From positions 1-64,000 of the forward strand of contig DYHH01000022.1 of NCBI GenBank assembly GCA_020724265.1: a DNA stretch of 64,000 nucleotides, given 5' to 3'. Positions 1 to 64,000 of this stretch are shown in pieces. Below the pieces are notes generated by a model, which did not search any database, was not told the DNA's origin, and saw only the letters and a program-made list of their open reading frames with translations. Source of the stretch: Melioribacter roseus (GTDB lineage Bacteria > Bacteroidota > Ignavibacteria > Ignavibacteriales > Melioribacteraceae). The translations under genes were made by a program, and so were the position numbers. Positions within the stretch are counted from its first letter, which is position 1, and each line of letters opens with the position of its first letter.

Positions 1-1
1 T

Positions 2-2434
2 ATTGTTTTTTCGGTCTATGATGTTCCAAAAATTAAAAGAATATTCCCAAGCGATAAAATATATCACTTATGCCAAGGTTATGAAGGGTATCACCTGGGA
101 AAAACTTTTAAAGAACTACGGAGTGATAAGTATTTTTATACGACATTACATTCTTTGAAAGTAAATAATATCGTTGTCTCTAATCATTTGAAAGATCTAT
201 TCAAAAATAAATTCGGAAGAATATCCAATTATATTCCTAACGGTATTAATCTTTCAATTTTTCGCCCCAAACCGGAAATTGAACAGATTAGAAATTCTGT
301 TTTATTTGTTGGGAACCCAAAAGATCCGTTGAAAGGGCTGCAATTTCTAATTGACTCACTTTCAAAATTACAAAGCTCTCCTTACAAAGTTAATGATCTG
401 AAATTGTTTATAGTTTATGGTGGGAATAAGTTGAAAGGGGATATGGATTATCAGAAAACAAGTAAACTAGAAATAATATTTAAACGTGGGTTGAGTCCTG
501 AGGAAATTTCCGACCTAATGAATAGCGTAAGTGTTGTTGTTAACACTTCGTGGTACGAAGGATTTACCCTCCCGGTTTTAGAGGCTATGGCCTGCGGTAC
601 TCCAACTTTATCAGTTGATAATATGGGTGTAAAAAGCTTTGCAAAAAACGGATTAAATTCTTTTGTTGTTGATTTTGGTGACCATGATTCTTTTAATAAG
701 ATACTTCTGGAATTATTGCGGGGTTCAGAAAAGGTAAATAGGATAATCCACAATGGATTAGAAACTGCAAAAAAATATTCACTTAAAAAAACCTTGAGTA
801 TATTTATTGAAGAGTATTCCAAAATTCTTAATCACAACTTCCCTCTTAACAAAGTAGATAAATTGTTATCTACAATTACATCTGAAGATAATCAATTGGA
901 CGTTGCATTGAATAAAAAATTATCAATAAAAAAAATCAATAATGAAATAATCCTTAATAAAGTGTCTATTGTTCTGGTTACATTTAACCAAATAAACTAT
1001 ACGCTTGAATGTATACAAAGTGTAAAAGATTATACAAAAGTAGATTACGAAATTATTGTAGTGGATAATAATTCATCAGATAATACTGTTGAAAAGTTAA
1101 GTAAATACCCTGATATAAAACTTATCCAAAACAAAGAAAATCTCGGTTTCCCTAACGCGGTTAACATCGGTATTAGAGCTGCCGCCGGTAAGCATATCCT
1201 TATTTTGAATAATGATACTGTCGTTACTAAGGGTTGGCTCGATAGATTGATTGATGTTGCCGATTCGAATGAGAAAATCGGTATAGTCGGTCCTATCTCC
1301 AATATCGTAAGCGGTGTACAAATCGACAAAAATGCAAAATACAATTCGATTGAAGAAATGCAAAAATATGCCGAAAAAGTCAGTAAAGAAAACAAGGGAC
1401 AAGTTGAACAATTCCCCCGCGTTGCATTTTTGTGTACTTTGATCAAAAGGGAAGTTATAGATAAAATCGGCGGACTTGATGAGCGGTTCTCGCCCGGTAA
1501 TTTTGAAGACGATGATTTTTGTTTACGTGCTCAATTAGCGGGATTCAAAACAGTGATTGCCAAAGATGTGTTTATTCATCATTACGGATCAAAAAGCTTT
1601 AAGGCAAACGGTGAAGCTGTTTATGCTGAAAGAATGAAAATCAATCAACAGAAGTTTGTTGATAAATGGGGCGCAGATCCGAATGAGATATGGTTAAAAG
1701 GAGCAAAAATTAAAAGTAGGAATATTGTTTACCCTGTCAACAATGATGAGTTTATGGAGTCATTTAATCGCACTTTAATTCATTCTGAAGATAATGAATT
1801 TGAATTGGCGCTTAAAGAAATTGAAAGAGCAATAACCACTTATAATGAAAGTAATAGAAAAGGTTTTGAACAAATTAGCAAAGAAGATTTATTAAACTTA
1901 GCAGGAAATATTTCATTACAGCTTGGCCATTTTGAAAAATCCAAAGAATTTTTTGAGTTGGAATTAGTTGAAAATCCGAACTCGGGCAAAGCTTGTTTAG
2001 GTCTGGCAGAAACTTTTTATAAAGCAGAATTATTTGAAGAAGCAAAGACAATGTATGAATGGGCAATTAAAAACGGTGAAAATAAAAATGAAATTTGGAA
2101 TAAGCTTAACTGTATCAATCAACAATTAGGTTTACAAGAAAATCATAATTCTCTTGAGCTTTCAAGAGAAAATGAAATACACTCTATTCAACAAGCCGAG
2201 GAATTAATTAGCAAATCGGATTTACTTAATGCAGAGAAGATACTTTTACAAATTCTCAACTCTAATCCGAATAATATCGATGCCCTTAATGATTATGCGG
2301 TTGTTCATATTATGCAAAACAATTTTCAACCGGCATTAGAAAAAATTAATAAGGTTATCCAACTAGATCCTTCCAACGAAGTAGCTTTAGATAATCTAAA
2401 ATATATAGAACAAGAAGTAAATTCGATAAATTAA
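2..2434 (+). CDS. Two-domain glycosyltransferase (GT4 + GT2) with C-terminal TPRs, 5' partial
   Basis: The reading frame is open from base 2, so the true start lies before the window; a TTG at 155 is internal, because the codons before it still encode GT4-like sequence (HLCQGYEGYH). In the 810 visible residues a GT4 (GT-B) catalytic part carries the E-x7-E motif EGFTLPVLE near residue 186. A GT2 (GT-A) domain begins near residue 321 with VSIVLVTFN, DNNSSD near 355 and NNDT near 403 in the DxD position. From about residue 600 the protein is TPR-like. Two catalytic domains suggest it adds two sugars or builds a short glycan. Position just before a flagellin operon suggests flagellin glycosylation, which is inference; other surface glycans are possible. 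It ends in a hairpin. Confidence 0.85.
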   Translation: MVFSVYDVPKIKRIFPSDKIYHLCQGYEGYHLGKTFKELRSDKYFYTTLHSLKVNNIVVSNHLKDLFKNKFGRISNYIPNGINLSIFRPKPEIEQIRNSVLFVGNPKDPLKGLQFLIDSLSKLQSSPYKVNDLKLFIVYGGNKLKGDMDYQKTSKLEIIFKRGLSPEEISDLMNSVSVVVNTSWYEGFTLPVLEAMACGTPTLSVDNMGVKSFAKNGLNSFVVDFGDHDSFNKILLELLRGSEKVNRIIHNGLETAKKYSLKKTLSIFIEEYSKILNHNFPLNKVDKLLSTITSEDNQLDVALNKKLSIKKINNEIILNKVSIVLVTFNQINYTLECIQSVKDYTKVDYEIIVVDNNSSDNTVEKLSKYPDIKLIQNKENLGFPNAVNIGIRAAAGKHILILNNDTVVTKGWLDRLIDVADSNEKIGIVGPISNIVSGVQIDKNAKYNSIEEMQKYAEKVSKENKGQVEQFPRVAFLCTLIKREVIDKIGGLDERFSPGNFEDDDFCLRAQLAGFKTVIAKDVFIHHYGSKSFKANGEAVYAERMKINQQKFVDKWGADPNEIWLKGAKIKSRNIVYPVNNDEFMESFNRTLIHSEDNEFELALKEIERAITTYNESNRKGFEQISKEDLLNLAGNISLQLGHFEKSKEFFELELVENPNSGKACLGLAETFYKAELFEEAKTMYEWAIKNGENKNEIWNKLNCINQQLGLQENHNSLELSRENEIHSIQQAEELISKSDLLNAEKILLQILNSNPNNIDALNDYAVVHIMQNNFQPALEKINKVIQLDPSNEVALDNLKYIEQEVNSIN

Positions 2435-2464
2435 ATAGTGGTCTGAATAAAGACCACTATTTAA
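2431..2464 (+). terminator. Perfect 14-bp hairpin overlapping the glycosyltransferase stop codon
   Basis: Bases 2431-2444 and 2451-2464 are perfect inverted repeats (TTAAATAGTGGTCT and its complement) around a 6-base loop. The hairpin overlaps the TAA stop. No strong T-run follows, so it may be a weak or bidirectional terminator or an mRNA 3' end stabiliser. It separates the glycosyltransferase from the next sigma-54 unit. Confidence 0.55.
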
Positions 2465-2546
2465 CACTTGCCTAATATTAACCACTCCCCCTCTTAAAAA
2501 TTGCTGTTTTATTTAAAATAACTAACAATCACTTCATTTAGTCAAC

Positions 2547-2562
2547 TGGCATAAGTGTTGAT
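2547..2562 (+). promoter_or_regulatory. Sigma-54 (-24/-12) promoter for the TPR-GT-flagellin 1 operon
   Basis: TGGCATAAGTGTTGAT matches the TGGCAC-N5-TTGCW pattern with correct GG-to-GA/GC spacing. Predicted start of transcription is near 2573, giving a leader of about 33 bases before the ATG at 2606. A GTG-initiated extension of the downstream frame (2555) would begin inside this promoter, which argues against that start. Confidence 0.75.
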
Positions 2563-2605
2563 TAACCAAATAAAAGAATTTTCTAAATCAACAAAGGAGA
2601 TACAA

Positions 2606-3490
2606 ATGGAAGTATTGGAAAGCACCGTTACACAAGCTTACGATCTTTTTACAAAAAAAGATTTTGAAGCTGCTCTTGATGTACTTAATAATTCTGATGA
2701 AGATATTAATAATCAGTTAAGTACCATTGAAGAAGATAAGCGAGACGAACATCTGGCAAGTATTTACAACTTAAAAGGGTTTATTTATCTCGGTTTAGGG
2801 GATAACAACTCGGCAAAGGATTCATTTGAAAAAGGATTACAATTAAATCCCAATTCTTCGCAAGCTTGTGCTGGATTAGGAGAAGTCTTTTTCTTAAACG
2901 GCAGAGATGAAGAAGCAAAAATTATGCTGGAATGGGCTTTGGATCTAAATTCACAAAACGAGTTTGCTAAAAGTAGTTTAGTAAAAGTAAATCGTTCACT
3001 TGCACTTCCGGATTACCACAATTCATTAGAAGTTGACTCAATGTCTGAAGACGAGCTTACCATTTTTAATAAATGCATAACCGATGCTTATACACTATTT
3101 AAAGAAAAAAAGTTCGCCTACTCACTCGAAAAAATTGAAAAGGCACAAGAATTATTATTATCCGGAGTAATGAGCAACTCAACTTTATTGAAAATTTCCT
3201 CTTTAGAAAATTTTAAGGGATTCAATTACCTTGCATTAGAGAACCACGATACAGCACAAGGATGCTTTGAAAAAGCTTTAAATCTTGACCCGCGTTCTTC
3301 ACAAGCCTGTGCCGGTTTAGGTGAACTTTTCTATTTGAAAAGAATGGATAAAGAATCCAAAACCATGTTTCAATTTGCTGTTCAACACGATCCTCATAAT
3401 GAGTTTGCTGTTAGCGGTCTCAAAAAAGTAAATGAAGCACTTGGTTTAGAAACAACAAACAATACGCTCGAAGAAAAAAAGGCGGTCTAA
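2606..3490 (+). CDS. Free-standing TPR protein with two duplicated modules
   Basis: A 294-residue protein begins at ATG 2606 behind AAAGGAGA. It consists of two similar halves about 147 residues apart: KGFIYLGLGD near residue 57 and KGFNYLALEN near 204, each followed by SSQACAGLGE and a matching helix pair. Each half looks like a small TPR block (FEKGLQLNPNSSQ, FEKALNLDPRSSQ). The same block, ending with a xLGLxxxxNSLE-like tail, is found at the C-terminus of the upstream glycosyltransferase. No signal peptide or membrane segment is visible, so it is probably cytoplasmic. It is the first gene of a sigma-54 unit with a glycosyltransferase and flagellin 1. A role as a flagellin- or glycosyltransferase-binding scaffold is inference. 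Confidence 0.8.
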   Translation: MEVLESTVTQAYDLFTKKDFEAALDVLNNSDEDINNQLSTIEEDKRDEHLASIYNLKGFIYLGLGDNNSAKDSFEKGLQLNPNSSQACAGLGEVFFLNGRDEEAKIMLEWALDLNSQNEFAKSSLVKVNRSLALPDYHNSLEVDSMSEDELTIFNKCITDAYTLFKEKKFAYSLEKIEKAQELLLSGVMSNSTLLKISSLENFKGFNYLALENHDTAQGCFEKALNLDPRSSQACAGLGELFYLKRMDKESKTMFQFAVQHDPHNEFAVSGLKKVNEALGLETTNNTLEEKKAV

Positions 3491-3491
3491 A

Positions 3492-5021
3492 GTGTCAAGC
3501 ATTACACTCAGCATGATTGTAAAAGACGAAGAGAAACATTTATTCGACTGCCTTAAATCTGTGAAAGATATCACCGATGAAATAATTATTGTTGATACCG
3601 GGTCATCTGATAGAACCATAGAAATTGCAGAAAGTTTTGGGGCAAAAATTTTCCAATTCAATTGGATAAATGATTTTTCGGCTGCAAGAAATTTTGCCTT
3701 AAGCAAATCTACCGGGGACTGGATTCTATACCTTGACGCTGATGAAACATTAGACCCTGGTTCAAAAGAAAAGCTGAAAGATCTTTGCAAGACAAATTAT
3801 AATCATGGTGTACGATGTAAAATTTATAATGTAGATGATATAAACAAGAAACCGAAACTGCAGAGTTATACAAGGTTATTTAAGAATTCCCCCGGTATTG
3901 AATTCCGCGGGAAAGCACATGAACAAATTGATGCATCGCTAATCGAAAAAAATTATAAAATAATCGATTCGGATATTCTCATTTATCATTTCGGATACAA
4001 CATTCCCAAGCAAGCCATAAAAGAAAAAGCACAACGGAATCTCAAGCTTTTATTAAATGATTATGAATCGACCCCCAGCGGTTATAATGCTTTTCAAATA
4101 GCAAACAGTTACAACATCTTGAATGATAAGCAAAAAACGTTCGATTATTTCAAATTGTCGCTTGATGATAAACATCTTCCCGATGAGTATCGCTCACTTG
4201 CACTAAGCAGTATAGCTGAATATTATTTACGAATTAACAACATAAATGATGCACTTATATCAATTGACAAATCTCTGGAAGTTGATCCGTTGAATATTGT
4301 CTCAAATCTCACTGCATCGGAAATATATTTCAAAGCAAATAAAGGAAGCGAAGCAGTTTCATTCTGTATTAATGCATTTGAAGAAAATAAAAAAGGTATA
4401 GCTAAGAAAAACAACTCTAGATTGCTTGATATTTTTTACGATGAGGAGATGATACTTTACCACGGACTTCATATTTCATATCAGTCAAATGAACAAACAG
4501 GCATTGAGTACTTCTTCAACAAATTAGAGGATTTGAAAACTAGAGATAAATTGCTTTGGCAAAAAGAACTTGATATTATACAGCATTTAGCAAGCAACTC
4601 TGTTCTTTCATTTGAACACATAAATTTCATAACCGATTTAATAAGTGAATATAATATAGATTTCTATTTGGGATTATTAAATTATTATCAGAGTACTGAT
4701 ATAAAAATATTGGTCGAGAAAAAATTATTTGAAAAATTTCCAGAAAATCTTGTTGTTAGAAACAGATATGCCCATGATTTAAGTAAATCCGCAAGAATTG
4801 ATGAGGCAATATCAATTTATAGCAGCACAATAGAAAAATTTCCTGAAGATACATCGGCAATATTTTATTTAATATCTCTCTTCCTTCAAAAAGGTGATTT
4901 TAATTCCCTAGAATCACTAATAAATTCCAGCAAGGAAAAATATTCCGGCAATAAAGATTTAATTAAGCAGCTTAACGATTTTGAAGAAAAAGTAAGTTCT
5001 ATCAAACAAAATACAAACTGA
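3492..5021 (+). CDS. Family 2 glycosyltransferase with TPR tail
   Basis: The 509-residue product starts at GTG one base after the TPR gene stop. The N-terminal ~230 residues are a GT2 domain: LSMIVKDEE near residue 6, DTGSSDRT near 35, NDFSAARNFAL near 60, and the metal-binding DADE near 82. The rest is helical and TPR-like (for example INDALISIDKSLEVDPLN). This SunS/YcdA-like architecture is known for soluble protein O- or S-glycosyltransferases. The gene lies 13 bases before flagellin 1, so flagellin is a plausible substrate (inference). No membrane segment is seen. Confidence 0.85.
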   Translation: MSSITLSMIVKDEEKHLFDCLKSVKDITDEIIIVDTGSSDRTIEIAESFGAKIFQFNWINDFSAARNFALSKSTGDWILYLDADETLDPGSKEKLKDLCKTNYNHGVRCKIYNVDDINKKPKLQSYTRLFKNSPGIEFRGKAHEQIDASLIEKNYKIIDSDILIYHFGYNIPKQAIKEKAQRNLKLLLNDYESTPSGYNAFQIANSYNILNDKQKTFDYFKLSLDDKHLPDEYRSLALSSIAEYYLRINNINDALISIDKSLEVDPLNIVSNLTASEIYFKANKGSEAVSFCINAFEENKKGIAKKNNSRLLDIFYDEEMILYHGLHISYQSNEQTGIEYFFNKLEDLKTRDKLLWQKELDIIQHLASNSVLSFEHINFITDLISEYNIDFYLGLLNYYQSTDIKILVEKKLFEKFPENLVVRNRYAHDLSKSARIDEAISIYSSTIEKFPEDTSAIFYLISLFLQKGDFNSLESLINSSKEKYSGNKDLIKQLNDFEEKVSSIKQNTN

Positions 5022-5034
5022 ATTAGGAGGTAAA

Positions 5035-5877
5035 ATGTCTAGTTTTAAAATAGCTTCCAACATAGGTGCTTTGGAAGCTTATAATGCGCTTGCGAAGTTA
5101 AATTCAAAGACTCAAAAAGCGCAATTACGGTTGGCAACACAAAAAAGAATTAACAGCGTTGCCGACGATACTTCCGGGTTTAATATCGGGAAATCACTTG
5201 AAGCAAAAGTTGCTTTAATGCAGGCAGCTCAAAAGAACGTAGGTTCTGCTAAAGATATGCTTGCTACTGCTGAAAGCCAGTTAGTAAGTATCCGTGATAT
5301 GATAACTCAGATTAAAGCTAAAGTGGCGGATTCTGGTAATGCAGCAGCCGACCTTAGTTCATTAGCAGCAGACGTAAGAGCAATTGCCGATGAAATTAAT
5401 AGTGCAATCAGCTCTACTAAATTTAATGATACTGAATTGTTAACATCAACTTCTGCAGCTGCCGGAAGCGGTATGACCTTCCAAACCGGTGTCAGCACTT
5501 CGGAAACTTTAACAACAACTTTCTCTACTAACGTTGCACTTAATGCCGCAGCAGTTTCTACTGATGTTGATACATTAGTTGGAAGTGCTACAAGAACTAA
5601 CTTCACTAATCTTGAAACAAACCTCAATACTTTCGAGTCAACTGTGGCAGAGGCATTGGGGAAAATAGGTAACTATATTCAAAGATTAGATGCAAAAGAG
5701 GAATTTTTAACTTCGGCTATTACAAATTCTCAGGCATCTGTATCCAGATTATTTGATGCGGATATAGCTCTTGAACAGCTAAATGCAACGAAAGCATCAA
5801 TCGGTGCTCAAGCAGCAACAGCTATGTTAGCGCAATTGAATATGAGTCCGCAGCAAGTACTCCAACTCTTCGGTTAA
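5035..5877 (+). CDS. fliC: Flagellin 1 (short, D0/D1 only)
   Basis: The 280-residue filament protein has the conserved flagellin N-terminal coiled-coil half (IASNIGALEAYNALAKL, QLRLATQKRINSVADDTSG) and C-terminal half (SRLFDADIALEQLNATK, ending QVLQLFG). The central part (residues ~140-200) is short and Ser/Thr/Ala-rich, so outer D2/D3 domains are absent; the Ser/Thr-rich stretch could carry glycans. It is preceded by a strong ribosome site (TTAGGAGG) and only 13 bases after the glycosyltransferase. With no own promoter visible, it is probably read from the sigma-54 site at 2547. By eye it is about 85 percent identical to flagellin 2. Confidence 0.96.
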   Translation: MSSFKIASNIGALEAYNALAKLNSKTQKAQLRLATQKRINSVADDTSGFNIGKSLEAKVALMQAAQKNVGSAKDMLATAESQLVSIRDMITQIKAKVADSGNAAADLSSLAADVRAIADEINSAISSTKFNDTELLTSTSAAAGSGMTFQTGVSTSETLTTTFSTNVALNAAAVSTDVDTLVGSATRTNFTNLETNLNTFESTVAEALGKIGNYIQRLDAKEEFLTSAITNSQASVSRLFDADIALEQLNATKASIGAQAATAMLAQLNMSPQQVLQLFG

Positions 5878-5899
5878 TATTACGTGAAATATTCCTATT

Positions 5900-5924
5900 G
5901 AGCTCTGCATAAACGGCGGAGCTC
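5900..5924 (+). terminator. Hairpin after flagellin 1
   Basis: GAGCTCTGC (5900-5908) pairs with GCGGAGCTC (5916-5924) with one G-T wobble and a 7-base loop. ATTTCC follows rather than a long T-run. It probably ends or protects the 3' end of the flagellin 1 message and isolates flagellin 2. Confidence 0.6.
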
Positions 5925-5958
5925 ATTTCCCTATAAAAAAATAATTTGGTTCATTAAC

Positions 5959-5985
5959 TAAACTAATCAACACTACCTCCGATAA
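5959..5985 (+). promoter_or_regulatory. Sigma-28 promoter of flagellin 2
   Basis: TAAACTAA, 11 bases, then TCCGATAA closely matches the FliA consensus TAAAGTTT-N11-GCCGATAA. Transcription would start near 5992-5995, giving a leader of about 100 bases before the ATG at 6095. Confidence 0.8.
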
Positions 5986-6053
5986 TGTAACTGAGAACAA
6001 GATCAAAAAGTCATTAGCCAGTTGACAAAAGAGATCTTAAAAACATTAAACAA

Positions 6054-6067
6054 TGGCAAGGACGCCA
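6054..6067 (+). promoter_or_regulatory. Candidate CsrA-binding hairpin in the flagellin 2 leader
   Basis: TGGC (6054-6057) pairs with GCCA (6064-6067), presenting AAGGAC in a 6-base loop. A GGA in a small hairpin loop is the classic CsrA target. A second GGA lies in the Shine-Dalgarno sequence AAGGAGG at 6083-6089, about 25 bases downstream, an arrangement like Bacillus subtilis hag. csrA and fliW are encoded at 54.9-55.5 kb. Binding itself is inference. Confidence 0.55.
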
Positions 6068-6094
6068 AAATAAACAAATAACAAGGAGGTTGTA

Positions 6095-6934
6095 ATGTCT
6101 TTCAGAATAGCATCAAACATCGGAGCGCTTGAAGCGTATAACGCTTTGGCAAAACTCAACTCGCAAACTCAAAAAGCACAGTTGAGATTAGCAACTCAAA
6201 AGAGAATCAACAGTGTTGCAGATGATACATCGGGATTCTCTATTGGTAAAGCTCTTGAAGCAAAGGTATCTTTAATGCAATCCGCACAAAAGAATGTCGG
6301 TTCTGCAAAAGATATGTTGTCAACAGCAGAAAACCAGTTGGTCAGTATTCGTGATATGATTACCCAAATCAAATCAAAAATTGCTGATTCAGGTAATGCT
6401 GCTGCAGATCTTAACTCATTAGCTGCCGACGTTAGAGCAATTGCAGATGAAATTAATAGTGCTATTAGCTCAACAAAATTCAACGATACGGAATTATTAA
6501 CTTCAACATCTGCTGCTGCCAGTGGCGGTATGGTATTCCAAACCGGAGTTGGTACATCAGAAACACTATCAACCGTATTCTCTGCTAATGTTGCTTTACA
6601 TGCTTCTGCAGTTTCTACCGATGTTGATACTCTTGTTAGCTCGGCTACAAGAAGTAACTTTACAGCTTTAGAAACTAACCTCAACACTTTCGAGACAACT
6701 GTTTCTTCTTCGCTCGGTAAAATTGGTAATTATCTGCAAAGGTTAGATGCTAAAGATGAATTTTTAACATCAGCTATAACAAATTCACAAGCATCTGTTT
6801 CCAGATTGTTCGACGCTGATATTGCACTTGAGCAATTAAATGCTACCAAATACTCAATAGGTGCACAAGCTGCTACTGCTATGGTTGCACAAATGAACTT
6901 TGCTCCGCAGCAAGTTCTACAATTATTCGGCTAA
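6095..6934 (+). CDS. fliC: Flagellin 2 (short, D0/D1 only)
   Basis: This 279-residue paralogue of flagellin 1 has near-identical terminal domains and differs mainly in residues ~140-205 and at scattered conservative positions. Many synonymous differences show that the duplication is not recent at the DNA level. It has its own sigma-28 promoter (5959-5985), a long leader with a possible CsrA hairpin, a strong AAGGAGG ribosome site and a strong downstream hairpin. It is therefore probably the bulk filament protein made after hook completion (inference). The C-terminus FAPQQVLQLFG is intact. Confidence 0.96.
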   Translation: MSFRIASNIGALEAYNALAKLNSQTQKAQLRLATQKRINSVADDTSGFSIGKALEAKVSLMQSAQKNVGSAKDMLSTAENQLVSIRDMITQIKSKIADSGNAAADLNSLAADVRAIADEINSAISSTKFNDTELLTSTSAAASGGMVFQTGVGTSETLSTVFSANVALHASAVSTDVDTLVSSATRSNFTALETNLNTFETTVSSSLGKIGNYLQRLDAKDEFLTSAITNSQASVSRLFDADIALEQLNATKYSIGAQAATAMVAQMNFAPQQVLQLFG

Positions 6935-6961
6935 TACAGCTTGATCTTTGTTTTCTTCTCG

Positions 6962-6986
6962 GCTCTCCCGGATATCCCGGGAGGGC
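6962..6986 (+). terminator. GC-rich terminator hairpin after flagellin 2
   Basis: GCTCTCCCGG (6962-6971) pairs with CCGGGAGGGC (6977-6986), 10 bp with one wobble and a 5-base loop, followed by TTTATT. This is the most GC-rich structure in its neighbourhood. fliS begins 26 bases later, so fliS-fliD expression may need leakage through it. Confidence 0.75.
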
Positions 6987-7012
6987 TTTATTAAAATATC
7001 AATGGAGTTTTT

Positions 7013-7351
7013 ATGTATTCTTCCGTTGCAAGTAGACCAAGAAACCGCGCTAATGCTTACTTGGTAAACGAAATTCGTGAATCATCGCAAGAAAAATTAC
7101 TTGTTAAACTATACGACTTTGCAATTGCTAATTGCAGGCAGCACAATATCGAAAAGACAAACAAAGCTCTTAATGAATTGATCTTCGGGCTCAGATTTGA
7201 TGAAGCCGAATTAGAAAAAATATCTACCGGACTTTTTCAACTTTATAATTTCTGTAAAGATCAAATGCGAAAAAGAAATTTTGATATTGTTGAAAGAATT
7301 CTTTCCGAATTAAAAGATACTTGGGTTGTTGTTCTTGAAGCAAAAAAATAA
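7013..7351 (+). CDS. fliS: Flagellin export chaperone FliS
   Basis: The 112-residue helical protein matches FliS: N-terminal ANAYLVNEI, then SSQEKLLVKLYDFAI, and the C-terminal DxVERILSELKDTW helix. FliS binds the disordered C-terminus of unfolded flagellin in the cytoplasm and delivers it to FlhA. It follows the flagellins and precedes fliD, the usual order. Its length is slightly short for the family. A TGGAG ribosome site precedes the ATG; no own promoter was found. Confidence 0.9.
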   Translation: MYSSVASRPRNRANAYLVNEIRESSQEKLLVKLYDFAIANCRQHNIEKTNKALNELIFGLRFDEAELEKISTGLFQLYNFCKDQMRKRNFDIVERILSELKDTWVVVLEAKK

Positions 7352-7369
7352 GATCCCTGGATAAGTAAA

Positions 7370-9154
7370 ATGCAAATTCTTTCCTCTTCACATATTAATG
7401 AGCTCATTTATAACTATAAAAATGTTGAGATAAAAAAAAGACTTTCTTCTATCCAAACGAAGAAAAATAATTTTTCTACGTTGAGCAAAACGTTGTCGGA
7501 AATCAGCACAAAAGTTACAACTCTTTTAAGTTCCTTATCCAATTTAAAATCAACATCAACGAGTTCAATCTTTAATGCTAAAACCGCAACTTCAAGTAAT
7601 TCAGAATTAGTTACAGCAAGCGCTGAAAATTCTGCAAGTATAGGCTCATATGAAATTGCCGTATCTCAATTAGCAAAAAATGATATGGTCATATCTTCCG
7701 ATCTCGATTCATCTGCGGTTTTAGGTCTTACAGGCAAACATACTTTTACTATAAATACCGGTGACGGTAGTAATCCCGATTATACAAGTACAGTTACTCT
7801 TGAATTGGATGGAACAGAAACTAATTTGTCATTACTTGAGAAAATATCTACTGCAATTAACACGGATTATGCCGAGGTTTCATCTACCGTGCAATCTGCT
7901 TCGGCTGATTATAGCGGTGGTGAAAGTTCTTTTATTATAAATGTGGGTGGTACAGAATATACTATTAATACCGTCGGAGGTGGAACTTATGAGGAACTTA
8001 TTGATGAATTAGTCGAAAAAATAAATTCCACTGCTAAAGGAGTAACCGCGGTTAAAATTTCCGATGACCCGGATACCGGGGATGTAAAACTTTCATTAAC
8101 CGCAACAAATACAAAAGACTATTTAACTATCTCCCACGAAGGAGGATTTGATTTAGTTTCACATTTAGGAATAGATATTGAAAAAGAAATCAGCGCTTCA
8201 GCAGTATTATCCGCTTCCTCTTTTACACCAAGTTCCGGGAAAGCTCAATTATCAATTACCTCGAAAAATTCCGGTCTTGATTTTAGAATAAAAAACATTG
8301 CAGATGAAACCGGTTCACAAATTCTTTCACAACTCGGATTAAATCTCGGGACCTCGCGTCCGTCATTTGATCAAACAGCATCACCTGATACAGCCGGTTT
8401 TGTTTATGCAGATATTACATCGGAAGGTAATAAACTTAACTCGAAATTCACTTTTAACAGTATCCAAATTCAAAATAGTTCTAATTCGGTTAATGATCTT
8501 GTTACCGGTGTAACCTTTAATCTAAAATCCGTTATGGATGATTCAGTATCCAATGTTAATATAAATATTCAAAATGATAACACTGCCATTAGAGATGAAG
8601 TAAACGATTTTATCAAAAAGTTCAATGAACTATATTTATTACTCAAAGATAAAACTAAGTCAACAGAAAGTTCGCGTGGTGTATTAAGGGGAGATTCGAC
8701 TACGCAATCTTTATTAAATACACTTAGAGCTGTTGGTTATTCAACTTATGGAGACGAAACAAACGAATTTCAGTTTCTTTCGCAAATTGGAATTAAGTTT
8801 GATGCAAACACCGGGTTATCTATTAGTGATTCAAATCTCTTCGACGAAAAGGTAAATTTTAATACTAATTCTGTTATAAACTTATTTAATTCGACGGATA
8901 ATGGGTTGGCAACAATTTTCCATAATTCACTTAACAATTTTGCCGGGGCTGATGGTTATCTCAGTCTATCGAAAACAAGCTACGATAATTCGGTTAAATA
9001 TTTCAGTGATCGTATTGACAGTATAACTACCAGTATTGATAAAAGTGCGGATATTCTTAGAAAAAGATATCAAATGCTTCAATCACAATATGCCGCTCTA
9101 TTAAGTAACCAATCCTTTTTTAGTTCCGGAGTAACAACGGATAATTATGGATAA
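7370..9154 (+). CDS. fliD: Filament cap protein FliD (HAP2)
   Basis: The 594-residue protein has a FliD N-terminal region (KKRLSSIQTKKNNFSTLSKTLSEI), a Ser/Thr-rich middle, and a C-terminal coiled-coil region (SKTSYDNSVKYFSDRIDSI, LRKRYQMLQSQYAAL). FliD caps the growing filament and folds exported flagellin. The middle portion carries FlgE/flagellin-hook-IN-like segments (for example IDTNYAEVSSTV-like sequence around residues 160-270), giving a longer cap than many (~450-480 residues). It lies 18 bases after fliS and overlaps the next start by 8 bases. Confidence 0.93.
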   Translation: MQILSSSHINELIYNYKNVEIKKRLSSIQTKKNNFSTLSKTLSEISTKVTTLLSSLSNLKSTSTSSIFNAKTATSSNSELVTASAENSASIGSYEIAVSQLAKNDMVISSDLDSSAVLGLTGKHTFTINTGDGSNPDYTSTVTLELDGTETNLSLLEKISTAINTDYAEVSSTVQSASADYSGGESSFIINVGGTEYTINTVGGGTYEELIDELVEKINSTAKGVTAVKISDDPDTGDVKLSLTATNTKDYLTISHEGGFDLVSHLGIDIEKEISASAVLSASSFTPSSGKAQLSITSKNSGLDFRIKNIADETGSQILSQLGLNLGTSRPSFDQTASPDTAGFVYADITSEGNKLNSKFTFNSIQIQNSSNSVNDLVTGVTFNLKSVMDDSVSNVNINIQNDNTAIRDEVNDFIKKFNELYLLLKDKTKSTESSRGVLRGDSTTQSLLNTLRAVGYSTYGDETNEFQFLSQIGIKFDANTGLSISDSNLFDEKVNFNTNSVINLFNSTDNGLATIFHNSLNNFAGADGYLSLSKTSYDNSVKYFSDRIDSITTSIDKSADILRKRYQMLQSQYAALLSNQSFFSSGVTTDNYG

Positions 9155-9485
9155 ACCTGAAGCTATATTGGAAGTTTTAGAAATTTTATGTGCTAATACT
9201 TTGAAATCATTAAGAGAATTAGCACCTGAGAATTTCGAAATTAAATTTAATGAGGCTTACAAAAACTTAAAAAGAGCAAAAGAAATTAGAGCAAACATCT
9301 CATTAACTTCCGGTAATTCGGTAACTGAAGAAAAATTAAAAAAAGTTGAGAAAATCGCTAAACTTATTGCGGAAGAATACGATAATATAATTGAGAAATA
9401 TTCTTTAGAAATAGATATAATTGAAAAAGAAATAAAAACTAGTAGAAATAAGCGGAAAATGTTAAGCTATTCCGGAGGTGTGTGA
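9147..9485 (+). CDS. FliT-like small helical protein
   Basis: The 112-residue, almost entirely helical and highly charged protein starts inside the fliD stop (ATGGATAA overlap). This is where fliT, the FliD chaperone, sits in other flagellar clusters. No family signature beyond size, helicity and position can be seen, so it is called FliT-like by context. FlgN-like chaperones are similar in shape and remain possible. Confidence 0.5.
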   Translation: MDKPEAILEVLEILCANTLKSLRELAPENFEIKFNEAYKNLKRAKEIRANISLTSGNSVTEEKLKKVEKIAKLIAEEYDNIIEKYSLEIDIIEKEIKTSRNKRKMLSYSGGV

Positions 9486-9736
9486 TGAAAATAAATAATA
9501 TTAATAACCCTTCTTTTCTTCCCGGTTCGAAGAAAAACATTGAACCGAAAGATGGGAAAAGAAACGAGGTTTCGGATTCTATTCAAATATCTTCCGAAGC
9601 AAGAGAACTATTAAGCCAGGACAGAATTTCCAAGCTTAACGAAATAAAAGAAAAACTGAATCAAAATTTCTACAGTAGAAAAGAGGTTATTGAAAAAACT
9701 GCTGAAGCAATTCTTAAAGAATTAAAATCAGAATAA
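9485..9736 (+). CDS. flgM: Anti-sigma-28 factor FlgM
   Basis: The 83-residue protein shows the FlgM pattern: a disordered N-terminus, DSIQISSEARELL, then the sigma-binding helices KLNEIKEKLNQNFYSRKEVIEKTAEAIL. FlgM holds FliA inactive until it is exported through the completed hook. The ATG at 9485 lies 5 bases after GGAGG and overlaps the previous stop by one base; a GTG at 9482 is an alternative. The partner FliA is encoded at 41.4 kb. Confidence 0.85.
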   Translation: MKINNINNPSFLPGSKKNIEPKDGKRNEVSDSIQISSEARELLSQDRISKLNEIKEKLNQNFYSRKEVIEKTAEAILKELKSE

Positions 9737-9834
9737 TTTCTTATCGTCAAAAATCCATTCTCCTCAGTTAAAACATATTTAACTATTGCCGGATAATTCG
9801 TATTTTAGTATCCTTTTTATTAGTGATCTGAGAT

Positions 9835-10548
9835 ATGTTTTCTGAAATTAACCAAAAGAATAAACTTGAAATTTTAGGAAAGCTTGCCGCCAGCCTTTCG
9901 CATGAACTTCGTAATCCGCTATCAGCAATAAAACTGAACCTTGATTATATGAAAATGGGTGTAGACGAACTCCCTGAAGAAATGTTGGAATCCTTAGAAA
10001 GCTGCATTACCGGCGTTGAAAGAATCGAGTACCTTATCGAAAATATTCTTAGTTTTTCTAGAAGGAATAGAAATTCTTCCGAAAAAATTTGTATCAACGA
10101 TGTCTCAAAAATTGCAGTTAGTCTTAGTCAGGCAAAAGCAAGTAGAGAAAAAATTACAATATCAACGGAATACTTGGACAACATTGCCAAAGTAGAATTT
10201 AGTAAAAGTAATCTTTTACAAGTTTTTCTTAACTTAATTACCAATGCAATTGAAGCATGTAATGGAAACCGGGGAGAAATTTTTATAAGAACACATTCAT
10301 CAGGTACTTCTCCTTATAATGTAGTGTGGGCAATAACTGATAATGGTATGGGTATCAAGGATGAAATTAAAGAAAAGATATTCGGAGATTTCTTTACAAA
10401 CAAAGAATCCGGCACAGGTATTGGTTTAACTGTTTGCAAAAACCTACTTGAAGAAAAAGATGCAAAGTTGGAATTTAGCAGTGAATTTGGAAAAGGAACA
10501 ACGTTCCGAATATTTTTCAAAACCGAATTGAAGGTTCAAGATGCTTAA
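9835..10548 (+). CDS. Soluble histidine kinase of the flagellar regulatory pair (FlrB/FleS/NtrB-like)
   Basis: The 237-residue kinase lacks any sensor or membrane region. The H-box SHELRNPLSAIKLN has the phospho-acceptor at about H23. The N-box NLITNAIEACNGN, G1 DNGMGI and G2 GTGIGLTVCKNL are intact. It overlaps the next gene by 8 bases; that gene encodes a sigma-54 activator, so the pair probably controls the -24/-12 promoters in this island. An in-frame TGA two codons before the ATG fixes the start region; the ribosome site is poor. Its signal is unknown; in FlgS-type kinases it is the state of the export apparatus. Confidence 0.85.
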   Translation: MFSEINQKNKLEILGKLAASLSHELRNPLSAIKLNLDYMKMGVDELPEEMLESLESCITGVERIEYLIENILSFSRRNRNSSEKICINDVSKIAVSLSQAKASREKITISTEYLDNIAKVEFSKSNLLQVFLNLITNAIEACNGNRGEIFIRTHSSGTSPYNVVWAITDNGMGIKDEIKEKIFGDFFTNKESGTGIGLTVCKNLLEEKDAKLEFSSEFGKGTTFRIFFKTELKVQDA

Positions 10549-11935
10549 AAAAGTTTTAATTATTGACGATGATCAACTTGTAAGTGTTTCTTTAAAGAAA
10601 GCACTAACAAGATTAAACTTCAACGTGGAAATTTGTTTAGATGCAGTTGAAGTATTCGAAAGCATCAGAAATTTTGATCCGGATATTATATTGCTTGATA
10701 TATATCTAACAACGCATAACGGGCTGGAAATATTAAAAGAAATAAAAATTAAATACACTGATCTGCCAGTAATTATGATAACAGGTTATGCCGATGTTGA
10801 TATTGCCGTTAATGCAATTAAGAACGGAGCTTATGATTTTTTGCTTAAACCTTTGGACTTAGATCAACTTAACACCGTATTGAAAAAGGCTTCCGAGAAT
10901 TTAAATCTGAAAAGAGAAGTCGAAACCCTACAGGAGATTTTAAGACAAGATGAATTAACACCAGATTACTTCGGGAAAAGCGGTAAAATTCAGCGTATTG
11001 TTAAAACCGCTCAAAAATTAGCAAAAAGCTCGGATACAACGGTTCTCATAGAAGGTGAAAGCGGAACCGGCAAAGAAGTGTTCGCGAAGTTCATTCATCA
11101 AAATAGTCCGAGGAAAACAGCTAACTTCATTCAAATCAACTGTGCTACAATACCAAAAGACTTAGCAGAAAGCGAACTCTTTGGGCATGAAAAAGGTGCT
11201 TTCACAGGTGCTGCTCAGAAAACTAAACTTGGTAAATTTGAATTAGCCGATAAGGGAACAATTCTTCTTGATGAAATTGGTGAGTTGACTCAAGATTTAC
11301 AAGTTAAATTGTTAAGAGTACTCCAAGAAAAAAAGTTTTATAGAGTTGGCGGTGAAAAAGAAGTTGAAGTCGATGTTAGAGTATTAGCGGCAACCAATAA
11401 ACAGCTCGAAGATGAAGTACGAGCCGGCAATTTTAGGGAGGATCTTTTTTATAGATTAAACGTGGCTAAGATTGTCATTCCACCTCTGCGTGAACGCTCA
11501 GAGGATATTCCTTCATTATCGTATTCATTTCTTGCAGAATTTAACAAGAAATTTCAAAAGAGTGTTACCGATATTGATCCGGTTGCAATGGATCGTTTAA
11601 AGGAATATCCATGGAAAGGAAATATAAGAGAGCTCAGAAACGTCATTGAGAGAGCTTTATTATTGATCGATGAAGAAAAAATTCTTAAACCACATTTTCT
11701 AAGTTTTATGAGCGATTTGTATGCTAAAGGGGATAAACAATCCGAGAAGTTCACTCTTACTATTCCTCCAAGCGGGATTAAGATTGATGATGTAATCAAG
11801 GACTTAATTCTTAAAACACTCAAAATTACAAATGGCAATCAAGTTAAAGCCGCAAAAATTCTCGGCTTATCAAGATCTAAGTTACGCTATAGGATGGAAC
11901 AGCTGAATATTTCCGTCACTAAAAATTTTGATTAG
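10541..11935 (+). CDS. Sigma-54-dependent response regulator (FlrC/FleR/FlgR-like)
   Basis: The 464-residue protein has a receiver (D53 in LLDIYL, K in LLKPL), an AAA+ domain with Walker A GESGTGKE near 173, the sigma-54-contacting GAFTGA loop near 218, a Walker B LLDEIGEL, and a C-terminal Fis-type helix-turn-helix (NGNQVKAAKILGLSRSKLRYR). It is the obvious activator of the five sigma-54 promoters in the window; no other sigma-54 activator gene is seen here. Upstream binding sites were not identified. An A/T hairpin follows. Confidence 0.92.
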   Translation: MLKKVLIIDDDQLVSVSLKKALTRLNFNVEICLDAVEVFESIRNFDPDIILLDIYLTTHNGLEILKEIKIKYTDLPVIMITGYADVDIAVNAIKNGAYDFLLKPLDLDQLNTVLKKASENLNLKREVETLQEILRQDELTPDYFGKSGKIQRIVKTAQKLAKSSDTTVLIEGESGTGKEVFAKFIHQNSPRKTANFIQINCATIPKDLAESELFGHEKGAFTGAAQKTKLGKFELADKGTILLDEIGELTQDLQVKLLRVLQEKKFYRVGGEKEVEVDVRVLAATNKQLEDEVRAGNFREDLFYRLNVAKIVIPPLRERSEDIPSLSYSFLAEFNKKFQKSVTDIDPVAMDRLKEYPWKGNIRELRNVIERALLLIDEEKILKPHFLSFMSDLYAKGDKQSEKFTLTIPPSGIKIDDVIKDLILKTLKITNGNQVKAAKILGLSRSKLRYRMEQLNISVTKNFD

Positions 11936-11955
11936 TGTTAATATTTCTTCTTTAG

Positions 11956-11982
11956 AAAAAATATACCTCAGATATTTTTTTT
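11956..11982 (+). terminator. AT-rich terminator after the sigma-54 activator
   Basis: AAAAAATAT (11956-11964) and ATATTTTTT (11972-11980) form a 9-bp stem around a 7-base loop and continue into TT. It is A/T-only and could act on either strand. It separates the regulator pair from the chemotaxis operon. The rest of 11936-12203 holds the sigma-54 promoter and a small leader hairpin; no gene is seen. Confidence 0.5.
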
Positions 11983-12110
11983 GTTCAGAAAGCTCATCTT
12001 TTTCCACTTTCTTTATTAAACATACCAATATAATATTGCACACCTGGCTAATATTGAGCAATGGTGAGTAAGCAAAACAACAATTTTTTCTATAAATCAA
12101 ATCTAATATA

Positions 12111-12126
12111 AGGCATCAAAATTGCT
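12111..12126 (+). promoter_or_regulatory. Sigma-54 promoter of the HEAT-che operon
   Basis: AGGCATCAAAATTGCT has GG and GC at the correct -24/-12 spacing and the full TTGC element. Transcription would start near 12137, giving a leader of about 67 bases. That leader contains a 6-bp hairpin (TGTTTC/GAAACA, 12152-12170) directly followed by AGGA. Confidence 0.75.
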
Positions 12127-12203
12127 TTTAAGGTATAAATATTTGCAAAAATGTTTCGATTATAGAAACAGGATTTAATATAAATAAACTACCGGACGAA
12201 AAA

Positions 12204-13583
12204 GTGGCTAAAAATTATGATGTGAAAAAGATTTTCTCAAATATCAATTCTCAAGAGAAAATTGAACTACTCGAGCAACTTAATATACAAACCCTCGATC
12301 AACAGGATTTGGAAAGTCTTGTTTTATTAATCGATGATAATGATAACGGAATCAGAAACTGCATTACCAATTTATTTTCTTTCAGTGATGATCCGAGAAT
12401 TCCCTCACTGCTCGTTAAATATATTTCGTCAACTAATATTTCATCGAGAAATCTTGCAGGTGAAATTTTAGTTAAAATAGGTAGTAATTCAGTCGATTCT
12501 CTAATTGGTTATTTAGGTGAAGTCAAGAATTATGATGATCAGAAATTTATTATAGATCTATTAGGTTTGATTAAAAATAATAAAGCCGAAGAAGCTATCG
12601 TAGAAATATTAAGAAATACAAAGGATGCAAATGTAAAACTATCTTGCATTGAAGCTCTCGGTAATATGGAATCCGAAAAATCTGTTGGTTTAATTTTAAC
12701 AAATTATGATGAAGATGATATATATAAACCGACCATTAATGAAGCGCTCGGGAAAATCGGTTCACAAGAAGCTTTAGATTTTATGATAAAAAAATATCCC
12801 GTTGAAAATGATTTAACAAAGTACTCTATTATTGAAAGTCTCGGGATAATCGGTAACATGGAGACTTTCTTTTTCTTAATTTCAGAATTAAATACTTCCG
12901 AAGGTCCTCTCATCTGGGTATTAATAAATAGCATTAAACAGTTGTCCGAGAAATTAAATCTTGATGTTCCCTTCGATGAAAAGATGCGTAATGCAATTTT
13001 AGCTACAATCTATCAAGCGAATTCCGAGTTTAAGAAATCAGCAATTCATCTATTGAAAGAATTTAACGACAAAGAGATAGTTACTGCTTGTTTAACAGCA
13101 CTTGGTGAAGACTATGAATTGGATGAGATTCTCAGAACAAAAGTGCTTCAAAACAAAGAACATTCTCTATTAGCATTTCCTTCTCTTCTTAAAATTAAAT
13201 TAAAAAATTCCGAATGTGTTCTTAATCTGCTTAATGATATTATAGACTCTTTGGAAATTCCTGTTACAAATATACTTAAGGGGCTTAGTTTAAGAAATTT
13301 GATTGATGCACTTTCTGATTATTTATCGAATTCCGATGAAGAAGCCCGCAGAATATCGATGAATCTTTTATTCAGAATTGACTCTAAAACGGCATTACTT
13401 TTTTCAGATAAGATGTTGAGCGATGACAATATTTGGAACAAACTAAGATTTGTTGATAACCTTGCGGAAATTGAAGACGAATCTGCAAATAAGATTTTAG
13501 AAATATTAACCGAAGACTCTGAAATAATGGTTAGCAATCGTGCTTCGGAATTACTAAAACAAAGAACCTCTATTTATAATTAA
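12204..13583 (+). CDS. HEAT-repeat protein
   Basis: The 459-residue soluble protein is built from HEAT/PBS-lyase-type repeats of ~30 residues, for example LVKIGSNSVDSLIGYLGEV, EALGNMESEKSVGLIL, EALGKIGSQEALDFMI and ESLGIIGNMETFFFLI. It starts at GTG 12204. As the first gene of the chemotaxis operon it probably acts as a protein-binding scaffold linked to CheR/CheY, but no catalytic motif is present and no function can be assigned. HEAT domains occur beside CheR in some lineages, which is the only support for a chemotaxis role. Confidence 0.8.
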   Translation: MAKNYDVKKIFSNINSQEKIELLEQLNIQTLDQQDLESLVLLIDDNDNGIRNCITNLFSFSDDPRIPSLLVKYISSTNISSRNLAGEILVKIGSNSVDSLIGYLGEVKNYDDQKFIIDLLGLIKNNKAEEAIVEILRNTKDANVKLSCIEALGNMESEKSVGLILTNYDEDDIYKPTINEALGKIGSQEALDFMIKKYPVENDLTKYSIIESLGIIGNMETFFFLISELNTSEGPLIWVLINSIKQLSEKLNLDVPFDEKMRNAILATIYQANSEFKKSAIHLLKEFNDKEIVTACLTALGEDYELDEILRTKVLQNKEHSLLAFPSLLKIKLKNSECVLNLLNDIIDSLEIPVTNILKGLSLRNLIDALSDYLSNSDEEARRISMNLLFRIDSKTALLFSDKMLSDDNIWNKLRFVDNLAEIEDESANKILEILTEDSEIMVSNRASELLKQRTSIYN

Positions 13584-13600
13584 GAAATAGAAGACAAACA

Positions 13601-14494
13601 ATGATCGAACAAACTGCTTCTTCATTTAGAATTAATTCAATACTCGATGCTTCAAATGATATCAAATTATCAAACGAAGCTTTTGAAAAATGGCGTCAAT
13701 ATATTTATTCAAATTGCGGAATATATTTTCAAGACAACAAGAAATATTTGCTGGAAAGCAGGTTACAAAAAAGAATTAAGTTTTTGGGATTGGATTCCTT
13801 TGATCAATACTTATTTCATGTGCAAAAGCAAAACGGTAATAAGGATGAACAAAAATATCTTTACGAAGCAATAACAATAAACGAAACTTTCTTCTTTAGG
13901 AATCAGCCCCAGCTCGAAGCTCTAATATCAAAAGTTATACCCGAGTTAATTGCACATAAAAATAAAACCGGTAACAAAACTATTAGGATTTGGAGTGCGG
14001 CAAGTTCATCCGGCGAAGAAGCTTATTCAGTAGCAATGATAATAGACGACTTGATTAAACCAATGTATCCCGGCTATAATTTCGAAATAATTGGCACTGA
14101 TCTTAGTCAAGCTGTAATTAATACGGCGAAAAGTGGTCTTTACAAAGAATATTCCGTAAGACAAACTCCATCTTATTACTTAAAAAAATATTTTAGAATA
14201 ACGAATAACTCGTATCAAATAAGTGAAAATATTTTGAACATGGTTAAATTCAAGATACTCAATCTATATGACGATTTAGCTATGAAAGCTATGATAAACT
14301 ATGACATTATATTCTGTGCAAATGTACTTATCTATTTCGATATGAAATCAAAAATGAAAGTTGTTTCACACCTATATAACTCGTTGAATCAAAAAGGTTA
14401 TTTGTTTATCGGTTATTCAGAGACATTGCACGGTATATCGAAAGCTTTTCTGGTTATAAGTTTCCCTAAAACAATCGGTTACAAAAAGGAGTAG
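13601..14494 (+). CDS. cheR: Chemoreceptor methyltransferase CheR
   Basis: The 297-residue protein contains the CheR N-terminal helical region (FEKWRQYIYSNCGIYF, YLLESRLQKRI), NETFFFRNQPQ, and the SAM-binding RIWSAASSSGEEAYS. IIFCANVLIYFD and LFIGYSETL follow. It adds methyl groups to receptor glutamates during adaptation. It lies 17 bases after the HEAT gene. A ~25-residue N-terminal lead before the CheR domain is poorly conserved. Confidence 0.93.
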   Translation: MIEQTASSFRINSILDASNDIKLSNEAFEKWRQYIYSNCGIYFQDNKKYLLESRLQKRIKFLGLDSFDQYLFHVQKQNGNKDEQKYLYEAITINETFFFRNQPQLEALISKVIPELIAHKNKTGNKTIRIWSAASSSGEEAYSVAMIIDDLIKPMYPGYNFEIIGTDLSQAVINTAKSGLYKEYSVRQTPSYYLKKYFRITNNSYQISENILNMVKFKILNLYDDLAMKAMINYDIIFCANVLIYFDMKSKMKVVSHLYNSLNQKGYLFIGYSETLHGISKAFLVISFPKTIGYKKE

Positions 14495-14503
14495 TTAAAG
14501 ATT

Positions 14504-14869
14504 ATGAAAAAAGTAATTTTAGTTGCTGATGATTCAGCTACTATCAGAAAATTTGTTTCTTTTTCATTAACCGTAAAGGGATTTGAAATAATTCCCGTTT
14601 CTGATGGAATGGAAGCATTGGAAAAATTACCTCAGAACAACATCGATTTGGTAATTACGGATCTAAATATGCCGAACGTTGACGGATTTGAATTGATATC
14701 CAGGATAAGAAGTAATGAACAATATTCTGATATACCTATTATTATTCTCAGTTCATTAAGTTCTCAAGATGAAGTTAAAAGAGGGTTAAGCATCGGGGCT
14801 AACTCTTATCTAGTTAAACCGTTCGATCCTACAAAAATTCTTTACGAAGTTTCTAAGTATTTAAATTAG
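14504..14869 (+). CDS. Single-domain CheY-like response regulator 1
   Basis: The 121-residue receiver domain has ADDS, the phospho-acceptor in VITDLNMP and lysine in VKPF. The residue at the usual Thr87 position is Ser (ILSSLSS). It lies 9 bases after cheR and 12 before a more canonical CheY. It could be a phosphate sink or a second motor or adaptation regulator; sequence alone does not decide. Confidence 0.85.
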   Translation: MKKVILVADDSATIRKFVSFSLTVKGFEIIPVSDGMEALEKLPQNNIDLVITDLNMPNVDGFELISRIRSNEQYSDIPIIILSSLSSQDEVKRGLSIGANSYLVKPFDPTKILYEVSKYLN

Positions 14870-14881
14870 AGGAGAATTAAA

Positions 14882-15253
14882 ATGAGTATTAAATTTCTTG
14901 TAGTAGATGATTCTATAACAATGAGAAGAATTGTCGCTAACTCATTGAAAAATCTTGGCTATAACGATTTTGTTGAGGCAAGCGATGGTAAAGATGCCTT
15001 GGATAAATTAGCTGCGGATGATAATATAAATTTTGTAATAACCGATTGGAATATGCCGGTTTTATCCGGTTTGGAGTTAATAAAGGCCATTCGAAGTGAC
15101 GAAAAACTCAAAGAGCTTCCTGTTTTAATGGTAACCACAAGAGGAGTTAAAGAAGATATTATTGAAGCCCTTTCAGCTAAAGTAAATAACTATATAGTAA
15201 AACCTTTTACTCCGCAAATTCTCAAAGAAAAAATAGAACAAATACTTAGTTAA
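14882..15253 (+). CDS. cheY: Chemotaxis response regulator CheY
   Basis: The 123-residue receiver matches motor CheY: VVDDSITMRRIV, VITDWNMPVLSGLEL with the phospho-Asp, MVTTRGVKEDI with Thr, and IVKPFTPQ with Lys. It follows an AGGAG ribosome site and directly precedes cheZ, the usual pairing. Phospho-CheY would bind the N-terminal [12 protein letters not shown] segment of FliM. Confidence 0.92.
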   Translation: MSIKFLVVDDSITMRRIVANSLKNLGYNDFVEASDGKDALDKLAADDNINFVITDWNMPVLSGLELIKAIRSDEKLKELPVLMVTTRGVKEDIIEALSAKVNNYIVKPFTPQILKEKIEQILS

Positions 15254-15274
15254 CCGATTAGGGAGAAAATAATA

Positions 15275-16030
15275 ATGGCTCAACAAACAAGCATGATGCA
15301 GCTATTTGAAAAACTTGATGATTTAAAATCAGTTTTTATATACGGTCAAAAAATAATTCCAGTTATCCATAGTCTTTTGGATTTTATGAAAGATACAGTT
15401 CCTTTGCTTGAAAATATAAATAGATCTATAGCTGATAGCACAACCAAAATTCCAAAAGCAAAACATCATATTCACGATGTTACAAATGCAACGGAACTTG
15501 CTACAACCGAAATATTGGATATAGTCGATACTATTTCCGATGATGTTCAAACAATAGATAGTAAAATTAATTCCGTTATAGAAAAAGAAAAAAATAGAGC
15601 TTCACAATTTGATGAAATTATAGCATTGTTAGATGATAAACCGGAGGTAAAATCAAAACTCGTTTCACTAAAAGAGGAATTGGTTTCTCAGGATGTAATT
15701 GAATCTATACAAGAAATCATTTCTAAAATTAGAAACGATGCATACAATATTACAATTTCACTGCAAGTTCAGGATATCACCTCGCAGCAATTAGCGGCTG
15801 TTAATCACCTAATCGAATCAGTACAAGAAAGACTTTCATCATTAATAATTACTCTCGGTGAAACTGAAATTAAAGAAATGAGAATTGAAAAAGATGCCAC
15901 ACCGGAAAATGTCCATTTTGATCCTCAAGCTTCTTATAACAAGGAAACTTCCAGGCAGGAAATGGCAGACTCGTTGGTTCGAGAAAATTTAAATGCATCA
16001 CAGGAAGAAATCGATAAATTATTTTCATAA
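15275..16030 (+). CDS. cheZ: CheY-P phosphatase CheZ
   Basis: The 251-residue helical protein shows the CheZ active-site pattern D-x3-Q (DITSQ, D167/Q171), matching D143/Q147 of E. coli CheZ. It ends in NASQEEIDKLF, resembling the CheZ C-terminal CheY-binding helix. CheZ dephosphorylates CheY-P and resets the motor. The gene sits between cheY and cheA, and no cheC, cheX or cheD is seen in the window. Confidence 0.85.
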   Translation: MAQQTSMMQLFEKLDDLKSVFIYGQKIIPVIHSLLDFMKDTVPLLENINRSIADSTTKIPKAKHHIHDVTNATELATTEILDIVDTISDDVQTIDSKINSVIEKEKNRASQFDEIIALLDDKPEVKSKLVSLKEELVSQDVIESIQEIISKIRNDAYNITISLQVQDITSQQLAAVNHLIESVQERLSSLIITLGETEIKEMRIEKDATPENVHFDPQASYNKETSRQEMADSLVRENLNASQEEIDKLFS

Positions 16031-16034
16031 TACT

Positions 16035-17822
16035 ATGAGCGAACAAAACAAATACGAAATGCTTCAAGACCCCGAAATGAAGGAAATAGTTGTATCCTTT
16101 TTAGAAGAAACAAAAGAGATTTTTGAAACACTCAACAAAGACTTAATTGAGTTAGAACAAAACTCTAATGATCTCGATCTTCTTAATCAGATTTTCCGTG
16201 CTTTCCATACTATCAAAGGAACATCGGGTTTTTTGGGTCTTGAAAAACTACAATCTGTTACACATAAGTGCGAAGATATTCTCAATAAACTTCGTAAAGG
16301 TGAGGCTAAATTAAATTCCGGCTTAATGGATACAATTCTTGTTTCATTCGATACCATTCAAGAAATTGTAGCATCCATAGAAAAAGAAAAAGCCGAAAAT
16401 GTAGATATTAAAAAAACTCTTGCTAACCTCGATAAGGCACTTATAATATTGGACGGTAAAGAACCGCCGGTTAAAACTAAGCGTAAGCGAAGCAAAAAAT
16501 CGACTAAGGTCGAAAACAAAATTGAGAATGATAATAAAGAGGAACTTTTCGAAGAAGAAATTCAAACCGATGAAAATAATTCCGAACAAAATATAAAGAA
16601 AGCCCTATCTCACACAAAGACGGATTCAACTATTCGTGTCGACGTTGAAAGATTAGATGAACTTCTAAATATTGTATCCGAATTAGTATTAGGGAGAAAC
16701 CAATTACAGCAAGTTAACAATCTTGCCTCAACCGGTTTTGAAGGGACTCAAATTGCCAGAGATCTTGCGGATGCAACAAAGCAAATCGACTTAATGACAA
16801 ATGAACTTCAACTTGTTGTTATGAAGACCAGGATGGTAAAGATCGGCAAAGTCTTCAACCGTTTCCCCCGGCTTGTAAGAGATTTATCAAGAGAAACCGG
16901 GAAAAATATCAAACTTGATATTTTCGGTGAAGACACCGAATTGGACAAAACACTAATAGAAGAAATTAACGATCCGCTTGTTCATCTTGTTAGAAATTCT
17001 ATTGATCACGGTATTGAATCACCGGAAGTTAGAGAAGATGCAAATAAGAACCCTCAAGGAAATATTATTCTTTCTGCTTCACAAGAAGGAAATAACATTG
17101 TAATTTCAATATCGGATGACGGCAAAGGTATTGATCCGGAGAAAATAAAAAGTAAAGCAGTAGCTAAAGGGTTAATAACCGAAGAAAGAGCAAAAGAGCT
17201 TTCGAAGCATGAAGCATTTAATTTAATATTTTTACCGGGTTTCTCAACTGCCGAAAATGTTACTAATATATCCGGGCGCGGTGTTGGAATGGATGTTGTC
17301 AGAACAAACGTTAGAAAACTTAGAGGTATAATTGATATTGAATCTGAAGTAAATAAAGGAACAACGGTAAAGATAAAGCTTCCTCTTACACTTGCAATTA
17401 TCTCAGGCATGGTTGTTAAAATAGATAATGAAACGGTTGTTATACCGCTTAATTCTGTTGTTGAAGTTGTTCGCATGCATGTTGAAGATATAAAAACAAT
17501 TAAAGGTAAAGAAGTAATAAAAGTCCGCGACGAAATCATTCCGCTTGTTGATGTGTATGAAGTGATGTACGGAAATAAAAAATTAGAATCTGATAGAGTA
17601 TGGCAGAATATTGTTACAGTCGGAATTGCAGAAAAAAGATTCGGTATAAAAGTAGATAATTTAATCGGACAGAAAGAAATAGTTATAAAATCATTGGGGA
17701 ATTACCTCGGGAATGTTCATGGAATTGCCGGTTCCACAATTATGGGTGATGGGACTATTGTAATGATCTTAGATATCGGCGAAATTCTACATTTTATTTC
17801 TAATACGAAAAAAACAATTTAA
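16035..17822 (+). CDS. cheA: Chemotaxis histidine kinase CheA (no recognisable P2)
   Basis: The 595-residue kinase begins at ATG 16035, just after the cheZ stop; an upstream ATG (15993) would lie inside cheZ. P1 HPt has FHTIKGTSG with H58. A lysine- and acid-rich linker (residues ~150-205) replaces the usual P2. P3 starts at RVDVERLDELLNIVSELV; P4 shows LVHLVRNSIDHGIE, SDDGKGID and GRGVGMDVV. P5 CheW-like sequence follows. It phosphorylates CheY and CheB. Without P2, response regulators must dock on P1 or P4. Confidence 0.94.
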   Translation: MSEQNKYEMLQDPEMKEIVVSFLEETKEIFETLNKDLIELEQNSNDLDLLNQIFRAFHTIKGTSGFLGLEKLQSVTHKCEDILNKLRKGEAKLNSGLMDTILVSFDTIQEIVASIEKEKAENVDIKKTLANLDKALIILDGKEPPVKTKRKRSKKSTKVENKIENDNKEELFEEEIQTDENNSEQNIKKALSHTKTDSTIRVDVERLDELLNIVSELVLGRNQLQQVNNLASTGFEGTQIARDLADATKQIDLMTNELQLVVMKTRMVKIGKVFNRFPRLVRDLSRETGKNIKLDIFGEDTELDKTLIEEINDPLVHLVRNSIDHGIESPEVREDANKNPQGNIILSASQEGNNIVISISDDGKGIDPEKIKSKAVAKGLITEERAKELSKHEAFNLIFLPGFSTAENVTNISGRGVGMDVVRTNVRKLRGIIDIESEVNKGTTVKIKLPLTLAIISGMVVKIDNETVVIPLNSVVEVVRMHVEDIKTIKGKEVIKVRDEIIPLVDVYEVMYGNKKLESDRVWQNIVTVGIAEKRFGIKVDNLIGQKEIVIKSLGNYLGNVHGIAGSTIMGDGTIVMILDIGEILHFISNTKKTI

Positions 17823-18898
17823 TGAACAAGATAAGAACACTTATTGTTGATGATTCTGCATTTATGCGAAAATCTCTCCAACTTATGCTGGAGAGCGATC
17901 CCGAAATAGAGATAATTGATACGGCTCGAGATGGAATTCAGGGTGTTGAATTAGTTAAGAAATTAAGACCTGATGTTGTAACACTCGATATTGAGATGCC
18001 CAGGCTTGATGGTTTAAGTGCGCTGAAACAAATTATGAATGAATGCCCGACTGCAGTGATTATGGTTAGTTCACTTACTTCCGAAGGCGCCGAAGCTACA
18101 TTAAATGCAATGGAACTTGGGGCAGTCGATTTTATCCCCAAAGAATTATCGTTTGTAAACGTCAACATTGTTAAAATTAAAGAAGAGTTAATAAGTAAAG
18201 TAAAAGCGATCGGTAGGCATGCAAGACTTAAAAACAGGTTAAGTCGAATTACTAACAAACAATCTTTTGAGGTTACTAATAAACCAAGGCAGTATGTAAA
18301 GTCCATTCTTCCAAAACATATTTATTCGGCTATTGCTTTGGGAATATCAACAGGAGGTCCTTTATCGTTGCAAAAAGTAATTCCTTTACTTTCGGAAAAA
18401 ATTAATATTCCGATATTTATCGTTCAGCATATGCCGCCAAAGTTTACTCAATCGCTTTCCGAAAGATTAAACAGTATGAGTAAACTACACGTTAAAGAAG
18501 CTGCACATGGCGATATTGTAAAAGGCGGAACTGTTTATATTGCCCCTGGCGGAAAACATATGACAATTAAACCGGTTAACGGTGTGAAGAACATATATAT
18601 TTCCGATGAACCAAGTACGACTTTACACAGACCTTCTGTTGATGTTATGATTAATTCGGTTGTGGATAATTACGGCAGTTCAACATTGGGGATAATAATG
18701 ACAGGTATGGGTAAAGACGGTTATGAAGCGATTAAAAGATTAAAAGAAATCGGTGGACAAATCATTGCACAAGATGAAGAAACTTGCGTTGTTTACGGCA
18801 TGCCGAAAGCAATTGTTGATGCCAGTCTTGCAGACGCAATTCTTCCGTTAAATAAATTTTCTGAAACAATAAATAATTTGGTGGTTAGATATGTCTGA
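17822..18898 (+). CDS. cheB: Receptor methylesterase/deamidase CheB
   Basis: The 358-residue protein has a receiver domain (VDDSAFMRKSL, TLDIEMPRLDG, IPKEL) and a C-terminal methylesterase with the Ser of GISTGGP near 176, the His of QHMPPKF and the Asp of MTGMGKDG. It demethylates and can deamidate MCPs. Start overlaps the cheA stop by one base (TAATG), which implies translational coupling. Confidence 0.94.
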   Translation: MNKIRTLIVDDSAFMRKSLQLMLESDPEIEIIDTARDGIQGVELVKKLRPDVVTLDIEMPRLDGLSALKQIMNECPTAVIMVSSLTSEGAEATLNAMELGAVDFIPKELSFVNVNIVKIKEELISKVKAIGRHARLKNRLSRITNKQSFEVTNKPRQYVKSILPKHIYSAIALGISTGGPLSLQKVIPLLSEKINIPIFIVQHMPPKFTQSLSERLNSMSKLHVKEAAHGDIVKGGTVYIAPGGKHMTIKPVNGVKNIYISDEPSTTLHRPSVDVMINSVVDNYGSSTLGIIMTGMGKDGYEAIKRLKEIGGQIIAQDEETCVVYGMPKAIVDASLADAILPLNKFSETINNLVVRYV

Positions 18899-19136
18899 AC
18901 TCTTTAATGAAAGCACTTATAGAGAAGTTCTTAATACAAGCAAAGCAAATTCGAAAAATGTTATTAAAAAAAGTGATATAAATTTTATCGGAAATACTAA
19001 GATTGAATTTCATGATGAACATGAAGATGGTGTTCAAGTACTTCTAAAAAAAGATGATAATGATCAGGTTAAAGAAATTAAATTTGTTTGTTCATGTGGT
19101 GAAACAAAAACCATTACCCTTGATTATAATGAATAA
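18891..19136 (+). CDS. Small CSCG-motif protein after cheB
   Basis: The 81-residue unrecognised protein overlaps the cheB end by 8 bases, so it is probably translated with it. It has a charged N-terminus and a beta-strand-like C-terminal half containing a Cys pair (FVCSCGETKTITL), which could bind a metal or be redox active. No signal peptide is present. Last gene of the sigma-54 che operon. Function unknown. Confidence 0.7.
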   Translation: MSELFNESTYREVLNTSKANSKNVIKKSDINFIGNTKIEFHDEHEDGVQVLLKKDDNDQVKEIKFVCSCGETKTITLDYNE

Positions 19137-19213
19137 TATTTTGCACCTGCACAATTTTAGCCACATTTTTTAACATTTCTTTCGAAAATTCAACTTTTTC
19201 TACATTTCCCATC

Positions 19214-19229
19214 TGGCATCAGAATTGAC
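19214..19229 (+). promoter_or_regulatory. Sigma-54 promoter of the flgB operon
   Basis: TGGCATCAGAATTGAC fits the -24/-12 pattern with correct spacing. Predicted start of transcription near 19240 gives an 18-base leader that still holds an AAGG ribosome site before the flgB ATG. It would drive the 12.5 kb flgB-flgE unit. Confidence 0.75.
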
Positions 19230-19257
19230 TTTTTATTAAGCAAAAAAGGTAATTCTG

Positions 19258-19620
19258 ATGTCAAACAACATTAATCTTATAAAATCATTTCTGAATTACA
19301 GTGCCGATAAAAGCAAAGTTATTAATCAAAATATTGCAAATATAAATTCACCTGACTACAAAAGAAGAGATATTGATTTCGGTTCGTATTTACAAAAAAG
19401 TTTAAACAGTACTTCGGAATTGAAAAATTCTAATCAAATAGTTCAGTCAACAAACAAACCATCGGTTGATGAAAATATTTTTATAGAAGACCGTGGAGTA
19501 AATATTGAAGAGGAAATGGCTGAGCTTGCAAAGAATACAATCAATTTCAAATTCGCAGCCAAGCGAATTAGCGGATACTATAAAAATATTCAATCGGTTA
19601 TTAGATCAGGAGGTAGATAA
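19258..19620 (+). CDS. flgB: Proximal rod protein FlgB
   Basis: The 120-residue rod protein has the family pattern: N-terminal NQNIANINSPDYKRRDIDF and a C-terminal helix (MAELAKNTINFKFAAKRIS). It forms part of the proximal rod in the periplasm and is exported by the flagellar type III system. It ends one base into the flgC start. Confidence 0.93.
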   Translation: MSNNINLIKSFLNYSADKSKVINQNIANINSPDYKRRDIDFGSYLQKSLNSTSELKNSNQIVQSTNKPSVDENIFIEDRGVNIEEEMAELAKNTINFKFAAKRISGYYKNIQSVIRSGGR

Positions 19621-20117
19621 TGGAAATAGGCGGAACATATAACAGCTTCAATATTAGTTCGAAAGGATTATCGCTACAAAGAAAGAAAATGGATATTATA
19701 GCACAGAATATTGCCAATGCCGAATCTACTAGAACCGAAAACGGTGATGCATACAAACGAAAATCAATTAAGCCGATAGTAATTGAAAACTCTAACAAAG
19801 GTACACTTCCCCCTCAGAATCAAATAAGGTTATCAACCACTAAACCGGAGCATATTATGACGGTAAACAAGAATATGACTATCTCTGATAATAAATCTGC
19901 CGATTTGAATTTAGAAGTAGTCGAAGATAAATCAATGGGCGAACTGATCTTTATGCCTAATCATCCTGATGCGGATCAAAACGGGTTTGTTGAATCATCA
20001 AACGTAAATATCATAAACGAAATGGTAGAAATGATTGAAGCTACAAGAAACTATGAAGCTAATCTTAAAGCACTTAACGCATCTAAAGAAATGATTAAAG
20101 ATTCATTGGAGATATAG
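19620..20117 (+). CDS. flgC: Proximal rod protein FlgC
   Basis: The 165-residue rod protein has KMDIIAQNIANAEST near the N-terminus and the C-terminal MVEMIEATRNYEANLKALN motif shared by rod and hook proteins. PNHPDADQNGFVESSNVN is the typical FlgC segment. The ATG overlaps the flgB stop (TAATG). Confidence 0.95.
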   Translation: MEIGGTYNSFNISSKGLSLQRKKMDIIAQNIANAESTRTENGDAYKRKSIKPIVIENSNKGTLPPQNQIRLSTTKPEHIMTVNKNMTISDNKSADLNLEVVEDKSMGELIFMPNHPDADQNGFVESSNVNIINEMVEMIEATRNYEANLKALNASKEMIKDSLEI

Positions 20118-20121
20118 TAGA

Positions 20122-20361
20122 ATGAAAATTACCACTAATAATATCGGGAATTATGCCCTCAACAAAATCAATGCAAAAGCTCCAGAAAAAAACATTGCTC
20201 AGGAACAGAAGATTGATGCCCGTATTACTAACAAAGAAAAAGATTTTTTTACGGAATTATATCCGTCAAAAAGGGATGAAATAATAAACTATCACTTCTA
20301 CAGCAGATCCGGTGAAATGTCGGGTGTTGCAGTAGGTAAAAATCTTGATAGAAGGATGTAA
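20122..20361 (+). CDS. Unrecognised 79-residue protein between flgC and fliE
   Basis: A small, basic, soluble protein (MKITTNNIGNYALNKINAK start; VAVGKNLDRRM end) lies 4 bases after flgC and 1 base before fliE. No family is recognised. The N-terminal sequence is Asn-rich and probably disordered, like many secreted flagellar substrates and FlgM. Its fixed place among basal-body genes suggests a rod or export accessory role (inference). Confidence 0.65.
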   Translation: MKITTNNIGNYALNKINAKAPEKNIAQEQKIDARITNKEKDFFTELYPSKRDEIINYHFYSRSGEMSGVAVGKNLDRRM

Positions 20362-20362
20362 A

Positions 20363-20656
20363 ATGAAAATAGAAGGAATGATTAACCAACTTAAGATTGA
20401 CTCCAATCAATTATTAAAAACAGAAAAACAAAAAGATTCCAAATTCGATAATGTATTGGGATCATTTATTGAAGAAGTAAAAAAAAGTAATGCTGAATCC
20501 GTAAAAGTAACAAATGATTTTATTCTGGGAGGAAATACAGAAATACACGAAGTAATGATCGCTGCGGAGAAAGCTAAAACGGATTTAATGCTGTTGACGG
20601 AAATAAGGAACAAAGCATTAGATACTTATAACGAACTAACAAGAATGCAAGTCTAA
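20363..20656 (+). CDS. fliE: Basal-body adaptor FliE
   Basis: The 97-residue protein joins the MS ring to the rod. It shows the FliE C-terminus (FILGGNTEIHEVMIAAEKAKTDL, LDTYNELTRMQV). ATG 20363 follows AGAAGGA; a TTG at 20345 would overlap the previous gene and is less likely. Confidence 0.92.
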   Translation: MKIEGMINQLKIDSNQLLKTEKQKDSKFDNVLGSFIEEVKKSNAESVKVTNDFILGGNTEIHEVMIAAEKAKTDLMLLTEIRNKALDTYNELTRMQV

Positions 20657-20676
20657 CCAATTGTGAGTAAAGCAGA

Positions 20677-22290
20677 ATGAATGATATTCTTGGAATATTC
20701 AATAAACTAGCACCGCAACAGAAAATTGTAATCGGTATTGCCGGAGTTGCGACAGTTGTTTTAATGGTTGTTCTGTTCGGTATTTTGAATCAACCAAATT
20801 TTTCTACTCTTTATACTAATATACATGAAGATGATGCGGCAAAAATTATCGAACAATTATCGACGAAAAAAATACCATATAAATTGGATAACGGCGGTCG
20901 TACCATTCAAGTTCCGGCTGAAAGTGTACATGAATTAAGATTAGAAATGGCATCAAAAGGAATCCCCAGCAGCGGCATAGTCGGCTATGAAATTTTTGAC
21001 CAAAGCACTTTAGGTATGTCCGAATTTCTACAAAGACTAAATTATAAAAGAGCTCTTGAGGGCGAACTTGCACGAACAATTATTCAACAGGATGGTATTG
21101 AGAGTGCAAGAGTTCATATAGTCGTTCCCGAAAAAACGGTTTTCAAATCGGAACAAAAACCTACTACTGCTTCAATTGTTGTTAAACTAAGAAGCGGATC
21201 GGTACTTGATAACGGTTCAATTAATGCTATTATTAATTTTGTTGCAAGTAGTGTAGAGGGTCTTCAACAAAACAGAATTTCTTTAATGGATACACAGGGA
21301 AGACTCCTTTCGAAAGAAGTAAATGAAGAAAACAACACTCTTTCCACATCAAAACAATATGAATTAAAGCAAAACATAGAGAACTATCTATCGAAAAAAG
21401 CCCAAAATATATTAGATAATGTAGTTGGTTTAGGCAATGCAATGGTGCAAGTTGATGTTGACCTCGATTTTGACCAGGTAGAAAAAACTATGGAATTGTA
21501 TGATCCTGACTCGCAAATAGCAATAAGCGAGCACACAAGCAAAACCGAAAATACCGGGTCTAACATGGTAGATTCTTCTGCCCAACTTAGCCAGAACAAC
21601 ACAATTAATTATGAAATCAGCAAAACAATACAAAGAGTAATCCAGGCAAGCGGTACACTTAAAAAATTAACCATTGCCGCTGTGGTTAATGAGATTCCAA
21701 AAACCGTTGTAGAAGACGGAGTAACAAAAATTATTTATGAACCGAGACCGCAAGATCAACTTGTAAAGTTAGAACAGATAATCAAAAACAGTCTCGGTTA
21801 TGATATTAAACGAGACGATAATTTTTCGCTTGTGAATATACCGTTCGAAACAAATTTTCCAACTGATTTAGAAATTGAAAATCAAGCTGTACCAAATTTG
21901 TTTGATTTCAATAATATGGACCAATTAATAAATATAATAATTGTAGTTACCGGAATTATACTATCACTTATTGTAATAAGAAACCTGCTGTCAAAAATAA
22001 AGAAAGAAAAAATATTAATTGGAACAGTTAATCCGTCCGAGTTAGCATACGGAACATCAGCCGGTTCAAGTTCACTGGATAGATTGGTAGACTCCAAACC
22101 TTCACTTAGCCAATTGCAAACTCCCAAAAGAAGAGAACTTATTCCGATAGGTGACTTGGAAGATGAAATCTCAGATGAAGCTGTTCTAAAAAAGAATCAA
22201 CAGGAAAAGATTGCTAATTATGTTTCCAAAAATCCAATTGACGCGGCGAAATTAATAAACTCCTGGCTGCATGAAGAATTAGAAGTTTAA
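20677..22290 (+). CDS. fliF: MS-ring protein FliF
   Basis: The 537-residue protein has N- and C-terminal transmembrane segments (residues ~20-45 and ~420-440) flanking a periplasmic YscJ-type ring region (NFSTLYTNIHEDDAAKIIEQL, GYEIFDQSTLGMSEFLQRLNY). The C-terminal cytoplasmic tail binds FliG. It forms the MS ring, the base of the motor. Confidence 0.95.
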   Translation: MNDILGIFNKLAPQQKIVIGIAGVATVVLMVVLFGILNQPNFSTLYTNIHEDDAAKIIEQLSTKKIPYKLDNGGRTIQVPAESVHELRLEMASKGIPSSGIVGYEIFDQSTLGMSEFLQRLNYKRALEGELARTIIQQDGIESARVHIVVPEKTVFKSEQKPTTASIVVKLRSGSVLDNGSINAIINFVASSVEGLQQNRISLMDTQGRLLSKEVNEENNTLSTSKQYELKQNIENYLSKKAQNILDNVVGLGNAMVQVDVDLDFDQVEKTMELYDPDSQIAISEHTSKTENTGSNMVDSSAQLSQNNTINYEISKTIQRVIQASGTLKKLTIAAVVNEIPKTVVEDGVTKIIYEPRPQDQLVKLEQIIKNSLGYDIKRDDNFSLVNIPFETNFPTDLEIENQAVPNLFDFNNMDQLINIIIVVTGIILSLIVIRNLLSKIKKEKILIGTVNPSELAYGTSAGSSSLDRLVDSKPSLSQLQTPKRRELIPIGDLEDEISDEAVLKKNQQEKIANYVSKNPIDAAKLINSWLHEELEV

Positions 22291-22303
22291 TTACAGGCAA
22301 AAT

Positions 22304-23329
22304 ATGCAAAGTAACATATTACAGAAAAGTAACTTAAACGGGGCACAAAAAGCTGCAATTTTACTTATCGCTTTAGACGTTGACACAGCCGCCCAAGTGT
22401 TTCAATATTTGGATAATAATGAGGTTGAGCAGATTTCTGCAGAAATCACTAAAGTAAGAAATACTGCTTCCGGTACCGTTGATTTGGTGCTTGAAGAATT
22501 TTACAATATGGTAACTGCAAGAGAATATGTCCTTGAAGGTGGTCTTGAATATGCTCAAGCTGTATTGGAAAAATCTTTCGGTGTTTCAAAAGCACAATCA
22601 ATAATTGAGAAAGTTCAAAACTTAACAACCCTTAGAGGCTTTGATGTATTGAAGAAAGCCGATTCAACACAACTGGTAAATTTCTTGAACAAAGAACATC
22701 CGCAGACAATTGCATTAATTTTATCTCACTTGAGTCCGGATCAAACAGCGGCTGCACTAAGAGAACTTCCGGAACCCTTACGTGTCGAGGTAGCTTATCG
22801 TATTGCAACTTTAGGGAAAATAGCTCCGCAAACATTAAAGCGCATAGAAAAAGTTGTTGACGAAATGGCGGGATTAACAATAAGTCAATCGATGAGTAAA
22901 ATCGGCGGGACAAAAAGTTTAGCCCAAATTTTGAACAGATCAAGTGTAAGTTTAAGTAAAGAACTATTGGAAAAAATATCCGAAAAAGATGAAGATGTTG
23001 CTTTCGAAATTAAAAGACTTATGTTCATGTTTGACGACCTTATCCAAATTCAAGATAAAGACTTACAAAAAATATTACGCGAAGTTGATAAGAAAGATTT
23101 AGTGTTATCGCTAAAAATTGCCGATGAAAAACTAAAATCAAAAATCTTTTCAAATATGTCCGAAAGAGCCGCAACCCTTCTTAAAGAAGAATTACAATAC
23201 ATGGGCATGGTAAAACTAAAAGAAGTTGAATCTGCCCAGGCAAACATAATTGATGTTATAAAAAGGTTGGAAGAAGACGGTGAAATTTCACTTAATATGA
23301 GAGGAAGCAGAGAAGAAGTTTATGTCTAA
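22304..23329 (+). CDS. fliG: Rotor switch protein FliG
   Basis: The 341-residue protein carries all three FliG domains: N-terminal (LNGAQKAAILLIALD), middle with the EHPQTIALILSHL motif, and the C-terminal torque helix (FMFDDLIQIQDKDLQKILREV). It transmits stator force and binds FliF and FliM. It overlaps fliH by 8 bases. Confidence 0.96.
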   Translation: MQSNILQKSNLNGAQKAAILLIALDVDTAAQVFQYLDNNEVEQISAEITKVRNTASGTVDLVLEEFYNMVTAREYVLEGGLEYAQAVLEKSFGVSKAQSIIEKVQNLTTLRGFDVLKKADSTQLVNFLNKEHPQTIALILSHLSPDQTAAALRELPEPLRVEVAYRIATLGKIAPQTLKRIEKVVDEMAGLTISQSMSKIGGTKSLAQILNRSSVSLSKELLEKISEKDEDVAFEIKRLMFMFDDLIQIQDKDLQKILREVDKKDLVLSLKIADEKLKSKIFSNMSERAATLLKEELQYMGMVKLKEVESAQANIIDVIKRLEEDGEISLNMRGSREEVYV

Positions 23330-23951
23330 CGTAATCAAATTACAAAGCTCTAATAAGAAATTACAATTAAAGGTTAACCAAGGTGTTGAAGATACCTTCA
23401 GTGATTTCGATTCTGCTGAAAAAAGATTAAACGAAAGACTAGAACTTGAGTATCAAAAAGGTTATGAAGATGCTGTAAAAGAATTAAAAGAAAAATTGAG
23501 CGACGAATATGATTTAAAACTGGACTCAGAAGTTGCAAAAATGAACGACTTGTTAAAATCAATTGACGAAGAACTTAAAAATTATGAAGAGCAGTTTTCC
23601 GAGATTGTAATTTCTTTAGCTCTTTCAGTATCAAAAAAAATATTGCAGCATGAAATTGATAGGAACTCTCCCCTGCTCGAAAATATAGGAAGCGTAACTC
23701 AAAAAATGATTGGTGCAAATTATCTTATTATTAAAGCTAATCCTGAAGAAATTTACATGTTAAAAGAGAGATCAAATGAACTCTTTTCCGAAGGCAATTT
23801 TTCCAAAATAAAGTTTGAAGAAGATATTCGTGTGGAGAAAGGCGGTTTTATTATTGAAAGTGATATTGGAAATATTGACGGACAAATTTCTTCTCAATTA
23901 AATGAAATTAAGAAAGCCATTGGTAACCTATCAATTATTAATAAAGAATAA
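23322..23951 (+). CDS. fliH: Export ATPase regulator FliH
   Basis: The 209-residue protein is helical and coiled-coil in its N-terminal half (RLNERLELEYQKGYEDAVKEL) and has the FliH/V-ATPase E-subunit-like C-terminus (VRVEKGGFIIESDIGNIDGQI). It holds FliI at the export gate. The next gene starts immediately after its stop. Confidence 0.88.
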   Translation: MSNVIKLQSSNKKLQLKVNQGVEDTFSDFDSAEKRLNERLELEYQKGYEDAVKELKEKLSDEYDLKLDSEVAKMNDLLKSIDEELKNYEEQFSEIVISLALSVSKKILQHEIDRNSPLLENIGSVTQKMIGANYLIIKANPEEIYMLKERSNELFSEGNFSKIKFEEDIRVEKGGFIIESDIGNIDGQISSQLNEIKKAIGNLSIINKE

Positions 23952-25286
23952 ATGACATCTATCCATTCAATATTGACAAACTTTAATACTGTTGTTGATA
24001 ATATAGAAACTATAAAAGTACATGGCAAAGTAAAGGATGTTATTGGTTTAGTGATTGTTTCAACCGGTCCTAATGTTGCATTGGGTGAAATATGTTCAAT
24101 TGTTGATAGAAACGGAATCGAAATCTGCAAGTCGGAAGTTGTTGGATTTAAAGAAGGCAAAGTTTTATCAATAGCACTTGGTGAAGTGCATAATATCTCG
24201 CCAAGTTGTGAAATCAGATCTACCGGTGAAACATTTAAAATTCCTGTAGATGAAAATTTACTCGGCAGAGTAATAGACGGCTTGGGTAGACCAATTGATG
24301 GGAAAGGACCGATAACGTCTCTTGATCATAGACAAGTTTTTCAATTGCCTCCCAACCCGCTTGAAAGAAAAAGAATAAAAGAACCTCTTCAAACGGGGGT
24401 AAGATCAATCGACGGTTTATTGACAATTGGAAAAGGACAGCGAATTGGAATATTTGCGGGAAGCGGTGTCGGTAAAAGCGTTACTCTTGGTATGATTGCA
24501 CGAAATACAAATGCTGATGTTAATGTAATTACTTTGATCGGTGAAAGAGGAAGAGAAGTTCGCGAATTTATTGAAAAAGATTTAGGTGAAGAAGGATTAA
24601 AAAGATCAGTTGTTATTGTTGCCACCAGTGACCAATCCGCTCTAATTAGAATGAAAGGTGCATTAATAGGAACAACAATTGCAGAATATTTTAGAGATAA
24701 GGGGAATGATGTTGTTCTAATGATGGATTCTGTAACACGATTTGCTATGGCTCAAAGAGAAATTGGGCTTACAATTGGTGAACCGCCTACTACAAAAGGA
24801 TACACTCCTTCAGTATTTGCAATTCTTCCTAAATTGCTGGAAAGAGCAGGTAATAAAGATGACGGTTCTATTACAGGACTTTATACCGTTCTTGTTGATG
24901 GTGATGATATGAACGAACCTATTGCAGATGCCGTGAGGTCGATTTTAGACGGGCATATTGTACTTTCACGCAAACTTGCAAATAAAGGACAATACCCGGC
25001 AGTTGATCCTCTGCAAAGTGTCAGCCGTGTTATGCCGGATTTAGTTGATGCTGATCATCGTGAACGTGCAATGATATTTAATGAAATTCTTTCAACATAT
25101 AACGAAGCGGAAGATTTAATAAATATCGGTGCATATGTTAAAGGTAGTAATCCCCAGATTGATCACGCATTAACAAAAATAAACGCATTGAGAATTTTCT
25201 TAAAACAAGACATGGAAGAGAAAGCCTTGTTTGAAGAAACTCTTGCTAGACTAAATAAAATCATTGAACAACCGATTGGTGTATGA
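23952..25286 (+). CDS. fliI: Flagellum-specific export ATPase FliI
   Basis: The 444-residue F1-beta-like ATPase has Walker A AGSGVGKSVTLG, GERGREVREF, Walker B VVLMMDSVTRFAMAQRE, and the family GEPPTTKGYTPSVFA. It powers unfolding and delivery of export substrates at the base of the type III apparatus. It shares an ATGA overlap with fliJ. Confidence 0.96.
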   Translation: MTSIHSILTNFNTVVDNIETIKVHGKVKDVIGLVIVSTGPNVALGEICSIVDRNGIEICKSEVVGFKEGKVLSIALGEVHNISPSCEIRSTGETFKIPVDENLLGRVIDGLGRPIDGKGPITSLDHRQVFQLPPNPLERKRIKEPLQTGVRSIDGLLTIGKGQRIGIFAGSGVGKSVTLGMIARNTNADVNVITLIGERGREVREFIEKDLGEEGLKRSVVIVATSDQSALIRMKGALIGTTIAEYFRDKGNDVVLMMDSVTRFAMAQREIGLTIGEPPTTKGYTPSVFAILPKLLERAGNKDDGSITGLYTVLVDGDDMNEPIADAVRSILDGHIVLSRKLANKGQYPAVDPLQSVSRVMPDLVDADHRERAMIFNEILSTYNEAEDLINIGAYVKGSNPQIDHALTKINALRIFLKQDMEEKALFEETLARLNKIIEQPIGV

Positions 25287-25717
25287 TGGCTCGGTTCAAT
25301 TACAAATTTCAAGCTATTGAAAACATAAAAGAGAAATTTAAGAAGAATTCTCAGAAGGAATTTGCCGTTTGCCAACGTGCTGTTGATGAAAAAATTTCCG
25401 AAATAAACTTTATTCAGAAACAAATTGATGAGTCATACATAATAAAAGAAAAATTAACACCTCAGGAAATGATATTTCTCGAAAAATACAGGGAGTCTTT
25501 AAACAAACAGCTTGACGTTAATAAAAAGGAACTTACGTTATTAGAAGAGGAAAAAAACAACAAACTAAAAGTTTTAGTTACGCATCATCAAGAACATAAA
25601 GTTTTTGAATTACTTAAAGAAAAAAAACTTGAGGAATTTACAAAGGATCAGCTAAAGACTGAAATGAAATTTAACGATGATATAGCAAATCAAAAATTCA
25701 ACAGAAAAGAAAAGTGA
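25283..25717 (+). CDS. fliJ: Export chaperone/stalk protein FliJ
   Basis: The 144-residue, entirely coiled-coil and highly charged protein (FKKNSQKEFAVCQRAVDEKI, ENLLEEEKNN-like region) is located directly after fliI, as in most clusters. FliJ forms the central stalk of the FliI ring. The start is ATG 25283 or 25286. It overlaps the next gene by 4 bases (GTGA). Confidence 0.82.
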   Translation: MMARFNYKFQAIENIKEKFKKNSQKEFAVCQRAVDEKISEINFIQKQIDESYIIKEKLTPQEMIFLEKYRESLNKQLDVNKKELTLLEEEKNNKLKVLVTHHQEHKVFELLKEKKLEEFTKDQLKTEMKFNDDIANQKFNRKEK

Positions 25718-26307
25718 AAAATTTAATCATATATATAACATCTTTCCTATTTGCATTCTTTGTGGTAACTCTTGGTATTATCTACCTTAACGCAAATTAC
25801 CAAAATATTTTTGAGTTTGATTTCACAAAAATTGAAATTGAGCAAGATTCGCTTCAATTAGAAAAAAACGAATACGCATTGGATTTCCAAACAATTAAAG
25901 ATTATTTCAATAATGAATTTCGAAAAAATATACTTGATTCCCTTAAGGCAAATACAATTGTAAAATATGATACTGTATATCAAGAGATACTTAAAGATAA
26001 TGCATTACTCGACAGTATTAATATTCTCCAAAGTGAACTAACCAGGTTAAGAACGGAAGTTGCAAATTCAACTGCTCAAGCGGATAAAATCGAAGTGGAA
26101 TCCGGACAAATTAGTGAAGAGTGGATTAAACAAACGGCAAAGTTGTTTGAATCAATGGACCCAAAGAATGCTGCTAAAGTAATTAAAAATTATTCCGATA
26201 ATGAAGCAAGAGAGTTGATATACTCTATGAAAAAGAATAAAGCAGCGGAAATATTAACTCATTTAGATCCCAATTTTGTTAACAGAATAACTAAATCACA
26301 AATATGA
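25714..26307 (+). CDS. Membrane protein with MgtE-N-like domain (MotE/FlbB type)
   Basis: The 197-residue protein starts at GTG. An N-terminal membrane anchor (residues 3-24) is followed by a coiled coil (~80-130) and a C-terminal MgtE-N-like region (LFESMDPKNAAKVIKNYSDN, KKNKAAEILTHLDPNF). Such proteins between fliJ and fliK are known in Bacillus (YlxF), spirochaetes (FlbB) and rhizobia (MotE), where they help assemble or stabilise the motor. It overlaps fliK by 4 bases. Confidence 0.8.
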   Translation: MKNLIIYITSFLFAFFVVTLGIIYLNANYQNIFEFDFTKIEIEQDSLQLEKNEYALDFQTIKDYFNNEFRKNILDSLKANTIVKYDTVYQEILKDNALLDSINILQSELTRLRTEVANSTAQADKIEVESGQISEEWIKQTAKLFESMDPKNAAKVIKNYSDNEARELIYSMKKNKAAEILTHLDPNFVNRITKSQI

Positions 26308-28883
26308 TCTTTAATCCATTATTTATTGATACGGAAGCAAAACAAATCCATCATATTGGTTTTGGCAACTCAAGTAATTCTTATCTCTTTCGTGATATAA
26401 TTAAAGTAGCTAAGAATAATCAACTTGCACGATCATTTAATTCAAATGAAATACTAGACGCAATTTTGAAGGATGTTGAAACACTTTCTAAAGCGAATTA
26501 TTCGGCAAACACAACAGCAGATCAACAACTATATCTAATTTTATCCGAGTTAAATGTTTCAAACACATTCTCACAACTTTCAGGAATGGATTTGACAAAC
26601 AATGTTTTTGATGAATCATCGTTTGTAATAGCAACATCCGAAGAAGTTGTTGAAATTATAGGGAACGCACTGAATAATTTGCTAAAAGAATTTAATTTAA
26701 CGATTGAACAACCCGTAAATAATAATAACGAAACTAGTAATATAGGTAACTCCGATACTACCGAGTTATTATCTTTCATAAAAAATCAATTAGAAAATAA
26801 TCAATCGGTTACAATACAAATTCATCAAGATTCCCCCGGAAATTATTACTCTCTGACATTCAGTAATATGAAACAAGAGAATAATGAAATTCCAATTTCG
26901 AATGAGGATGAATCAATTTATGTTATCTCGCTGAAAAGAACGGACGGTGCCAACGGCTCACATCAACCCAATAAAATTTCTCAAAATATTGAAAACAGAA
27001 TCAACAACTCTACGGTTGATTCGAAAGAAACAACTTCATCAGGCTATAACCAAACAAAAAATAGTCAAAATGTTCATGTAAATGATAGTACAACCCTTTC
27101 AAAAGAATCTCATGGGGATCAATTAAAAGCTACCCCAAATAATGAGACTAATAATGCAGATAAAATATTAGATACGCATAATAAAGATAACTCTTCCACC
27201 CAGGTAAATACATCCAATAATTCTGTTCAGCATGAATCTCCTTTTAGAGTAATTAATTTTTCAAAACATTTTTACGAGCGTGGTTCAATACCCTTAGAAG
27301 GTGATCCCTCAAAGAAAAATGATTTGCAAAATCCTAGTTCATTATTGAATAAAACCATGCATGAGATAAACAATGAAAAAGATTCTGTCAATAACTCAGT
27401 TCATACGAAAGTAACTCAAGCCGAAAAATTAATACAGAATATTTCACAAAGAGAATCGATAGTACAAAATTCAATCAAGTATTCAATTGAAAAATCAAAT
27501 GATGTCTCGTCGGAGATGGGAAATAAATCAGAACCGCTTAATTCTGAATCCGACTTACCGTTATTATCGGTCAGAGAAAAAGCAGTACCAAAGTTTTCGC
27601 TAAATAATTCCCGGGAATCAGAGACTTCAATCGATACATCGGAGCAAGAAGAATATTTAACTAACAATAAAGAAAAAACCGAAAGCAATTCGCCAACACA
27701 TACAACAACTAACAATAATAATACTAAGGTTGAAGACAAAAATGTAAATGAAACTAAACAAGTTGAATATCTCAAAGGAATTGAAGATAAGAAAGAGGTT
27801 ATTCAAAACAATCCGGTAGTTCAAAATCGAGAACTAAATAGTAATGAGAACTCACCTATAATAATTCATATTAGTCAAAAACCAGGTAATAGTATCAATC
27901 ATGAAAGTAATCTTCAGCTCAACGATTTTGTAAACCAAGCACAAAGAATAACAAGCAGTAACACAGTAGAGAGTAGTATAGACATTTTTAATAATTATAA
28001 AATGCCCATTAGAATTATTGATATTGAACAAAAGACAAAAACTAATTTGGAATCTGCATCTCCTTCTTCCGAAAGGTTGACAAATAAACTTGAAAATCTT
28101 AATTCGGCTGTTAGAATAACTTATCACAAGCTTAATGTATCCGGTCAATTTGCAAATTCCGGACAAAATTCCTCTTCTGATTCTCAAACAAGTAGTGAAA
28201 GTAATGAGAACAATGAACAAAAAATTGTTCATGAAAGTGGAAACTTTGAAAAAGCAAATAAAAACTTAACTCAAGAAGTAAATAGAGAAATAGCAAAAAG
28301 CACCGAGGAAGCAGAAAAAACAAACAAGCAGTCAAATAAAGAATCCGATATCTCCAAATCAGAAAGAATTGAAAAAGCCGGGAATAATGCTTCGTATGTT
28401 TTAACAAAAGATATAAAAATCGAACAACCACAATCTCTGCAAGCTAATCAAGTAAAAGTAAGAACTAAAGAGTTTATTCAACCTGAACTTAATTCCAAAA
28501 TTGTTGAAGAGATCTCGGAATTAGTAATCTCCGAGAAGAAAGATAAGGCTGTAATTTATCTTGAGCCTGCTGATATGGGTAGAGTAAAAGTGGCACTTGA
28601 AATAATAGAAAACAAATTGACTGCCAGGCTTGAAGTAGACACTAACAGCGCAAAAGAAATGCTACACAATCAAGTTGAATATTTACGTGATAGTTTATCC
28701 AACAACGGAATTCAACTTAGCTCATTAAGTATTTCTTTATATAGTTCTGAACAGAAAAATTCGAAATCCCTCAGAGATAAACGGAAAGACTCTAGCATAA
28801 AGGACATTGACACAAAAGAAAATATACAAAAAGAAAAACAAGCAAAATCGTTGGGTTATAACACATACGAATTTATTGCTTAG
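26304..28883 (+). CDS. fliK: Hook-length control protein FliK
   Basis: The 859-residue protein is roughly twice the usual FliK length. The long middle (residues ~150-690) is low-complexity, rich in Asn, Ser, Glu and Lys, and probably disordered. The C-terminal Flg_hook domain is clear: VIYLEPADMGRVKVALEI, LHNQVEYLRDSLSNNGIQ. FliK measures hook length and switches export specificity through FlhB. A long FliK implies a long hook if the ruler model holds (inference). FlgD follows 9 bases later. Confidence 0.85.
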   Translation: MIFNPLFIDTEAKQIHHIGFGNSSNSYLFRDIIKVAKNNQLARSFNSNEILDAILKDVETLSKANYSANTTADQQLYLILSELNVSNTFSQLSGMDLTNNVFDESSFVIATSEEVVEIIGNALNNLLKEFNLTIEQPVNNNNETSNIGNSDTTELLSFIKNQLENNQSVTIQIHQDSPGNYYSLTFSNMKQENNEIPISNEDESIYVISLKRTDGANGSHQPNKISQNIENRINNSTVDSKETTSSGYNQTKNSQNVHVNDSTTLSKESHGDQLKATPNNETNNADKILDTHNKDNSSTQVNTSNNSVQHESPFRVINFSKHFYERGSIPLEGDPSKKNDLQNPSSLLNKTMHEINNEKDSVNNSVHTKVTQAEKLIQNISQRESIVQNSIKYSIEKSNDVSSEMGNKSEPLNSESDLPLLSVREKAVPKFSLNNSRESETSIDTSEQEEYLTNNKEKTESNSPTHTTTNNNNTKVEDKNVNETKQVEYLKGIEDKKEVIQNNPVVQNRELNSNENSPIIIHISQKPGNSINHESNLQLNDFVNQAQRITSSNTVESSIDIFNNYKMPIRIIDIEQKTKTNLESASPSSERLTNKLENLNSAVRITYHKLNVSGQFANSGQNSSSDSQTSSESNENNEQKIVHESGNFEKANKNLTQEVNREIAKSTEEAEKTNKQSNKESDISKSERIEKAGNNASYVLTKDIKIEQPQSLQANQVKVRTKEFIQPELNSKIVEEISELVISEKKDKAVIYLEPADMGRVKVALEIIENKLTARLEVDTNSAKEMLHNQVEYLRDSLSNNGIQLSSLSISLYSSEQKNSKSLRDKRKDSSIKDIDTKENIQKEKQAKSLGYNTYEFIA

Positions 28884-28892
28884 GAGAAGCTA

Positions 28893-29609
28893 ATGTTAAA
28901 TTCAATAAATACATCATGGAGTAACGGAACACCAAAGTACAATGATTCACATGGAATAATGGGAAAAGATGATTTTCTAAAATTGATGATAGAGCAATTA
29001 AAAAATCAAGATCCGTTAAACCCGATGGACAGCCACGAATTTGCAGCTCAACTTGCACAGTTTTCTTCCCTCGAACAATTATCTAATATCAATACTTCGT
29101 TAAGAGAAAGTATCGATTCAAATTATCTGTTAGCACAATCTGTTAATAATACATTAACTGCTACTCTAATCGGAAAAGATGTGAAGTTTGAAAGTAACGT
29201 TCTTCACAACCAAGGTGAAAATACTGCGCGTATTGGATATAACTTACCCGCAAATGCAAAAAAAGTTACAATTAATATTTACGATGAGTCCGGAAAACTT
29301 GTAAGAACTATTGATGGTAAAGGAATTACTAAAGGCGACCATAAACTTTCCTGGGATTTTACCGATAATGACGGTAGGAGATTAACAAACGGTAAATATA
29401 CATTTAAAGTAGAAGTTGAAAGCAACGGACAAGAACAATTGAATGCAAATGTTTTTCAATACGGTACAATTACAGGTGTTAAATTCACCGAAAGCGGCAC
29501 AAAAATTATGATTGACAATATTGAATATTATCTATCAGATATATTAGAAATACTTAATTCAACACAAACATCAAATACAGGAGCAGCAAAAGCAGATGGC
29601 ACAAATTAA
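28893..29609 (+). CDS. flgD: Hook cap protein FlgD
   Basis: The 238-residue protein has the FlgD N-terminal signature (GKDDFLKLMIEQLKNQDPLNP, EFAAQLAQFSSLEQL) and the C-terminal FlgD Ig-like/tudor part (VTINIYDESGKLVRTIDGKG, HKLSWDFTDNDGRRLTNG). It caps the growing hook. The end overlaps the next gene by 14 bases. Confidence 0.94.
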   Translation: MLNSINTSWSNGTPKYNDSHGIMGKDDFLKLMIEQLKNQDPLNPMDSHEFAAQLAQFSSLEQLSNINTSLRESIDSNYLLAQSVNNTLTATLIGKDVKFESNVLHNQGENTARIGYNLPANAKKVTINIYDESGKLVRTIDGKGITKGDHKLSWDFTDNDGRRLTNGKYTFKVEVESNGQEQLNANVFQYGTITGVKFTESGTKIMIDNIEYYLSDILEILNSTQTSNTGAAKADGTN

Positions 29610-29970
29610 TGGTGTAAGTGTTCCGTTTGTTCCTATAGTTGATAACAACAACTATAATGGTTTCAATAACTCGAAGGAGATTGATTCTAAATTTAACGAC
29701 ATTCTCAACAACGAGTTATCTAAACTAAAATTCTCAAGCCATGCTTCAAAAAGGCTGGAAGACAGAAACATTGTTTTGAGTAGTGAAGAGGTGGGGAAAA
29801 TCAATGAAGCAGTGCAAAAAGCCGAAACAAAAGGTGCGGTAGATTCTTTAGTAATGGTTAACGGCAATGCATTTATAGTTAATATCCCCAACAAAACAGT
29901 GATAACAGCTATGCCGATCGAAAATAACGACAGTGTATTCACAAATATTGATAGTGTAGTTTTTGCTTAA
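29596..29970 (+). CDS. Flagellar operon protein of the TIGR02530/PF12611 type
   Basis: The 124-residue protein contains SSHASKRLEDRNIVLSSEEV and DSLVMVNGNAFIVNI, matching a small family found between flgD and flgE in Bacillus and related flagellar operons. Its biochemical role is unknown. It overlaps flgD by 14 bases and is followed by two hairpins before flgE. Confidence 0.8.
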   Translation: MAQINGVSVPFVPIVDNNNYNGFNNSKEIDSKFNDILNNELSKLKFSSHASKRLEDRNIVLSSEEVGKINEAVQKAETKGAVDSLVMVNGNAFIVNIPNKTVITAMPIENNDSVFTNIDSVVFA

Positions 29971-29994
29971 AAAATATTTAATAACAAATAACAA

Positions 29995-30047
29995 AGAGCG
30001 GGACCTAATAAGGACGCTCTAACTCAGCCGACTGACTGAAGCTGAGT
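29995..30047 (+). promoter_or_regulatory. Tandem leader hairpins before flgE with GGA motifs
   Basis: Hairpin 1: AGAGCG (29995-30000) pairs with CGCTCT (30015-30020). Its loop holds two GGA motifs, including AAGGACGC at 30010-30017, the same octamer as in the flagellin 2 leader hairpin. Hairpin 2: ACTCAGC (30022-30028) pairs with GCTGAGT (30041-30047). A very strong ribosome site (TTAGGAGG) follows. The block may bind CsrA, or be an RNA-processing or attenuating element that sets FlgE level within the long operon. Confidence 0.55.
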
Positions 30048-30069
30048 AATAAAACCTTAGGAGGTTAAA

Positions 30070-31776
30070 ATGGCACTTCTTAATTCTCTTTTCGCAGGTG
30101 TTTCAGGTTTACGAAATCACCAATCAATGATGGATGTTATTGGTAATAACATCGCTAACGTAAATACAATTGGTTTTAAAGGTTCAAGAGTAACATTCAG
30201 CGATACCTTTAACCAATTTGTAAAAGCCGGTACTAACCCTACAGAAACTACCGGCGGTACTAACACTTTCCAAATTGGTCTTGGTATGAAGATTAATTCT
30301 ATTGACCGAAATTGGAATCAAGGTACATTTGAAAGAACAGGTATTACTACAGACCTTGCACTTCAAGGTCCCGGTATGTTCGTGTTAGATAGTAACGGCG
30401 AGCAATTTTATTCGAGAGCAGGTGCATTTATTTTTGACGGTTACGGAAAATTAGTTAACCCGCAAAATGGTGCAGTTGTTCAAGGCAAAATAGCTAACGA
30501 CGATGGCGTAATTCCTCCCGGTAACAATCTTGAAGATATCATAATTGATACTAATCTTAAGCTTCCTGCCGTTGCAACAAGTTCAATAAGCTGGGGCGGT
30601 AACTTAAAGAGTAATTCCGACGTAACACGCACCGAGAGTGTTGTATTAAGAGGCAATTTACAAAATGACGGTACACTTGACGGTTCAACAACAAAAGTTT
30701 CGACAACCATATACGATACTTTTGGTGAAAAATATACACTGGAAGTAACTTATACTGAAACTACAAATGCAAATGAATATGATATGACATGGGAAGTTCT
30801 TGATGAGTCAGGAACATCTGTTGGTACTTCTGCAGCAGCCATTACAGTTAATTTCGCAGATGATGGTTCAGGAAACTTTGTAATGACCGATGCCTCTAAA
30901 GAGTTATTTGATCCTAATGCAACCGGTTACAATGTAAATACTGCGGTAGTATTTAATGGTGTTGGTTCTAGTTCCGGCGACATCCTATTCCAAATAGATG
31001 CCTCAACAATGGCTAACAACACTACAACTCAAACACTAAGTATTTCGGCAGATGGTAACAGAACCCCGAATATCGTTTCAGGATCGGTTACTGTGTTTGA
31101 TTCTCTCGGAAATTCTCATCAATTAACATTGAAGTTCACAAAAATAGATACTAATCAATGGACATGGACAGTATCGGTTCCCGGGACAAGCACTGTTTCC
31201 GGGCAAGGTACCTTAACAAGCGGAACAATTGCCTTTAATGCTGATGGTACATTAGACCCGGCAAATATTTCGCCAAACAATCCTCAATTTAATTTCCAAC
31301 CTGCCGGTGGTGCTAACCCTGTTGTTATCGATCTTAATTTTGGAAGCGGTTTCAGTGGTGTTACTCAGACTTCATCAAGCTCTGTTGTTTCTGCTTTAAG
31401 TCAAGATGGGTCTGCAGCTGCCTCGCTTTCAAATCTTAATATAGATCAATACGGAAATATAGTTGGTATTTTCTCGAACGGAAATTCACGTACGCTTGCT
31501 CAACTAATGGTAGCAACATTCACAAACCTAAACGGATTAATCAGTGTTGGCGATAATATGTACTCAGCTTATGCGAACTCAGGTGAACCAAGAATCGGAA
31601 GTCTTGGTGAAGAAACAGGTACAACAGTTCAATCCGGTGCTTTAGAACAATCCAATGTTGATTTATCGGAAGAATTTACTAAAATGATTGTATCTCAGAG
31701 AGGATTTCAGGCAAATGCAAGAGTAATATCAACAGCCGATAATTTACTTCAAGAGATAACTAATCTTATTAGATAG
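30070..31776 (+). CDS. flgE: Hook protein FlgE (enlarged)
   Basis: The 568-residue hook subunit has the N-terminal rod/hook signature (SGLRNHQSMMDVIGNNIANVNTIGFKGSR) and C-terminal ALEQSNVDLSEEFTKMIVSQRGFQANARV. The middle contains two FlgE-D2-like beta modules: TTIYDTFGEKYTLEVTYT near residue 215 and SVTVFDSLGNSHQLTLKFT near 340. It is larger than the ~400-residue enteric FlgE. Strong ribosome site AGGAGG and a strong terminator after it. Last gene of the flgB unit. Confidence 0.95.
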   Translation: MALLNSLFAGVSGLRNHQSMMDVIGNNIANVNTIGFKGSRVTFSDTFNQFVKAGTNPTETTGGTNTFQIGLGMKINSIDRNWNQGTFERTGITTDLALQGPGMFVLDSNGEQFYSRAGAFIFDGYGKLVNPQNGAVVQGKIANDDGVIPPGNNLEDIIIDTNLKLPAVATSSISWGGNLKSNSDVTRTESVVLRGNLQNDGTLDGSTTKVSTTIYDTFGEKYTLEVTYTETTNANEYDMTWEVLDESGTSVGTSAAAITVNFADDGSGNFVMTDASKELFDPNATGYNVNTAVVFNGVGSSSGDILFQIDASTMANNTTTQTLSISADGNRTPNIVSGSVTVFDSLGNSHQLTLKFTKIDTNQWTWTVSVPGTSTVSGQGTLTSGTIAFNADGTLDPANISPNNPQFNFQPAGGANPVVIDLNFGSGFSGVTQTSSSSVVSALSQDGSAAASLSNLNIDQYGNIVGIFSNGNSRTLAQLMVATFTNLNGLISVGDNMYSAYANSGEPRIGSLGEETGTTVQSGALEQSNVDLSEEFTKMIVSQRGFQANARVISTADNLLQEITNLIR

Positions 31777-31803
31777 TATAACTTCATACTAATAAAATAA
31801 CTG

Positions 31804-31836
31804 AGGAGAGGTGAGTATTCATCTCTCCTTTTTTTT
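31804..31836 (+). terminator. Strong rho-independent terminator after flgE
   Basis: AGGAGAGGTGA (31804-31814) pairs with TCATCTCTCCT (31819-31829) with one wobble and a 4-base loop, followed by a run of T to 31836. It is the clearest intrinsic terminator in the window and closes the flgB-flgE unit. The remaining bases up to 31920 show no gene. Confidence 0.92.
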
Positions 31837-31920
31837 GTGCCGTTTTTAATCATTTGGTTATTAATAGCCACAAATATTTGATTTCCTTTCGTTAAACCTC
31901 ATTTTCAACCTATTTTAGCA

Positions 31921-31936
31921 TGGCACAACACTTGAA
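31921..31936 (+). promoter_or_regulatory. Sigma-54 promoter of the fliL operon
   Basis: TGGCACAACACTTGAA carries a perfect TGGCAC -24 box and a TTG -12 box at correct spacing. Predicted transcription start is near 31947, only about four bases before the annotated fliL ATG. Confidence 0.8.
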
Positions 31937-31950
31937 AATATATAACTACT

Positions 31951-32520
31951 ATGGAGACAAAAGAAAACAAACTAAACGAAGAACAGGAAGAAGTGAATTC
32001 TCTTCCTGAAGAAAAACCCAAATCAAAATTTAACCCTAAAGTGCTGATTTTCGGTTTACCCATTTTTGTTGTGCAGTTAATTGCAGTTTATTTTATTACT
32101 GCCAATATACTGCTGAAAAAAATGGACGGAAGAACTATTGAAGCAAAAAATTCTACGGTTGTAGAAGAAATCAAAGAAGAAGAAAAATTAGCGATTGATA
32201 CGGCTAACCAGAATTTGGGTGAACACATATTTCAAATTGAGGATATAATTGTTAATCCTGCAAATACTCAAGGTCAACAACTTTTACTCTCTTCGGTAGC
32301 ATTTGACGTACCGGAAGCAATTATTGCAAAAGACTTAGAGAAAAAACAGATTCTTGTAAAGGATATGATAATATCTGTTTTATCAAGTAAAACAATTCAT
32401 CAGCTCAGCAGTAATGATTATCGTGACACTCTTAGAGTAGAAATTTCAAATAGAGTTCAGAATAAATTTCCGAACGTAAAAATCAATAAAGTCTATTTCA
32501 GTAAATATATAATCAACTAA
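31951..32520 (+). CDS. fliL: Flagellar basal-body protein FliL
   Basis: The 189-residue protein has a charged cytoplasmic N-terminus, one transmembrane helix (residues ~31-53, VLIFGLPIFVVQLIAVYFI) and a periplasmic FliL domain (IEDIIVNPANTQGQQLLLSS, KDMIISVLSSKTIHQLSS). FliL forms rings around stators and supports torque. No ribosome site precedes the ATG at 31951; a GTG at 31993 behind AGGA is an alternative start that would shorten the N-terminus by 14 residues. Confidence 0.9.
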   Translation: METKENKLNEEQEEVNSLPEEKPKSKFNPKVLIFGLPIFVVQLIAVYFITANILLKKMDGRTIEAKNSTVVEEIKEEEKLAIDTANQNLGEHIFQIEDIIVNPANTQGQQLLLSSVAFDVPEAIIAKDLEKKQILVKDMIISVLSSKTIHQLSSNDYRDTLRVEISNRVQNKFPNVKINKVYFSKYIIN

Positions 32521-32527
32521 AAAAATT

Positions 32528-33496
32528 ATGGCTGAAGTTCTAAATCAACAAGAAATAGATAATCTGTTAAACAACGTTAAAAGCGGAACAGAAGAAAAAC
32601 CGGAAGTAACCGGTCAAAAAGAAGCTATTCCGTTCGACTTTCGTTTACCTAACAGAATATCAAAAAATCAACTTCGAACAATAATGAACATACATGAAAA
32701 CTTTGCCGAAAGTTTTAGTTCATTCCTTGTTTCGAAATTACAAACTCTTGTAACTGCAACTGTAGCTTCTGTCGACCAATTGTATTATTCCGAATATGTA
32801 CTCTCTGTTTCTAATCCCTCTTGCTTATTTACCGTTGGTATAAAAAATACCGATATAAAAGGAATATTGGAATTCAGTCCCGAGCTTGCTCTTGCTTTAG
32901 TAGATAGATTATTAGGCGGTAACGGAGAAGGAAAGAAAGAAGCAAAAGTAATAACACCAATCGAACAGAAGGTTTTAAATGTTGTTGTTGAAAGTATCAT
33001 GGTAAATCTTAAGAAATCGTGGAGTGTTGTTGACAAATTGGAATTTGAAGTAGATAGATTTGAGCCGGATATTGACTTTGCACAAATAACTTCGCCAAAT
33101 GAATCTGTTTTACTTATTTCATTCGAAATAATGATTAGTGAAGAAACACATTTAATGAATTTATGCTTAGCAACTTTTTCTTTCGATGCTATACTTGCTA
33201 AACTCTCTTCACAAAAATTTTCCTCTATTCGACCAACTGATTATCAAGGGTCTACATCCAGAGAAGTTTTAGCAAGAAATTTATTATATGCCGAACTACC
33301 GTTGAAAATTGAATTCGGTAAATCAACAATTTCTGTTTCAGAGTTTTTAAGTCTTGAGGTTGGAGATATCATTACCCTTAACAAAAAATTGAACGATCAA
33401 TGCGAAATTAAAATGGAAGATAAATTGATCTGTTACGGGAGACCGGGAATTGTAAATAAAAGAAAAGCCATAAAAGTCACAAAAAAATTAATATAA
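32528..33496 (+). CDS. fliM: Switch protein FliM
   Basis: The 322-residue C-ring protein has the N-terminal CheY-binding motif [41 protein letters not shown], a CheC-like middle ([14 protein letters not shown]) and a C-terminal SpoA domain ([19 protein letters not shown]). It links CheY-P to rotation switching. Confidence 0.96.
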
Positions 33497-33515
33497 AATA
33501 AACACCGGTAAAAAA

Positions 33516-33905
33516 ATGGAAGATAAAAATCTAAAAAACAGTAATCCGTCTGAAAACGCCGGAGGTTCAAAAGACGATATAAAAGTAGATTCACAAGTTG
33601 CCGAATTTGATGAATTTGATGAATCTACAAAAAAGAACTTCGGTGAAAATAAACTGGACTTTTTACAGGACCTTCAACTCAATGTATTTATAGAATTGGG
33701 ACGAACCAAAATGCAAATTAAGGATATTCTTGAACTTGAACGAGGCTATGTTATAGAGCTTGATAAAATGGCAAGTGAGCCGGTTGATATCTACGTTAAT
33801 AACAAAAAAATTGCCGAAGGTGAAGTTGTTGTTATCGATAAGCATTTTGGAATTAGGATAACAAACTTAAGTCAACCTGCCGATAGGTTGAAAGGATTAT
33901 ATTAA
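33516..33905 (+). CDS. fliN: Switch protein FliN
   Basis: The 129-residue protein has a disordered acidic N-terminus (~50 residues) and a C-terminal SpoA domain ([40 protein letters not shown]). It forms the lower C ring with FliM and supports export. Confidence 0.94.
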
Positions 33906-33906
33906 G

Positions 33907-34248
33907 ATGGGTCTTGGTGATATATTCAACATGTTATTTCCGTTACTCTTAATAACTATCCTTCTTGGAGTAGTTTGGTATTTTGTAAGTAAGAAAAAAT
34001 TTATACACAACTTCTCTAAGTATAATTCTCTTCCGATAGATATAGTCAGTGTAAAATCCATAATGCCTAAAAAGTACATAGCCGCGGTAAGAATTGAAGA
34101 TAAACTTTTAATACTTGGAATCTCGGATAGTTCAATTAATCTTCTGCAAGAAAAAGAATTCGATTCGTCGTATTTGAACAGTGGAAATGACGACAAAATG
34201 CGCTCCAAGTTCCATGAAATATTAAAAAACAGTTGGCCGAGCAGATGA
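33907..34248 (+). CDS. fliO: Export apparatus assembly protein FliO
   Basis: The 113-residue protein has one N-terminal transmembrane helix (LLLITILLGVVWYFV) and a small cytoplasmic FliO-like domain (VSVKSIMPKKYIAAVRIEDKLLILGIS). It begins one base after fliN and overlaps fliP. FliO assists FliP ring assembly. Confidence 0.85.
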   Translation: MGLGDIFNMLFPLLLITILLGVVWYFVSKKKFIHNFSKYNSLPIDIVSVKSIMPKKYIAAVRIEDKLLILGISDSSINLLQEKEFDSSYLNSGNDDKMRSKFHEILKNSWPSR

Positions 34249-35003
34249 ACAAAAAGAGTTTGATAATAATACTTATTCTATTTGTAATCTCTTTTTCGGA
34301 GATATCTGCACAGAGTACAACTATTCCTTTCCCCAAGATAGGAATTGATGTCGGTCAAGCACAGAGCGGTGAAGACATATCTGTAACGCTACAGATACTA
34401 CTTTTGCTAACCGTTTTATCTCTCGCTCCATCAATCATGATAATGACCACTTCTTATTTAAGGATTATTGTAGTTTTTCATTTTTTGAAGAATGCCTTGG
34501 GAACACAACAAATGCCTCCGGGTCAGCTTCTTGCCGGTATAGCTTTATTCATTACCTTTTTTATAATGGCACCAACCTGGTCAAAAGTTAATGAAGCTGC
34601 TCTTACACCATTAATGGATGGCGAAATTACAGTTGAAGAAGCTTACGACAAAGGAATTGAACCTATAAGAGAATTCATGTTTACCCAAGTACGAAACGAA
34701 GATTTAGAACTGTTTGTTAGTATGGCTAATATAGAAAGACCTGAAGAGCGAAACGATCTTCCAACTTATATCTTAGTACCAGCCTATGCTTTAAGCGAAC
34801 TAAGAGCCGGATTTATTATCGGGTTTTTTCTGTTCATCCCTTTTATAATGATTGATTTAATTATAGGAAGTATTCTTCTATCAATGGGTATGATGATGAT
34901 ACCGCCTATGATGATATCATTACCGTTTAAAATATTACTTTTCATTTTAGTTGATGGTTGGAATTTGATAGTAAGTTCGGTAGTACAAGGAATATTGCGA
35001 TGA
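34245..35003 (+). CDS. fliP: Export gate protein FliP
   Basis: The 252-residue protein has a cleavable N-terminal signal (KKSLIIILILFVISFSEISAQ) and four membrane helices with family motifs (SYLRIIVVFHFLKNALGTQQMPPGQ, FIIGFFLFIPFIMIDLIIGSIL). ATG 34245 overlaps the fliO stop (ATGA); a TTG at 34233 is less likely. It forms the core of the export gate. Confidence 0.96.
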   Translation: MNKKSLIIILILFVISFSEISAQSTTIPFPKIGIDVGQAQSGEDISVTLQILLLLTVLSLAPSIMIMTTSYLRIIVVFHFLKNALGTQQMPPGQLLAGIALFITFFIMAPTWSKVNEAALTPLMDGEITVEEAYDKGIEPIREFMFTQVRNEDLELFVSMANIERPEERNDLPTYILVPAYALSELRAGFIIGFFLFIPFIMIDLIIGSILLSMGMMMIPPMMISLPFKILLFILVDGWNLIVSSVVQGILR

Positions 35004-35266
35004 CGGAAGAATTAGTTATAGAAATTTTAACTGAAGTTTTTTATACGGTTTTTATAATTCTACTGCCTATTCTCGGAGTTTCGTTAGTCGTTGGTATTGC
35101 AATTTCAATATTCCAGGCTGTTACATCTATTCAGGAAATGACTCTAACATTTGTACCGAAGATATTATTTACTGCAGTTGTTATTGTATTTTTAATACCA
35201 TGGATACTCGATAAGCTGGTTGGTATAACAATGAAAATAATTAACATAATTATTACAGTAGTCTGA
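35000..35266 (+). CDS. fliQ: Export gate protein FliQ
   Basis: The 88-residue protein has two transmembrane helices (TVFIILLPILGVSLVVGI and ILFTAVVIVFLIPWI) and FQAVTSIQEMTLTFVPK. ATG 35000 overlaps the fliP stop by four bases; longer upstream readings lie inside fliP. Confidence 0.95.
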   Translation: MTEELVIEILTEVFYTVFIILLPILGVSLVVGIAISIFQAVTSIQEMTLTFVPKILFTAVVIVFLIPWILDKLVGITMKIINIIITVV

Positions 35267-36039
35267 TGACGGAGATCCTTACATCCCATTTTATGATATT
35301 CTTATTCATCTTTATTAGAGTAACGGCGGTTTTTGTAACAGCTCCTTTATTCAGTAATAAAGCATTTCCATCTATGGCTAAAATTGCACTTGCCTTAGTT
35401 ATATCTTACTTGATTTTTACTTTTATCAACAAAGACTCAATCCAACTCGAAATTACTCTATCATTCATCTTTACAAATGTTATTAAAGAAATATTAACCG
35501 GGGTAATACTTGGCTTTAGTGTAGCACTTGTATTCTTTGCTATTTCTTTTGCCGGTACAATAATAGGATTTGATATCGGGATGTCTATGGCGCAAGTTCT
35601 GAATCCAACCGAAGAAACTAACAACAACGTTTTAGGAGAGTACTTATATATATTAGCCATTTTGATACTGATATTAATCAACGGTCATCACTATATAATT
35701 AGATCAATTACTTATTCTTTTACAATAGTTCCAATTGGAGCCTATACGCTGAATACCGAAGTCTTTGACTTTATCGTTAAGATGGGAGCCTCGGTTTTTG
35801 TTCTTGCTGTTAAAATTGCTTCGCCAATATTGGTCTCTTTTTTTCTTGTACACCTTGCAGAAGGTATTATGGCAAGAGTTATTCCTCAAATGCAGGTTTT
35901 CTTTGTTACATACCCGTTAAAAATTGGATTGGGAATTGTAATGTTAATGGTAACAATTCCGCTTTACGTATACTTAATTAAAAATTTGCTTCATAGCTAT
36001 GAAGACAAGCTTTATCAATTAATACAAACGATGAGTTAA
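35266..36039 (+). CDS. fliR: Export gate protein FliR
   Basis: The 257-residue, multi-spanning membrane protein has FIFIRVTAVFVTAPLFSNK near its N-terminus and GFDIGMSMAQVLNPTEET in the middle. It completes the FliPQR gate. The start overlaps the fliQ stop (TGATG). Confidence 0.94.
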   Translation: MTEILTSHFMIFLFIFIRVTAVFVTAPLFSNKAFPSMAKIALALVISYLIFTFINKDSIQLEITLSFIFTNVIKEILTGVILGFSVALVFFAISFAGTIIGFDIGMSMAQVLNPTEETNNNVLGEYLYILAILILILINGHHYIIRSITYSFTIVPIGAYTLNTEVFDFIVKMGASVFVLAVKIASPILVSFFLVHLAEGIMARVIPQMQVFFVTYPLKIGLGIVMLMVTIPLYVYLIKNLLHSYEDKLYQLIQTMS

Positions 36040-36042
36040 GAA

Positions 36043-37122
36043 ATGGCTGAACAACAAGGTCAGGATAAAACCGAACAACCAACGCAGAAAAAACTTGATG
36101 ATGCCAGGAATAAAGGTCAGGCAGCAAAAAGTGCCGAGATTTCCAATTTTACTGTTTTTGGTTCGGGTCTGCTTTTGCTTTTTCTATTTCAAGGATTTAT
36201 CGGACAAAGATTATCATCCATTTCATCACAGATTTTTATTTCCTTAGATCAATTTGAATTAAGTCGAAGTGTCATTCAAATATATGCAATGAAAGGGTTT
36301 CTCTTTTTCTTTATTACTCTCTCCCCTTTTTTTATTGGAATAATTTTATTGGCATTAGCTGTAAATCTAATGCAAGTAGGAATCAGAATTTCGCCTAAAG
36401 CATTACAACCAAAATTCAGTAAACTAAACCCGATCAAGGGATTAAAGAACAAATTATTCTCGTCTCGAACGGTAGTAGAAGTTATTAAATCATTAGTAAA
36501 GTTGATAATAATCGGACTCTTTAGTTACCTGGCAATTAGTACGTTAATTGTCCAATCAACAAATTTGCTTAGCCAATCTATTGAAGAAATAGTCAACTTT
36601 ATGTCGGATGCAGCTTTATCATTTTTGTGGAAAATACTTATTGTTTATGCGGTGCTTTCAATAGCTGATTTTATTTTCCAAAAATATAAATTCAAAAAAG
36701 ATATGATGATGACAAAGCAAGAAGTAAAAGATGAGTTCAAACAGACTGAAGGCGATCCGTTTGTTAAAGGGAAAATTAAAACAAAGCAGATGGAAATGAG
36801 TCGTAACAGAATGATTCAAGAAGTACCGAAAGCCGATGTTGTTATTACAAATCCTACTCACTTTGCAATAGCATTGAAATATGATGCCGCAAAAAACTCT
36901 GCACCGATTGTTCTTGCCAAGGGTATGGATGAAGTAGCACTTAGAATAAAAGAAGCAGCAAGAAAAAACAACGTTCCGCTCTATGAAGACAAATTACTTG
37001 CACAGGCTCTTTATAAAACATGTAAAATCGGTGAAGAAATACCGGAAAAACTATTTGAAGCAGTTGCTAAAATTCTTGCGTTTGTATTCAAAGCCAAATC
37101 GCAAAAGAAAAGAATTGTGTAA
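36043..37122 (+). CDS. flhB: Export switch protein FlhB
   Basis: The 359-residue protein has EQPTQKKLDDARNKGQAAKS, four transmembrane segments and a cytoplasmic domain containing the autocleavage motif NPTH (VVITNPTHFAIAL). Self-cleavage within NPTH allows the FliK-driven switch from hook to filament export. Confidence 0.97.
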   Translation: MAEQQGQDKTEQPTQKKLDDARNKGQAAKSAEISNFTVFGSGLLLLFLFQGFIGQRLSSISSQIFISLDQFELSRSVIQIYAMKGFLFFFITLSPFFIGIILLALAVNLMQVGIRISPKALQPKFSKLNPIKGLKNKLFSSRTVVEVIKSLVKLIIIGLFSYLAISTLIVQSTNLLSQSIEEIVNFMSDAALSFLWKILIVYAVLSIADFIFQKYKFKKDMMMTKQEVKDEFKQTEGDPFVKGKIKTKQMEMSRNRMIQEVPKADVVITNPTHFAIALKYDAAKNSAPIVLAKGMDEVALRIKEAARKNNVPLYEDKLLAQALYKTCKIGEEIPEKLFEAVAKILAFVFKAKSQKKRIV

Positions 37123-37125
37123 ATA

Positions 37126-39177
37126 ATGTTTAAGATAAATAAAAATACCGATATATTATTAGCTTTCGGATTAATACTAATGCTCGGGTTGATGCTTATT
37201 CCTCTCCCGGCTGCATTTCTTGATTTCTTTTTAGCACTTAATATTTCTCTTGCGGTTCTTGTACTTGTATTATCCTTATACATTAAATCACCGCTGGATT
37301 TTTCGGTTTTCCCGGGATTGTTATTAATTTTAACACTTTTCAGGTTGGCACTGAATATAAGTTCTACTCGATTAATTTTAATTGACGGTTATGCAGGAAA
37401 AGTAATTGAATCATTCGGAAGTTTTGTCGTAAGCGGTAATTTTGTTGTTGGCTTTATAATCTTTCTCATATTAGTAATTATTCAATTCATTGTAATTGTA
37501 AAAGGCTCGGGAAGAATTTCGGAAGTATCTGCAAGATTTACTTTGGATGCAATGCCGGGCAAGCAAATGGCAATTGATGCGGATTTAAGTTCCGGTTTGA
37601 TTAGTGAATCCGATGCCAGATCTCGAAGAGATACTATTTCTCGCGAAGCAGAGTTTTTTGGTGCTATGGATGGCGCCAGTAAATTTGTTAAAGGTGATGC
37701 AATTGCCGGTATATTGATAAATGTTATTAATATTATAGGCGGTTTTATAATCGGTGTCGCTCAAAAAGGTATGCCGTTTACAGACGCATTACAAAGCTAT
37801 ACAATATTAACAATAGGTGATGGACTAGTATCACAAATTCCAGCTTTAGTTATTGCTACTTCTGCAGGCATGGTTGTAACACGGAGTTCGTCGGGAACTT
37901 CGTTGGATAGTCAAATGAAACTGCAGTTACTTTCTAATCCAAGGGTTCTTGGTACTGTTGCCGGGGTTGTTATGTTGCTCGCATTTGTTCCCGGCATGCC
38001 AATGATTCCTTTTATGGTTCTCAGTGTAGTTGCGGGTACCGGGTCATATCTTACTAAGAAAAGTTTATCCAAGAGTCAAGTCGATACATCTGAAAAAGAA
38101 GAATCAGCAGAAGAAGAAAAAGAAGAAAATGTGGAACAATATCTTCAAGTCGATCCTATTGAATTGGAAATCGGGTATGGACTTATAAGTCTTGTAGATG
38201 AAAATGAAGGGGGTAATTTATTTGAAAAAATTTCATCGACAAGAAAATTTATTGCACTTGAGTACGGTCTGTTGATTCCACCTGTAAGAGTTAGAGATAA
38301 TCTTCAATTAGAACCTAACCAGTATATAATAAAAATTAAAGGGAATGTTGTTTCATCTTTTGAAATACACACAGATAGATGGCTGGCAATGAATTCCGGT
38401 TTAATAGATGAATCTCCCGACGGAATTCCTACTAATGACCCCGCTTTTTCACTTCCGGCGGTTTGGGTAAATAAAGAAGAAAAAGAGAAAGCCGAAATTC
38501 TTGGCTACACCGTTGTTGATGCAATATCTGTACTTACAACTCATTTACAAGAAACTCTTAAGAAGAACTTTGACAAAATATTAACTCGACAATCGGTTAA
38601 ACAATTGTTGGAAAATTTGAAGAAAGAGTATAACGCAGTTGTTGATGATATTAATCCCGAAATTCTTCCGCTCGGAACTATTCAAAAAGTATTACAGAAC
38701 TTGTTAAAAGAATATATACCTATTAAAGACCTTGTACAGATTTTAGAAGCTTTAATAGATTATTCAAAAGTAACAAAGAACGTAGACGTATTAACTGAGT
38801 ATGCAAGACATGCTGTCGGCGATATAATTGCCAATATTTATAAGGACCAAAATAATATAATACATGCCGCAGCCATGGGAGATAAACTTGAAAAACATAT
38901 TGTAAATTCAATTAAAGAACAGAAAGACGCTATTCAAACGCTTGGATTGAACCCTGGTCTTTTGAATAAATTAAAAATTAATCTTGCTCAAATAACCGAC
39001 AAATTTATGAATTTAGGTTATACTCCCGTTCTAATCACCTCGGCAACAATTAGACCTTATTTTTACCGCTTATTTAGTTCTAGTTTCCCGGAGCTTGCTG
39101 TTTTATCCTACTCGGAATTGCCGGCTAACATTGAACTTGAGATAATAGACAAGTTAGAGGTAACAGATGAAAACTAA
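37126..39177 (+). CDS. flhA: Export gate protein FlhA
   Basis: The 683-residue protein has eight N-terminal membrane helices, the FHIPEP-type region (FTLDAMPGKQMAIDADLSSG, SRREAEFFGAMDGASKFVKGD-like segment) and a large cytoplasmic domain that binds chaperone-substrate complexes. It ends by overlapping flhF by 11 bases. Confidence 0.97.
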   Translation: MFKINKNTDILLAFGLILMLGLMLIPLPAAFLDFFLALNISLAVLVLVLSLYIKSPLDFSVFPGLLLILTLFRLALNISSTRLILIDGYAGKVIESFGSFVVSGNFVVGFIIFLILVIIQFIVIVKGSGRISEVSARFTLDAMPGKQMAIDADLSSGLISESDARSRRDTISREAEFFGAMDGASKFVKGDAIAGILINVINIIGGFIIGVAQKGMPFTDALQSYTILTIGDGLVSQIPALVIATSAGMVVTRSSSGTSLDSQMKLQLLSNPRVLGTVAGVVMLLAFVPGMPMIPFMVLSVVAGTGSYLTKKSLSKSQVDTSEKEESAEEEKEENVEQYLQVDPIELEIGYGLISLVDENEGGNLFEKISSTRKFIALEYGLLIPPVRVRDNLQLEPNQYIIKIKGNVVSSFEIHTDRWLAMNSGLIDESPDGIPTNDPAFSLPAVWVNKEEKEKAEILGYTVVDAISVLTTHLQETLKKNFDKILTRQSVKQLLENLKKEYNAVVDDINPEILPLGTIQKVLQNLLKEYIPIKDLVQILEALIDYSKVTKNVDVLTEYARHAVGDIIANIYKDQNNIIHAAAMGDKLEKHIVNSIKEQKDAIQTLGLNPGLLNKLKINLAQITDKFMNLGYTPVLITSATIRPYFYRLFSSSFPELAVLSYSELPANIELEIIDKLEVTDEN

Positions 39178-40270
39178 AAAATTTATAGCGCCTACTCTCA
39201 AAGAAGCTACCGAAAAAATGAAATTGGAACTCGGTAGCGAAGCAATAATATTAAGTACGCGTGTTATTGAAAACTATGATAACGGATTCCGGAAAATGTT
39301 TGAGATTGTCTCTGCTTATGAAGATGAACAGCGTGAAATAACTGAAATCCTAAACCAAAAATCCAATGTATCCTCTGCTAATAATCATGGGTTAGATTTT
39401 GAGAAGAAACTTTCGGATTTTAAAACCGTAATAGACAAATCTTTAAAAGATAAAAATAATGGTAAAGCACAAAATCTAACCTCACTTAAAGATGAAATTC
39501 AGACGATTGCAGATACGCTTTTTGAAAGGGATCTAAGTAAAGATGTTATAAAGTTGGTAATTAATTATCTCAAGAAATCAAAAAGTTACTTAACTGTTGA
39601 TAATTTAGACAACTACGTAATAACCGGTTTAGCCTCACTATTGAATACAAGAAGTTTTGAAATTGAAAAGAGAAAAAGCGGTCGTGTAATTTCAATCATT
39701 GGACCAACCGGGGTTGGTAAAACGACTTGCATAGCTAAACTCGCTGCAATCTCAAAGATCATTCATAATTTGGATATAGGTATTATCTCTATTGATACAT
39801 ATAGACTTGGCGCAATTGACCAACTAAGAATTTTCTCGGAAATCAGCAACGTTGATATGCTTGTTGCTTACGAACCAAGCGATATGCCTAAACTTATTGC
39901 AAAACTTAAAAACAAGGATTTGATTTTTATTGACACCACCGGACGCAGTCAAAAAAATACTGCCGAATTAAAAAAAATGACATCTTTTTTCAGTAATGTA
40001 AAAATTGATGAAACCTATCTTGCCTTAAGTATGACTTCTTCTCCTAAAAATCTTCTTGATGCTGCCGAAAAATTTAAAATCTTCAATTACGATTCTTTTG
40101 TTTTTACCAAGATTGATGAAGCAGTTACTCACGGTAGTATGCTGAATCTTTCGTTGAGATTTCAGAAGCCGGTTATTTACTTAACCAATGGTCAAATAAT
40201 TCCTGATGATATCTTAGCTGCTGATTCGGAATATGCAGCCAAATTAATTTATAACGGGAACTTCAATTAA
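39167..40270 (+). CDS. flhF: SRP-type GTPase FlhF
   Basis: The 367-residue protein has an N-terminal basic region (APTLKEATEKMKLELGSEAIIL), an N domain and a G domain with GPTGVGKTTCIAKLAA, DTYRLGAIDQLRIFSEI and FTKIDEA. FlhF sets where and, with FlhG, how many flagella are built, typically at a pole. Confidence 0.94.
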   Translation: MKTKKFIAPTLKEATEKMKLELGSEAIILSTRVIENYDNGFRKMFEIVSAYEDEQREITEILNQKSNVSSANNHGLDFEKKLSDFKTVIDKSLKDKNNGKAQNLTSLKDEIQTIADTLFERDLSKDVIKLVINYLKKSKSYLTVDNLDNYVITGLASLLNTRSFEIEKRKSGRVISIIGPTGVGKTTCIAKLAAISKIIHNLDIGIISIDTYRLGAIDQLRIFSEISNVDMLVAYEPSDMPKLIAKLKNKDLIFIDTTGRSQKNTAELKKMTSFFSNVKIDETYLALSMTSSPKNLLDAAEKFKIFNYDSFVFTKIDEAVTHGSMLNLSLRFQKPVIYLTNGQIIPDDILAADSEYAAKLIYNGNFN

Positions 40271-40271
40271 A

Positions 40272-41108
40272 ATGTTCGATCAGGCTTATAAATTAAGAGA
40301 GTATTATAAATCAAATGCCGTTGAAAGAAGAAACCGGCAGCAGATAATCTCGGTTACTTCAGGGAAAGGCGGAACCGGGAAATCATTTGTCGCGTTTTAT
40401 ATTGCTCAATTATTAGCAGAGCAAGGTCACAAAACCCTTTTAGTTGAGTTCGATTTCAACTTGGCAAGCTTAACTTATCATCTGGGGATAAATCCCGACA
40501 ACACACTATTTGATTTTTTTGATGGGAAAATTCTGTTTGAAGAGCTTCCCCAAAAAATATTTGAAAATTTCCATGTTGCTTTTGGAGATAACGGCAGACT
40601 GAATTATACGGATAATAATATTGCAGGGATAAGAAATTTCTTTAATTCATTATACAGCAAAGGCGGCGAATACGATTTTGTGATAATTGATAACGGCGCC
40701 GGTATTAGTCATGAAATTTTCGAAGCACTGAAGTTTTCTACTTTTAACTTACTTGTTACACTTCCCGATCATGTTGCAGTTATGGATGCTTATGTTGTAG
40801 TAAAATTGATGAAGAAAAACTCAATCGATATTAGCAATGGTGTAATTGTAAACAAATGCAAATCAATTTCGGAAGGGAAACTTGCCTTTGAAAATCTTAA
40901 CAAAGCAGTCACTCATTTCTTAAAAACAGAATTAAACTTGATGGGAATTTTATCCGAAGACCAACATCTAAAAGAACCAAAAATCTTAAATCAAACCTCT
41001 ATAAACCGGACTGAAATTCATGAAATTATATCCGAAATTTCTTCCGCCGCACTATCGATTGCTACTTTCGGTCAAATGGCTAATAATCACCAACCGGCTT
41101 CCTTATAA
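40272..41108 (+). CDS. flhG: MinD-like ATPase FlhG (FleN)
   Basis: The 278-residue ATPase has the deviant Walker A motif TSGKGGTGKSFVAF and a NKCKSISEG segment. FlhG limits flagellar number by acting on FlhF and, in some species, on the sigma-54 activator. In the second motif it reads VEFDFNLASL rather than the usual DLDAD-like sequence. Last gene of the fliL unit; no obvious hairpin terminator follows. Confidence 0.9.
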   Translation: MFDQAYKLREYYKSNAVERRNRQQIISVTSGKGGTGKSFVAFYIAQLLAEQGHKTLLVEFDFNLASLTYHLGINPDNTLFDFFDGKILFEELPQKIFENFHVAFGDNGRLNYTDNNIAGIRNFFNSLYSKGGEYDFVIIDNGAGISHEIFEALKFSTFNLLVTLPDHVAVMDAYVVVKLMKKNSIDISNGVIVNKCKSISEGKLAFENLNKAVTHFLKTELNLMGILSEDQHLKEPKILNQTSINRTEIHEIISEISSAALSIATFGQMANNHQPASL

Positions 41109-41161
41109 TTAAAAATTAGCCCAAATTCTCCCCTTTTTTGCACTTTTTGTAACCGGCTGAA

Positions 41162-41177
41162 TGGTACAATCTTTGTC
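41162..41177 (+). promoter_or_regulatory. Sigma-54 promoter of the fliA operon
   Basis: TGGTACAATCTTTGTC has GG and the TTG -12 half at the right spacing; the -24 box has TAC instead of CAC. Transcription would start near 41188, 12 bases before the ATG at 41200, with GAGG within the leader. A longer reading from ATG 41161 would overlap this site. Confidence 0.65.
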
Positions 41178-41199
41178 TAACATAGCTAACGAGGAAAAC

Positions 41200-41424
41200 A
41201 TGAATAAAATAGTATTACAAATAGGACTACTGATTTTTGCACTCTCCTTAATCTATTTCGGGCAGAGGAACATGGAATTTATTGATGTGATACTAAAGTC
41301 ATTTGTAATGTTCATCTTTTCAACTTTAGCAATTGCCTTAATTACAATTCTATTTATGAAATCAATCAACAGCGCCAGTATGAAAAAGAATGCAAGTATA
41401 GCAAAAAACTTAAAAGGAAAATAG
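41200..41424 (+). CDS. Small two-helix membrane protein before fliA
   Basis: The 74-residue protein starts at ATG 41200 behind GAGG. It has two transmembrane helices (LQIGLLIFALSLIYF and FVMFIFSTLAIALITILFM) and a basic, probably cytoplasmic, tail. No family is recognised. It is the first gene of the fliA unit and ends 3 bases before fliA. It might affect membrane positioning of a sigma factor or motor component, but this is only context. Confidence 0.7.
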   Translation: MNKIVLQIGLLIFALSLIYFGQRNMEFIDVILKSFVMFIFSTLAIALITILFMKSINSASMKKNASIAKNLKGK

Positions 41425-41427
41425 AAA

Positions 41428-42048
41428 ATGTCTACTGAAGAGATGTGGACTGAATATAAGAAAAGCCCGACTACCGAATTGAAAAAACAAATAGTAGTTA
41501 ACTATACTAACCTGGTTCATTATGTTATTCATAATTCCAAGTTTATCAGCTACGATATTTTTGATGAAAGAGATTACTTTCAATTTGGTATTGAGGGTCT
41601 AAGTGAGGCAATTGACAGATTTGACCCTGAGTACGGTACCAAGTTCGAAACTTATGCAATTCAAAGAATCAGGGGAAAAGTTTTAGATGAGATTCGAAAA
41701 GTTCAAAGTAAATATAGAATACAAACCAATTCAAACGTACTGGCTACAAATCTTTCTCTTAATAAAAGTGTATCCGAGGAAGATAACTTTATGCTATACG
41801 AAGTAATTCCCGATGAGCTTGAAGAACCGGACGAAACAGTTGAAAATTTAGAAGCAAAAGAGTTGCTGATTGAAGCACTTGAAAAATTAGATGAAAGAGA
41901 CCGGCTTATCATCACACTTTATTATTACGAACATCTCAATTACAAAGAAATTGCGACAATACTTGGTATTACTGTTTCCCGTGTTTCACAGGTTCACACA
42001 AAAATAATTAATAAACTGAAATCAAAACTTGCTGACTTAGATGGTTAA
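41428..42048 (+). CDS. fliA: Sigma-28 factor FliA
   Basis: The 206-residue sigma factor is compact (usual ~240) but has region 2 (DYFQFGIEGLSEAIDRFDPEYGTKFETYAIQRIRGKVLDEIRK split into 2.2-2.4) and region 4 (LDERDRLIITLYYYEHLNYKEIATILGITVSRVSQVHTK). It directs the three sigma-28 promoters in the window and is held by FlgM. Control from a sigma-54 promoter places it in the middle tier. It overlaps the next gene by 8 bases. Confidence 0.94.
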   Translation: MSTEEMWTEYKKSPTTELKKQIVVNYTNLVHYVIHNSKFISYDIFDERDYFQFGIEGLSEAIDRFDPEYGTKFETYAIQRIRGKVLDEIRKVQSKYRIQTNSNVLATNLSLNKSVSEEDNFMLYEVIPDELEEPDETVENLEAKELLIEALEKLDERDRLIITLYYYEHLNYKEIATILGITVSRVSQVHTKIINKLKSKLADLDG

Positions 42049-42922
42049 CTTGAACGAAGAAATAGAAATCAAAAGAACCCTTTATAACAAACACCTTTCA
42101 AGAATAAGAAATCTTCCTTCCATTCCTTCGCTTATGCTTGAAGTATCAAGATTATTGGAAGATCCTAGAACAAGTGCAACTGAGTTAGGAAGAATAATTT
42201 CTCGAGATCAAGCTATGGTTGCAAAAGTTTTAATGGTGGCTAATTCTCCTCTTTACGGAATTCCACGAAAAGTTTCGACCGTAGAGTTTGCAATTGTAAT
42301 ATTAGGATTCAACCATATTAAAAATATTGTTGTTGCTCTTTCTGTTATGGATGCATTCCAAAGCACCAATAAACGAAAATGGAATAGAAACAAATTTTGG
42401 ACTCATTCGATTGCTATGGGTGTATTATCTAAACGAATTGCCGGCGACCTTGGATTTGGCAGAACCGGGGAGGCATTTACCGCAGGCTTGCTGCACGATC
42501 TTGGTATTTCTGCAATTCAAAGATATTTCCCCAATGAGTTTAATAGTATTCTTAAGCTTGTCGAAAATGAGAATATCAGACACATAACGGCAGAAAAAAT
42601 GACTATGGGATTAACACATGCAGAAATTGGTCAATTTTTAATTAACAATTGGAATCTACCTGAAAACCTTGCTAATGCAGTAAGATTTCATCATGAACCT
42701 TCAGAAGCGCAAGAAGAGACTATTCTTCCTTCAATTATTCACCTTGCTGATTTTATGACACAGAAATTCCGAAACGGAGACTTTGACTGGGATGAGAATT
42801 TAGAATTCGATCAGGGTATCATTAATAATCTGTCACTTGGTGACCCGGTTTATCTTAATTCATTCATTGATTCTTACAAAGAACTTTTTACCGAACATAT
42901 TAATAGTATACAATTATTCTAA
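42041..42922 (+). CDS. HDOD-domain protein 1
   Basis: The 293-residue HDOD protein begins its domain with LPSIPSLMLEVSRLLEDP and DQAMVAKVLMVANSPLYGI. It retains several HD-type residues: WTHS, LLHDLG, FHHEP and HLADF. HDOD proteins are signalling scaffolds, often linked with chemotaxis and c-di-GMP, and usually not hydrolases. Overlap with fliA implies co-translation. The next gene is a close paralogue. Confidence 0.88.
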   Translation: MVNLNEEIEIKRTLYNKHLSRIRNLPSIPSLMLEVSRLLEDPRTSATELGRIISRDQAMVAKVLMVANSPLYGIPRKVSTVEFAIVILGFNHIKNIVVALSVMDAFQSTNKRKWNRNKFWTHSIAMGVLSKRIAGDLGFGRTGEAFTAGLLHDLGISAIQRYFPNEFNSILKLVENENIRHITAEKMTMGLTHAEIGQFLINNWNLPENLANAVRFHHEPSEAQEETILPSIIHLADFMTQKFRNGDFDWDENLEFDQGIINNLSLGDPVYLNSFIDSYKELFTEHINSIQLF

Positions 42923-42935
42923 CTAAGAGATTGAT

Positions 42936-43814
42936 ATGGAAATAATTACGATGGAAAACAAAATTAAAAAAACCGAGGCCGTGCTTAACAATATAATCAA
43001 GCTTCATTCAATACCGCGGATATTAGCAGAGATATTAGAATATCTTAATACGGAATCAGTTAACAATACCAAGTTAAGTAAAATGATTCTCGGAGATCAA
43101 AGCTTAGCGACTAAAATTTTAGTAATTGCTAATTCTCCCCTATACGGTTTACATCGTAATGTAACAACAATCGATTTTGCGGTTATGGTTCTTGGTGTTG
43201 ATGAAATTAGAAATATTGTTTCTTCACTTACCGTGATGGATACTTTTAAAAACAAATCCGATGAATATTTAGATCAAGGAAAATTCTGGCAGCATTCATT
43301 TTTGGTTGGAAGTGTTGCAAAAAGAATTGCCGAAGACCTTTCATTAAGTTATGCCGGTGAAGTCTTTACCGCCGGTTTTCTACATGATATCGGACTGCCG
43401 GTAATCCATAAATATTTTCATTCGGCTTTCGTTAAAATTATGAATGATGTTGAAGGCAGCGGAACTAATTATATTTCAGCAGAAATCGATAATATCGGAT
43501 TATCTCATTGTGAAATTGCTTATAAAGTTTTGGATAAATGGAATTTACCGGTGATATTATGTGATATTACTAAACATCACCATGCACCGACCAAATCAGA
43601 AGATTTTTCCAAACAAGCCGCCATTGTTCATTTGGCTGATTTTACAACCAAGCATCTTAATATAGGTTCTTACTTCTGGGACAATGATTTACAGCTTGAT
43701 ATGAAAGCCCTTTCGGTATTAGGATTTAATGATGAAGAAAAAGTAATTCATCAAATTGAAAAATATACAGACGTACTAAATGCACAATTAGAAGCAACGA
43801 GGCACTTGGTTTGA
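42936..43814 (+). CDS. HDOD-domain protein 2 (tandem paralogue)
   Basis: The 292-residue protein mirrors HDOD protein 1 over its whole length: SIPRILAEILEYLNTE, DQSLATKILVIANSPLYGL, WQHS, FLHDIG, KHHHAP and HLADF. The pair arose by tandem duplication and has diverged considerably. Conservation of the HD residues in both copies suggests either a real metal site or strong structural constraint. The stop overlaps the next TTG start (TTGA). Confidence 0.88.
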   Translation: MEIITMENKIKKTEAVLNNIIKLHSIPRILAEILEYLNTESVNNTKLSKMILGDQSLATKILVIANSPLYGLHRNVTTIDFAVMVLGVDEIRNIVSSLTVMDTFKNKSDEYLDQGKFWQHSFLVGSVAKRIAEDLSLSYAGEVFTAGFLHDIGLPVIHKYFHSAFVKIMNDVEGSGTNYISAEIDNIGLSHCEIAYKVLDKWNLPVILCDITKHHHAPTKSEDFSKQAAIVHLADFTTKHLNIGSYFWDNDLQLDMKALSVLGFNDEEKVIHQIEKYTDVLNAQLEATRHLV

Positions 43815-45091
43815 GAATAATAAAACAAAATACACGTGAGTTTCCATCATTTTATTCAACACTTGTTACTAACAATAAGTTGAAAAGAAAACCAACAATC
43901 GACGAGAGTCCCGTGAAGTTCAACAACAAACACGAAGAGCTTTTTGAATCTCTTTATACTTACGGAAGAAAAATAAGGGAAACAAATAACATCTCTCTTA
44001 TTAATGATTACTTAAAAACATCATTGAAGAAATTTATTGATATTTCCGAAATTGTATTGTTTCATAAACAAAAAGACGATGTTAACCCCATACCGCTTAC
44101 CAAAAATTGTAAAGAGAACACCGTGAACTTCGTAATTGCCATCAAAGAAGACGGCATACTTCAAAAAATATTGAACCGCAGTAATCTTGCAATAATTCCC
44201 ACAAGAGATAAAAATTCGCAAGTTTATAATTACTTTTTAATTTATCCGATAATAGATATAGATAGATCCAACCAATACTTTTTACTTATTAATACTAAAG
44301 AGAAGCATTTTGAAAGCGGGACATTCAAACGAAAAGTTCTACAATCATTTATTCAGATGTTTGTACCGCGAGTTGAATATCTTCTTCAGAAACAAGACCT
44401 GAGCCAAACTTATGACGAACTTCAAGTCTACCAATCAAAGATTTCAAATGATTATAAGTTATCGGCTATTGGAGAAATGACTTATTCAATGATAAATCAG
44501 ATTATATCACCCATGCAGGTAGTACTTAGCTGTGTAGATATACTCGAAAACAATAACGGCGGCAGTGATAAAATCGTCAACACAATTAAAACACAAGTGA
44601 AAAAAGTACAATCTATTACCGATAAGATTGCCAAATTCTCCAACGATGAACAGGCAAGAATATCGGTTCTCCCCTGTTCGTTAAATGCATTCGTTAACAA
44701 GTTTCATGATTTTATTAAGACATCTTTAAATAAAAATAATTACGAACTTCTATTGGATCTTGAGAATAATCTTCCGCCAATTTTAAGTACACCGAATTAT
44801 ATTCAACAGATTCTGACAAATACTTTTAGTTTGATGGTAAGTACATCAGATACCGGCGGAATTTATCTCCAGACCAAATACTTCAATAACAATGTAATAT
44901 TAAGAATTATTTCAACGGATCATTCTAATATTAAAACCGACGAAAAAACAAACTACAACAAGAATATCAACTTATTAATGTTAGAGACATTAATGAAAAA
45001 GCACGAAGGAAGTGCGAAATTCATTTCAGATAGTTCCAGCGGTTCCAGTTTAGAATTAATTTTTCCATTAAAACGGAAGCTGTTGAAATGA
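43811..45091 (+). CDS. Degenerate histidine-kinase-like protein
   Basis: The 426-residue protein starts at TTG overlapping the HDOD 2 stop. An N-terminal half with GAF-like character (residues ~40-190) leads into a coiled coil and a DHp-like helix (SAIGEMTYSMINQIISPMQVVLS) where the usual His is Asn (N229). The ATPase-like region (IQQILTNTFSLMVSTS) lacks clear N and G1 motifs. A pseudokinase that dimerises with or inhibits another kinase is likely. No membrane segment. Confidence 0.75.
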   Translation: MRIIKQNTREFPSFYSTLVTNNKLKRKPTIDESPVKFNNKHEELFESLYTYGRKIRETNNISLINDYLKTSLKKFIDISEIVLFHKQKDDVNPIPLTKNCKENTVNFVIAIKEDGILQKILNRSNLAIIPTRDKNSQVYNYFLIYPIIDIDRSNQYFLLINTKEKHFESGTFKRKVLQSFIQMFVPRVEYLLQKQDLSQTYDELQVYQSKISNDYKLSAIGEMTYSMINQIISPMQVVLSCVDILENNNGGSDKIVNTIKTQVKKVQSITDKIAKFSNDEQARISVLPCSLNAFVNKFHDFIKTSLNKNNYELLLDLENNLPPILSTPNYIQQILTNTFSLMVSTSDTGGIYLQTKYFNNNVILRIISTDHSNIKTDEKTNYNKNINLLMLETLMKKHEGSAKFISDSSSGSSLELIFPLKRKLLK

Positions 45092-45624
45092 GAAAAATAC
45101 CCGTCATATTATTAGTATTTAATCTGTTCATTTACGGGCAAGAGGTTATCCCAAATAATGAAATCAATGTTAGAGAAATAGTTCAACAGCAAATTGATAA
45201 CGCGAGAAAGCGGGAATCTAAAGCCAAAGTTTATTTGCTTGCAGAAAAAAATGATGCAGTTAAACAAAATGTTAATACAACATCTCAATTTTTTGCTGAT
45301 GATGTAACGCTTCAGAAAATTGGATTTTTAATTCTCTTTTCTATATCAATTTTTTCTTACATAGCTATCCGGAGAAAAAAAATATCCGGTTCGAACGGGA
45401 ATAATACTTTGAAAAAAAATATTAAACTAATGAGAGAAGAGAAGTTTATAAAACCGATTGATCCGAAATTGAAAAAAATCAGAACAAGCTTATGCTTAAC
45501 ATCAAAGAACTTAAATGCAAGCGAAAGAGATATAACAGATACTGCAAAGAAATACAATATTGCAAAATCGGAATTACTATTAGCGGCAAAATTTAACAAA
45601 CAAACCGCTGGACTAAATTATTAA
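45088..45624 (+). CDS. Single-span membrane protein of unknown function (SwrB-like position)
   Basis: The 178-residue protein has an N-terminal signal-like helix (RKIPVILLVFNLFIYGQ), a helical region, a transmembrane segment (~75-92, IGFLILFSISIFSYIAI) and a basic cytoplasmic C-terminus ending in DITDTAKKYNIAKSELLLA, which looks like a small helix-turn-helix. It lies soon after fliA and shares ATGA with the previous gene. SwrB, which follows sigD in Bacillus, has a similar layout, but homology is not shown. Confidence 0.65.
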   Translation: MRKIPVILLVFNLFIYGQEVIPNNEINVREIVQQQIDNARKRESKAKVYLLAEKNDAVKQNVNTTSQFFADDVTLQKIGFLILFSISIFSYIAIRRKKISGSNGNNTLKKNIKLMREEKFIKPIDPKLKKIRTSLCLTSKNLNASERDITDTAKKYNIAKSELLLAAKFNKQTAGLNY

Positions 45625-45635
45625 ACGAGGGAATC

Positions 45636-46352
45636 ATGGTTAACGGATTGGAATCTGCATCACGGAGTTTAAGTCTCAATGAAAAGAAAATTGGTTCGAT
45701 TGTTAATAACCTTGCAAACATAAACTCAACCGGTTACAAGAGAGAATTACCTTTTGAACAGTTAATCCTCAACAATGAAGAAATGACTGTTAGAAGTAAT
45801 ATCTTGGATTTTACACAGGGAGAGCTGGTTCAAACCGATAACCCGCTTGATTTGGCAATAAGCGGTGATGCTTTCTTTGTTATCGAAAACAATAACGGTG
45901 ATATTCAATTTACGAGGAACGGAAAATTTAATCTCTCTGAAGACGGTTACTTAGTAGATGCTTTAGGAAATAAAGTATTAGGCGAAAATGGTGAAGTACT
46001 TTTACAAGAAGATTTTTGGCAGAAAAACAGATCGATTAATATTTCGCTTGATGGCGAAATCTTTATTGGCGAAGAATATTTGGACAGACTGAAGATTGTT
46101 AAAATCGATGAGAAGACTAATCTTATCCGAACGGGAAACAATAATTATAGACTGGCAAACGGTTTCTTCGACTCCGCGGATCCCGAAGAGTATCAAGTAG
46201 CACAAGGTTATTTAGAAAGCTCAAATGTTAATCCGATTGTTGAAATGGAAGAAATGATTCGTATTAGTAAAGAATACGAATCAGCTCAAAAAATGATTCA
46301 ATACTTGGATGAAATTATGGGTAAAGCAAATGAGATCGGAAATGTTAAATAA
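45636..46352 (+). CDS. flgF: Proximal rod protein FlgF
   Basis: The 238-residue protein has the rod signature SIVNNLANINSTGYKRE, NPLDLAISGDAFFVIE, and the C-terminal YLESSNVNPIVEMEEMIRISKEYESAQKM. It is the FlgF/FlgG family member lying before flgG. Confidence 0.92.
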   Translation: MVNGLESASRSLSLNEKKIGSIVNNLANINSTGYKRELPFEQLILNNEEMTVRSNILDFTQGELVQTDNPLDLAISGDAFFVIENNNGDIQFTRNGKFNLSEDGYLVDALGNKVLGENGEVLLQEDFWQKNRSINISLDGEIFIGEEYLDRLKIVKIDEKTNLIRTGNNNYRLANGFFDSADPEEYQVAQGYLESSNVNPIVEMEEMIRISKEYESAQKMIQYLDEIMGKANEIGNVK

Positions 46353-46367
46353 TTATAGGTATACAAA

Positions 46368-47165
46368 ATGGCAACAAAATCATTACGTTCAGCCGCAACC
46401 GGTATGTATGCACAGCAGATAAATATTCAGGTAATCTCAAATAATATTGCAAATATTAATACGACCGGGTTCAAGAAAAACAAAGCGGAATTTCAAGATC
46501 TCATGTATCAGGAAATTCCAACTTCAAGCCAGGCAAGAACCAATATCGGTTCTTCTCAATCCACAGGAGATGTGCTGCAAGTAGGAAGCGGAGTTAAAGC
46601 TTCTTCTACTCAAAAAATATTTAAACAAGGCGATCTTCAGCCAACCAACAATTCACTTGATTTGGGAATTCAAGGAGAAGGATTTTTCCAGGTTAGAAAA
46701 GCTGATGGAACATACGCATACACCAGAGACGGAAGTTTTAAAATTAGCGGTGAAGGAAGAGTTGTTACTGCAAGCGGTTACTTGCTTGAACCCGAAATTA
46801 CACTTGGTGACGATGTTTTAGGAATTAACATCGGCAGAGACGGTACAATCGAAGTCCAAACCGTTGGCGGTAATTCTTATGTCCTCGATAACATACAATT
46901 AGTAAGATTCATGAATACCGGCGGTCTTAAAGCACTGGGAGATAACTTATATGCCGAAACCGAAAGTTCCGGGCCTCCGATGTTCGGGTCAGCAGGTGCT
47001 GATGGTTACGGCGAAGTCCATCAAGGATACCTTGAGTCTTCAAACGTTGATATAGTTGAAGAAATGATTGCGATGATTACCGCACAAAGAGCTTATGAAA
47101 TTAATTCAAAAACCGTTAAGACAGTTGAAGAAATGATGACTATTACAAACAATTTAAAACGATAA
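46368..47165 (+). CDS. flgG: Distal rod protein FlgG
   Basis: The 265-residue protein has SNNIANINTTGFKKNKAEFQDLMY, NNSLDLGIQGEGFFQV and the C-terminal YLESSNVDIVEEMIAMITAQRAYEINSK. Full length for the family (~260). It forms the distal rod through the peptidoglycan and outer membrane. Confidence 0.96.
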   Translation: MATKSLRSAATGMYAQQINIQVISNNIANINTTGFKKNKAEFQDLMYQEIPTSSQARTNIGSSQSTGDVLQVGSGVKASSTQKIFKQGDLQPTNNSLDLGIQGEGFFQVRKADGTYAYTRDGSFKISGEGRVVTASGYLLEPEITLGDDVLGINIGRDGTIEVQTVGGNSYVLDNIQLVRFMNTGGLKALGDNLYAETESSGPPMFGSAGADGYGEVHQGYLESSNVDIVEEMIAMITAQRAYEINSKTVKTVEEMMTITNNLKR

Positions 47166-47169
47166 ATCG

Positions 47170-47820
47170 ATGATCCTTTTACTGATAAATATTGTATTTA
47201 ACTTATTACTTAATCCCGGTGATAAAATTCACGCGGAAATTGAAAATTATATTCATAAAAACCATGCGGAATATGATAGTGTTTCGTATTCATTACATGA
47301 TGAATTTTCTTCCGTCAAATCATTGGAAATAAATTATAAAAGGAAATCCAATAGAATCGGGAACAACTTTTTTATCCCGGTAAAAATTATTGATCGGAAC
47401 AATATTTCAAGAGAAAGGTTTTTGATTGCAAAAATTGAATTGTTCAAAAAGGTTTTGATTAGCAATGCGGTTATAAATAAAGGTGATTTAATAAACGGAT
47501 CGAATTCTACTTTCATGTTAAAAAATGTAACTGATTTGAATCAAACTCCGATTAAAGTCAATGAAGAACCAAGCGGTGTAATCTCAAGGTTAAACTTGAC
47601 ACCCGGTACAATAATTTGCAAAGAACATATCCAGGCTGAACCCGTAGTTAATCCCGGTGACAAAGTTAACCTAATATATGAATTCGGTGCAGTATCGGTT
47701 TCCTTTATAGGAACAGCAAGGCAATCCGGAACCGTAGGGGATGTTGTAAAAATAAGAGCAAATAATCATCAGTATTCTGCCGAAATAATAAATCAAAATG
47801 AAGCAATAATAATTGAGTAG
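47170..47820 (+). CDS. flgA: P-ring assembly protein FlgA
   Basis: The 216-residue periplasmic protein has a short N-terminal signal and a SAF-type C-terminal domain (VINKGDLINGSNSTFMLKNV, LNLTPGTIICKEHIQAEPVV, VKIRANNHQYSAEIIN). It chaperones FlgI into the P ring. Placed just before flgH and flgI. Confidence 0.88.
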   Translation: MILLLINIVFNLLLNPGDKIHAEIENYIHKNHAEYDSVSYSLHDEFSSVKSLEINYKRKSNRIGNNFFIPVKIIDRNNISRERFLIAKIELFKKVLISNAVINKGDLINGSNSTFMLKNVTDLNQTPIKVNEEPSGVISRLNLTPGTIICKEHIQAEPVVNPGDKVNLIYEFGAVSVSFIGTARQSGTVGDVVKIRANNHQYSAEIINQNEAIIIE

Positions 47821-47825
47821 ATAGA

Positions 47826-48398
47826 ATGAAAAAAATTATAATAATACTTTTCGCCATTGTGATTGGTGCAAGTGCTCAGGACATGCGCCAGAATAGTTTT
47901 AAGTCGCTTTTCTCGGATCAAAAAGCCAATAGAGTCGGCGATGCGATAACAATCCTTGTAATGGAAGCATCTGAAGCTGCCAACAATGCACAAACAAGCG
48001 GAGGCAGAAGAAGTGATATTGGATTTGGCGCAAGCGGTTCTCTAGATGGTGAATCCCTAATTCCAAATGCCACATTAGATATCGGCAGCAATAATGAATT
48101 TTCCGGTTCGGGTGCGACAAAATCTGCCGGTATGGTCAGGACAAGAATTACTGCTACAATCGATTCGGTTCTTAACAACGGAAACTTGTTTATTCGAGGC
48201 AGCAGAGTTATTTCTATTAACGGAGAAGAGCAAAGAATTTTTATCACAGGTGTAGTAAGAGTATCGGACATTGCTTCGGATAATACTATAAAATCTTATA
48301 ACATCTCCGAAGCTGAGATAATACTTGAAGGAAGCGGAATGATTGATAGAATGCAAAGTCCCGGTTGGTTAACTAAATTATTTCACTGGTTATTTTAG
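47826..48398 (+). CDS. flgH: L-ring protein FlgH without lipobox cysteine
   Basis: The 190-residue protein has the FlgH core (LFSDQKANRVGDAITILVMEASEA, GMVRTRITATIDSVLNNGNLFIRGSRVI, GVVRVSDIASDNTI). The signal peptide ends VIGASAQ, typical of signal peptidase I, and the whole protein has no cysteine. Enteric FlgH is a lipoprotein, so this form must reach or anchor in the outer membrane differently. Confidence 0.92.
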   Translation: MKKIIIILFAIVIGASAQDMRQNSFKSLFSDQKANRVGDAITILVMEASEAANNAQTSGGRRSDIGFGASGSLDGESLIPNATLDIGSNNEFSGSGATKSAGMVRTRITATIDSVLNNGNLFIRGSRVISINGEEQRIFITGVVRVSDIASDNTIKSYNISEAEIILEGSGMIDRMQSPGWLTKLFHWLF

Positions 48399-48406
48399 GT
48401 GTCATT

Positions 48407-49501
48407 ATGAAATACTTATCAAAATATTTTCTGATTCTATTACTTCTCTTTAATATATCCAATGCTCAGAGAATTAAAGACATTGCATATGTAAGCGGAG
48501 ATAACTCAACTCAACTTATAGGGTATGCAATTGTTGTAGGATTAGCCGGCACAGGCGATAGTCATAGAACTTCTTTTACAATTCAGTCTATTAGTTCTAT
48601 GCTTAAACGGTTTGGAATTACAGTCCCACAGCAAGATATTAAAACCCGGAACGTTGCTGCAGTAATGGTTACGGCAACAATTTCTGATTTCTTAAAGCCG
48701 GGCTCAAAATTTGATGTAAACGTATCTTCGTTAGGAGATGCGAGAAGTCTTCAAGGCGGAGTTCTTTTAATGACACCTCTTTCGAGTATGGATGGGAATG
48801 TTTATGCAATGGCTCAAGGTCCGCTATCGGTTGGCGGATTTGATTTTGATACTCCAACGGGAAATAAAGTTGCAAGAAATCATGTTCTTGCCGGGAGAGT
48901 TCCGTTAGGCGGAATTTTGCAGCAGTCTCTGCCTGGTAGTGGTTTTGCTTCAAATCAGTTAAAAGTATTTTTAAGATCACCCGATATAACTACTGCAAAT
49001 AACGTTACACAAGCAATCAATACTTTCTTTTCTCAAGAGTTGGCGATTGCATCCGATCCTTCCGAAGTGGTTGTTAATGTACCTGCGGAAAGACAGCAGC
49101 AAGTAATTTCATTTTTATCCGAACTTGAATCAATTGAAGTTTCGACGGATTACACAGCCAAAGTAGTTCTGAACGAAAGAACCGGAACCGTGGTTGCCGG
49201 TAGTAGTGTAAGAATTCAACCGGTTACAATTTCTCATGGCGGTCTTAATATTGCGATCAGATCTTATCCGATCATCTCTCAGCCTGGAGCGTTTTCGAGA
49301 GCCGAATCTATTCTTTTTAACAATATGGTTCCTTATGCGCAACAGGACTCAACATCTGCTATTGCAATTGACGGTGCTTCAAACGTTCAGGAAGTTGCCG
49401 CTGCATTAAATACGCTAAAGGTATCACCAAAAGATATTATTGCAATTTTCCAAGCATTAAAAGAATCTGGAGCACTTACTGCAGAACTAGTAATTATGTA
49501 A
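48407..49501 (+). CDS. flgI: P-ring protein FlgI
   Basis: The 364-residue protein has a signal peptide (KYFLILLLLFNISNAQ) and the family sequence RIKDIAYVSGDNSTQLIGYAIVVGLAGTGDS, GGVLLMTPLSSMDG and the conserved C-terminal LNTLKVSPKDIIAIFQALKESGAL. It forms the periplasmic P ring. Confidence 0.96.
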   Translation: MKYLSKYFLILLLLFNISNAQRIKDIAYVSGDNSTQLIGYAIVVGLAGTGDSHRTSFTIQSISSMLKRFGITVPQQDIKTRNVAAVMVTATISDFLKPGSKFDVNVSSLGDARSLQGGVLLMTPLSSMDGNVYAMAQGPLSVGGFDFDTPTGNKVARNHVLAGRVPLGGILQQSLPGSGFASNQLKVFLRSPDITTANNVTQAINTFFSQELAIASDPSEVVVNVPAERQQQVISFLSELESIEVSTDYTAKVVLNERTGTVVAGSSVRIQPVTISHGGLNIAIRSYPIISQPGAFSRAESILFNNMVPYAQQDSTSAIAIDGASNVQEVAAALNTLKVSPKDIIAIFQALKESGALTAELVIM

Positions 49502-49507
49502 TGAGTA

Positions 49508-50347
49508 ATGGAAGAAATCAAATTAAAAATAACGAATAGTATAAAGCACATTGCTGAACCGAGAACAACGGAGCATATTAATCGTTTTTCTAATAATGAA
49601 AAACAAAAAATTGCCGGCGCATCCAAAGATTTTGAAAGTTTACTGACTGGAATGATGTTGAAAAGTATGACCTCTTCGATAGGCGGGTTCTTTGGAGAAG
49701 ACAGTTACGGTGGAGATTATTTCGATTCGATTTTTACAATGGAGTTAGCTTCACAAATTTCGAAAGGCAGCAAACTTGGATTGGCTGAACAGATTTACCG
49801 GAAGGTAACCGGTGAAAAATGGGACGATTCCTTAATTGCCCCGGATAAAAAATTTAATGTAGAATTTCCTTCAAGAAAAATAGAAACAAGTGGTATAAGT
49901 ACTGAGAACTCAACTAAGGATTCTGCAACAATTACTCCATCACAGAGTTCATTAAGAAGAATGGGTAGATACGAACCTATTATTAATAAGTTCTCGGAAA
50001 ATTTTAATGTTGATAAAAATCTAATTCGATCTATTATACTCGCTGAATCGGCGGCTAAACCCGATGCCGTATCCAAAGCAAGCGCAAAAGGATTAATGCA
50101 GCTGATGGATGGAACTGCAAAGGAAATGGGGGTAAAAAATAGTTTCAATCCTACTGAAAATATTTACGGCGGGACTAAATATTTTGCCCAATTACTTCGA
50201 CAATATAGTGGTGATGTTAGATTGTCTTTGGCTGCATACAATGCCGGACCCGGAAATGTTGAAAAATATAACGGTATTCCCCCATTCAAAGAAACAGAAA
50301 ATTACGTAAACCGGGTACTTGGTTATTACAAATATTTTAATGGATAA
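49508..50347 (+). CDS. flgJ: FlgJ-like rod protein with lytic transglycosylase domain
   Basis: The 279-residue protein joins an N-terminal rod-binding region (KIAGASKDFESLLTGMMLKSM, ELASQISKGSKLGLAEQIYR) to a C-terminal SLT-type lysozyme fold: IILAESAA with catalytic E180, GLMQLMDGTAKEMGV, AYNAGPGNV. Enteric FlgJ instead has a glucosaminidase domain. It cuts peptidoglycan to let the rod pass. No signal peptide, consistent with flagellar export. Confidence 0.9.
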   Translation: MEEIKLKITNSIKHIAEPRTTEHINRFSNNEKQKIAGASKDFESLLTGMMLKSMTSSIGGFFGEDSYGGDYFDSIFTMELASQISKGSKLGLAEQIYRKVTGEKWDDSLIAPDKKFNVEFPSRKIETSGISTENSTKDSATITPSQSSLRRMGRYEPIINKFSENFNVDKNLIRSIILAESAAKPDAVSKASAKGLMQLMDGTAKEMGVKNSFNPTENIYGGTKYFAQLLRQYSGDVRLSLAAYNAGPGNVEKYNGIPPFKETENYVNRVLGYYKYFNG

Positions 50348-50350
50348 CAC

Positions 50351-50806
50351 ATGGATACTAAAAAACTTACGGAAATAATTGAGTCTATCGAACAGAACAT
50401 TTCAAAACTTTTGGAATTATCTGTATCAAAACAAAAGGTTCTGATTCAAAGAAATCACGATGAACTTAATTCACTTTCGGAAAACGAAGAAAAATGTCTA
50501 AATAACATTGCTTTTTTAACAAAGCAGCAGAAAATATTTACCGAACAGCTGAAAGAAAAATTGAACATTCCTTCCCGGATTTCAAGCTTAACGGAAGTTA
50601 TTGAACTTTCCGGCAACAATATAATTAGTGATCATCGCATAAAAATGTTAAAATCATTGCATGAAATAAAAATTATGAGCGCTGATCTTGAATTAAAAAA
50701 TTTTCAAAATAAAATGCTTATCGAAACATCAAGAACTTTCATCAAAGGGATAATACAAGCTGTGAGAGGTTCAAAGAATAGTTCACTTATCAATAGAAGA
50801 ATGTAA
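50351..50806 (+). CDS. flgN: FlgN-like export chaperone
   Basis: The 151-residue helical protein (LTEIIESIEQNISKLLELS, LKSLHEIKIMSADLELKNFQ) lies directly before flgK and flgL, whose exported subunits FlgN chaperones. Identification rests on size, helicity and position. It ends one base before flgK. Confidence 0.75.
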   Translation: MDTKKLTEIIESIEQNISKLLELSVSKQKVLIQRNHDELNSLSENEEKCLNNIAFLTKQQKIFTEQLKEKLNIPSRISSLTEVIELSGNNIISDHRIKMLKSLHEIKIMSADLELKNFQNKMLIETSRTFIKGIIQAVRGSKNSSLINRRM

Positions 50807-50807
50807 A

Positions 50808-52166
50808 ATGTCTTTAAGCAGAATATTTGACATAGCGCAGCGAAGTTTAGGAGTTTACCAGAGAGCCTTGGATGTAACTTCACATAATATTGCCAATGCC
50901 TCCAATCCTAATTACTCAAGACAAAGAGTAAACTTTAATACGGAGATTCCGGAAATTAATGCCGGGCTTATCTGGGGCACCGGGGTAAAACTCGATACAA
51001 TTCAACGTGTAAGAAATCAATTAACAGAATCTCAAATTCTTTACAATAATCCTAAATTCAGTTATAACGAAAAACAATCATACCTTCTTGGACAAATTGA
51101 AAATGTATTTTCTGAACCGACTACTTTGGGTTTATCAAATCTCATTACCGGTTTTTTTAATTCATGGAGTGAGTTATCGGTAAATCCGAATTCCGTCCCG
51201 CTCCGAAATAACGTTATATATTCTGCCCAGAAATTAGCATCCAAAGTTGATACAATTAAAGAAAGTTTTGACATCATTAGAACTGATATTGTTGCCGAAT
51301 TTAAGTCGAGCACGACTTTAATAAACGGTTATCTTGAACAAATCAAAAACTTAAACTCAAGAATTTTTGAAGCAACGGGCAGAGGAGTATCTCCAAATGA
51401 TTTCTTAGATGAAAGAGATCGTTTGATTAACGAGCTGAGTAATTTGGTAAATGTTAATGTTTCTTACGATAATAATAATGTTGCAACAATTTCTATCGGG
51501 GGTGTCTTTGCAGCAGACGGAACGGACTTTGTTAACTTCGAAATTGCGGAAAATGACGGACAGATAGCATTAAGATCTGCTAACGGAGGAAGTATTGTAG
51601 CATTGAAGAGCGGTGAGTTAAACGCATTAAAAGATATTTATTCAAATAAAATTCCGGAATATGAAAATAAACTTAATAGAATAGTCGATACAATTATCAC
51701 TGAAGTAAATAATATTCATAAAACCGGTTATTCTATTGATGATCAACCGCAGACGGGAATTGACTTTTTTGAAGTTACCGATTCCGGTAAAATGATTATT
51801 AATTCAAAAATTTTGAATGACCCAAATAAAATCGCGGTTTCTATTAACGGTACAAACGGTAACGGAGACTTGGCATTACAATTAGCGGAGATTTCCAATA
51901 AAAAAGTGATGGATAATCTTACTATTTCTGAAGCTTATTCAACACTCATAAGCGGTATAGCAAATCATAAACAAACCGCCGATAATATGGCGGCAACAGA
52001 TAAATTGGTTATCGATCAACTTGAACTTCAAAAAGCTTCTTACTCTGGTGTTTCTATTGACGAGGAAATGGCGAATGTAATTAAGTTTCAAAGATCGTAT
52101 GAAGCTTCAGCTAAATTAATTAAAGTAGCCGATGAAATGTTACAAACTATTTTAGGTATGGTATAG
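50808..52166 (+). CDS. flgK: Hook-filament junction protein FlgK
   Basis: The 452-residue protein has RSLGVYQRALDVTSHNIANASNPNYSRQRVNF at the N-terminus and VSIDEEMANVIKFQRSYEASAKLIKVADEM at the C-terminus. It is the first junction zone protein between hook and filament. Typical length. Confidence 0.96.
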   Translation: MSLSRIFDIAQRSLGVYQRALDVTSHNIANASNPNYSRQRVNFNTEIPEINAGLIWGTGVKLDTIQRVRNQLTESQILYNNPKFSYNEKQSYLLGQIENVFSEPTTLGLSNLITGFFNSWSELSVNPNSVPLRNNVIYSAQKLASKVDTIKESFDIIRTDIVAEFKSSTTLINGYLEQIKNLNSRIFEATGRGVSPNDFLDERDRLINELSNLVNVNVSYDNNNVATISIGGVFAADGTDFVNFEIAENDGQIALRSANGGSIVALKSGELNALKDIYSNKIPEYENKLNRIVDTIITEVNNIHKTGYSIDDQPQTGIDFFEVTDSGKMIINSKILNDPNKIAVSINGTNGNGDLALQLAEISNKKVMDNLTISEAYSTLISGIANHKQTADNMAATDKLVIDQLELQKASYSGVSIDEEMANVIKFQRSYEASAKLIKVADEMLQTILGMV

Positions 52167-52168
52167 TT

Positions 52169-53416
52169 ATGAGAATATCCGATCTATTAATGAACAAAAC
52201 ATATTTGAACGGAATTGCCAACAATAAAAGCAGGATGGATTTGTTAAGCAAGCAGATAGCAAGTCAATCTTCCATTCTAAAACCATCCGATTCACCTATT
52301 GGAACAGCGCGAGTATTACGTCTTGAAGATAAACTTTCCAATACCGATCTCTACATGAAAAATATTCAGAAAAGTTTCGGCTTTGTCAATGAAACAATTA
52401 GAGGTATGGAATCTATAGAAACAGAGATTACAAATATTTTAGTTAAGCTAACCGAAGCTAATAACCCGATTAATAGTGAGAACCGGGCTAATTATGCAGA
52501 TCAATTAGAGCATGCATTAAACAGCATATTAACTTCGGCTAACATGAGTTATGACGGCAAATACGTATTCGGAGGAACATCATTTTCGGCTCAGCCTTTT
52601 GTATTAAGTAGTGACAAATCCGCAGTGCTTCAAAATGTAAATGATATTAGCGGTAAGTCACTTGTTAAAATCGGCAACAGTGTTAACTTAAAAACTAATA
52701 TCTCCGGTGCAGAACTTTTTGGGACCATACTTACACAGCAAGGTTCGTTTAATTCCGGGGATGCAGTTGGTTCGATTACCGGCACAAATCAAACTGTATA
52801 TGATGCATACGGAAATCAATTTAATCTTAATTTAGAATACGAAAAAGTATCGGATAAAGAGTATAAACTAAATTATTTTATTGTTGACAGCGACAGCAAC
52901 CCGGTCAAATCCGATTCTTTGAATTTATCTTTTGATGAATATTCCGGTAATCTAATCGAAATTAACGGATCAAGTGCAACTGAAATTTCAATAAACAGTT
53001 CTTCCCATAAATTGAATATCATTTTAGACTTAAATGCTATCGGGATTAGTTCAACTTCCACTTCAATATCCGTTTCGGCAAATCAGGAAAGAGATATTTT
53101 CAATACCATAATAAAAATTCGTGATGACCTAAAGAACGGACTAAATGTTAACGATAATGATATTAACGATATAAAAATTTTTCATCAGAGATTATTAAAC
53201 AGAATGTCGGAAGCAGGCTATACATATAACACACTTGATAATACTAACTCGCTTTTAGACAATCAACGAATAGAAATTGAAAGTATGATTTCTGCCGAAA
53301 AAGATGTTGATATTGCAAAAGCAATTATTGAAATGCAGAATTATGATTACCTACTACAAGTTTCATATAAAATGTCTGCAATGATTCTTCCTAAATCACT
53401 ATTGGATTTCTTATGA
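52169..53416 (+). CDS. flgL: Hook-filament junction protein FlgL with hook-like insert
   Basis: The 415-residue protein is about 100 residues longer than usual. Flagellin-like termini are present (RMDLLSKQIASQSSILKPSDSPIGTARVLRLE; VDIAKAIIEMQNYDYLLQVSYK). Residues ~205-295 hold a beta-rich module (QTVYDAYGNQFNLNLEYEKV, SLNLSFDEYSGNLIEI) that looks like the D2 module of FlgE. It joins FlgK to flagellin. The stop overlaps motA (ATGA). Confidence 0.92.
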   Translation: MRISDLLMNKTYLNGIANNKSRMDLLSKQIASQSSILKPSDSPIGTARVLRLEDKLSNTDLYMKNIQKSFGFVNETIRGMESIETEITNILVKLTEANNPINSENRANYADQLEHALNSILTSANMSYDGKYVFGGTSFSAQPFVLSSDKSAVLQNVNDISGKSLVKIGNSVNLKTNISGAELFGTILTQQGSFNSGDAVGSITGTNQTVYDAYGNQFNLNLEYEKVSDKEYKLNYFIVDSDSNPVKSDSLNLSFDEYSGNLIEINGSSATEISINSSSHKLNIILDLNAIGISSTSTSISVSANQERDIFNTIIKIRDDLKNGLNVNDNDINDIKIFHQRLLNRMSEAGYTYNTLDNTNSLLDNQRIEIESMISAEKDVDIAKAIIEMQNYDYLLQVSYKMSAMILPKSLLDFL

Positions 53417-54198
53417 TGAGAATGTACGGAGGGATATTAGGTTTATCGTTAGGTGTACTTTCAATTTTTGGAGCCTTTCTACTTGAAGGAGGCTCTCTTA
53501 AAGCTTTGTTCTTAATAGCACCTATAATAATTGTTTTCGGCGGTACTTTTGCAGCTACTATAATTGGTTTCGGGATGGAAAAGTTTACATCAATATTCAA
53601 GTTAATTAAAATCGCCTATTTCCCGCGGAAGTACGATTTGAAAGGTTTAATTAACTCTTACTTTTCAATATCGATAAAAGCACGAAAAGAAGGTTTGCTT
53701 GCTATCGAAAAAGAATTGAATACTTTGAATTATGCGTTCCCGAAGAAAATGGTTCGATACGGTATTGACGGGACAGATGCAAATATGCTTGAAGACATTG
53801 CAAGATTGGAAATGAAACTTGTACAGGAAAGACATTTAGCAAATGTAACAATATTTAACAAAATGGGTGGATACGCACCGACAATGGGAATACTGGGAAC
53901 AGTAATGGCGTTAATTATGACTTTGGCAAATGCCGGTTCCGATCCCGATTTATTAATTAAGAATATTGCCACTGCATTTATTGCAACCCTTTGGGGAGTA
54001 CTAAGTGCAAATTTAATTTGGCTGCCTATTGGAGATAGATTAAAAGAATGTCATTTAGAAGAAAAACATATGATGGAGATTTCTCTGGAGGGCACAATAG
54101 CACTCTTGAGCGGCGAGATTCCTTCGATCCTAAAAGCAAGGTTAGTAGGAATGCTTCCGCAAAAAGAACAAAGAGAGCTGCTCGAGTTCCGGATTTAG
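53413..54198 (+). CDS. motA: Stator protein MotA, first set
   Basis: The 261-residue protein has four transmembrane helices, the cytoplasmic loop between TM2 and TM3 (YFPRKYDLKGLINSYFSISIKA), and NKMGGYAPTMGILGTVMALIMTL near TM3. It forms the stator with the downstream motB. ATG 53413 overlaps the flgL stop. Confidence 0.94.
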   Translation: MMRMYGGILGLSLGVLSIFGAFLLEGGSLKALFLIAPIIIVFGGTFAATIIGFGMEKFTSIFKLIKIAYFPRKYDLKGLINSYFSISIKARKEGLLAIEKELNTLNYAFPKKMVRYGIDGTDANMLEDIARLEMKLVQERHLANVTIFNKMGGYAPTMGILGTVMALIMTLANAGSDPDLLIKNIATAFIATLWGVLSANLIWLPIGDRLKECHLEEKHMMEISLEGTIALLSGEIPSILKARLVGMLPQKEQRELLEFRI

Positions 54199-54210
54199 AG
54201 GATAATCTTT

Positions 54211-54863
54211 ATGCAGAAGAAAATAACGATAAGGACAGGTACTTAATTACTTATGCCGATCTTATAACTCTTTTGCTCGGTTTGTTCATAATTCTTTATG
54301 CTATCTCGAATATTGACTTAATGAAATATGAAAAAATGATGAATGCAATTGGAAGCGTGTTCGGTGGTGCAAATGTTATTAACAGTGAAACAATTGGAAA
54401 CAAAGTCTCTGTGCAACCGATTGACAAGCTTAAATCCGAACTCAGCAACTTAATTGAAAAACATAATTACGGAAGTTCTATTTCGGTAGAACAAAACGAA
54501 AGAGGAATAACACTTCATATTATGGATGAAATATTATTCCCTTCCGGTAGTGCGGTATTGAATGAAAATTCTCAAGTTGTTCTTAATAAAATTGCAGATA
54601 TAATACGTAAGCTTCCTAATGATATACGGGTTGAAGGACATACGGACAATGTTCCGATCAAAAGCAGTTTATATCCTTCTAATTGGCATCTTTCGGTTGC
54701 AAGAGCATTAAATACGGCTTACTATTTAATTGAAAAAGAAAATCTTAATCCCGATAAGGTTTCTATTGTCGGTTATTCGGAATACCAACCGGTAGAAACA
54801 AATTTAACTCTAACGGGAAGAGCAAAAAACAGAAGAGTAGACATAGTAATCATTAACAAATAG
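54211..54863 (+). CDS. motB: Stator protein MotB, first set, with a frame problem at its start
   Basis: The body has the proton/sodium-binding Asp in ITYADLITLLLGLFI, a plug region and a C-terminal OmpA peptidoglycan-binding domain (RVEGHTDNVPIKSSLYPSNWHLSVARALNTA). The best start is ATG 54211, 8 bases after AGAGGA and 12 after the motA stop. However that ATG is in another frame and stops after 11 codons; one extra A in the A-run at 54220-54223 would join it to NNDKDRYLITYADL. The only in-frame ATG is 54048, deep inside motA. Coordinates assume the 54211 start; the ion type is unknown. Confidence 0.8.
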
Positions 54864-54871
54864 AAAGAAAA

Positions 54872-55252
54872 ATGAAACTGAAAAACAAACAATTTGGTGA
54901 AGTCGAATTCACGGAAGAAAATATACTCAATTTTAAAAACGGTCTTTTCGGTTTTGAAGAACTAAAGAACTTTCTCCTAATAAAAACCGAAAACGATTTA
55001 TTCTTTTGGCTTAACTCAATCGAGCAGCCGGAATTAATTTTTCCGCTGGTTGGTTTAAGAGTAATTGATGATACATATCCTCAGTCGGATGAAACCGAAG
55101 CTTTCGGTATTGTTACTCTCAGTAAAGATCCGTATCAAACTACGGTTAATCTTAAAGCCCCTGTATATATCAACCAAGATAAAAAAGAAGGCTATCAGTC
55201 AATCATTGATTATGATAAGTATTCGGTAAATTACAAATTATTCATTGAATAA
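54872..55252 (+). CDS. fliW: Flagellin homeostasis protein FliW
   Basis: The 126-residue protein has FGEVEFTEENILNFKNGLFGFEE, FFWLNSIEQPELIFPLV and LKAPVYINQDKKEGYQ. FliW binds free flagellin or CsrA; when flagellin is exported, FliW is released and frees translation by sequestering CsrA. It lies 14 bases before csrA, the conserved pairing. Confidence 0.95.
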   Translation: MKLKNKQFGEVEFTEENILNFKNGLFGFEELKNFLLIKTENDLFFWLNSIEQPELIFPLVGLRVIDDTYPQSDETEAFGIVTLSKDPYQTTVNLKAPVYINQDKKEGYQSIIDYDKYSVNYKLFIE

Positions 55253-55266
55253 CGTGAGATTAATAA

Positions 55267-55518
55267 ATGTTAGTACTCAATAGAAAAAATAATGAGGAAA
55301 TTAGAATTGGCGGCGATATAATTATTAAAATAATTAGCGTATCCGACGGTAATGTAAAACTTGGAATCGAAGCCCCGGCTGAAACAGCTATACTCCGCGG
55401 TGAACTTTATAATAATGTAAAAGAAAATATAATCTTGGCATCTAAAGAAAGCGGACAAAGTTTAACGGCTTCAAAATCCTTTACAATTAATAAGCTTGGA
55501 AAATCTAACAATGAATGA
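55267..55518 (+). CDS. csrA: Translational regulator CsrA
   Basis: The 83-residue RNA-binding protein starts MLVLNRKNNEEIRIGG and has the second RNA-contact region APAETAILRGELY with the conserved Arg. The C-terminal tail is extended by about 20 residues. CsrA binds GGA motifs near ribosome sites; candidates here are the flagellin 2 and flgE leaders. It overlaps the next gene by 8 bases. Confidence 0.95.
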   Translation: MLVLNRKNNEEIRIGGDIIIKIISVSDGNVKLGIEAPAETAILRGELYNNVKENIILASKESGQSLTASKSFTINKLGKSNNE

Positions 55519-56236
55519 CTCCGATAAAAAATTTAAAATATTGGTTGTGGATGATTCCGACTTGATCCTTCATGCATTAAAAAACTTTTTTAGGGAATAT
55601 CAATTGGAAGTTGTTACTTGTCATGACGGACTCGAAGGAGTTCAGCAAGCAATAGAGATAAAACCGACACTTATAATTTTAGATCTCTTGATGCCTAATC
55701 TTGACGGTGTTAAGATGCTTAAAGTTATTAAACTTATGAAAGACGTGAAGGATATACCCGTAATTGTTATTAGCGGCAATACAAATAAAAGAAATGTTTT
55801 AGCTGCCATTGAAGCCGGTGCGGAAAAAGTTTTATCGAAACCATTAAAAAAGGAGCTGCTCAAAAAAAGTATTTCGGAAGTTTTAGGACCGGAGTTTCTT
55901 AAAAAAGTAAAAAAACCCGAATCAACTTCTCTTTCTAAAGATGATAAGGAATTTATTTACGAGCTGCGTCAATATTTTATAAATGGTTTTTCCAGTAAAA
56001 TAGAATTAATGAAAGAAGTTTTCAGAAAAGAAGATATGGGAAATCTCAGATTTGTTTTTCACGAGTTGAAAGGTTCGGGTTCAACAATCGGTTTACCCGA
56101 ATTATCACAAATCGGTGAAGAAGTTGAACAGAAAATCGATAGTAAAATAAAAGATTGGGATTACTATAAACAAAGATGGGATGAAGTTCTCGATCTTGTT
56201 GAAGAAATTAAAAAAGAACAAGCAGCCTTGGATTAA
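55511..56236 (+). CDS. Receiver-HPt protein
   Basis: The 241-residue protein starts at ATG 55511. The receiver domain (VVDDSDLILHALKNF, LIILDLLMPNLDG, LSKPLKKE) is followed by an HPt domain with RFVFHELKGSGSTIG and the acceptor H184. REC-HPt proteins act as intermediates in multistep phosphorelays. It lies 2 bases before the second motA and overlaps csrA, so it is translated with the stator genes. No DNA-binding or enzyme output domain. Confidence 0.88.
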   Translation: MNDSDKKFKILVVDDSDLILHALKNFFREYQLEVVTCHDGLEGVQQAIEIKPTLIILDLLMPNLDGVKMLKVIKLMKDVKDIPVIVISGNTNKRNVLAAIEAGAEKVLSKPLKKELLKKSISEVLGPEFLKKVKKPESTSLSKDDKEFIYELRQYFINGFSSKIELMKEVFRKEDMGNLRFVFHELKGSGSTIGLPELSQIGEEVEQKIDSKIKDWDYYKQRWDEVLDLVEEIKKEQAALD

Positions 56237-56238
56237 TT

Positions 56239-57096
56239 ATGCTTATTATTATTGGAATACTTATTGTCGCAGTTTCTGTTGTGGTAGGATTTATCATGGC
56301 GGGCGGTAATTTAATTTTACTGCTGCAGTGGGCTGAGTTCGTAGTAATAGGAGGTGCAGCTATTGGTAGTTTTATTATTGCTACACCCATTTCTCAAATA
56401 AAAAAGGTTGTCAAATCAATACCCGAAGCAATAAAAGGAAATCATTTTTCCAAGCAGGATTATTTGGAATTATTGAAAGCATTTAACGATTTGTTTCTGA
56501 TTGCACAAAGGGACGGCTTACTCGCAATTGAAAGTCATGTAGAAAATCCGGACGAAAGTGAAATACTATCAAGAAGTAAAAAATTTATCAGCAATAGTTA
56601 TATGAAGAATTTTTTCTGTGATACACTTAAGGTTATGTTATCAGGTGGTGTTCCTCCCCATGAATTAGATTCTTTAATGGATATGGAATTAGAAACTTAT
56701 GAACTTGAAAACCACCCGGTAAGTAATTCAGTTGCAAAAGTGGGAGATGCTTTACCCGGGTTGGGAATTGTAGCCGCTGTACTCGGAATAATTGTTACAA
56801 TGAGTCATATTGATGACGGAGCCGCTGCCGTTGGAGCTCATGTTGCCGCAGCTTTGGTTGGAACATTCTTAGGCGTATTACTTTCTTACGGTTTTGTTAA
56901 TCCGCTTGCAGTAAGTATCGAAAACCTTAACGAACATAAAGGAAGATACTTGCATACAATAAAAGCCTGCATCTTAGCTTATGCAAAAGGTAATCCTCCT
57001 ATTGTTGCCGTTGAAATTGCAAGAAGAACAATTTTTTCCGATGACAGACCTACTTTTTCGGAATTGGAAAATTATATGAGAGGAAAGACTGAATAA
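56239..57096 (+). CDS. motA: Stator protein MotA, second set
   Basis: The 285-residue protein has four transmembrane helices, IAQRDGLLAIESHVENPDES in the cytoplasmic loop, and VGDALPGLGIVAAVLGIIVTMSH at TM3. It is only distantly similar to the first MotA and resembles the enteric type. The stop overlaps motB 2 (TAATG). Confidence 0.94.
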   Translation: MLIIIGILIVAVSVVVGFIMAGGNLILLLQWAEFVVIGGAAIGSFIIATPISQIKKVVKSIPEAIKGNHFSKQDYLELLKAFNDLFLIAQRDGLLAIESHVENPDESEILSRSKKFISNSYMKNFFCDTLKVMLSGGVPPHELDSLMDMELETYELENHPVSNSVAKVGDALPGLGIVAAVLGIIVTMSHIDDGAAAVGAHVAAALVGTFLGVLLSYGFVNPLAVSIENLNEHKGRYLHTIKACILAYAKGNPPIVAVEIARRTIFSDDRPTFSELENYMRGKTE

Positions 57097-57869
57097 TGGC
57101 ACAGAACGATAATTCGGAACAACCGATAATAATTAAGAAAATTAAGAAGGGCGGCGGTCATCACGGTGGTGCCTGGAAAGTTGCTTATGCAGATTTTGTT
57201 ACTGCAATGATGGCTCTTTTTATTGTTCTTTGGATTTTAAGTGCCGGAGAAGATGTTAAACAAGCCGTTGCGGGTTATTTCAAAGATCCTGTTGGATTTC
57301 AATCCGGCGGAGGTAAACTGATTAATACAAACCCTCAGTTAAATTTGCTTGACGAGAACATACTGCGAGAAAGAGAATTAAAGGAAATGCAGAGAAAGAA
57401 ATTTGAAAAAATGCAACAGGAAATAATGAATCAGCTTTCCGATAATGAAAGTCTTAGTTTTCTTTTAGACCAGGTTAAATTTGAAATGACCGATGAAGGG
57501 TTAAGAATTGAAATGATTGATTCCTCAAAAGATGTCTTTTTTAGACTTGGTAGTTCACAATTAAAAAATGAAGCGGCAATTATTCTAAATAAAATAGGTT
57601 CAGAAATTAACAAGCTTCCTAATAAAGTTGCGATTGAAGGTCACACTGATATAAGACCTTTTAATCACGGTTCTCTGGAGTACACAAACTATGAGCTTAG
57701 TGCTGACAGAGCTAACTCGGCAAGAAGAGCTCTATTAAAAGGCGGTTTGGATGAATCTCAAATTGAAGAAATACGCGGCTATGCTGCAAATAGATTACGG
57801 GATCAGGATGATCCGTACAACCTAGTCAATAGAAGAATAAGTATTGTTATAAAATATTCAGAGAAATAA
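57096..57869 (+). CDS. motB: Stator protein MotB, second set
   Basis: The 257-residue protein starts with a basic, Gly/His-rich stretch (KKIKKGGGHHGGAWKVAYADF), then the ion-binding Asp in YADFVTAMMALFIVLW, a helical linker and a C-terminal OmpA-like domain (VAIEGHTDIRPFN, YELSADRANSARRALLKGG). It matches the enteric MotB style and differs from the first MotB. One-base overlaps with genes on both sides. Confidence 0.95.
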   Translation: MAQNDNSEQPIIIKKIKKGGGHHGGAWKVAYADFVTAMMALFIVLWILSAGEDVKQAVAGYFKDPVGFQSGGGKLINTNPQLNLLDENILRERELKEMQRKKFEKMQQEIMNQLSDNESLSFLLDQVKFEMTDEGLRIEMIDSSKDVFFRLGSSQLKNEAAIILNKIGSEINKLPNKVAIEGHTDIRPFNHGSLEYTNYELSADRANSARRALLKGGLDESQIEEIRGYAANRLRDQDDPYNLVNRRISIVIKYSEK

Positions 57870-58264
57870 TGAAAACAAAAATTGCCATAATGGAAGACGA
57901 TCCGTTTACTAAGCATCTGTATTCAATGCTGATGAAAAAAGCCGGTTATGAAGCTTATATTTTAGAAGATGCTAATCTCCTTTTGCAGAAGCTGGAAGAG
58001 GAGAACATTGTGTTGATAATCATGGATATCAACTTGCGAAATACATATCTTAATGATGAAAAAATAGATGGTATCCGTCTGACTAAACACATTAAATCTC
58101 AAGAAAGATTTTCTTCTATTCCTGTAATTTTGGTATCTGCTTTTTCATTTATGGCTGATAAAAACAGTATACTGGAAGAAAGCAAAGCTCACCAATATAT
58201 TACTAAGCCGATAACTGATTTTAATGCCTTTATTAACACAATAAATGAAACGATTGTAAATTGA
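57869..58264 (+). CDS. Single-domain response regulator after motB 2
   Basis: The 131-residue receiver has MEDDPFTKHLY, the acceptor in LIIMDINLRNT and the Lys of YITKPI. A ~8-residue insertion after the acceptor loop (YLNDEKIDG) distinguishes it from CheY. It shares the stop/start base with motB 2, which implies coupled synthesis with the stator. It is unlikely to be motor CheY. Confidence 0.85.
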   Translation: MKTKIAIMEDDPFTKHLYSMLMKKAGYEAYILEDANLLLQKLEEENIVLIIMDINLRNTYLNDEKIDGIRLTKHIKSQERFSSIPVILVSAFSFMADKNSILEESKAHQYITKPITDFNAFINTINETIVN

Positions 58265-58932
58265 ATGAAAAATGGAAAATATTAATTGTTGAAGATGAAG
58301 CCGATACAGCTTATATACTCGGTTTACTTCTCAAAAAGAACAACTTTGAAATTAAGATAGCTAAAAACGGGCAGGAAGCCCTTGAAGTGATAGATGAATT
58401 TATGCCGAGGGTTGTTATTGCCGACTGGAATATGCCTGTTATGAACGGGCTTGAGCTATGTGAAAGAATGAAAAGTTCGGATAAATATAAACTGATTTAT
58501 TTCATTATTCTTACCGCAAGGTCTACATTACAAGACAGGGTTAAAGGGCTTGATGTCGGTGCCGATGACTTTTTACTTAAGCCGATTGAAAACCAAGAAC
58601 TTTTAGCCAGGATACGTACCGGAATAAGGATTCACAACCTCCAAAACGAGTTAAGAAAAATTGAGCACAGCAAAGCTTTAATTGAAATGGCTACCACTAT
58701 TGGTCATAAGATTAACAATCCCCTCAGCAGCCTGGTCATTTCACTCGATAATATTAAAGCTGAATTAGGGAATTCGGAATTGACAAAAAATATTTCCGAT
58801 GATTATAAAATCATTGAAGAATCAATTAAAAAAATACAAATTCTTGCTAAAGATCTTACCCACCTCCAGCAGCCTGAATTAATTCAGTATGCGGAAAATA
58901 AAAATATGCTCAATCTTCCTGATTCCGACTAA
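58261..58932 (+). CDS. Receiver plus DHp-like helix without ATPase
   Basis: The 223-residue protein starts at TTG overlapping the previous stop (TTGA). A canonical receiver (VEDEADTAYIL, VVIADWNMPVMNG, LLKPIENQ) is followed by a coiled coil and a kinase-like H-box (MATTIGHKINNPLSSLVISLDNI, H149). No ATP-binding domain follows. The His half could accept a phosphoryl group from another kinase, Spo0B-like, or serve as a dimerisation helix. Confidence 0.82.
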   Translation: MNEKWKILIVEDEADTAYILGLLLKKNNFEIKIAKNGQEALEVIDEFMPRVVIADWNMPVMNGLELCERMKSSDKYKLIYFIILTARSTLQDRVKGLDVGADDFLLKPIENQELLARIRTGIRIHNLQNELRKIEHSKALIEMATTIGHKINNPLSSLVISLDNIKAELGNSELTKNISDDYKIIEESIKKIQILAKDLTHLQQPELIQYAENKNMLNLPDSD

Positions 58933-58952
58933 TTTTCAAACTCTCTTTACAC

Positions 58953-58979
58953 TTAACTTTTAATAATTTCGTTCGATAA
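58953..58979 (+). promoter_or_regulatory. Sigma-28 promoter of the orphan/PAS-kinase unit
   Basis: TTAACTTT, 11 bases, TTCGATAA matches the FliA consensus closely (6 of 8 in the -35, 6 of 8 in the -10). The gene start at 58995 is only 15 bases after the -10 box, so the leader is a few bases long. Confidence 0.75.
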
Positions 58980-58994
58980 TAAAGTGGTAACTTT

Positions 58995-59648
58995 ATGTTA
59001 AAAGGAATAGAAAATATTAAATCCGGTTCCGGTGCCGAGAACTCCAGCAAAAATATCTACAAGAAATTTCTCGCCAATTCAACCCTAAGACAACTGGATT
59101 CTCACGATAGTTTAAACATTTCCAAAGGATACAGAATTCTTAAGGAATACAACATCGACTTAAAGAGATTCAAGAAAAATGAGCATGGACTCCTAGAAAT
59201 AATTTTTGACATTAGCGCTATTGAATTCAGTACCCTGCTAAACTTAGATAATCTTACAAACTATATTAAGTTGGATTATAAACTCAATTTAATTAACGAG
59301 CCGGATACGTTTGTAGTATCCATCTCAACGAGAACCTATTATTCGGAGAACATAGATAATTACTTAAAGATAAACGATATAGTTTACCTGATGAGCAGAA
59401 TTAAATCGCTTAATGTCGGAAGCGAAATTAATTTATCAAACACCCGCGCACTCAGTAATTTATTGGACGGTGTTTATAATGCAGTACTTTCGGAGTTTAA
59501 TATGATAAACTCCATCCTGGTTAAAGCAACAAAAAATATTTTTAATATTAGTATTAAAATACTGCCGTTAAGCGAACTTGAAAACGAACTTTTACTCATT
59601 GAAAAAATTATACCTTCAAATGAACACAGTATCCAGATTACTCAATAA
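58995..59648 (+). CDS. Unrecognised 217-residue protein under sigma-28 control
   Basis: The soluble protein has a Ser/Asn-rich N-terminus and mixed alpha/beta remainder (LKEYNIDLKRFKKNEHGLLEI, TRALSNLLDGVYNAVLSEFN). It has no signal peptide and no recognised motif. It overlaps the next gene, a PAS kinase, by about 29 bases. The sigma-28 promoter ties it to late flagellar functions. Confidence 0.7.
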   Translation: MLKGIENIKSGSGAENSSKNIYKKFLANSTLRQLDSHDSLNISKGYRILKEYNIDLKRFKKNEHGLLEIIFDISAIEFSTLLNLDNLTNYIKLDYKLNLINEPDTFVVSISTRTYYSENIDNYLKINDIVYLMSRIKSLNVGSEINLSNTRALSNLLDGVYNAVLSEFNMINSILVKATKNIFNISIKILPLSELENELLLIEKIIPSNEHSIQITQ

Positions 59649-61512
59649 TATTACCGATAAGCGGATGGATGTATTAAGCGCTGACCAAATTGTTAATCCA
59701 ACAAAGAATGGAAATTTTATTATTGTTGATGAAGAAGGAATGATTCAGTATAAAAGTGATGATTGTTTTATAGATTTTTATGTAGAAAATAATATCAAGT
59801 CTATTTCGGAAATTCAGACAGATCCCGACTTAACACTCATTCTTAAAGGAATGAAATACAACAAAACCGAAAGACTATCCATCGAATTGTTGATTTATTT
59901 TTTAAACAATACCGAAGTAAAGGATTACGTTGTTCAAATCAGTAAAATTACTCTCCTAAAAAAGAAACTCTTTTTATTATTTTTTGAAGAAAACAAAGAA
60001 TACAAAGTTTTCGAGAATAAAATTAATACACTTCAGTTTGCTTTGGAAAAAGGAAACATCCCGGTTTTAATAGCAGATGAAGATTACAAGACAAAATATA
60101 TCACTCAAAATTTTGAAGAGATATTCGACAAAAACATTGAAGACCTCTACGATAGACCATTAAGTGAAGTACTTATTGATTTCTTAAAAGAAAGTGATGA
60201 ATCTATTCTTCTCCATGCAATTGAATCAAAATCCGTTTGGTCAAAAGTAATTAACTTAAAAAAACCGAACGGTACCAATTCATTTTATGATATCAACATG
60301 ACGCCGGTTTTTGATTCAGCACTCGGAACCTGGAATTATATACTAAGTGCTTATAATATAACCGACCATATTTTGAAGAACAGAACTCTAAAAAAGAGTG
60401 AGGCTCGGTTACGCGCTATTATCAATAATATATCCGACGGACTTTTTGTCCTTAGAAAACAGAAAAATGAATTAACATTTGAAATCGGCAATGATATTTT
60501 CTTCGAGCTATTCAATATCGGCACTAAAGATTATGAGCAAATAAAGATTGATGACTATCTTGATCCCAAAGCCTTGGAAATTATTAATGATTCGATATCG
60601 GTAATAGAAACATCCAAAGTAAAGTACTTAACAGATAATTATCATCAAACCGGGACGGATAAGCATTTCGAAATCAGCACTACGTTTGTTGAAGATAAAT
60701 TGGACGAAGAAAGATTTTATATTATAACACTTCATGATATTACCGCCAAAGAAAAGTATGAACGGCACTTAGAGTCTGCATACGTAAAAGAGAAAGAATT
60801 AAACCGTCTCAAAACCTTGATATTGCACAACATGTCCCATGAACTAAGAACACCCGCTAATGCAATGATGGGTTACACGGAAATAATTGAAGATGCGATA
60901 AACGAAAAAGATTATGAAACCGTCTCGCAGATAAGCACATCGGTTAAGGAAATACTTGGAAAACTAATAAACCTTTTCAGCAATATTATAGAACTTGCCG
61001 GTATCGAATCAGGTGAATATGAGCTTGACATTGTTAGAATAAACTGCAACCAGGTATTGCAAAGCGTTTATAATAAAAGAATTGACGATGCTGAAAGAAA
61101 AAATCTGAATTTTGTAATTGATACAAAAGACCGCAGTTTATTTATAAAAACAGATTGGGTTAAATTTGAGAAAATTATTTGCGAACTTGTAGATAATGCA
61201 ATAAAATTCACTTCTGAAGGTAGTGTAAAAATCGAGTCTTACCTGAATGAATTAAATGAAGCCGAAATTAAAATTACAGATACAGGTAACGGAATTGAAG
61301 ACTCGTGTCTTAAAAAAATACTTGAACCATTCCAGCAAGAAGATGAATTTTATACAAGAAGATACGAAGGAAGCGGTTTGGGAATAACTATCTCTTATAA
61401 GTTGACATCAATTTTAGGTGGAAAATTCTTTATTGAAAGCAGAAAAAAAGTCGGAACTGTTATTAAATTAACATTTCCGTCTGTTTCCCCGAAACCAACA
61501 ATTGAATTATAA
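59620..61512 (+). CDS. PAS-domain sensor histidine kinase
   Basis: The ~630-residue cytoplasmic kinase starts at ATG 59620 (alternative ATG 59665). Two or three PAS-like segments span residues ~20-390 (for example IVDEEGMIQYKSDDCFIDF, KSEARLRAIINNISDGLFVL). The DHp H-box HNMSHELRTPANAMMGYTEI has H407; the ATPase has VDNAIKFTSEG, DTGNGIED and GSGLGITISYKL. It has no receiver, so it may pass phosphate to the nearby REC-DHp, REC-HPt or REC proteins. Confidence 0.9.
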   Translation: MNTVSRLLNNITDKRMDVLSADQIVNPTKNGNFIIVDEEGMIQYKSDDCFIDFYVENNIKSISEIQTDPDLTLILKGMKYNKTERLSIELLIYFLNNTEVKDYVVQISKITLLKKKLFLLFFEENKEYKVFENKINTLQFALEKGNIPVLIADEDYKTKYITQNFEEIFDKNIEDLYDRPLSEVLIDFLKESDESILLHAIESKSVWSKVINLKKPNGTNSFYDINMTPVFDSALGTWNYILSAYNITDHILKNRTLKKSEARLRAIINNISDGLFVLRKQKNELTFEIGNDIFFELFNIGTKDYEQIKIDDYLDPKALEIINDSISVIETSKVKYLTDNYHQTGTDKHFEISTTFVEDKLDEERFYIITLHDITAKEKYERHLESAYVKEKELNRLKTLILHNMSHELRTPANAMMGYTEIIEDAINEKDYETVSQISTSVKEILGKLINLFSNIIELAGIESGEYELDIVRINCNQVLQSVYNKRIDDAERKNLNFVIDTKDRSLFIKTDWVKFEKIICELVDNAIKFTSEGSVKIESYLNELNEAEIKITDTGNGIEDSCLKKILEPFQQEDEFYTRRYEGSGLGITISYKLTSILGGKFFIESRKKVGTVIKLTFPSVSPKPTIEL

Positions 61513-61593
61513 TTATACTGTTAAGTTTACGTTAACCTTAATTCAAAGCGCATATTCTTTCACACCGTAATTAGTCCGCTTACAACATTCTTA

Positions 61594-61620
61594 TTAATTT
61601 TACAATAAAAAATTCGATAA
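61594..61620 (+). promoter_or_regulatory. Sigma-28 promoter of the cheW-porin-MCP unit
   Basis: TTAATTTT, 11 bases, TTCGATAA repeats the pattern seen at 58953. Transcription would start near 61627, about 35 bases before the cheW ATG, which has an AAAGGAG ribosome site. The region 61513-61593 shows no gene or clear terminator. Confidence 0.78.
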
Positions 61621-61661
61621 TAGTAGTAGAATTTATCACTGTAATTACAAAAGGAGACCAT

Positions 61662-62138
61662 ATGGAAGCGCAGAAATTAGAAATTTCTGATTTACTTCAA
61701 CTCGTAAGTTTTAAAGTCGGTACCGAAGAATTCGGGGTAGATATTCTTAAGGTACAAGAAATCAATAGGATGCTGAAAATCACTAAAGTCCCTAATGCAC
61801 CCGACTTTGTAGAAGGAGTTGTAAATCTTAGAGGAAGAATAATTCCTGTTATTGATTTAAGAAAGCGACTCTCAATCGAGAGTAAAGTTCACGATAACAA
61901 GACAAGGATAGTAGTTGTAGATATTCTCGGTAATATTGTCGGTTTTATCGTAGACGAAGTAAACGAAGTACTGAGAATCTCAAAAGATATTATAGAGAAC
62001 CCGCCTGAACTCGTTTCTCAAGTTGATAGTGATTTCATTACCTCGGTTGCAAAACTTGAAGACAGAATAATAATTCTTCTTGACCTGGATAACTTGTTAA
62101 AAAAAGATGAAAAAGAAGTACTGCAGGAAATCTCATAA
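61662..62138 (+). CDS. cheW: Chemotaxis coupling protein CheW
   Basis: The 158-residue protein has VSFKVGTEEFGVDILKVQEINRM, NAPDFVEGVVNLRGRIIPVIDLRKR and ILLDLDNLL. It couples CheA to receptors. It is far from the che operon but shares a sigma-28 unit with a receptor, which fits late expression. Confidence 0.95.
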   Translation: MEAQKLEISDLLQLVSFKVGTEEFGVDILKVQEINRMLKITKVPNAPDFVEGVVNLRGRIIPVIDLRKRLSIESKVHDNKTRIVVVDILGNIVGFIVDEVNEVLRISKDIIENPPELVSQVDSDFITSVAKLEDRIIILLDLDNLLKKDEKEVLQEIS

Positions 62139-62154
62139 TTAAGGAAAAAATAGA

Positions 62155-63369
62155 ATGAAGAAAATTAATTTAATTTCGTTTGTTATTATGATGCTTGTTT
62201 CATCTCTTTTCGCACAAGAAGGCAAAAAGATTTCTTTTTCTCTGAGCGGGTATGTAAAAACCGATATAATTTACGATTCCAGGCAAACCGTAAGTGTTCG
62301 CGAAGGTCACTTATTATTATTCCCTGAAAACAAATTATTTGATGAAAATAATAAAGACATCAACGCACAGCCTAATTTTAATATTCTGTCGATTCAATCG
62401 CGTGTTAAAGGAACAATTACCGGTCCGGATGCTTTAGGTGCATCAACTTCAGGTGTAATGGAAGCTGAATTTTTCGGTCACACTAACGCAGATATAAACG
62501 GATTCCGATTACGCTTGGCTTTCGTCAAATTGCAATGGGAAAATACGAGTCTGCTTGCTGGTCAATACTGGCATCCGATGTTTGTTACGGAAGTGTTCGC
62601 TAATGTTGTTTCATTCAATACCGGTATCCCGTTTCAACCGTTTTCACGTAATCCCCAGGTAAGATTAAAACATAATTTCGGTTTACTGAGTTTAGCAGCA
62701 ACTGCTTATACACAAAGAGACTTTTCAAGTCCGGGTCCTAGCGGAACATCATCTTCATATTTAAGGAATGCAGTAACCCCGGGACTTCATCTTCAGACAA
62801 TGTTTGAATTTCCCGATTTACTTTTTGGGTTTGGTGCGGACTACAAAACTCTGCGTCCAAGATTAGTCACCGAAGAAAACATAGCTACAGATGAAACAAT
62901 CTCAAGTTTTGCCGGAATTATCTTCGGCAAGTATCACCAAAATGATTTTTCGATTAAAGTGCAAGGCACATACGGGGGCAATTTAAACGACTTACTAATG
63001 ATCGGCGGTTATGCCGTATATGAAAAAGATCCGATTACCGGAATAGAAAAATATACACCTCTAAACATGCTTTCTTTTTGGACGGACATTGCATACGGAA
63101 AGAAAACCGAGGTCGGTTTGTTTGCAGGTTTTGCAAGTAATAAAGGTTCGGACAAAGAAATATCCGCCAGCTATTCACGCGGATTAAATATAGAATATTT
63201 ATACAGAATTTCACCGAGAGTAATTTTTAATATAGATCAATTCAGAATTGCGGGCGAAGTTGAATATACTGTTGCCGCTTACGGAATTTCCGACGCTAAA
63301 GGAAAAGTCAGTAATAGTCAGGAAGTAGGTAACCTGAGAATTTTAACTGCAGTTTATCTCTTCTTTTAA
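62155..63369 (+). CDS. Outer-membrane porin-like beta-barrel protein
   Basis: The 404-residue protein has a signal peptide (INLISFVIMMLVSSLFAQ). The mature part begins SFSLSGYVKTDIIYD and ends with an aromatic strand (LRILTAVYLFF), typical of a porin barrel. Internal strands such as FRLRLAFVKLQWENTSLLAGQYWHP support a DcaP/carbohydrate-porin-like fold. Its place between cheW and an MCP in a sigma-28 unit is unusual. The substrate is unknown. Confidence 0.8.
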   Translation: MKKINLISFVIMMLVSSLFAQEGKKISFSLSGYVKTDIIYDSRQTVSVREGHLLLFPENKLFDENNKDINAQPNFNILSIQSRVKGTITGPDALGASTSGVMEAEFFGHTNADINGFRLRLAFVKLQWENTSLLAGQYWHPMFVTEVFANVVSFNTGIPFQPFSRNPQVRLKHNFGLLSLAATAYTQRDFSSPGPSGTSSSYLRNAVTPGLHLQTMFEFPDLLFGFGADYKTLRPRLVTEENIATDETISSFAGIIFGKYHQNDFSIKVQGTYGGNLNDLLMIGGYAVYEKDPITGIEKYTPLNMLSFWTDIAYGKKTEVGLFAGFASNKGSDKEISASYSRGLNIEYLYRISPRVIFNIDQFRIAGEVEYTVAAYGISDAKGKVSNSQEVGNLRILTAVYLFF

Positions 63370-63411
63370 TTATATAGATAGGAATTACAAATTTATTTGT
63401 AGGGGACAAAA

Positions 63412-64000
63412 ATGAAGTTACTTAACATTAACAATTGGAAAGTGTTCTATAAGATAATAGCACTTTCATTAGCGATCCTGATAACAATATTTGCGGTATT
63501 CTTCATATTCTTGGTACCGGTTATCAGTGATGCTCTTTATTTCAACAAAAAGGAAAACGTAAAGCATACTGTTGAAGTTGCTTATAATGTTTTAGAAAAT
63601 TATCACAAACTAGCAAAATCCGGAGAACTCACTGAAGCAGAAGCGAAAATAGCTGCTGCTATCATGCTTCGCGAGTTGCGCTACAATGAAAACGAGTACT
63701 TTTGGATAAATGATTATGATCATAAAATGATTATGCACCCAATGAACAAGGATATGGAAGGTAGGATACTCGATAATTACAAAGATCCGGACGGCGTTTT
63801 GATGTTTGTTAAATTCGTTGAAGTTGCAAAGCGTGAAGGTTCGGGTTTTGTTGAATATCGATGGGCAAAGCCCGGATTTAGCGAACCGGTTGCCAAAATC
63901 TCTTATGTAAAAGGATTAAAAGATTGGGAATGGGTCGTTGGAAGCGGTATTTATGTTGATGATGTCGAAGCTGATATAAGCAGCATCCAATCACAATTTA
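63412..64000 (+). CDS. Methyl-accepting chemotaxis protein, 3' partial
   Basis: The first 196 residues are visible behind an AGGGGA ribosome site. After a short cytoplasmic start comes a transmembrane helix (IIALSLAILITIFAVFFIFL) and a periplasmic Cache_2 sensor domain (YNENEYFWINDYDHKMIMHP, DWEWVVGSGIYVDD). The HAMP and signalling domains lie beyond the window. Cache domains bind small organic ligands. Confidence 0.9.
   Translation, partial: MKLLNINNWKVFYKIIALSLAILITIFAVFFIFLVPVISDALYFNKKENVKHTVEVAYNVLENYHKLAKSGELTEAEAKIAAAIMLRELRYNENEYFWINDYDHKMIMHPMNKDMEGRILDNYKDPDGVLMFVKFVEVAKREGSGFVEYRWAKPGFSEPVAKISYVKGLKDWEWVVGSGIYVDDVEADISSIQSQF

Follow-up and report, generated by a model that had tools for sequence, protein, structure and literature searches.

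A Conserved Candidate Phosphorelay Encoded Around the Second Flagellar Stator Pair of Melioribacter roseus

Gene Layout Around the Second Stator

The 64,000-nucleotide stretch of Melioribacter roseus DNA analysed here (the window) carries two flagellar stator pairs in one run of genes, with motA1-motB1-fliW-csrA directly upstream of a block that holds REC-HPt, motA2, motB2, REC and REC-DHp and is followed by a conserved gene, orf217, and a histidine kinase gene (Table 1). An earlier note on this DNA had described the five genes from REC-HPt to REC-DHp as overlapping or lying no more than 2 bases apart, and the reading frames, the sequence and the Pfam matches agree. The same note placed a PAS kinase just downstream under sigma-28 control; the kinase is indeed there, but the sigma-28-like box does not stand directly before it, as orf217, overlooked earlier, intervenes. 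The box lies in front of orf217, and the start of the kinase gene, whose longest frame would begin at TTG 59578, overlaps the end of orf217.

Table 1. Features of the second stator locus and its upstream neighbours (positions in the window)
Feature	Position	Strand	Remarks
motA1-motB1, first stator pair	53413..54863	+	Closest NCBIfam models PRK08124/PRK09109 and PRK09038 (MotD), none reaching its own cut-off
csrA	55267..55518	+	8 nt overlap with REC-HPt; reading frames, Pfam, sequence
REC-HPt	55511..56236	+	ATG start; phospho-Asp codon 55682-55684; HPt His codon 56060-56062; Pfam, alignment
motA2, stator subunit	56239..57096	+	Gap of 2 after REC-HPt; NCBIfam TIGR03818 (MotA), over cut-off; Pfam
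motB2	57096..57869	+	Overlap of 1 with motA2; plug and OmpA domain; Pfam, NCBIfam
REC, stand-alone receiver	57869..58264	+	Overlap of 1 with motB2; phospho-Asp codon 58025-58027; Pfam, alignment
REC-DHp	58261..58932	+	TTG start; overlap of 4 with REC; phospho-Asp codon 58423-58425; H-box His codon 58705-58707
TTCGATAAT, sigma-28-like -10 box	58972..58980	+	14 bases 5' of the orf217 start codon
orf217	58995..59648	+	217 aa; flagellum-linked, conserved; no Pfam or NCBIfam match
PAS-HisKA-HATPase kinase without receiver	59623..61512	+	Likely start ATG 59623; phospho-His codon 60838-60840; Pfam

By Pfam, no relay protein of the block matches a DNA-binding domain, as the earlier note had also stated, and none of the block proteins matches PilZ. 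A CheA/CheY set, recognised by its HPt and ATPase matches and with gene positions read by eye, stands elsewhere in the window apart from the stator relay genes, in keeping with the claim that this is not a standard CheA/CheY arrangement.

Conservation Within the Order

The earlier note had named a lack of conserved linkage in related genomes as grounds for giving up its reading, and the linkage proves to be conserved. Within the order Ignavibacteriales, as judged by record titles, 11 of 64 loci were dropped because the last 200 residues of their motA2 product were identical to those of another locus, leaving 53 that are distinct by this criterion alone, so that near-identical loci may remain among them; loci cut by contig ends were retained. 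REC-HPt lies directly upstream of motA2 in all 53, and the full string csrA-RECHPt-motA2-motB2-REC-RECDHp-orf217-kinase is present in 40. Gene order is kept in loci of 32 genera (25 with motA2 and seven further), which is more than chance would be expected to preserve. On the 3' side of the kinase the order decays, with cheW following in the window's own genus and other genes in most other loci. The block is also found in Stygiobacter electus strain 09-Me (L150), whose record title does not mark it as a metagenome assembly.

Of 39 relatives, all 29 whose genomes have motA2 also have REC-HPt, and none of the 10 without motA2 does; REC-DHp and orf217 each occur in 28 of the 29 and in none of the 10, the single misses falling in incomplete genomes (68% and 88%). 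This co-occurrence is to be read with the provisos that motA2 is inseparable from flagella as a whole within the order and that the genomes are not independent. Linkage is strong rather than absolute, since REC-DHp is displaced in two genomes (G023 and G031) and a distance of about 28-30 kb separates orf217 from the block in two others (G025 and G027).

For orf217, searches with Pfam gave eight weak matches, each in one of 20 members (best E 0.0026), and NCBIfam gave none; against PDB sequences, 14-3-3 helices lead with a best E of 0.02, Foldseek returned nothing at E 0.001, and the best VIA-align match, to p32/C1QBP, has a Z of 5.1, a level graded uninformative by the tool's own note. Of 48 order loci, 41 have a CGATAAT-like box within 45 nt of the orf217 start. 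The idea that the box is special by its count in the window was rejected, as 51 sites match with one mismatch allowed where 45 would be expected; with the count near expectation, it is solely the conserved position before orf217 that carries weight.

The Relay Proteins

All of the parts that the earlier note had listed, namely kinase, receiver, HPt and terminal receiver, are present with their catalytic residues conserved. REC-HPt scores 86.1 bits against Pfam Response_reg and 37 bits against Hpt, and its alignment with the REC-HPt part that ends BarA (NCBIfam) covers its whole length at 77.8 bits, a score far below the cut-off of the whole-protein model, as expected of a fragment; it also resembles the tail of LetS over its full length. 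In the alignment, the receiver Asp and Lys are kept in 29 of 29 sequences and the HPt His in 26 of 29. The H-x-x-x-G motif of the HPt domain is present in 48 of the 53 distinct order loci, and none was found in the other five (L069, L081, L085, L137 and, with a broken frame, L072). The kinase has PAS, HisKA and HATPase_c domains, with the phospho-His H-box S-H-E-x-R-T-P in 40 of 42 rows, and, unlike an unorthodox BarA-type kinase, it has no receiver by Pfam, as previously claimed. In two class relatives (L095 and L155) the kinase near REC-HPt does bear a receiver, and an orthologue of REC follows. From the alignment with the BarA tail, the kinase and REC-HPt look like a split tripartite kinase.

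The stand-alone REC (Response_reg, 56.4 bits) keeps its phospho-Asp in 26 of 26 sequences, followed by a conserved N-L-x-N-T loop, and has no Arg among its last 22 residues; in a tree, it and REC-HPt fall in clades separate from CheY1/CheY2. REC-DHp matches Response_reg at 95.5 bits and HisKA at 21.4 bits, below the Pfam cut-off of 26.9, so that the "DHp" label also leans on the H-box and on a predicted His-bearing helical hairpin, modelled with moderate confidence. Its His and the Asn four residues further on are kept in 48 of 48 readable rows (a count that excludes loci lacking an adjacent REC-DHp of under 260 residues, and also L071, with its late frame start), and its phospho-Asp is invariant in 22 rows. 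Pfam finds no HD domain in this protein and no ATPase domain or remnant, and the acidic residue after the His is kept in only 2 of the 48 rows; given both features, a kinase-like role for REC-DHp is improbable. The protein resembles, rather, a module for phosphotransfer or phosphatase activity that took the place of an HD domain.

Receivers Behind motB2 Outside the Order

Two of the 57 loci L153-L209 were likewise dropped for identity of the last 200 residues of MotA2. An HD protein lies directly behind motB2 in 23 of 27 class loci outside the order, 19 of them with a recognisable receiver, and 15 of the 23 have no other flagellar-block genes nearby. That such a protein follows motB2 even away from the flagellar block indicates that the regulator goes with the stator. 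The REC-HD gene often overlaps motB2, its HD domain looks degenerate, and REC-HPt is found among the REC-HD loci in L095 and L155 only. Some records titled deltaproteobacteria also have REC-HD behind motA-motB. In L091, L093, L098, L103, L106, L111, L153, L154 and L156, csrA stands before motA2 and REC-HD behind the stator.

In a receiver tree with few background receivers, 17 of 32 REC-HD rows and some long branches, the receiver of REC-DHp groups with those of the stator REC-HD proteins (98/94) and not with a paralogue of the same architecture encoded elsewhere, which points to a receiver retained at the stator while its output domain was swapped. The tree thus speaks against the alternative that the paralogue, on contig 16, moved to the stator to become REC-DHp.

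A Proposed Relay and Its Competitors

Because the relay genes share one operon-like run with the stator, their products are good candidates for the direct tuning of one stator. We give roughly even chances to a flagellum-dedicated, split four-step His-Asp phosphorelay, encoded in the second-stator operon and acting post-translationally on MotA2B2 or the motor. Phosphate would pass from the His of the PAS kinase to the receiver Asp of REC-HPt, then to the HPt His of the same protein, and from there to the receiver Asp of the stand-alone REC and/or REC-DHp. The phosphorylated terminal receivers would bind MotA2B2 or its rotor interface and alter the number of MotA2B2 units driving the motor, with no need for transcription. 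REC-DHp, having the conserved His and Asn and no ATPase domain, may pass on or remove phosphate, by Spo0B-like transfer or as a phosphatase, and would set the off-rate. The direction of phosphate flow, partner specificity, the stator as target and the effect on torque or stator choice are what we infer. A covariation analysis of kinase and receivers in the 39 loci that have the four proteins together, too small a set of sequences, singled out no partner; it gave means at the expected interface of 0.078 for REC-HPt, 0.088 for REC and 0.127 for REC-DHp against 0.036 to 0.083 in control regions; REC and REC-DHp exceed their own two controls, while REC-HPt does not clear both of its own (0.079 and 0.060) and its top-ten mean lies below both. 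This weak trend favours REC and REC-DHp over REC-HPt as the kinase's partner and would oppose the proposed first step.

A more specific version is clearly less probable: the terminal receivers would bind and gate one of the two stators directly, amounting to phosphorylation-controlled stator selection, and a simple regulator would have become a four-step relay by keeping the receiver that, in much of the class, is constant behind motB2, swapping its output from HD to DHp and adding HPt and kinase.

Several other roles can be envisioned for these proteins. The rotor switch is a frequent target of single receivers, as FliM is of CheY, and the receivers here might likewise act on it or on chemotaxis, serving as additional CheY-like proteins or draining phosphate from CheA as sinks, with the stator genes mere neighbours. 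The che genes in the same window (by eye) would fit such a role, as would the precedent of the Cle proteins of Caulobacter, which bind the flagellar switch (PMC5677366). We nevertheless regard this as unlikely, as REC and REC-HPt stand outside the CheY1/CheY2 clades, the 15 class loci without other flagellar-block genes nearby still have the HD protein, in most cases joined to a receiver, behind motB2, and a sink would need neither kinase nor HPt. Somewhat less probable again is a relay whose target is not the motor but the expression of flagellar genes or the assembly of flagella, by way of FliA or the adjacent FliW-CsrA pair. That csrA overlaps REC-HPt with fliW next to it, that REC-DHp in G023 and G031 lies behind a gene resembling the window's sigma-28 gene (by eye), and that a sigma-28-like box precedes orf217 and the kinase are all points in its favour, yet nine distinct class loci have csrA ahead of motA2 without an intervening REC-HPt and still have REC-HD behind the stator, and the relay proteins have no DNA-binding output by Pfam. 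Least probable of all is that REC-HPt serves the cell's hybrid kinases in general as their HPt hub and has an incidental flagellar location, for although the genome has just two Pfam HPt domains (those of CheA and REC-HPt) against at least nine open frames with an ATPase domain then a receiver, and paralogues of REC-HPt lie remote from stators in three genomes (G025, G027 and G029), full-length REC-HPt is missing from all 10 relatives without motA2, nine of which are more than 90% complete with 28 to 69 receiver matches each, where G028 and G037 give weak matches to REC-HPt-like tails of large frames and G032, G033 and G038 carry other HPt proteins (5, 8 and 7, respectively).

Comparison with Known Systems

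The proposed dedicated relay shares its series of kinase, receiver and HPt with the tripartite kinases BarA, LetS, TorS and ArcB, but here the kinase and REC-HPt are separate proteins whose genes flank the stator pair, and Pfam detects no DNA-binding domain in the candidate outputs. It departs from CheA/CheY in that REC lies outside the CheY clade and the kinase is of the PAS-HisKA and not the CheA type. The REC-HD (HD-GYP-type) proteins of other Ignavibacteria likewise follow motB2 directly and have a receiver related to that of REC-DHp; their output is a degenerate-looking HD domain, whereas here it is a predicted DHp hairpin. Phosphotransferases of the Spo0B/ChpT type have a His module resembling a DHp domain but do not act as kinases, and REC-DHp differs from these in being fused to a receiver and having no ATPase remnant.

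As with MotAB/MotCD of Pseudomonas aeruginosa, there are two stator types, one here being of the MotA type and the MotB of the other matching MotD best. In the dual-stator motor of that species, binding of a regulator, the c-di-GMP PilZ protein FlgZ, uncouples one stator, as set out in a 2022 review (PMC9039648); in contrast to such FlgZ/YcgR brakes, the proteins here are receivers with no PilZ match. The Cle proteins are CheY-like receivers that tune the motor outside classical chemotaxis, use an Arg-rich peptide to bind c-di-GMP and are activated independently of phosphorylation (PMC5677366), whereas the REC described here has no Arg-rich C-terminal tail and is accompanied by a kinase and an HPt protein.

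Implications

Among the matches listed from the open literature (titles and the starts of abstracts, with subscription journals mostly missing), none describes a stator pair whose genes accompany those for a receiver, an HPt protein or a phosphorelay, or on which such a system acts. The 2022 review poses the regulation of stator selection as a question and expects stator-binding regulators that need not be c-di-GMP proteins (PMC9039648). The locus is a compact, conserved candidate for such regulation, and the answer to stator selection could here be a phosphorylation signal. Simpler relatives, with the stator and REC-HD only, are available for comparison, and Stygiobacter electus 09-Me, which has the block, is a possible test organism.

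Locus Layout and Gene Order

The window, bases 1–64,000 of contig 25 in a genome of 3.77 Mb, holds what is by eye a large flagellar and chemotaxis cluster, in which reading frames and Pfam matches place two stator gene pairs and their neighbouring receiver genes. From csrA through REC-DHp, adjacent genes either share 8, 1, 1 and 4 bases or stand 2 bases apart, a spacing that fits translational coupling; the 62-base gap between REC-DHp and orf217 contains TTCGATAAT, whose end lies 14 bases before the orf217 start. The earlier note proposed a phosphorelay wrapped around the second stator, and the genes that it listed are correct, but it overlooked orf217, which lies between REC-DHp and the kinase.

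Genes and loci, with positions in the window or in the locus named
Feature	Location	Positions	Description
motA1-motB1-fliW-csrA-REC-HPt-motA2-motB2-REC-REC-DHp-orf217-PAS kinase-cheW	window, all + strand	from 53413
orf217	window	58995–59648	217 aa
Genes behind the sigma-28 gene	window	42041–45091	HDOD protein (Pfam), then a second look-alike; 426-aa protein, kinase-like by eye, no Pfam match at E 0.001
Stretch preceding displaced orf217	L217 (G025)	2617–3404	small proteins resembling an anti-sigma antagonist and an anti-sigma kinase by eye
REC-HPt paralogue	L210	7707–8435
REC-HPt paralogue	L211	7905–8633
REC, HAMP/GAF hybrid kinase with receivers, REC-DHp paralogue, in line	L214 (own genome, contig 16: 40000–56000)	3935–8445	preceded by unassigned genes of 526, 307 and 416 aa

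Gene order was taken from 64 loci of the Ignavibacteriales (28 relatives, 12 further genomes of the order, 23 public loci among the matches listed, and the window), of which 53 were kept after 11 duplicates were dropped. Every one of the 53 has REC-HPt as the gene next upstream of motA2, and 40 carry the complete eight-gene string from csrA to the kinase. The 13 incomplete loci comprise contig ends (L069, L081, L136), displaced REC-DHp (L082, L088), displaced orf217-kinase (L084, L086), an unrecognised REC (L085), a kinase or orf217 slot that is unrecognised or different (L077, L121, L149), and broken frames (L072, in REC-HPt, and L151). The displaced REC-DHp lies behind a gene resembling the window's sigma-28 gene by eye (L218, L219), while the displaced orf217 is found about 28 and 30 kb farther along in genomes G025 and G027, adjoined by the kinase in G025. 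Gene order 3′ of the kinase varies, with cheW in the window's genus and a 610-aa gene or others elsewhere, and this variation gives a rough measure of background synteny. The linkage of the candidate relay genes with the second stator is real and strong.

Co-Occurrence within the Order

Among 39 relatives, the window's own genome counted in, motA2 occurs in 29, and full-length REC-HPt in those same 29 (its frame broken in G011); in the other 10 no full-length REC-HPt was found, the best matches being weak (E 1e-12 to 5e-17) and corresponding to receivers or tails of large frames. REC-DHp (at least 54% identity) and orf217 are each present in 28 of the 29 and in none of the 10, the sole exceptions being G022 (68% complete) for REC-DHp and G007 (88% complete) for orf217. 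A MotA search of the 10 gave no matches, and these genomes probably lack flagella, so within the order the test shows dependence on flagella and not on the second stator. As for orf217 itself, D-S and S-P residues near 38–44 are conserved, and its model has a low-confidence N-terminus followed by a confidently predicted alpha-beta domain, for which comparison of the predicted fold found no clear structural match.

The Receiver behind motB2 outside the Order

Among 395 genomes of the phylum, motA2 matches strongly (at E 1e-79 or below) in the class Ignavibacteria alone, the best match elsewhere in that set reaching E 1.7e-14. We examined 27 such loci from 25 genomes of the class outside the order. 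In 23 of them the gene directly behind motB2 encodes an HD-domain protein, and 19 of these proteins have a recognisable receiver; the HD protein is missing in L113, L115, L112 (motB2 not recognised) and L117 (the locus ends there), and REC-HPt precedes motA2 in one (L095). Since 15 of the 23 HD loci have no flgK-flgL-motA1-fliW-csrA gene within the 10–15 kb read, the HD protein goes with the stator pair, not the flagellar block. The canonical HD-domain motif has HD first and an HH pair later; in eight aligned rows HE replaces HD in four and neither occurs in four, the later HH pair is altered, and these domains look degenerate. Many of the units outside the order (L094, L101, L102, L105, L107, L110 and others) have a gene of about 550 aa directly upstream of motA2, which in L101, the one tested, encodes a TPR protein by Pfam, its start suggesting a possible lipoprotein.

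Among the 80 matches listed, 13 of the 55 distinct loci of L153–L209 have an HD or REC-HD protein following the stator (L154 with no recognised motB2 between) and one (L167) has a plain receiver there, encoded on the same strand, the remainder having no HD or receiver match directly behind the stator; these counts are not frequencies. Among the same matches, stator plus REC-HD also occurs in records titled Syntrophorhabdus, Syntrophorhabdaceae and Deltaproteobacteria, bin titles that may be wrong (L157, L162, L186, L202), and L161 and L170 have HD without a clear receiver.

REC-DHp and the Conserved Residues

All 29 aligned rows of REC-HPt retain the receiver Asp and Lys, and 26 retain the HPt His; the HPt motif is present in 48 of the 53 order loci. 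For stand-alone REC, the acidic residues, the Asp and the Lys are conserved in each of 26 rows, together with an N-L-x-N-T loop past the Asp (at least 23 of 26 at each position), and the kinase box S-H-E-x-R-T-P occurs in 40 of 42 loci. REC-DHp keeps His and an Asn at +4 in all 48 readable rows. Canonical HisKA kinases use an acidic residue at +1 of the His for autophosphorylation. Because this position is acidic in only 2 of 48 REC-DHp rows (Lys in 33), a Pfam search of the protein found no ATPase domain, and the structure model (whole-model mean pLDDT 72) predicts, besides a receiver, a long helical hairpin formed by residues 124–169 and 173–200, we read REC-DHp as a candidate phosphotransfer or phosphatase module rather than a kinase remnant.

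A paralogue of the same architecture (REC with a DHp-like hairpin), 33% identical, lies behind a hybrid kinase on contig 16, and relatives that lack motA2 also have counterparts of it. A receiver tree (131 columns, few background receivers) argues against the stator REC-DHp being a mere copy of it: stator REC-DHp groups with stator REC-HD (98/94) and the paralogues fall outside. The simplest reading of this grouping is that the stator locus kept its receiver and the output domain was exchanged. The contig 16 locus, to which L215 and L216 from relatives without motA2 are similar, represents another use of the REC-DHp architecture.

A Possible Split Kinase and the Two Stators

Residues 4–236 of REC-HPt align with the REC-HPt tail of BarA (664–912 of 920, 77.8 bits), and the tail of LetS also aligns. 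In BarA and LetS this module is the tail of a kinase, whereas here kinase and REC-HPt are separate proteins, which is thus how a split tripartite kinase would look. The arrangement of L095 and L155, from the class outside the order (REC-HPt-motA2-motB2-REC-HD, a kinase with its own receiver, REC, and a second kinase-like protein with a receiver), supports the split-kinase reading; their REC-HPt and REC receivers cluster with the order's proteins in a tree (100/97 and 100/99). Kinase–receiver covariation over 39 loci, however, does not single out REC-HPt as the kinase partner, which would count against a split kinase. The genome has two HPt domains, so other kinases may also feed REC-HPt. A REC-HPt paralogue (37–38% identical) lies by eye behind cytochrome bd oxidase-like genes in G025 and G027, of one genus, and G029 holds a third copy (L212).

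MotA2 scores above the NCBIfam TIGR03818 cut-off (337.6 vs 303.8). The best NCBIfam scores of MotA1 are to PRK08124 and PRK09109, which we take to be Bacillus-type MotA and MotC, and that of MotB1 is to MotD, all below cut-off. By these scores, the two pairs resemble the two stator types MotAB and MotCD of Pseudomonas aeruginosa. A review describes a regulator that uncouples one stator in that organism, and poses the regulation of stator selection as a question (PMC9039648). The gene parts in the window fit a four-step relay; that such a relay acts on the motor is about an even prospect, and that it gates MotA2B2 directly is possible but less likely than not.
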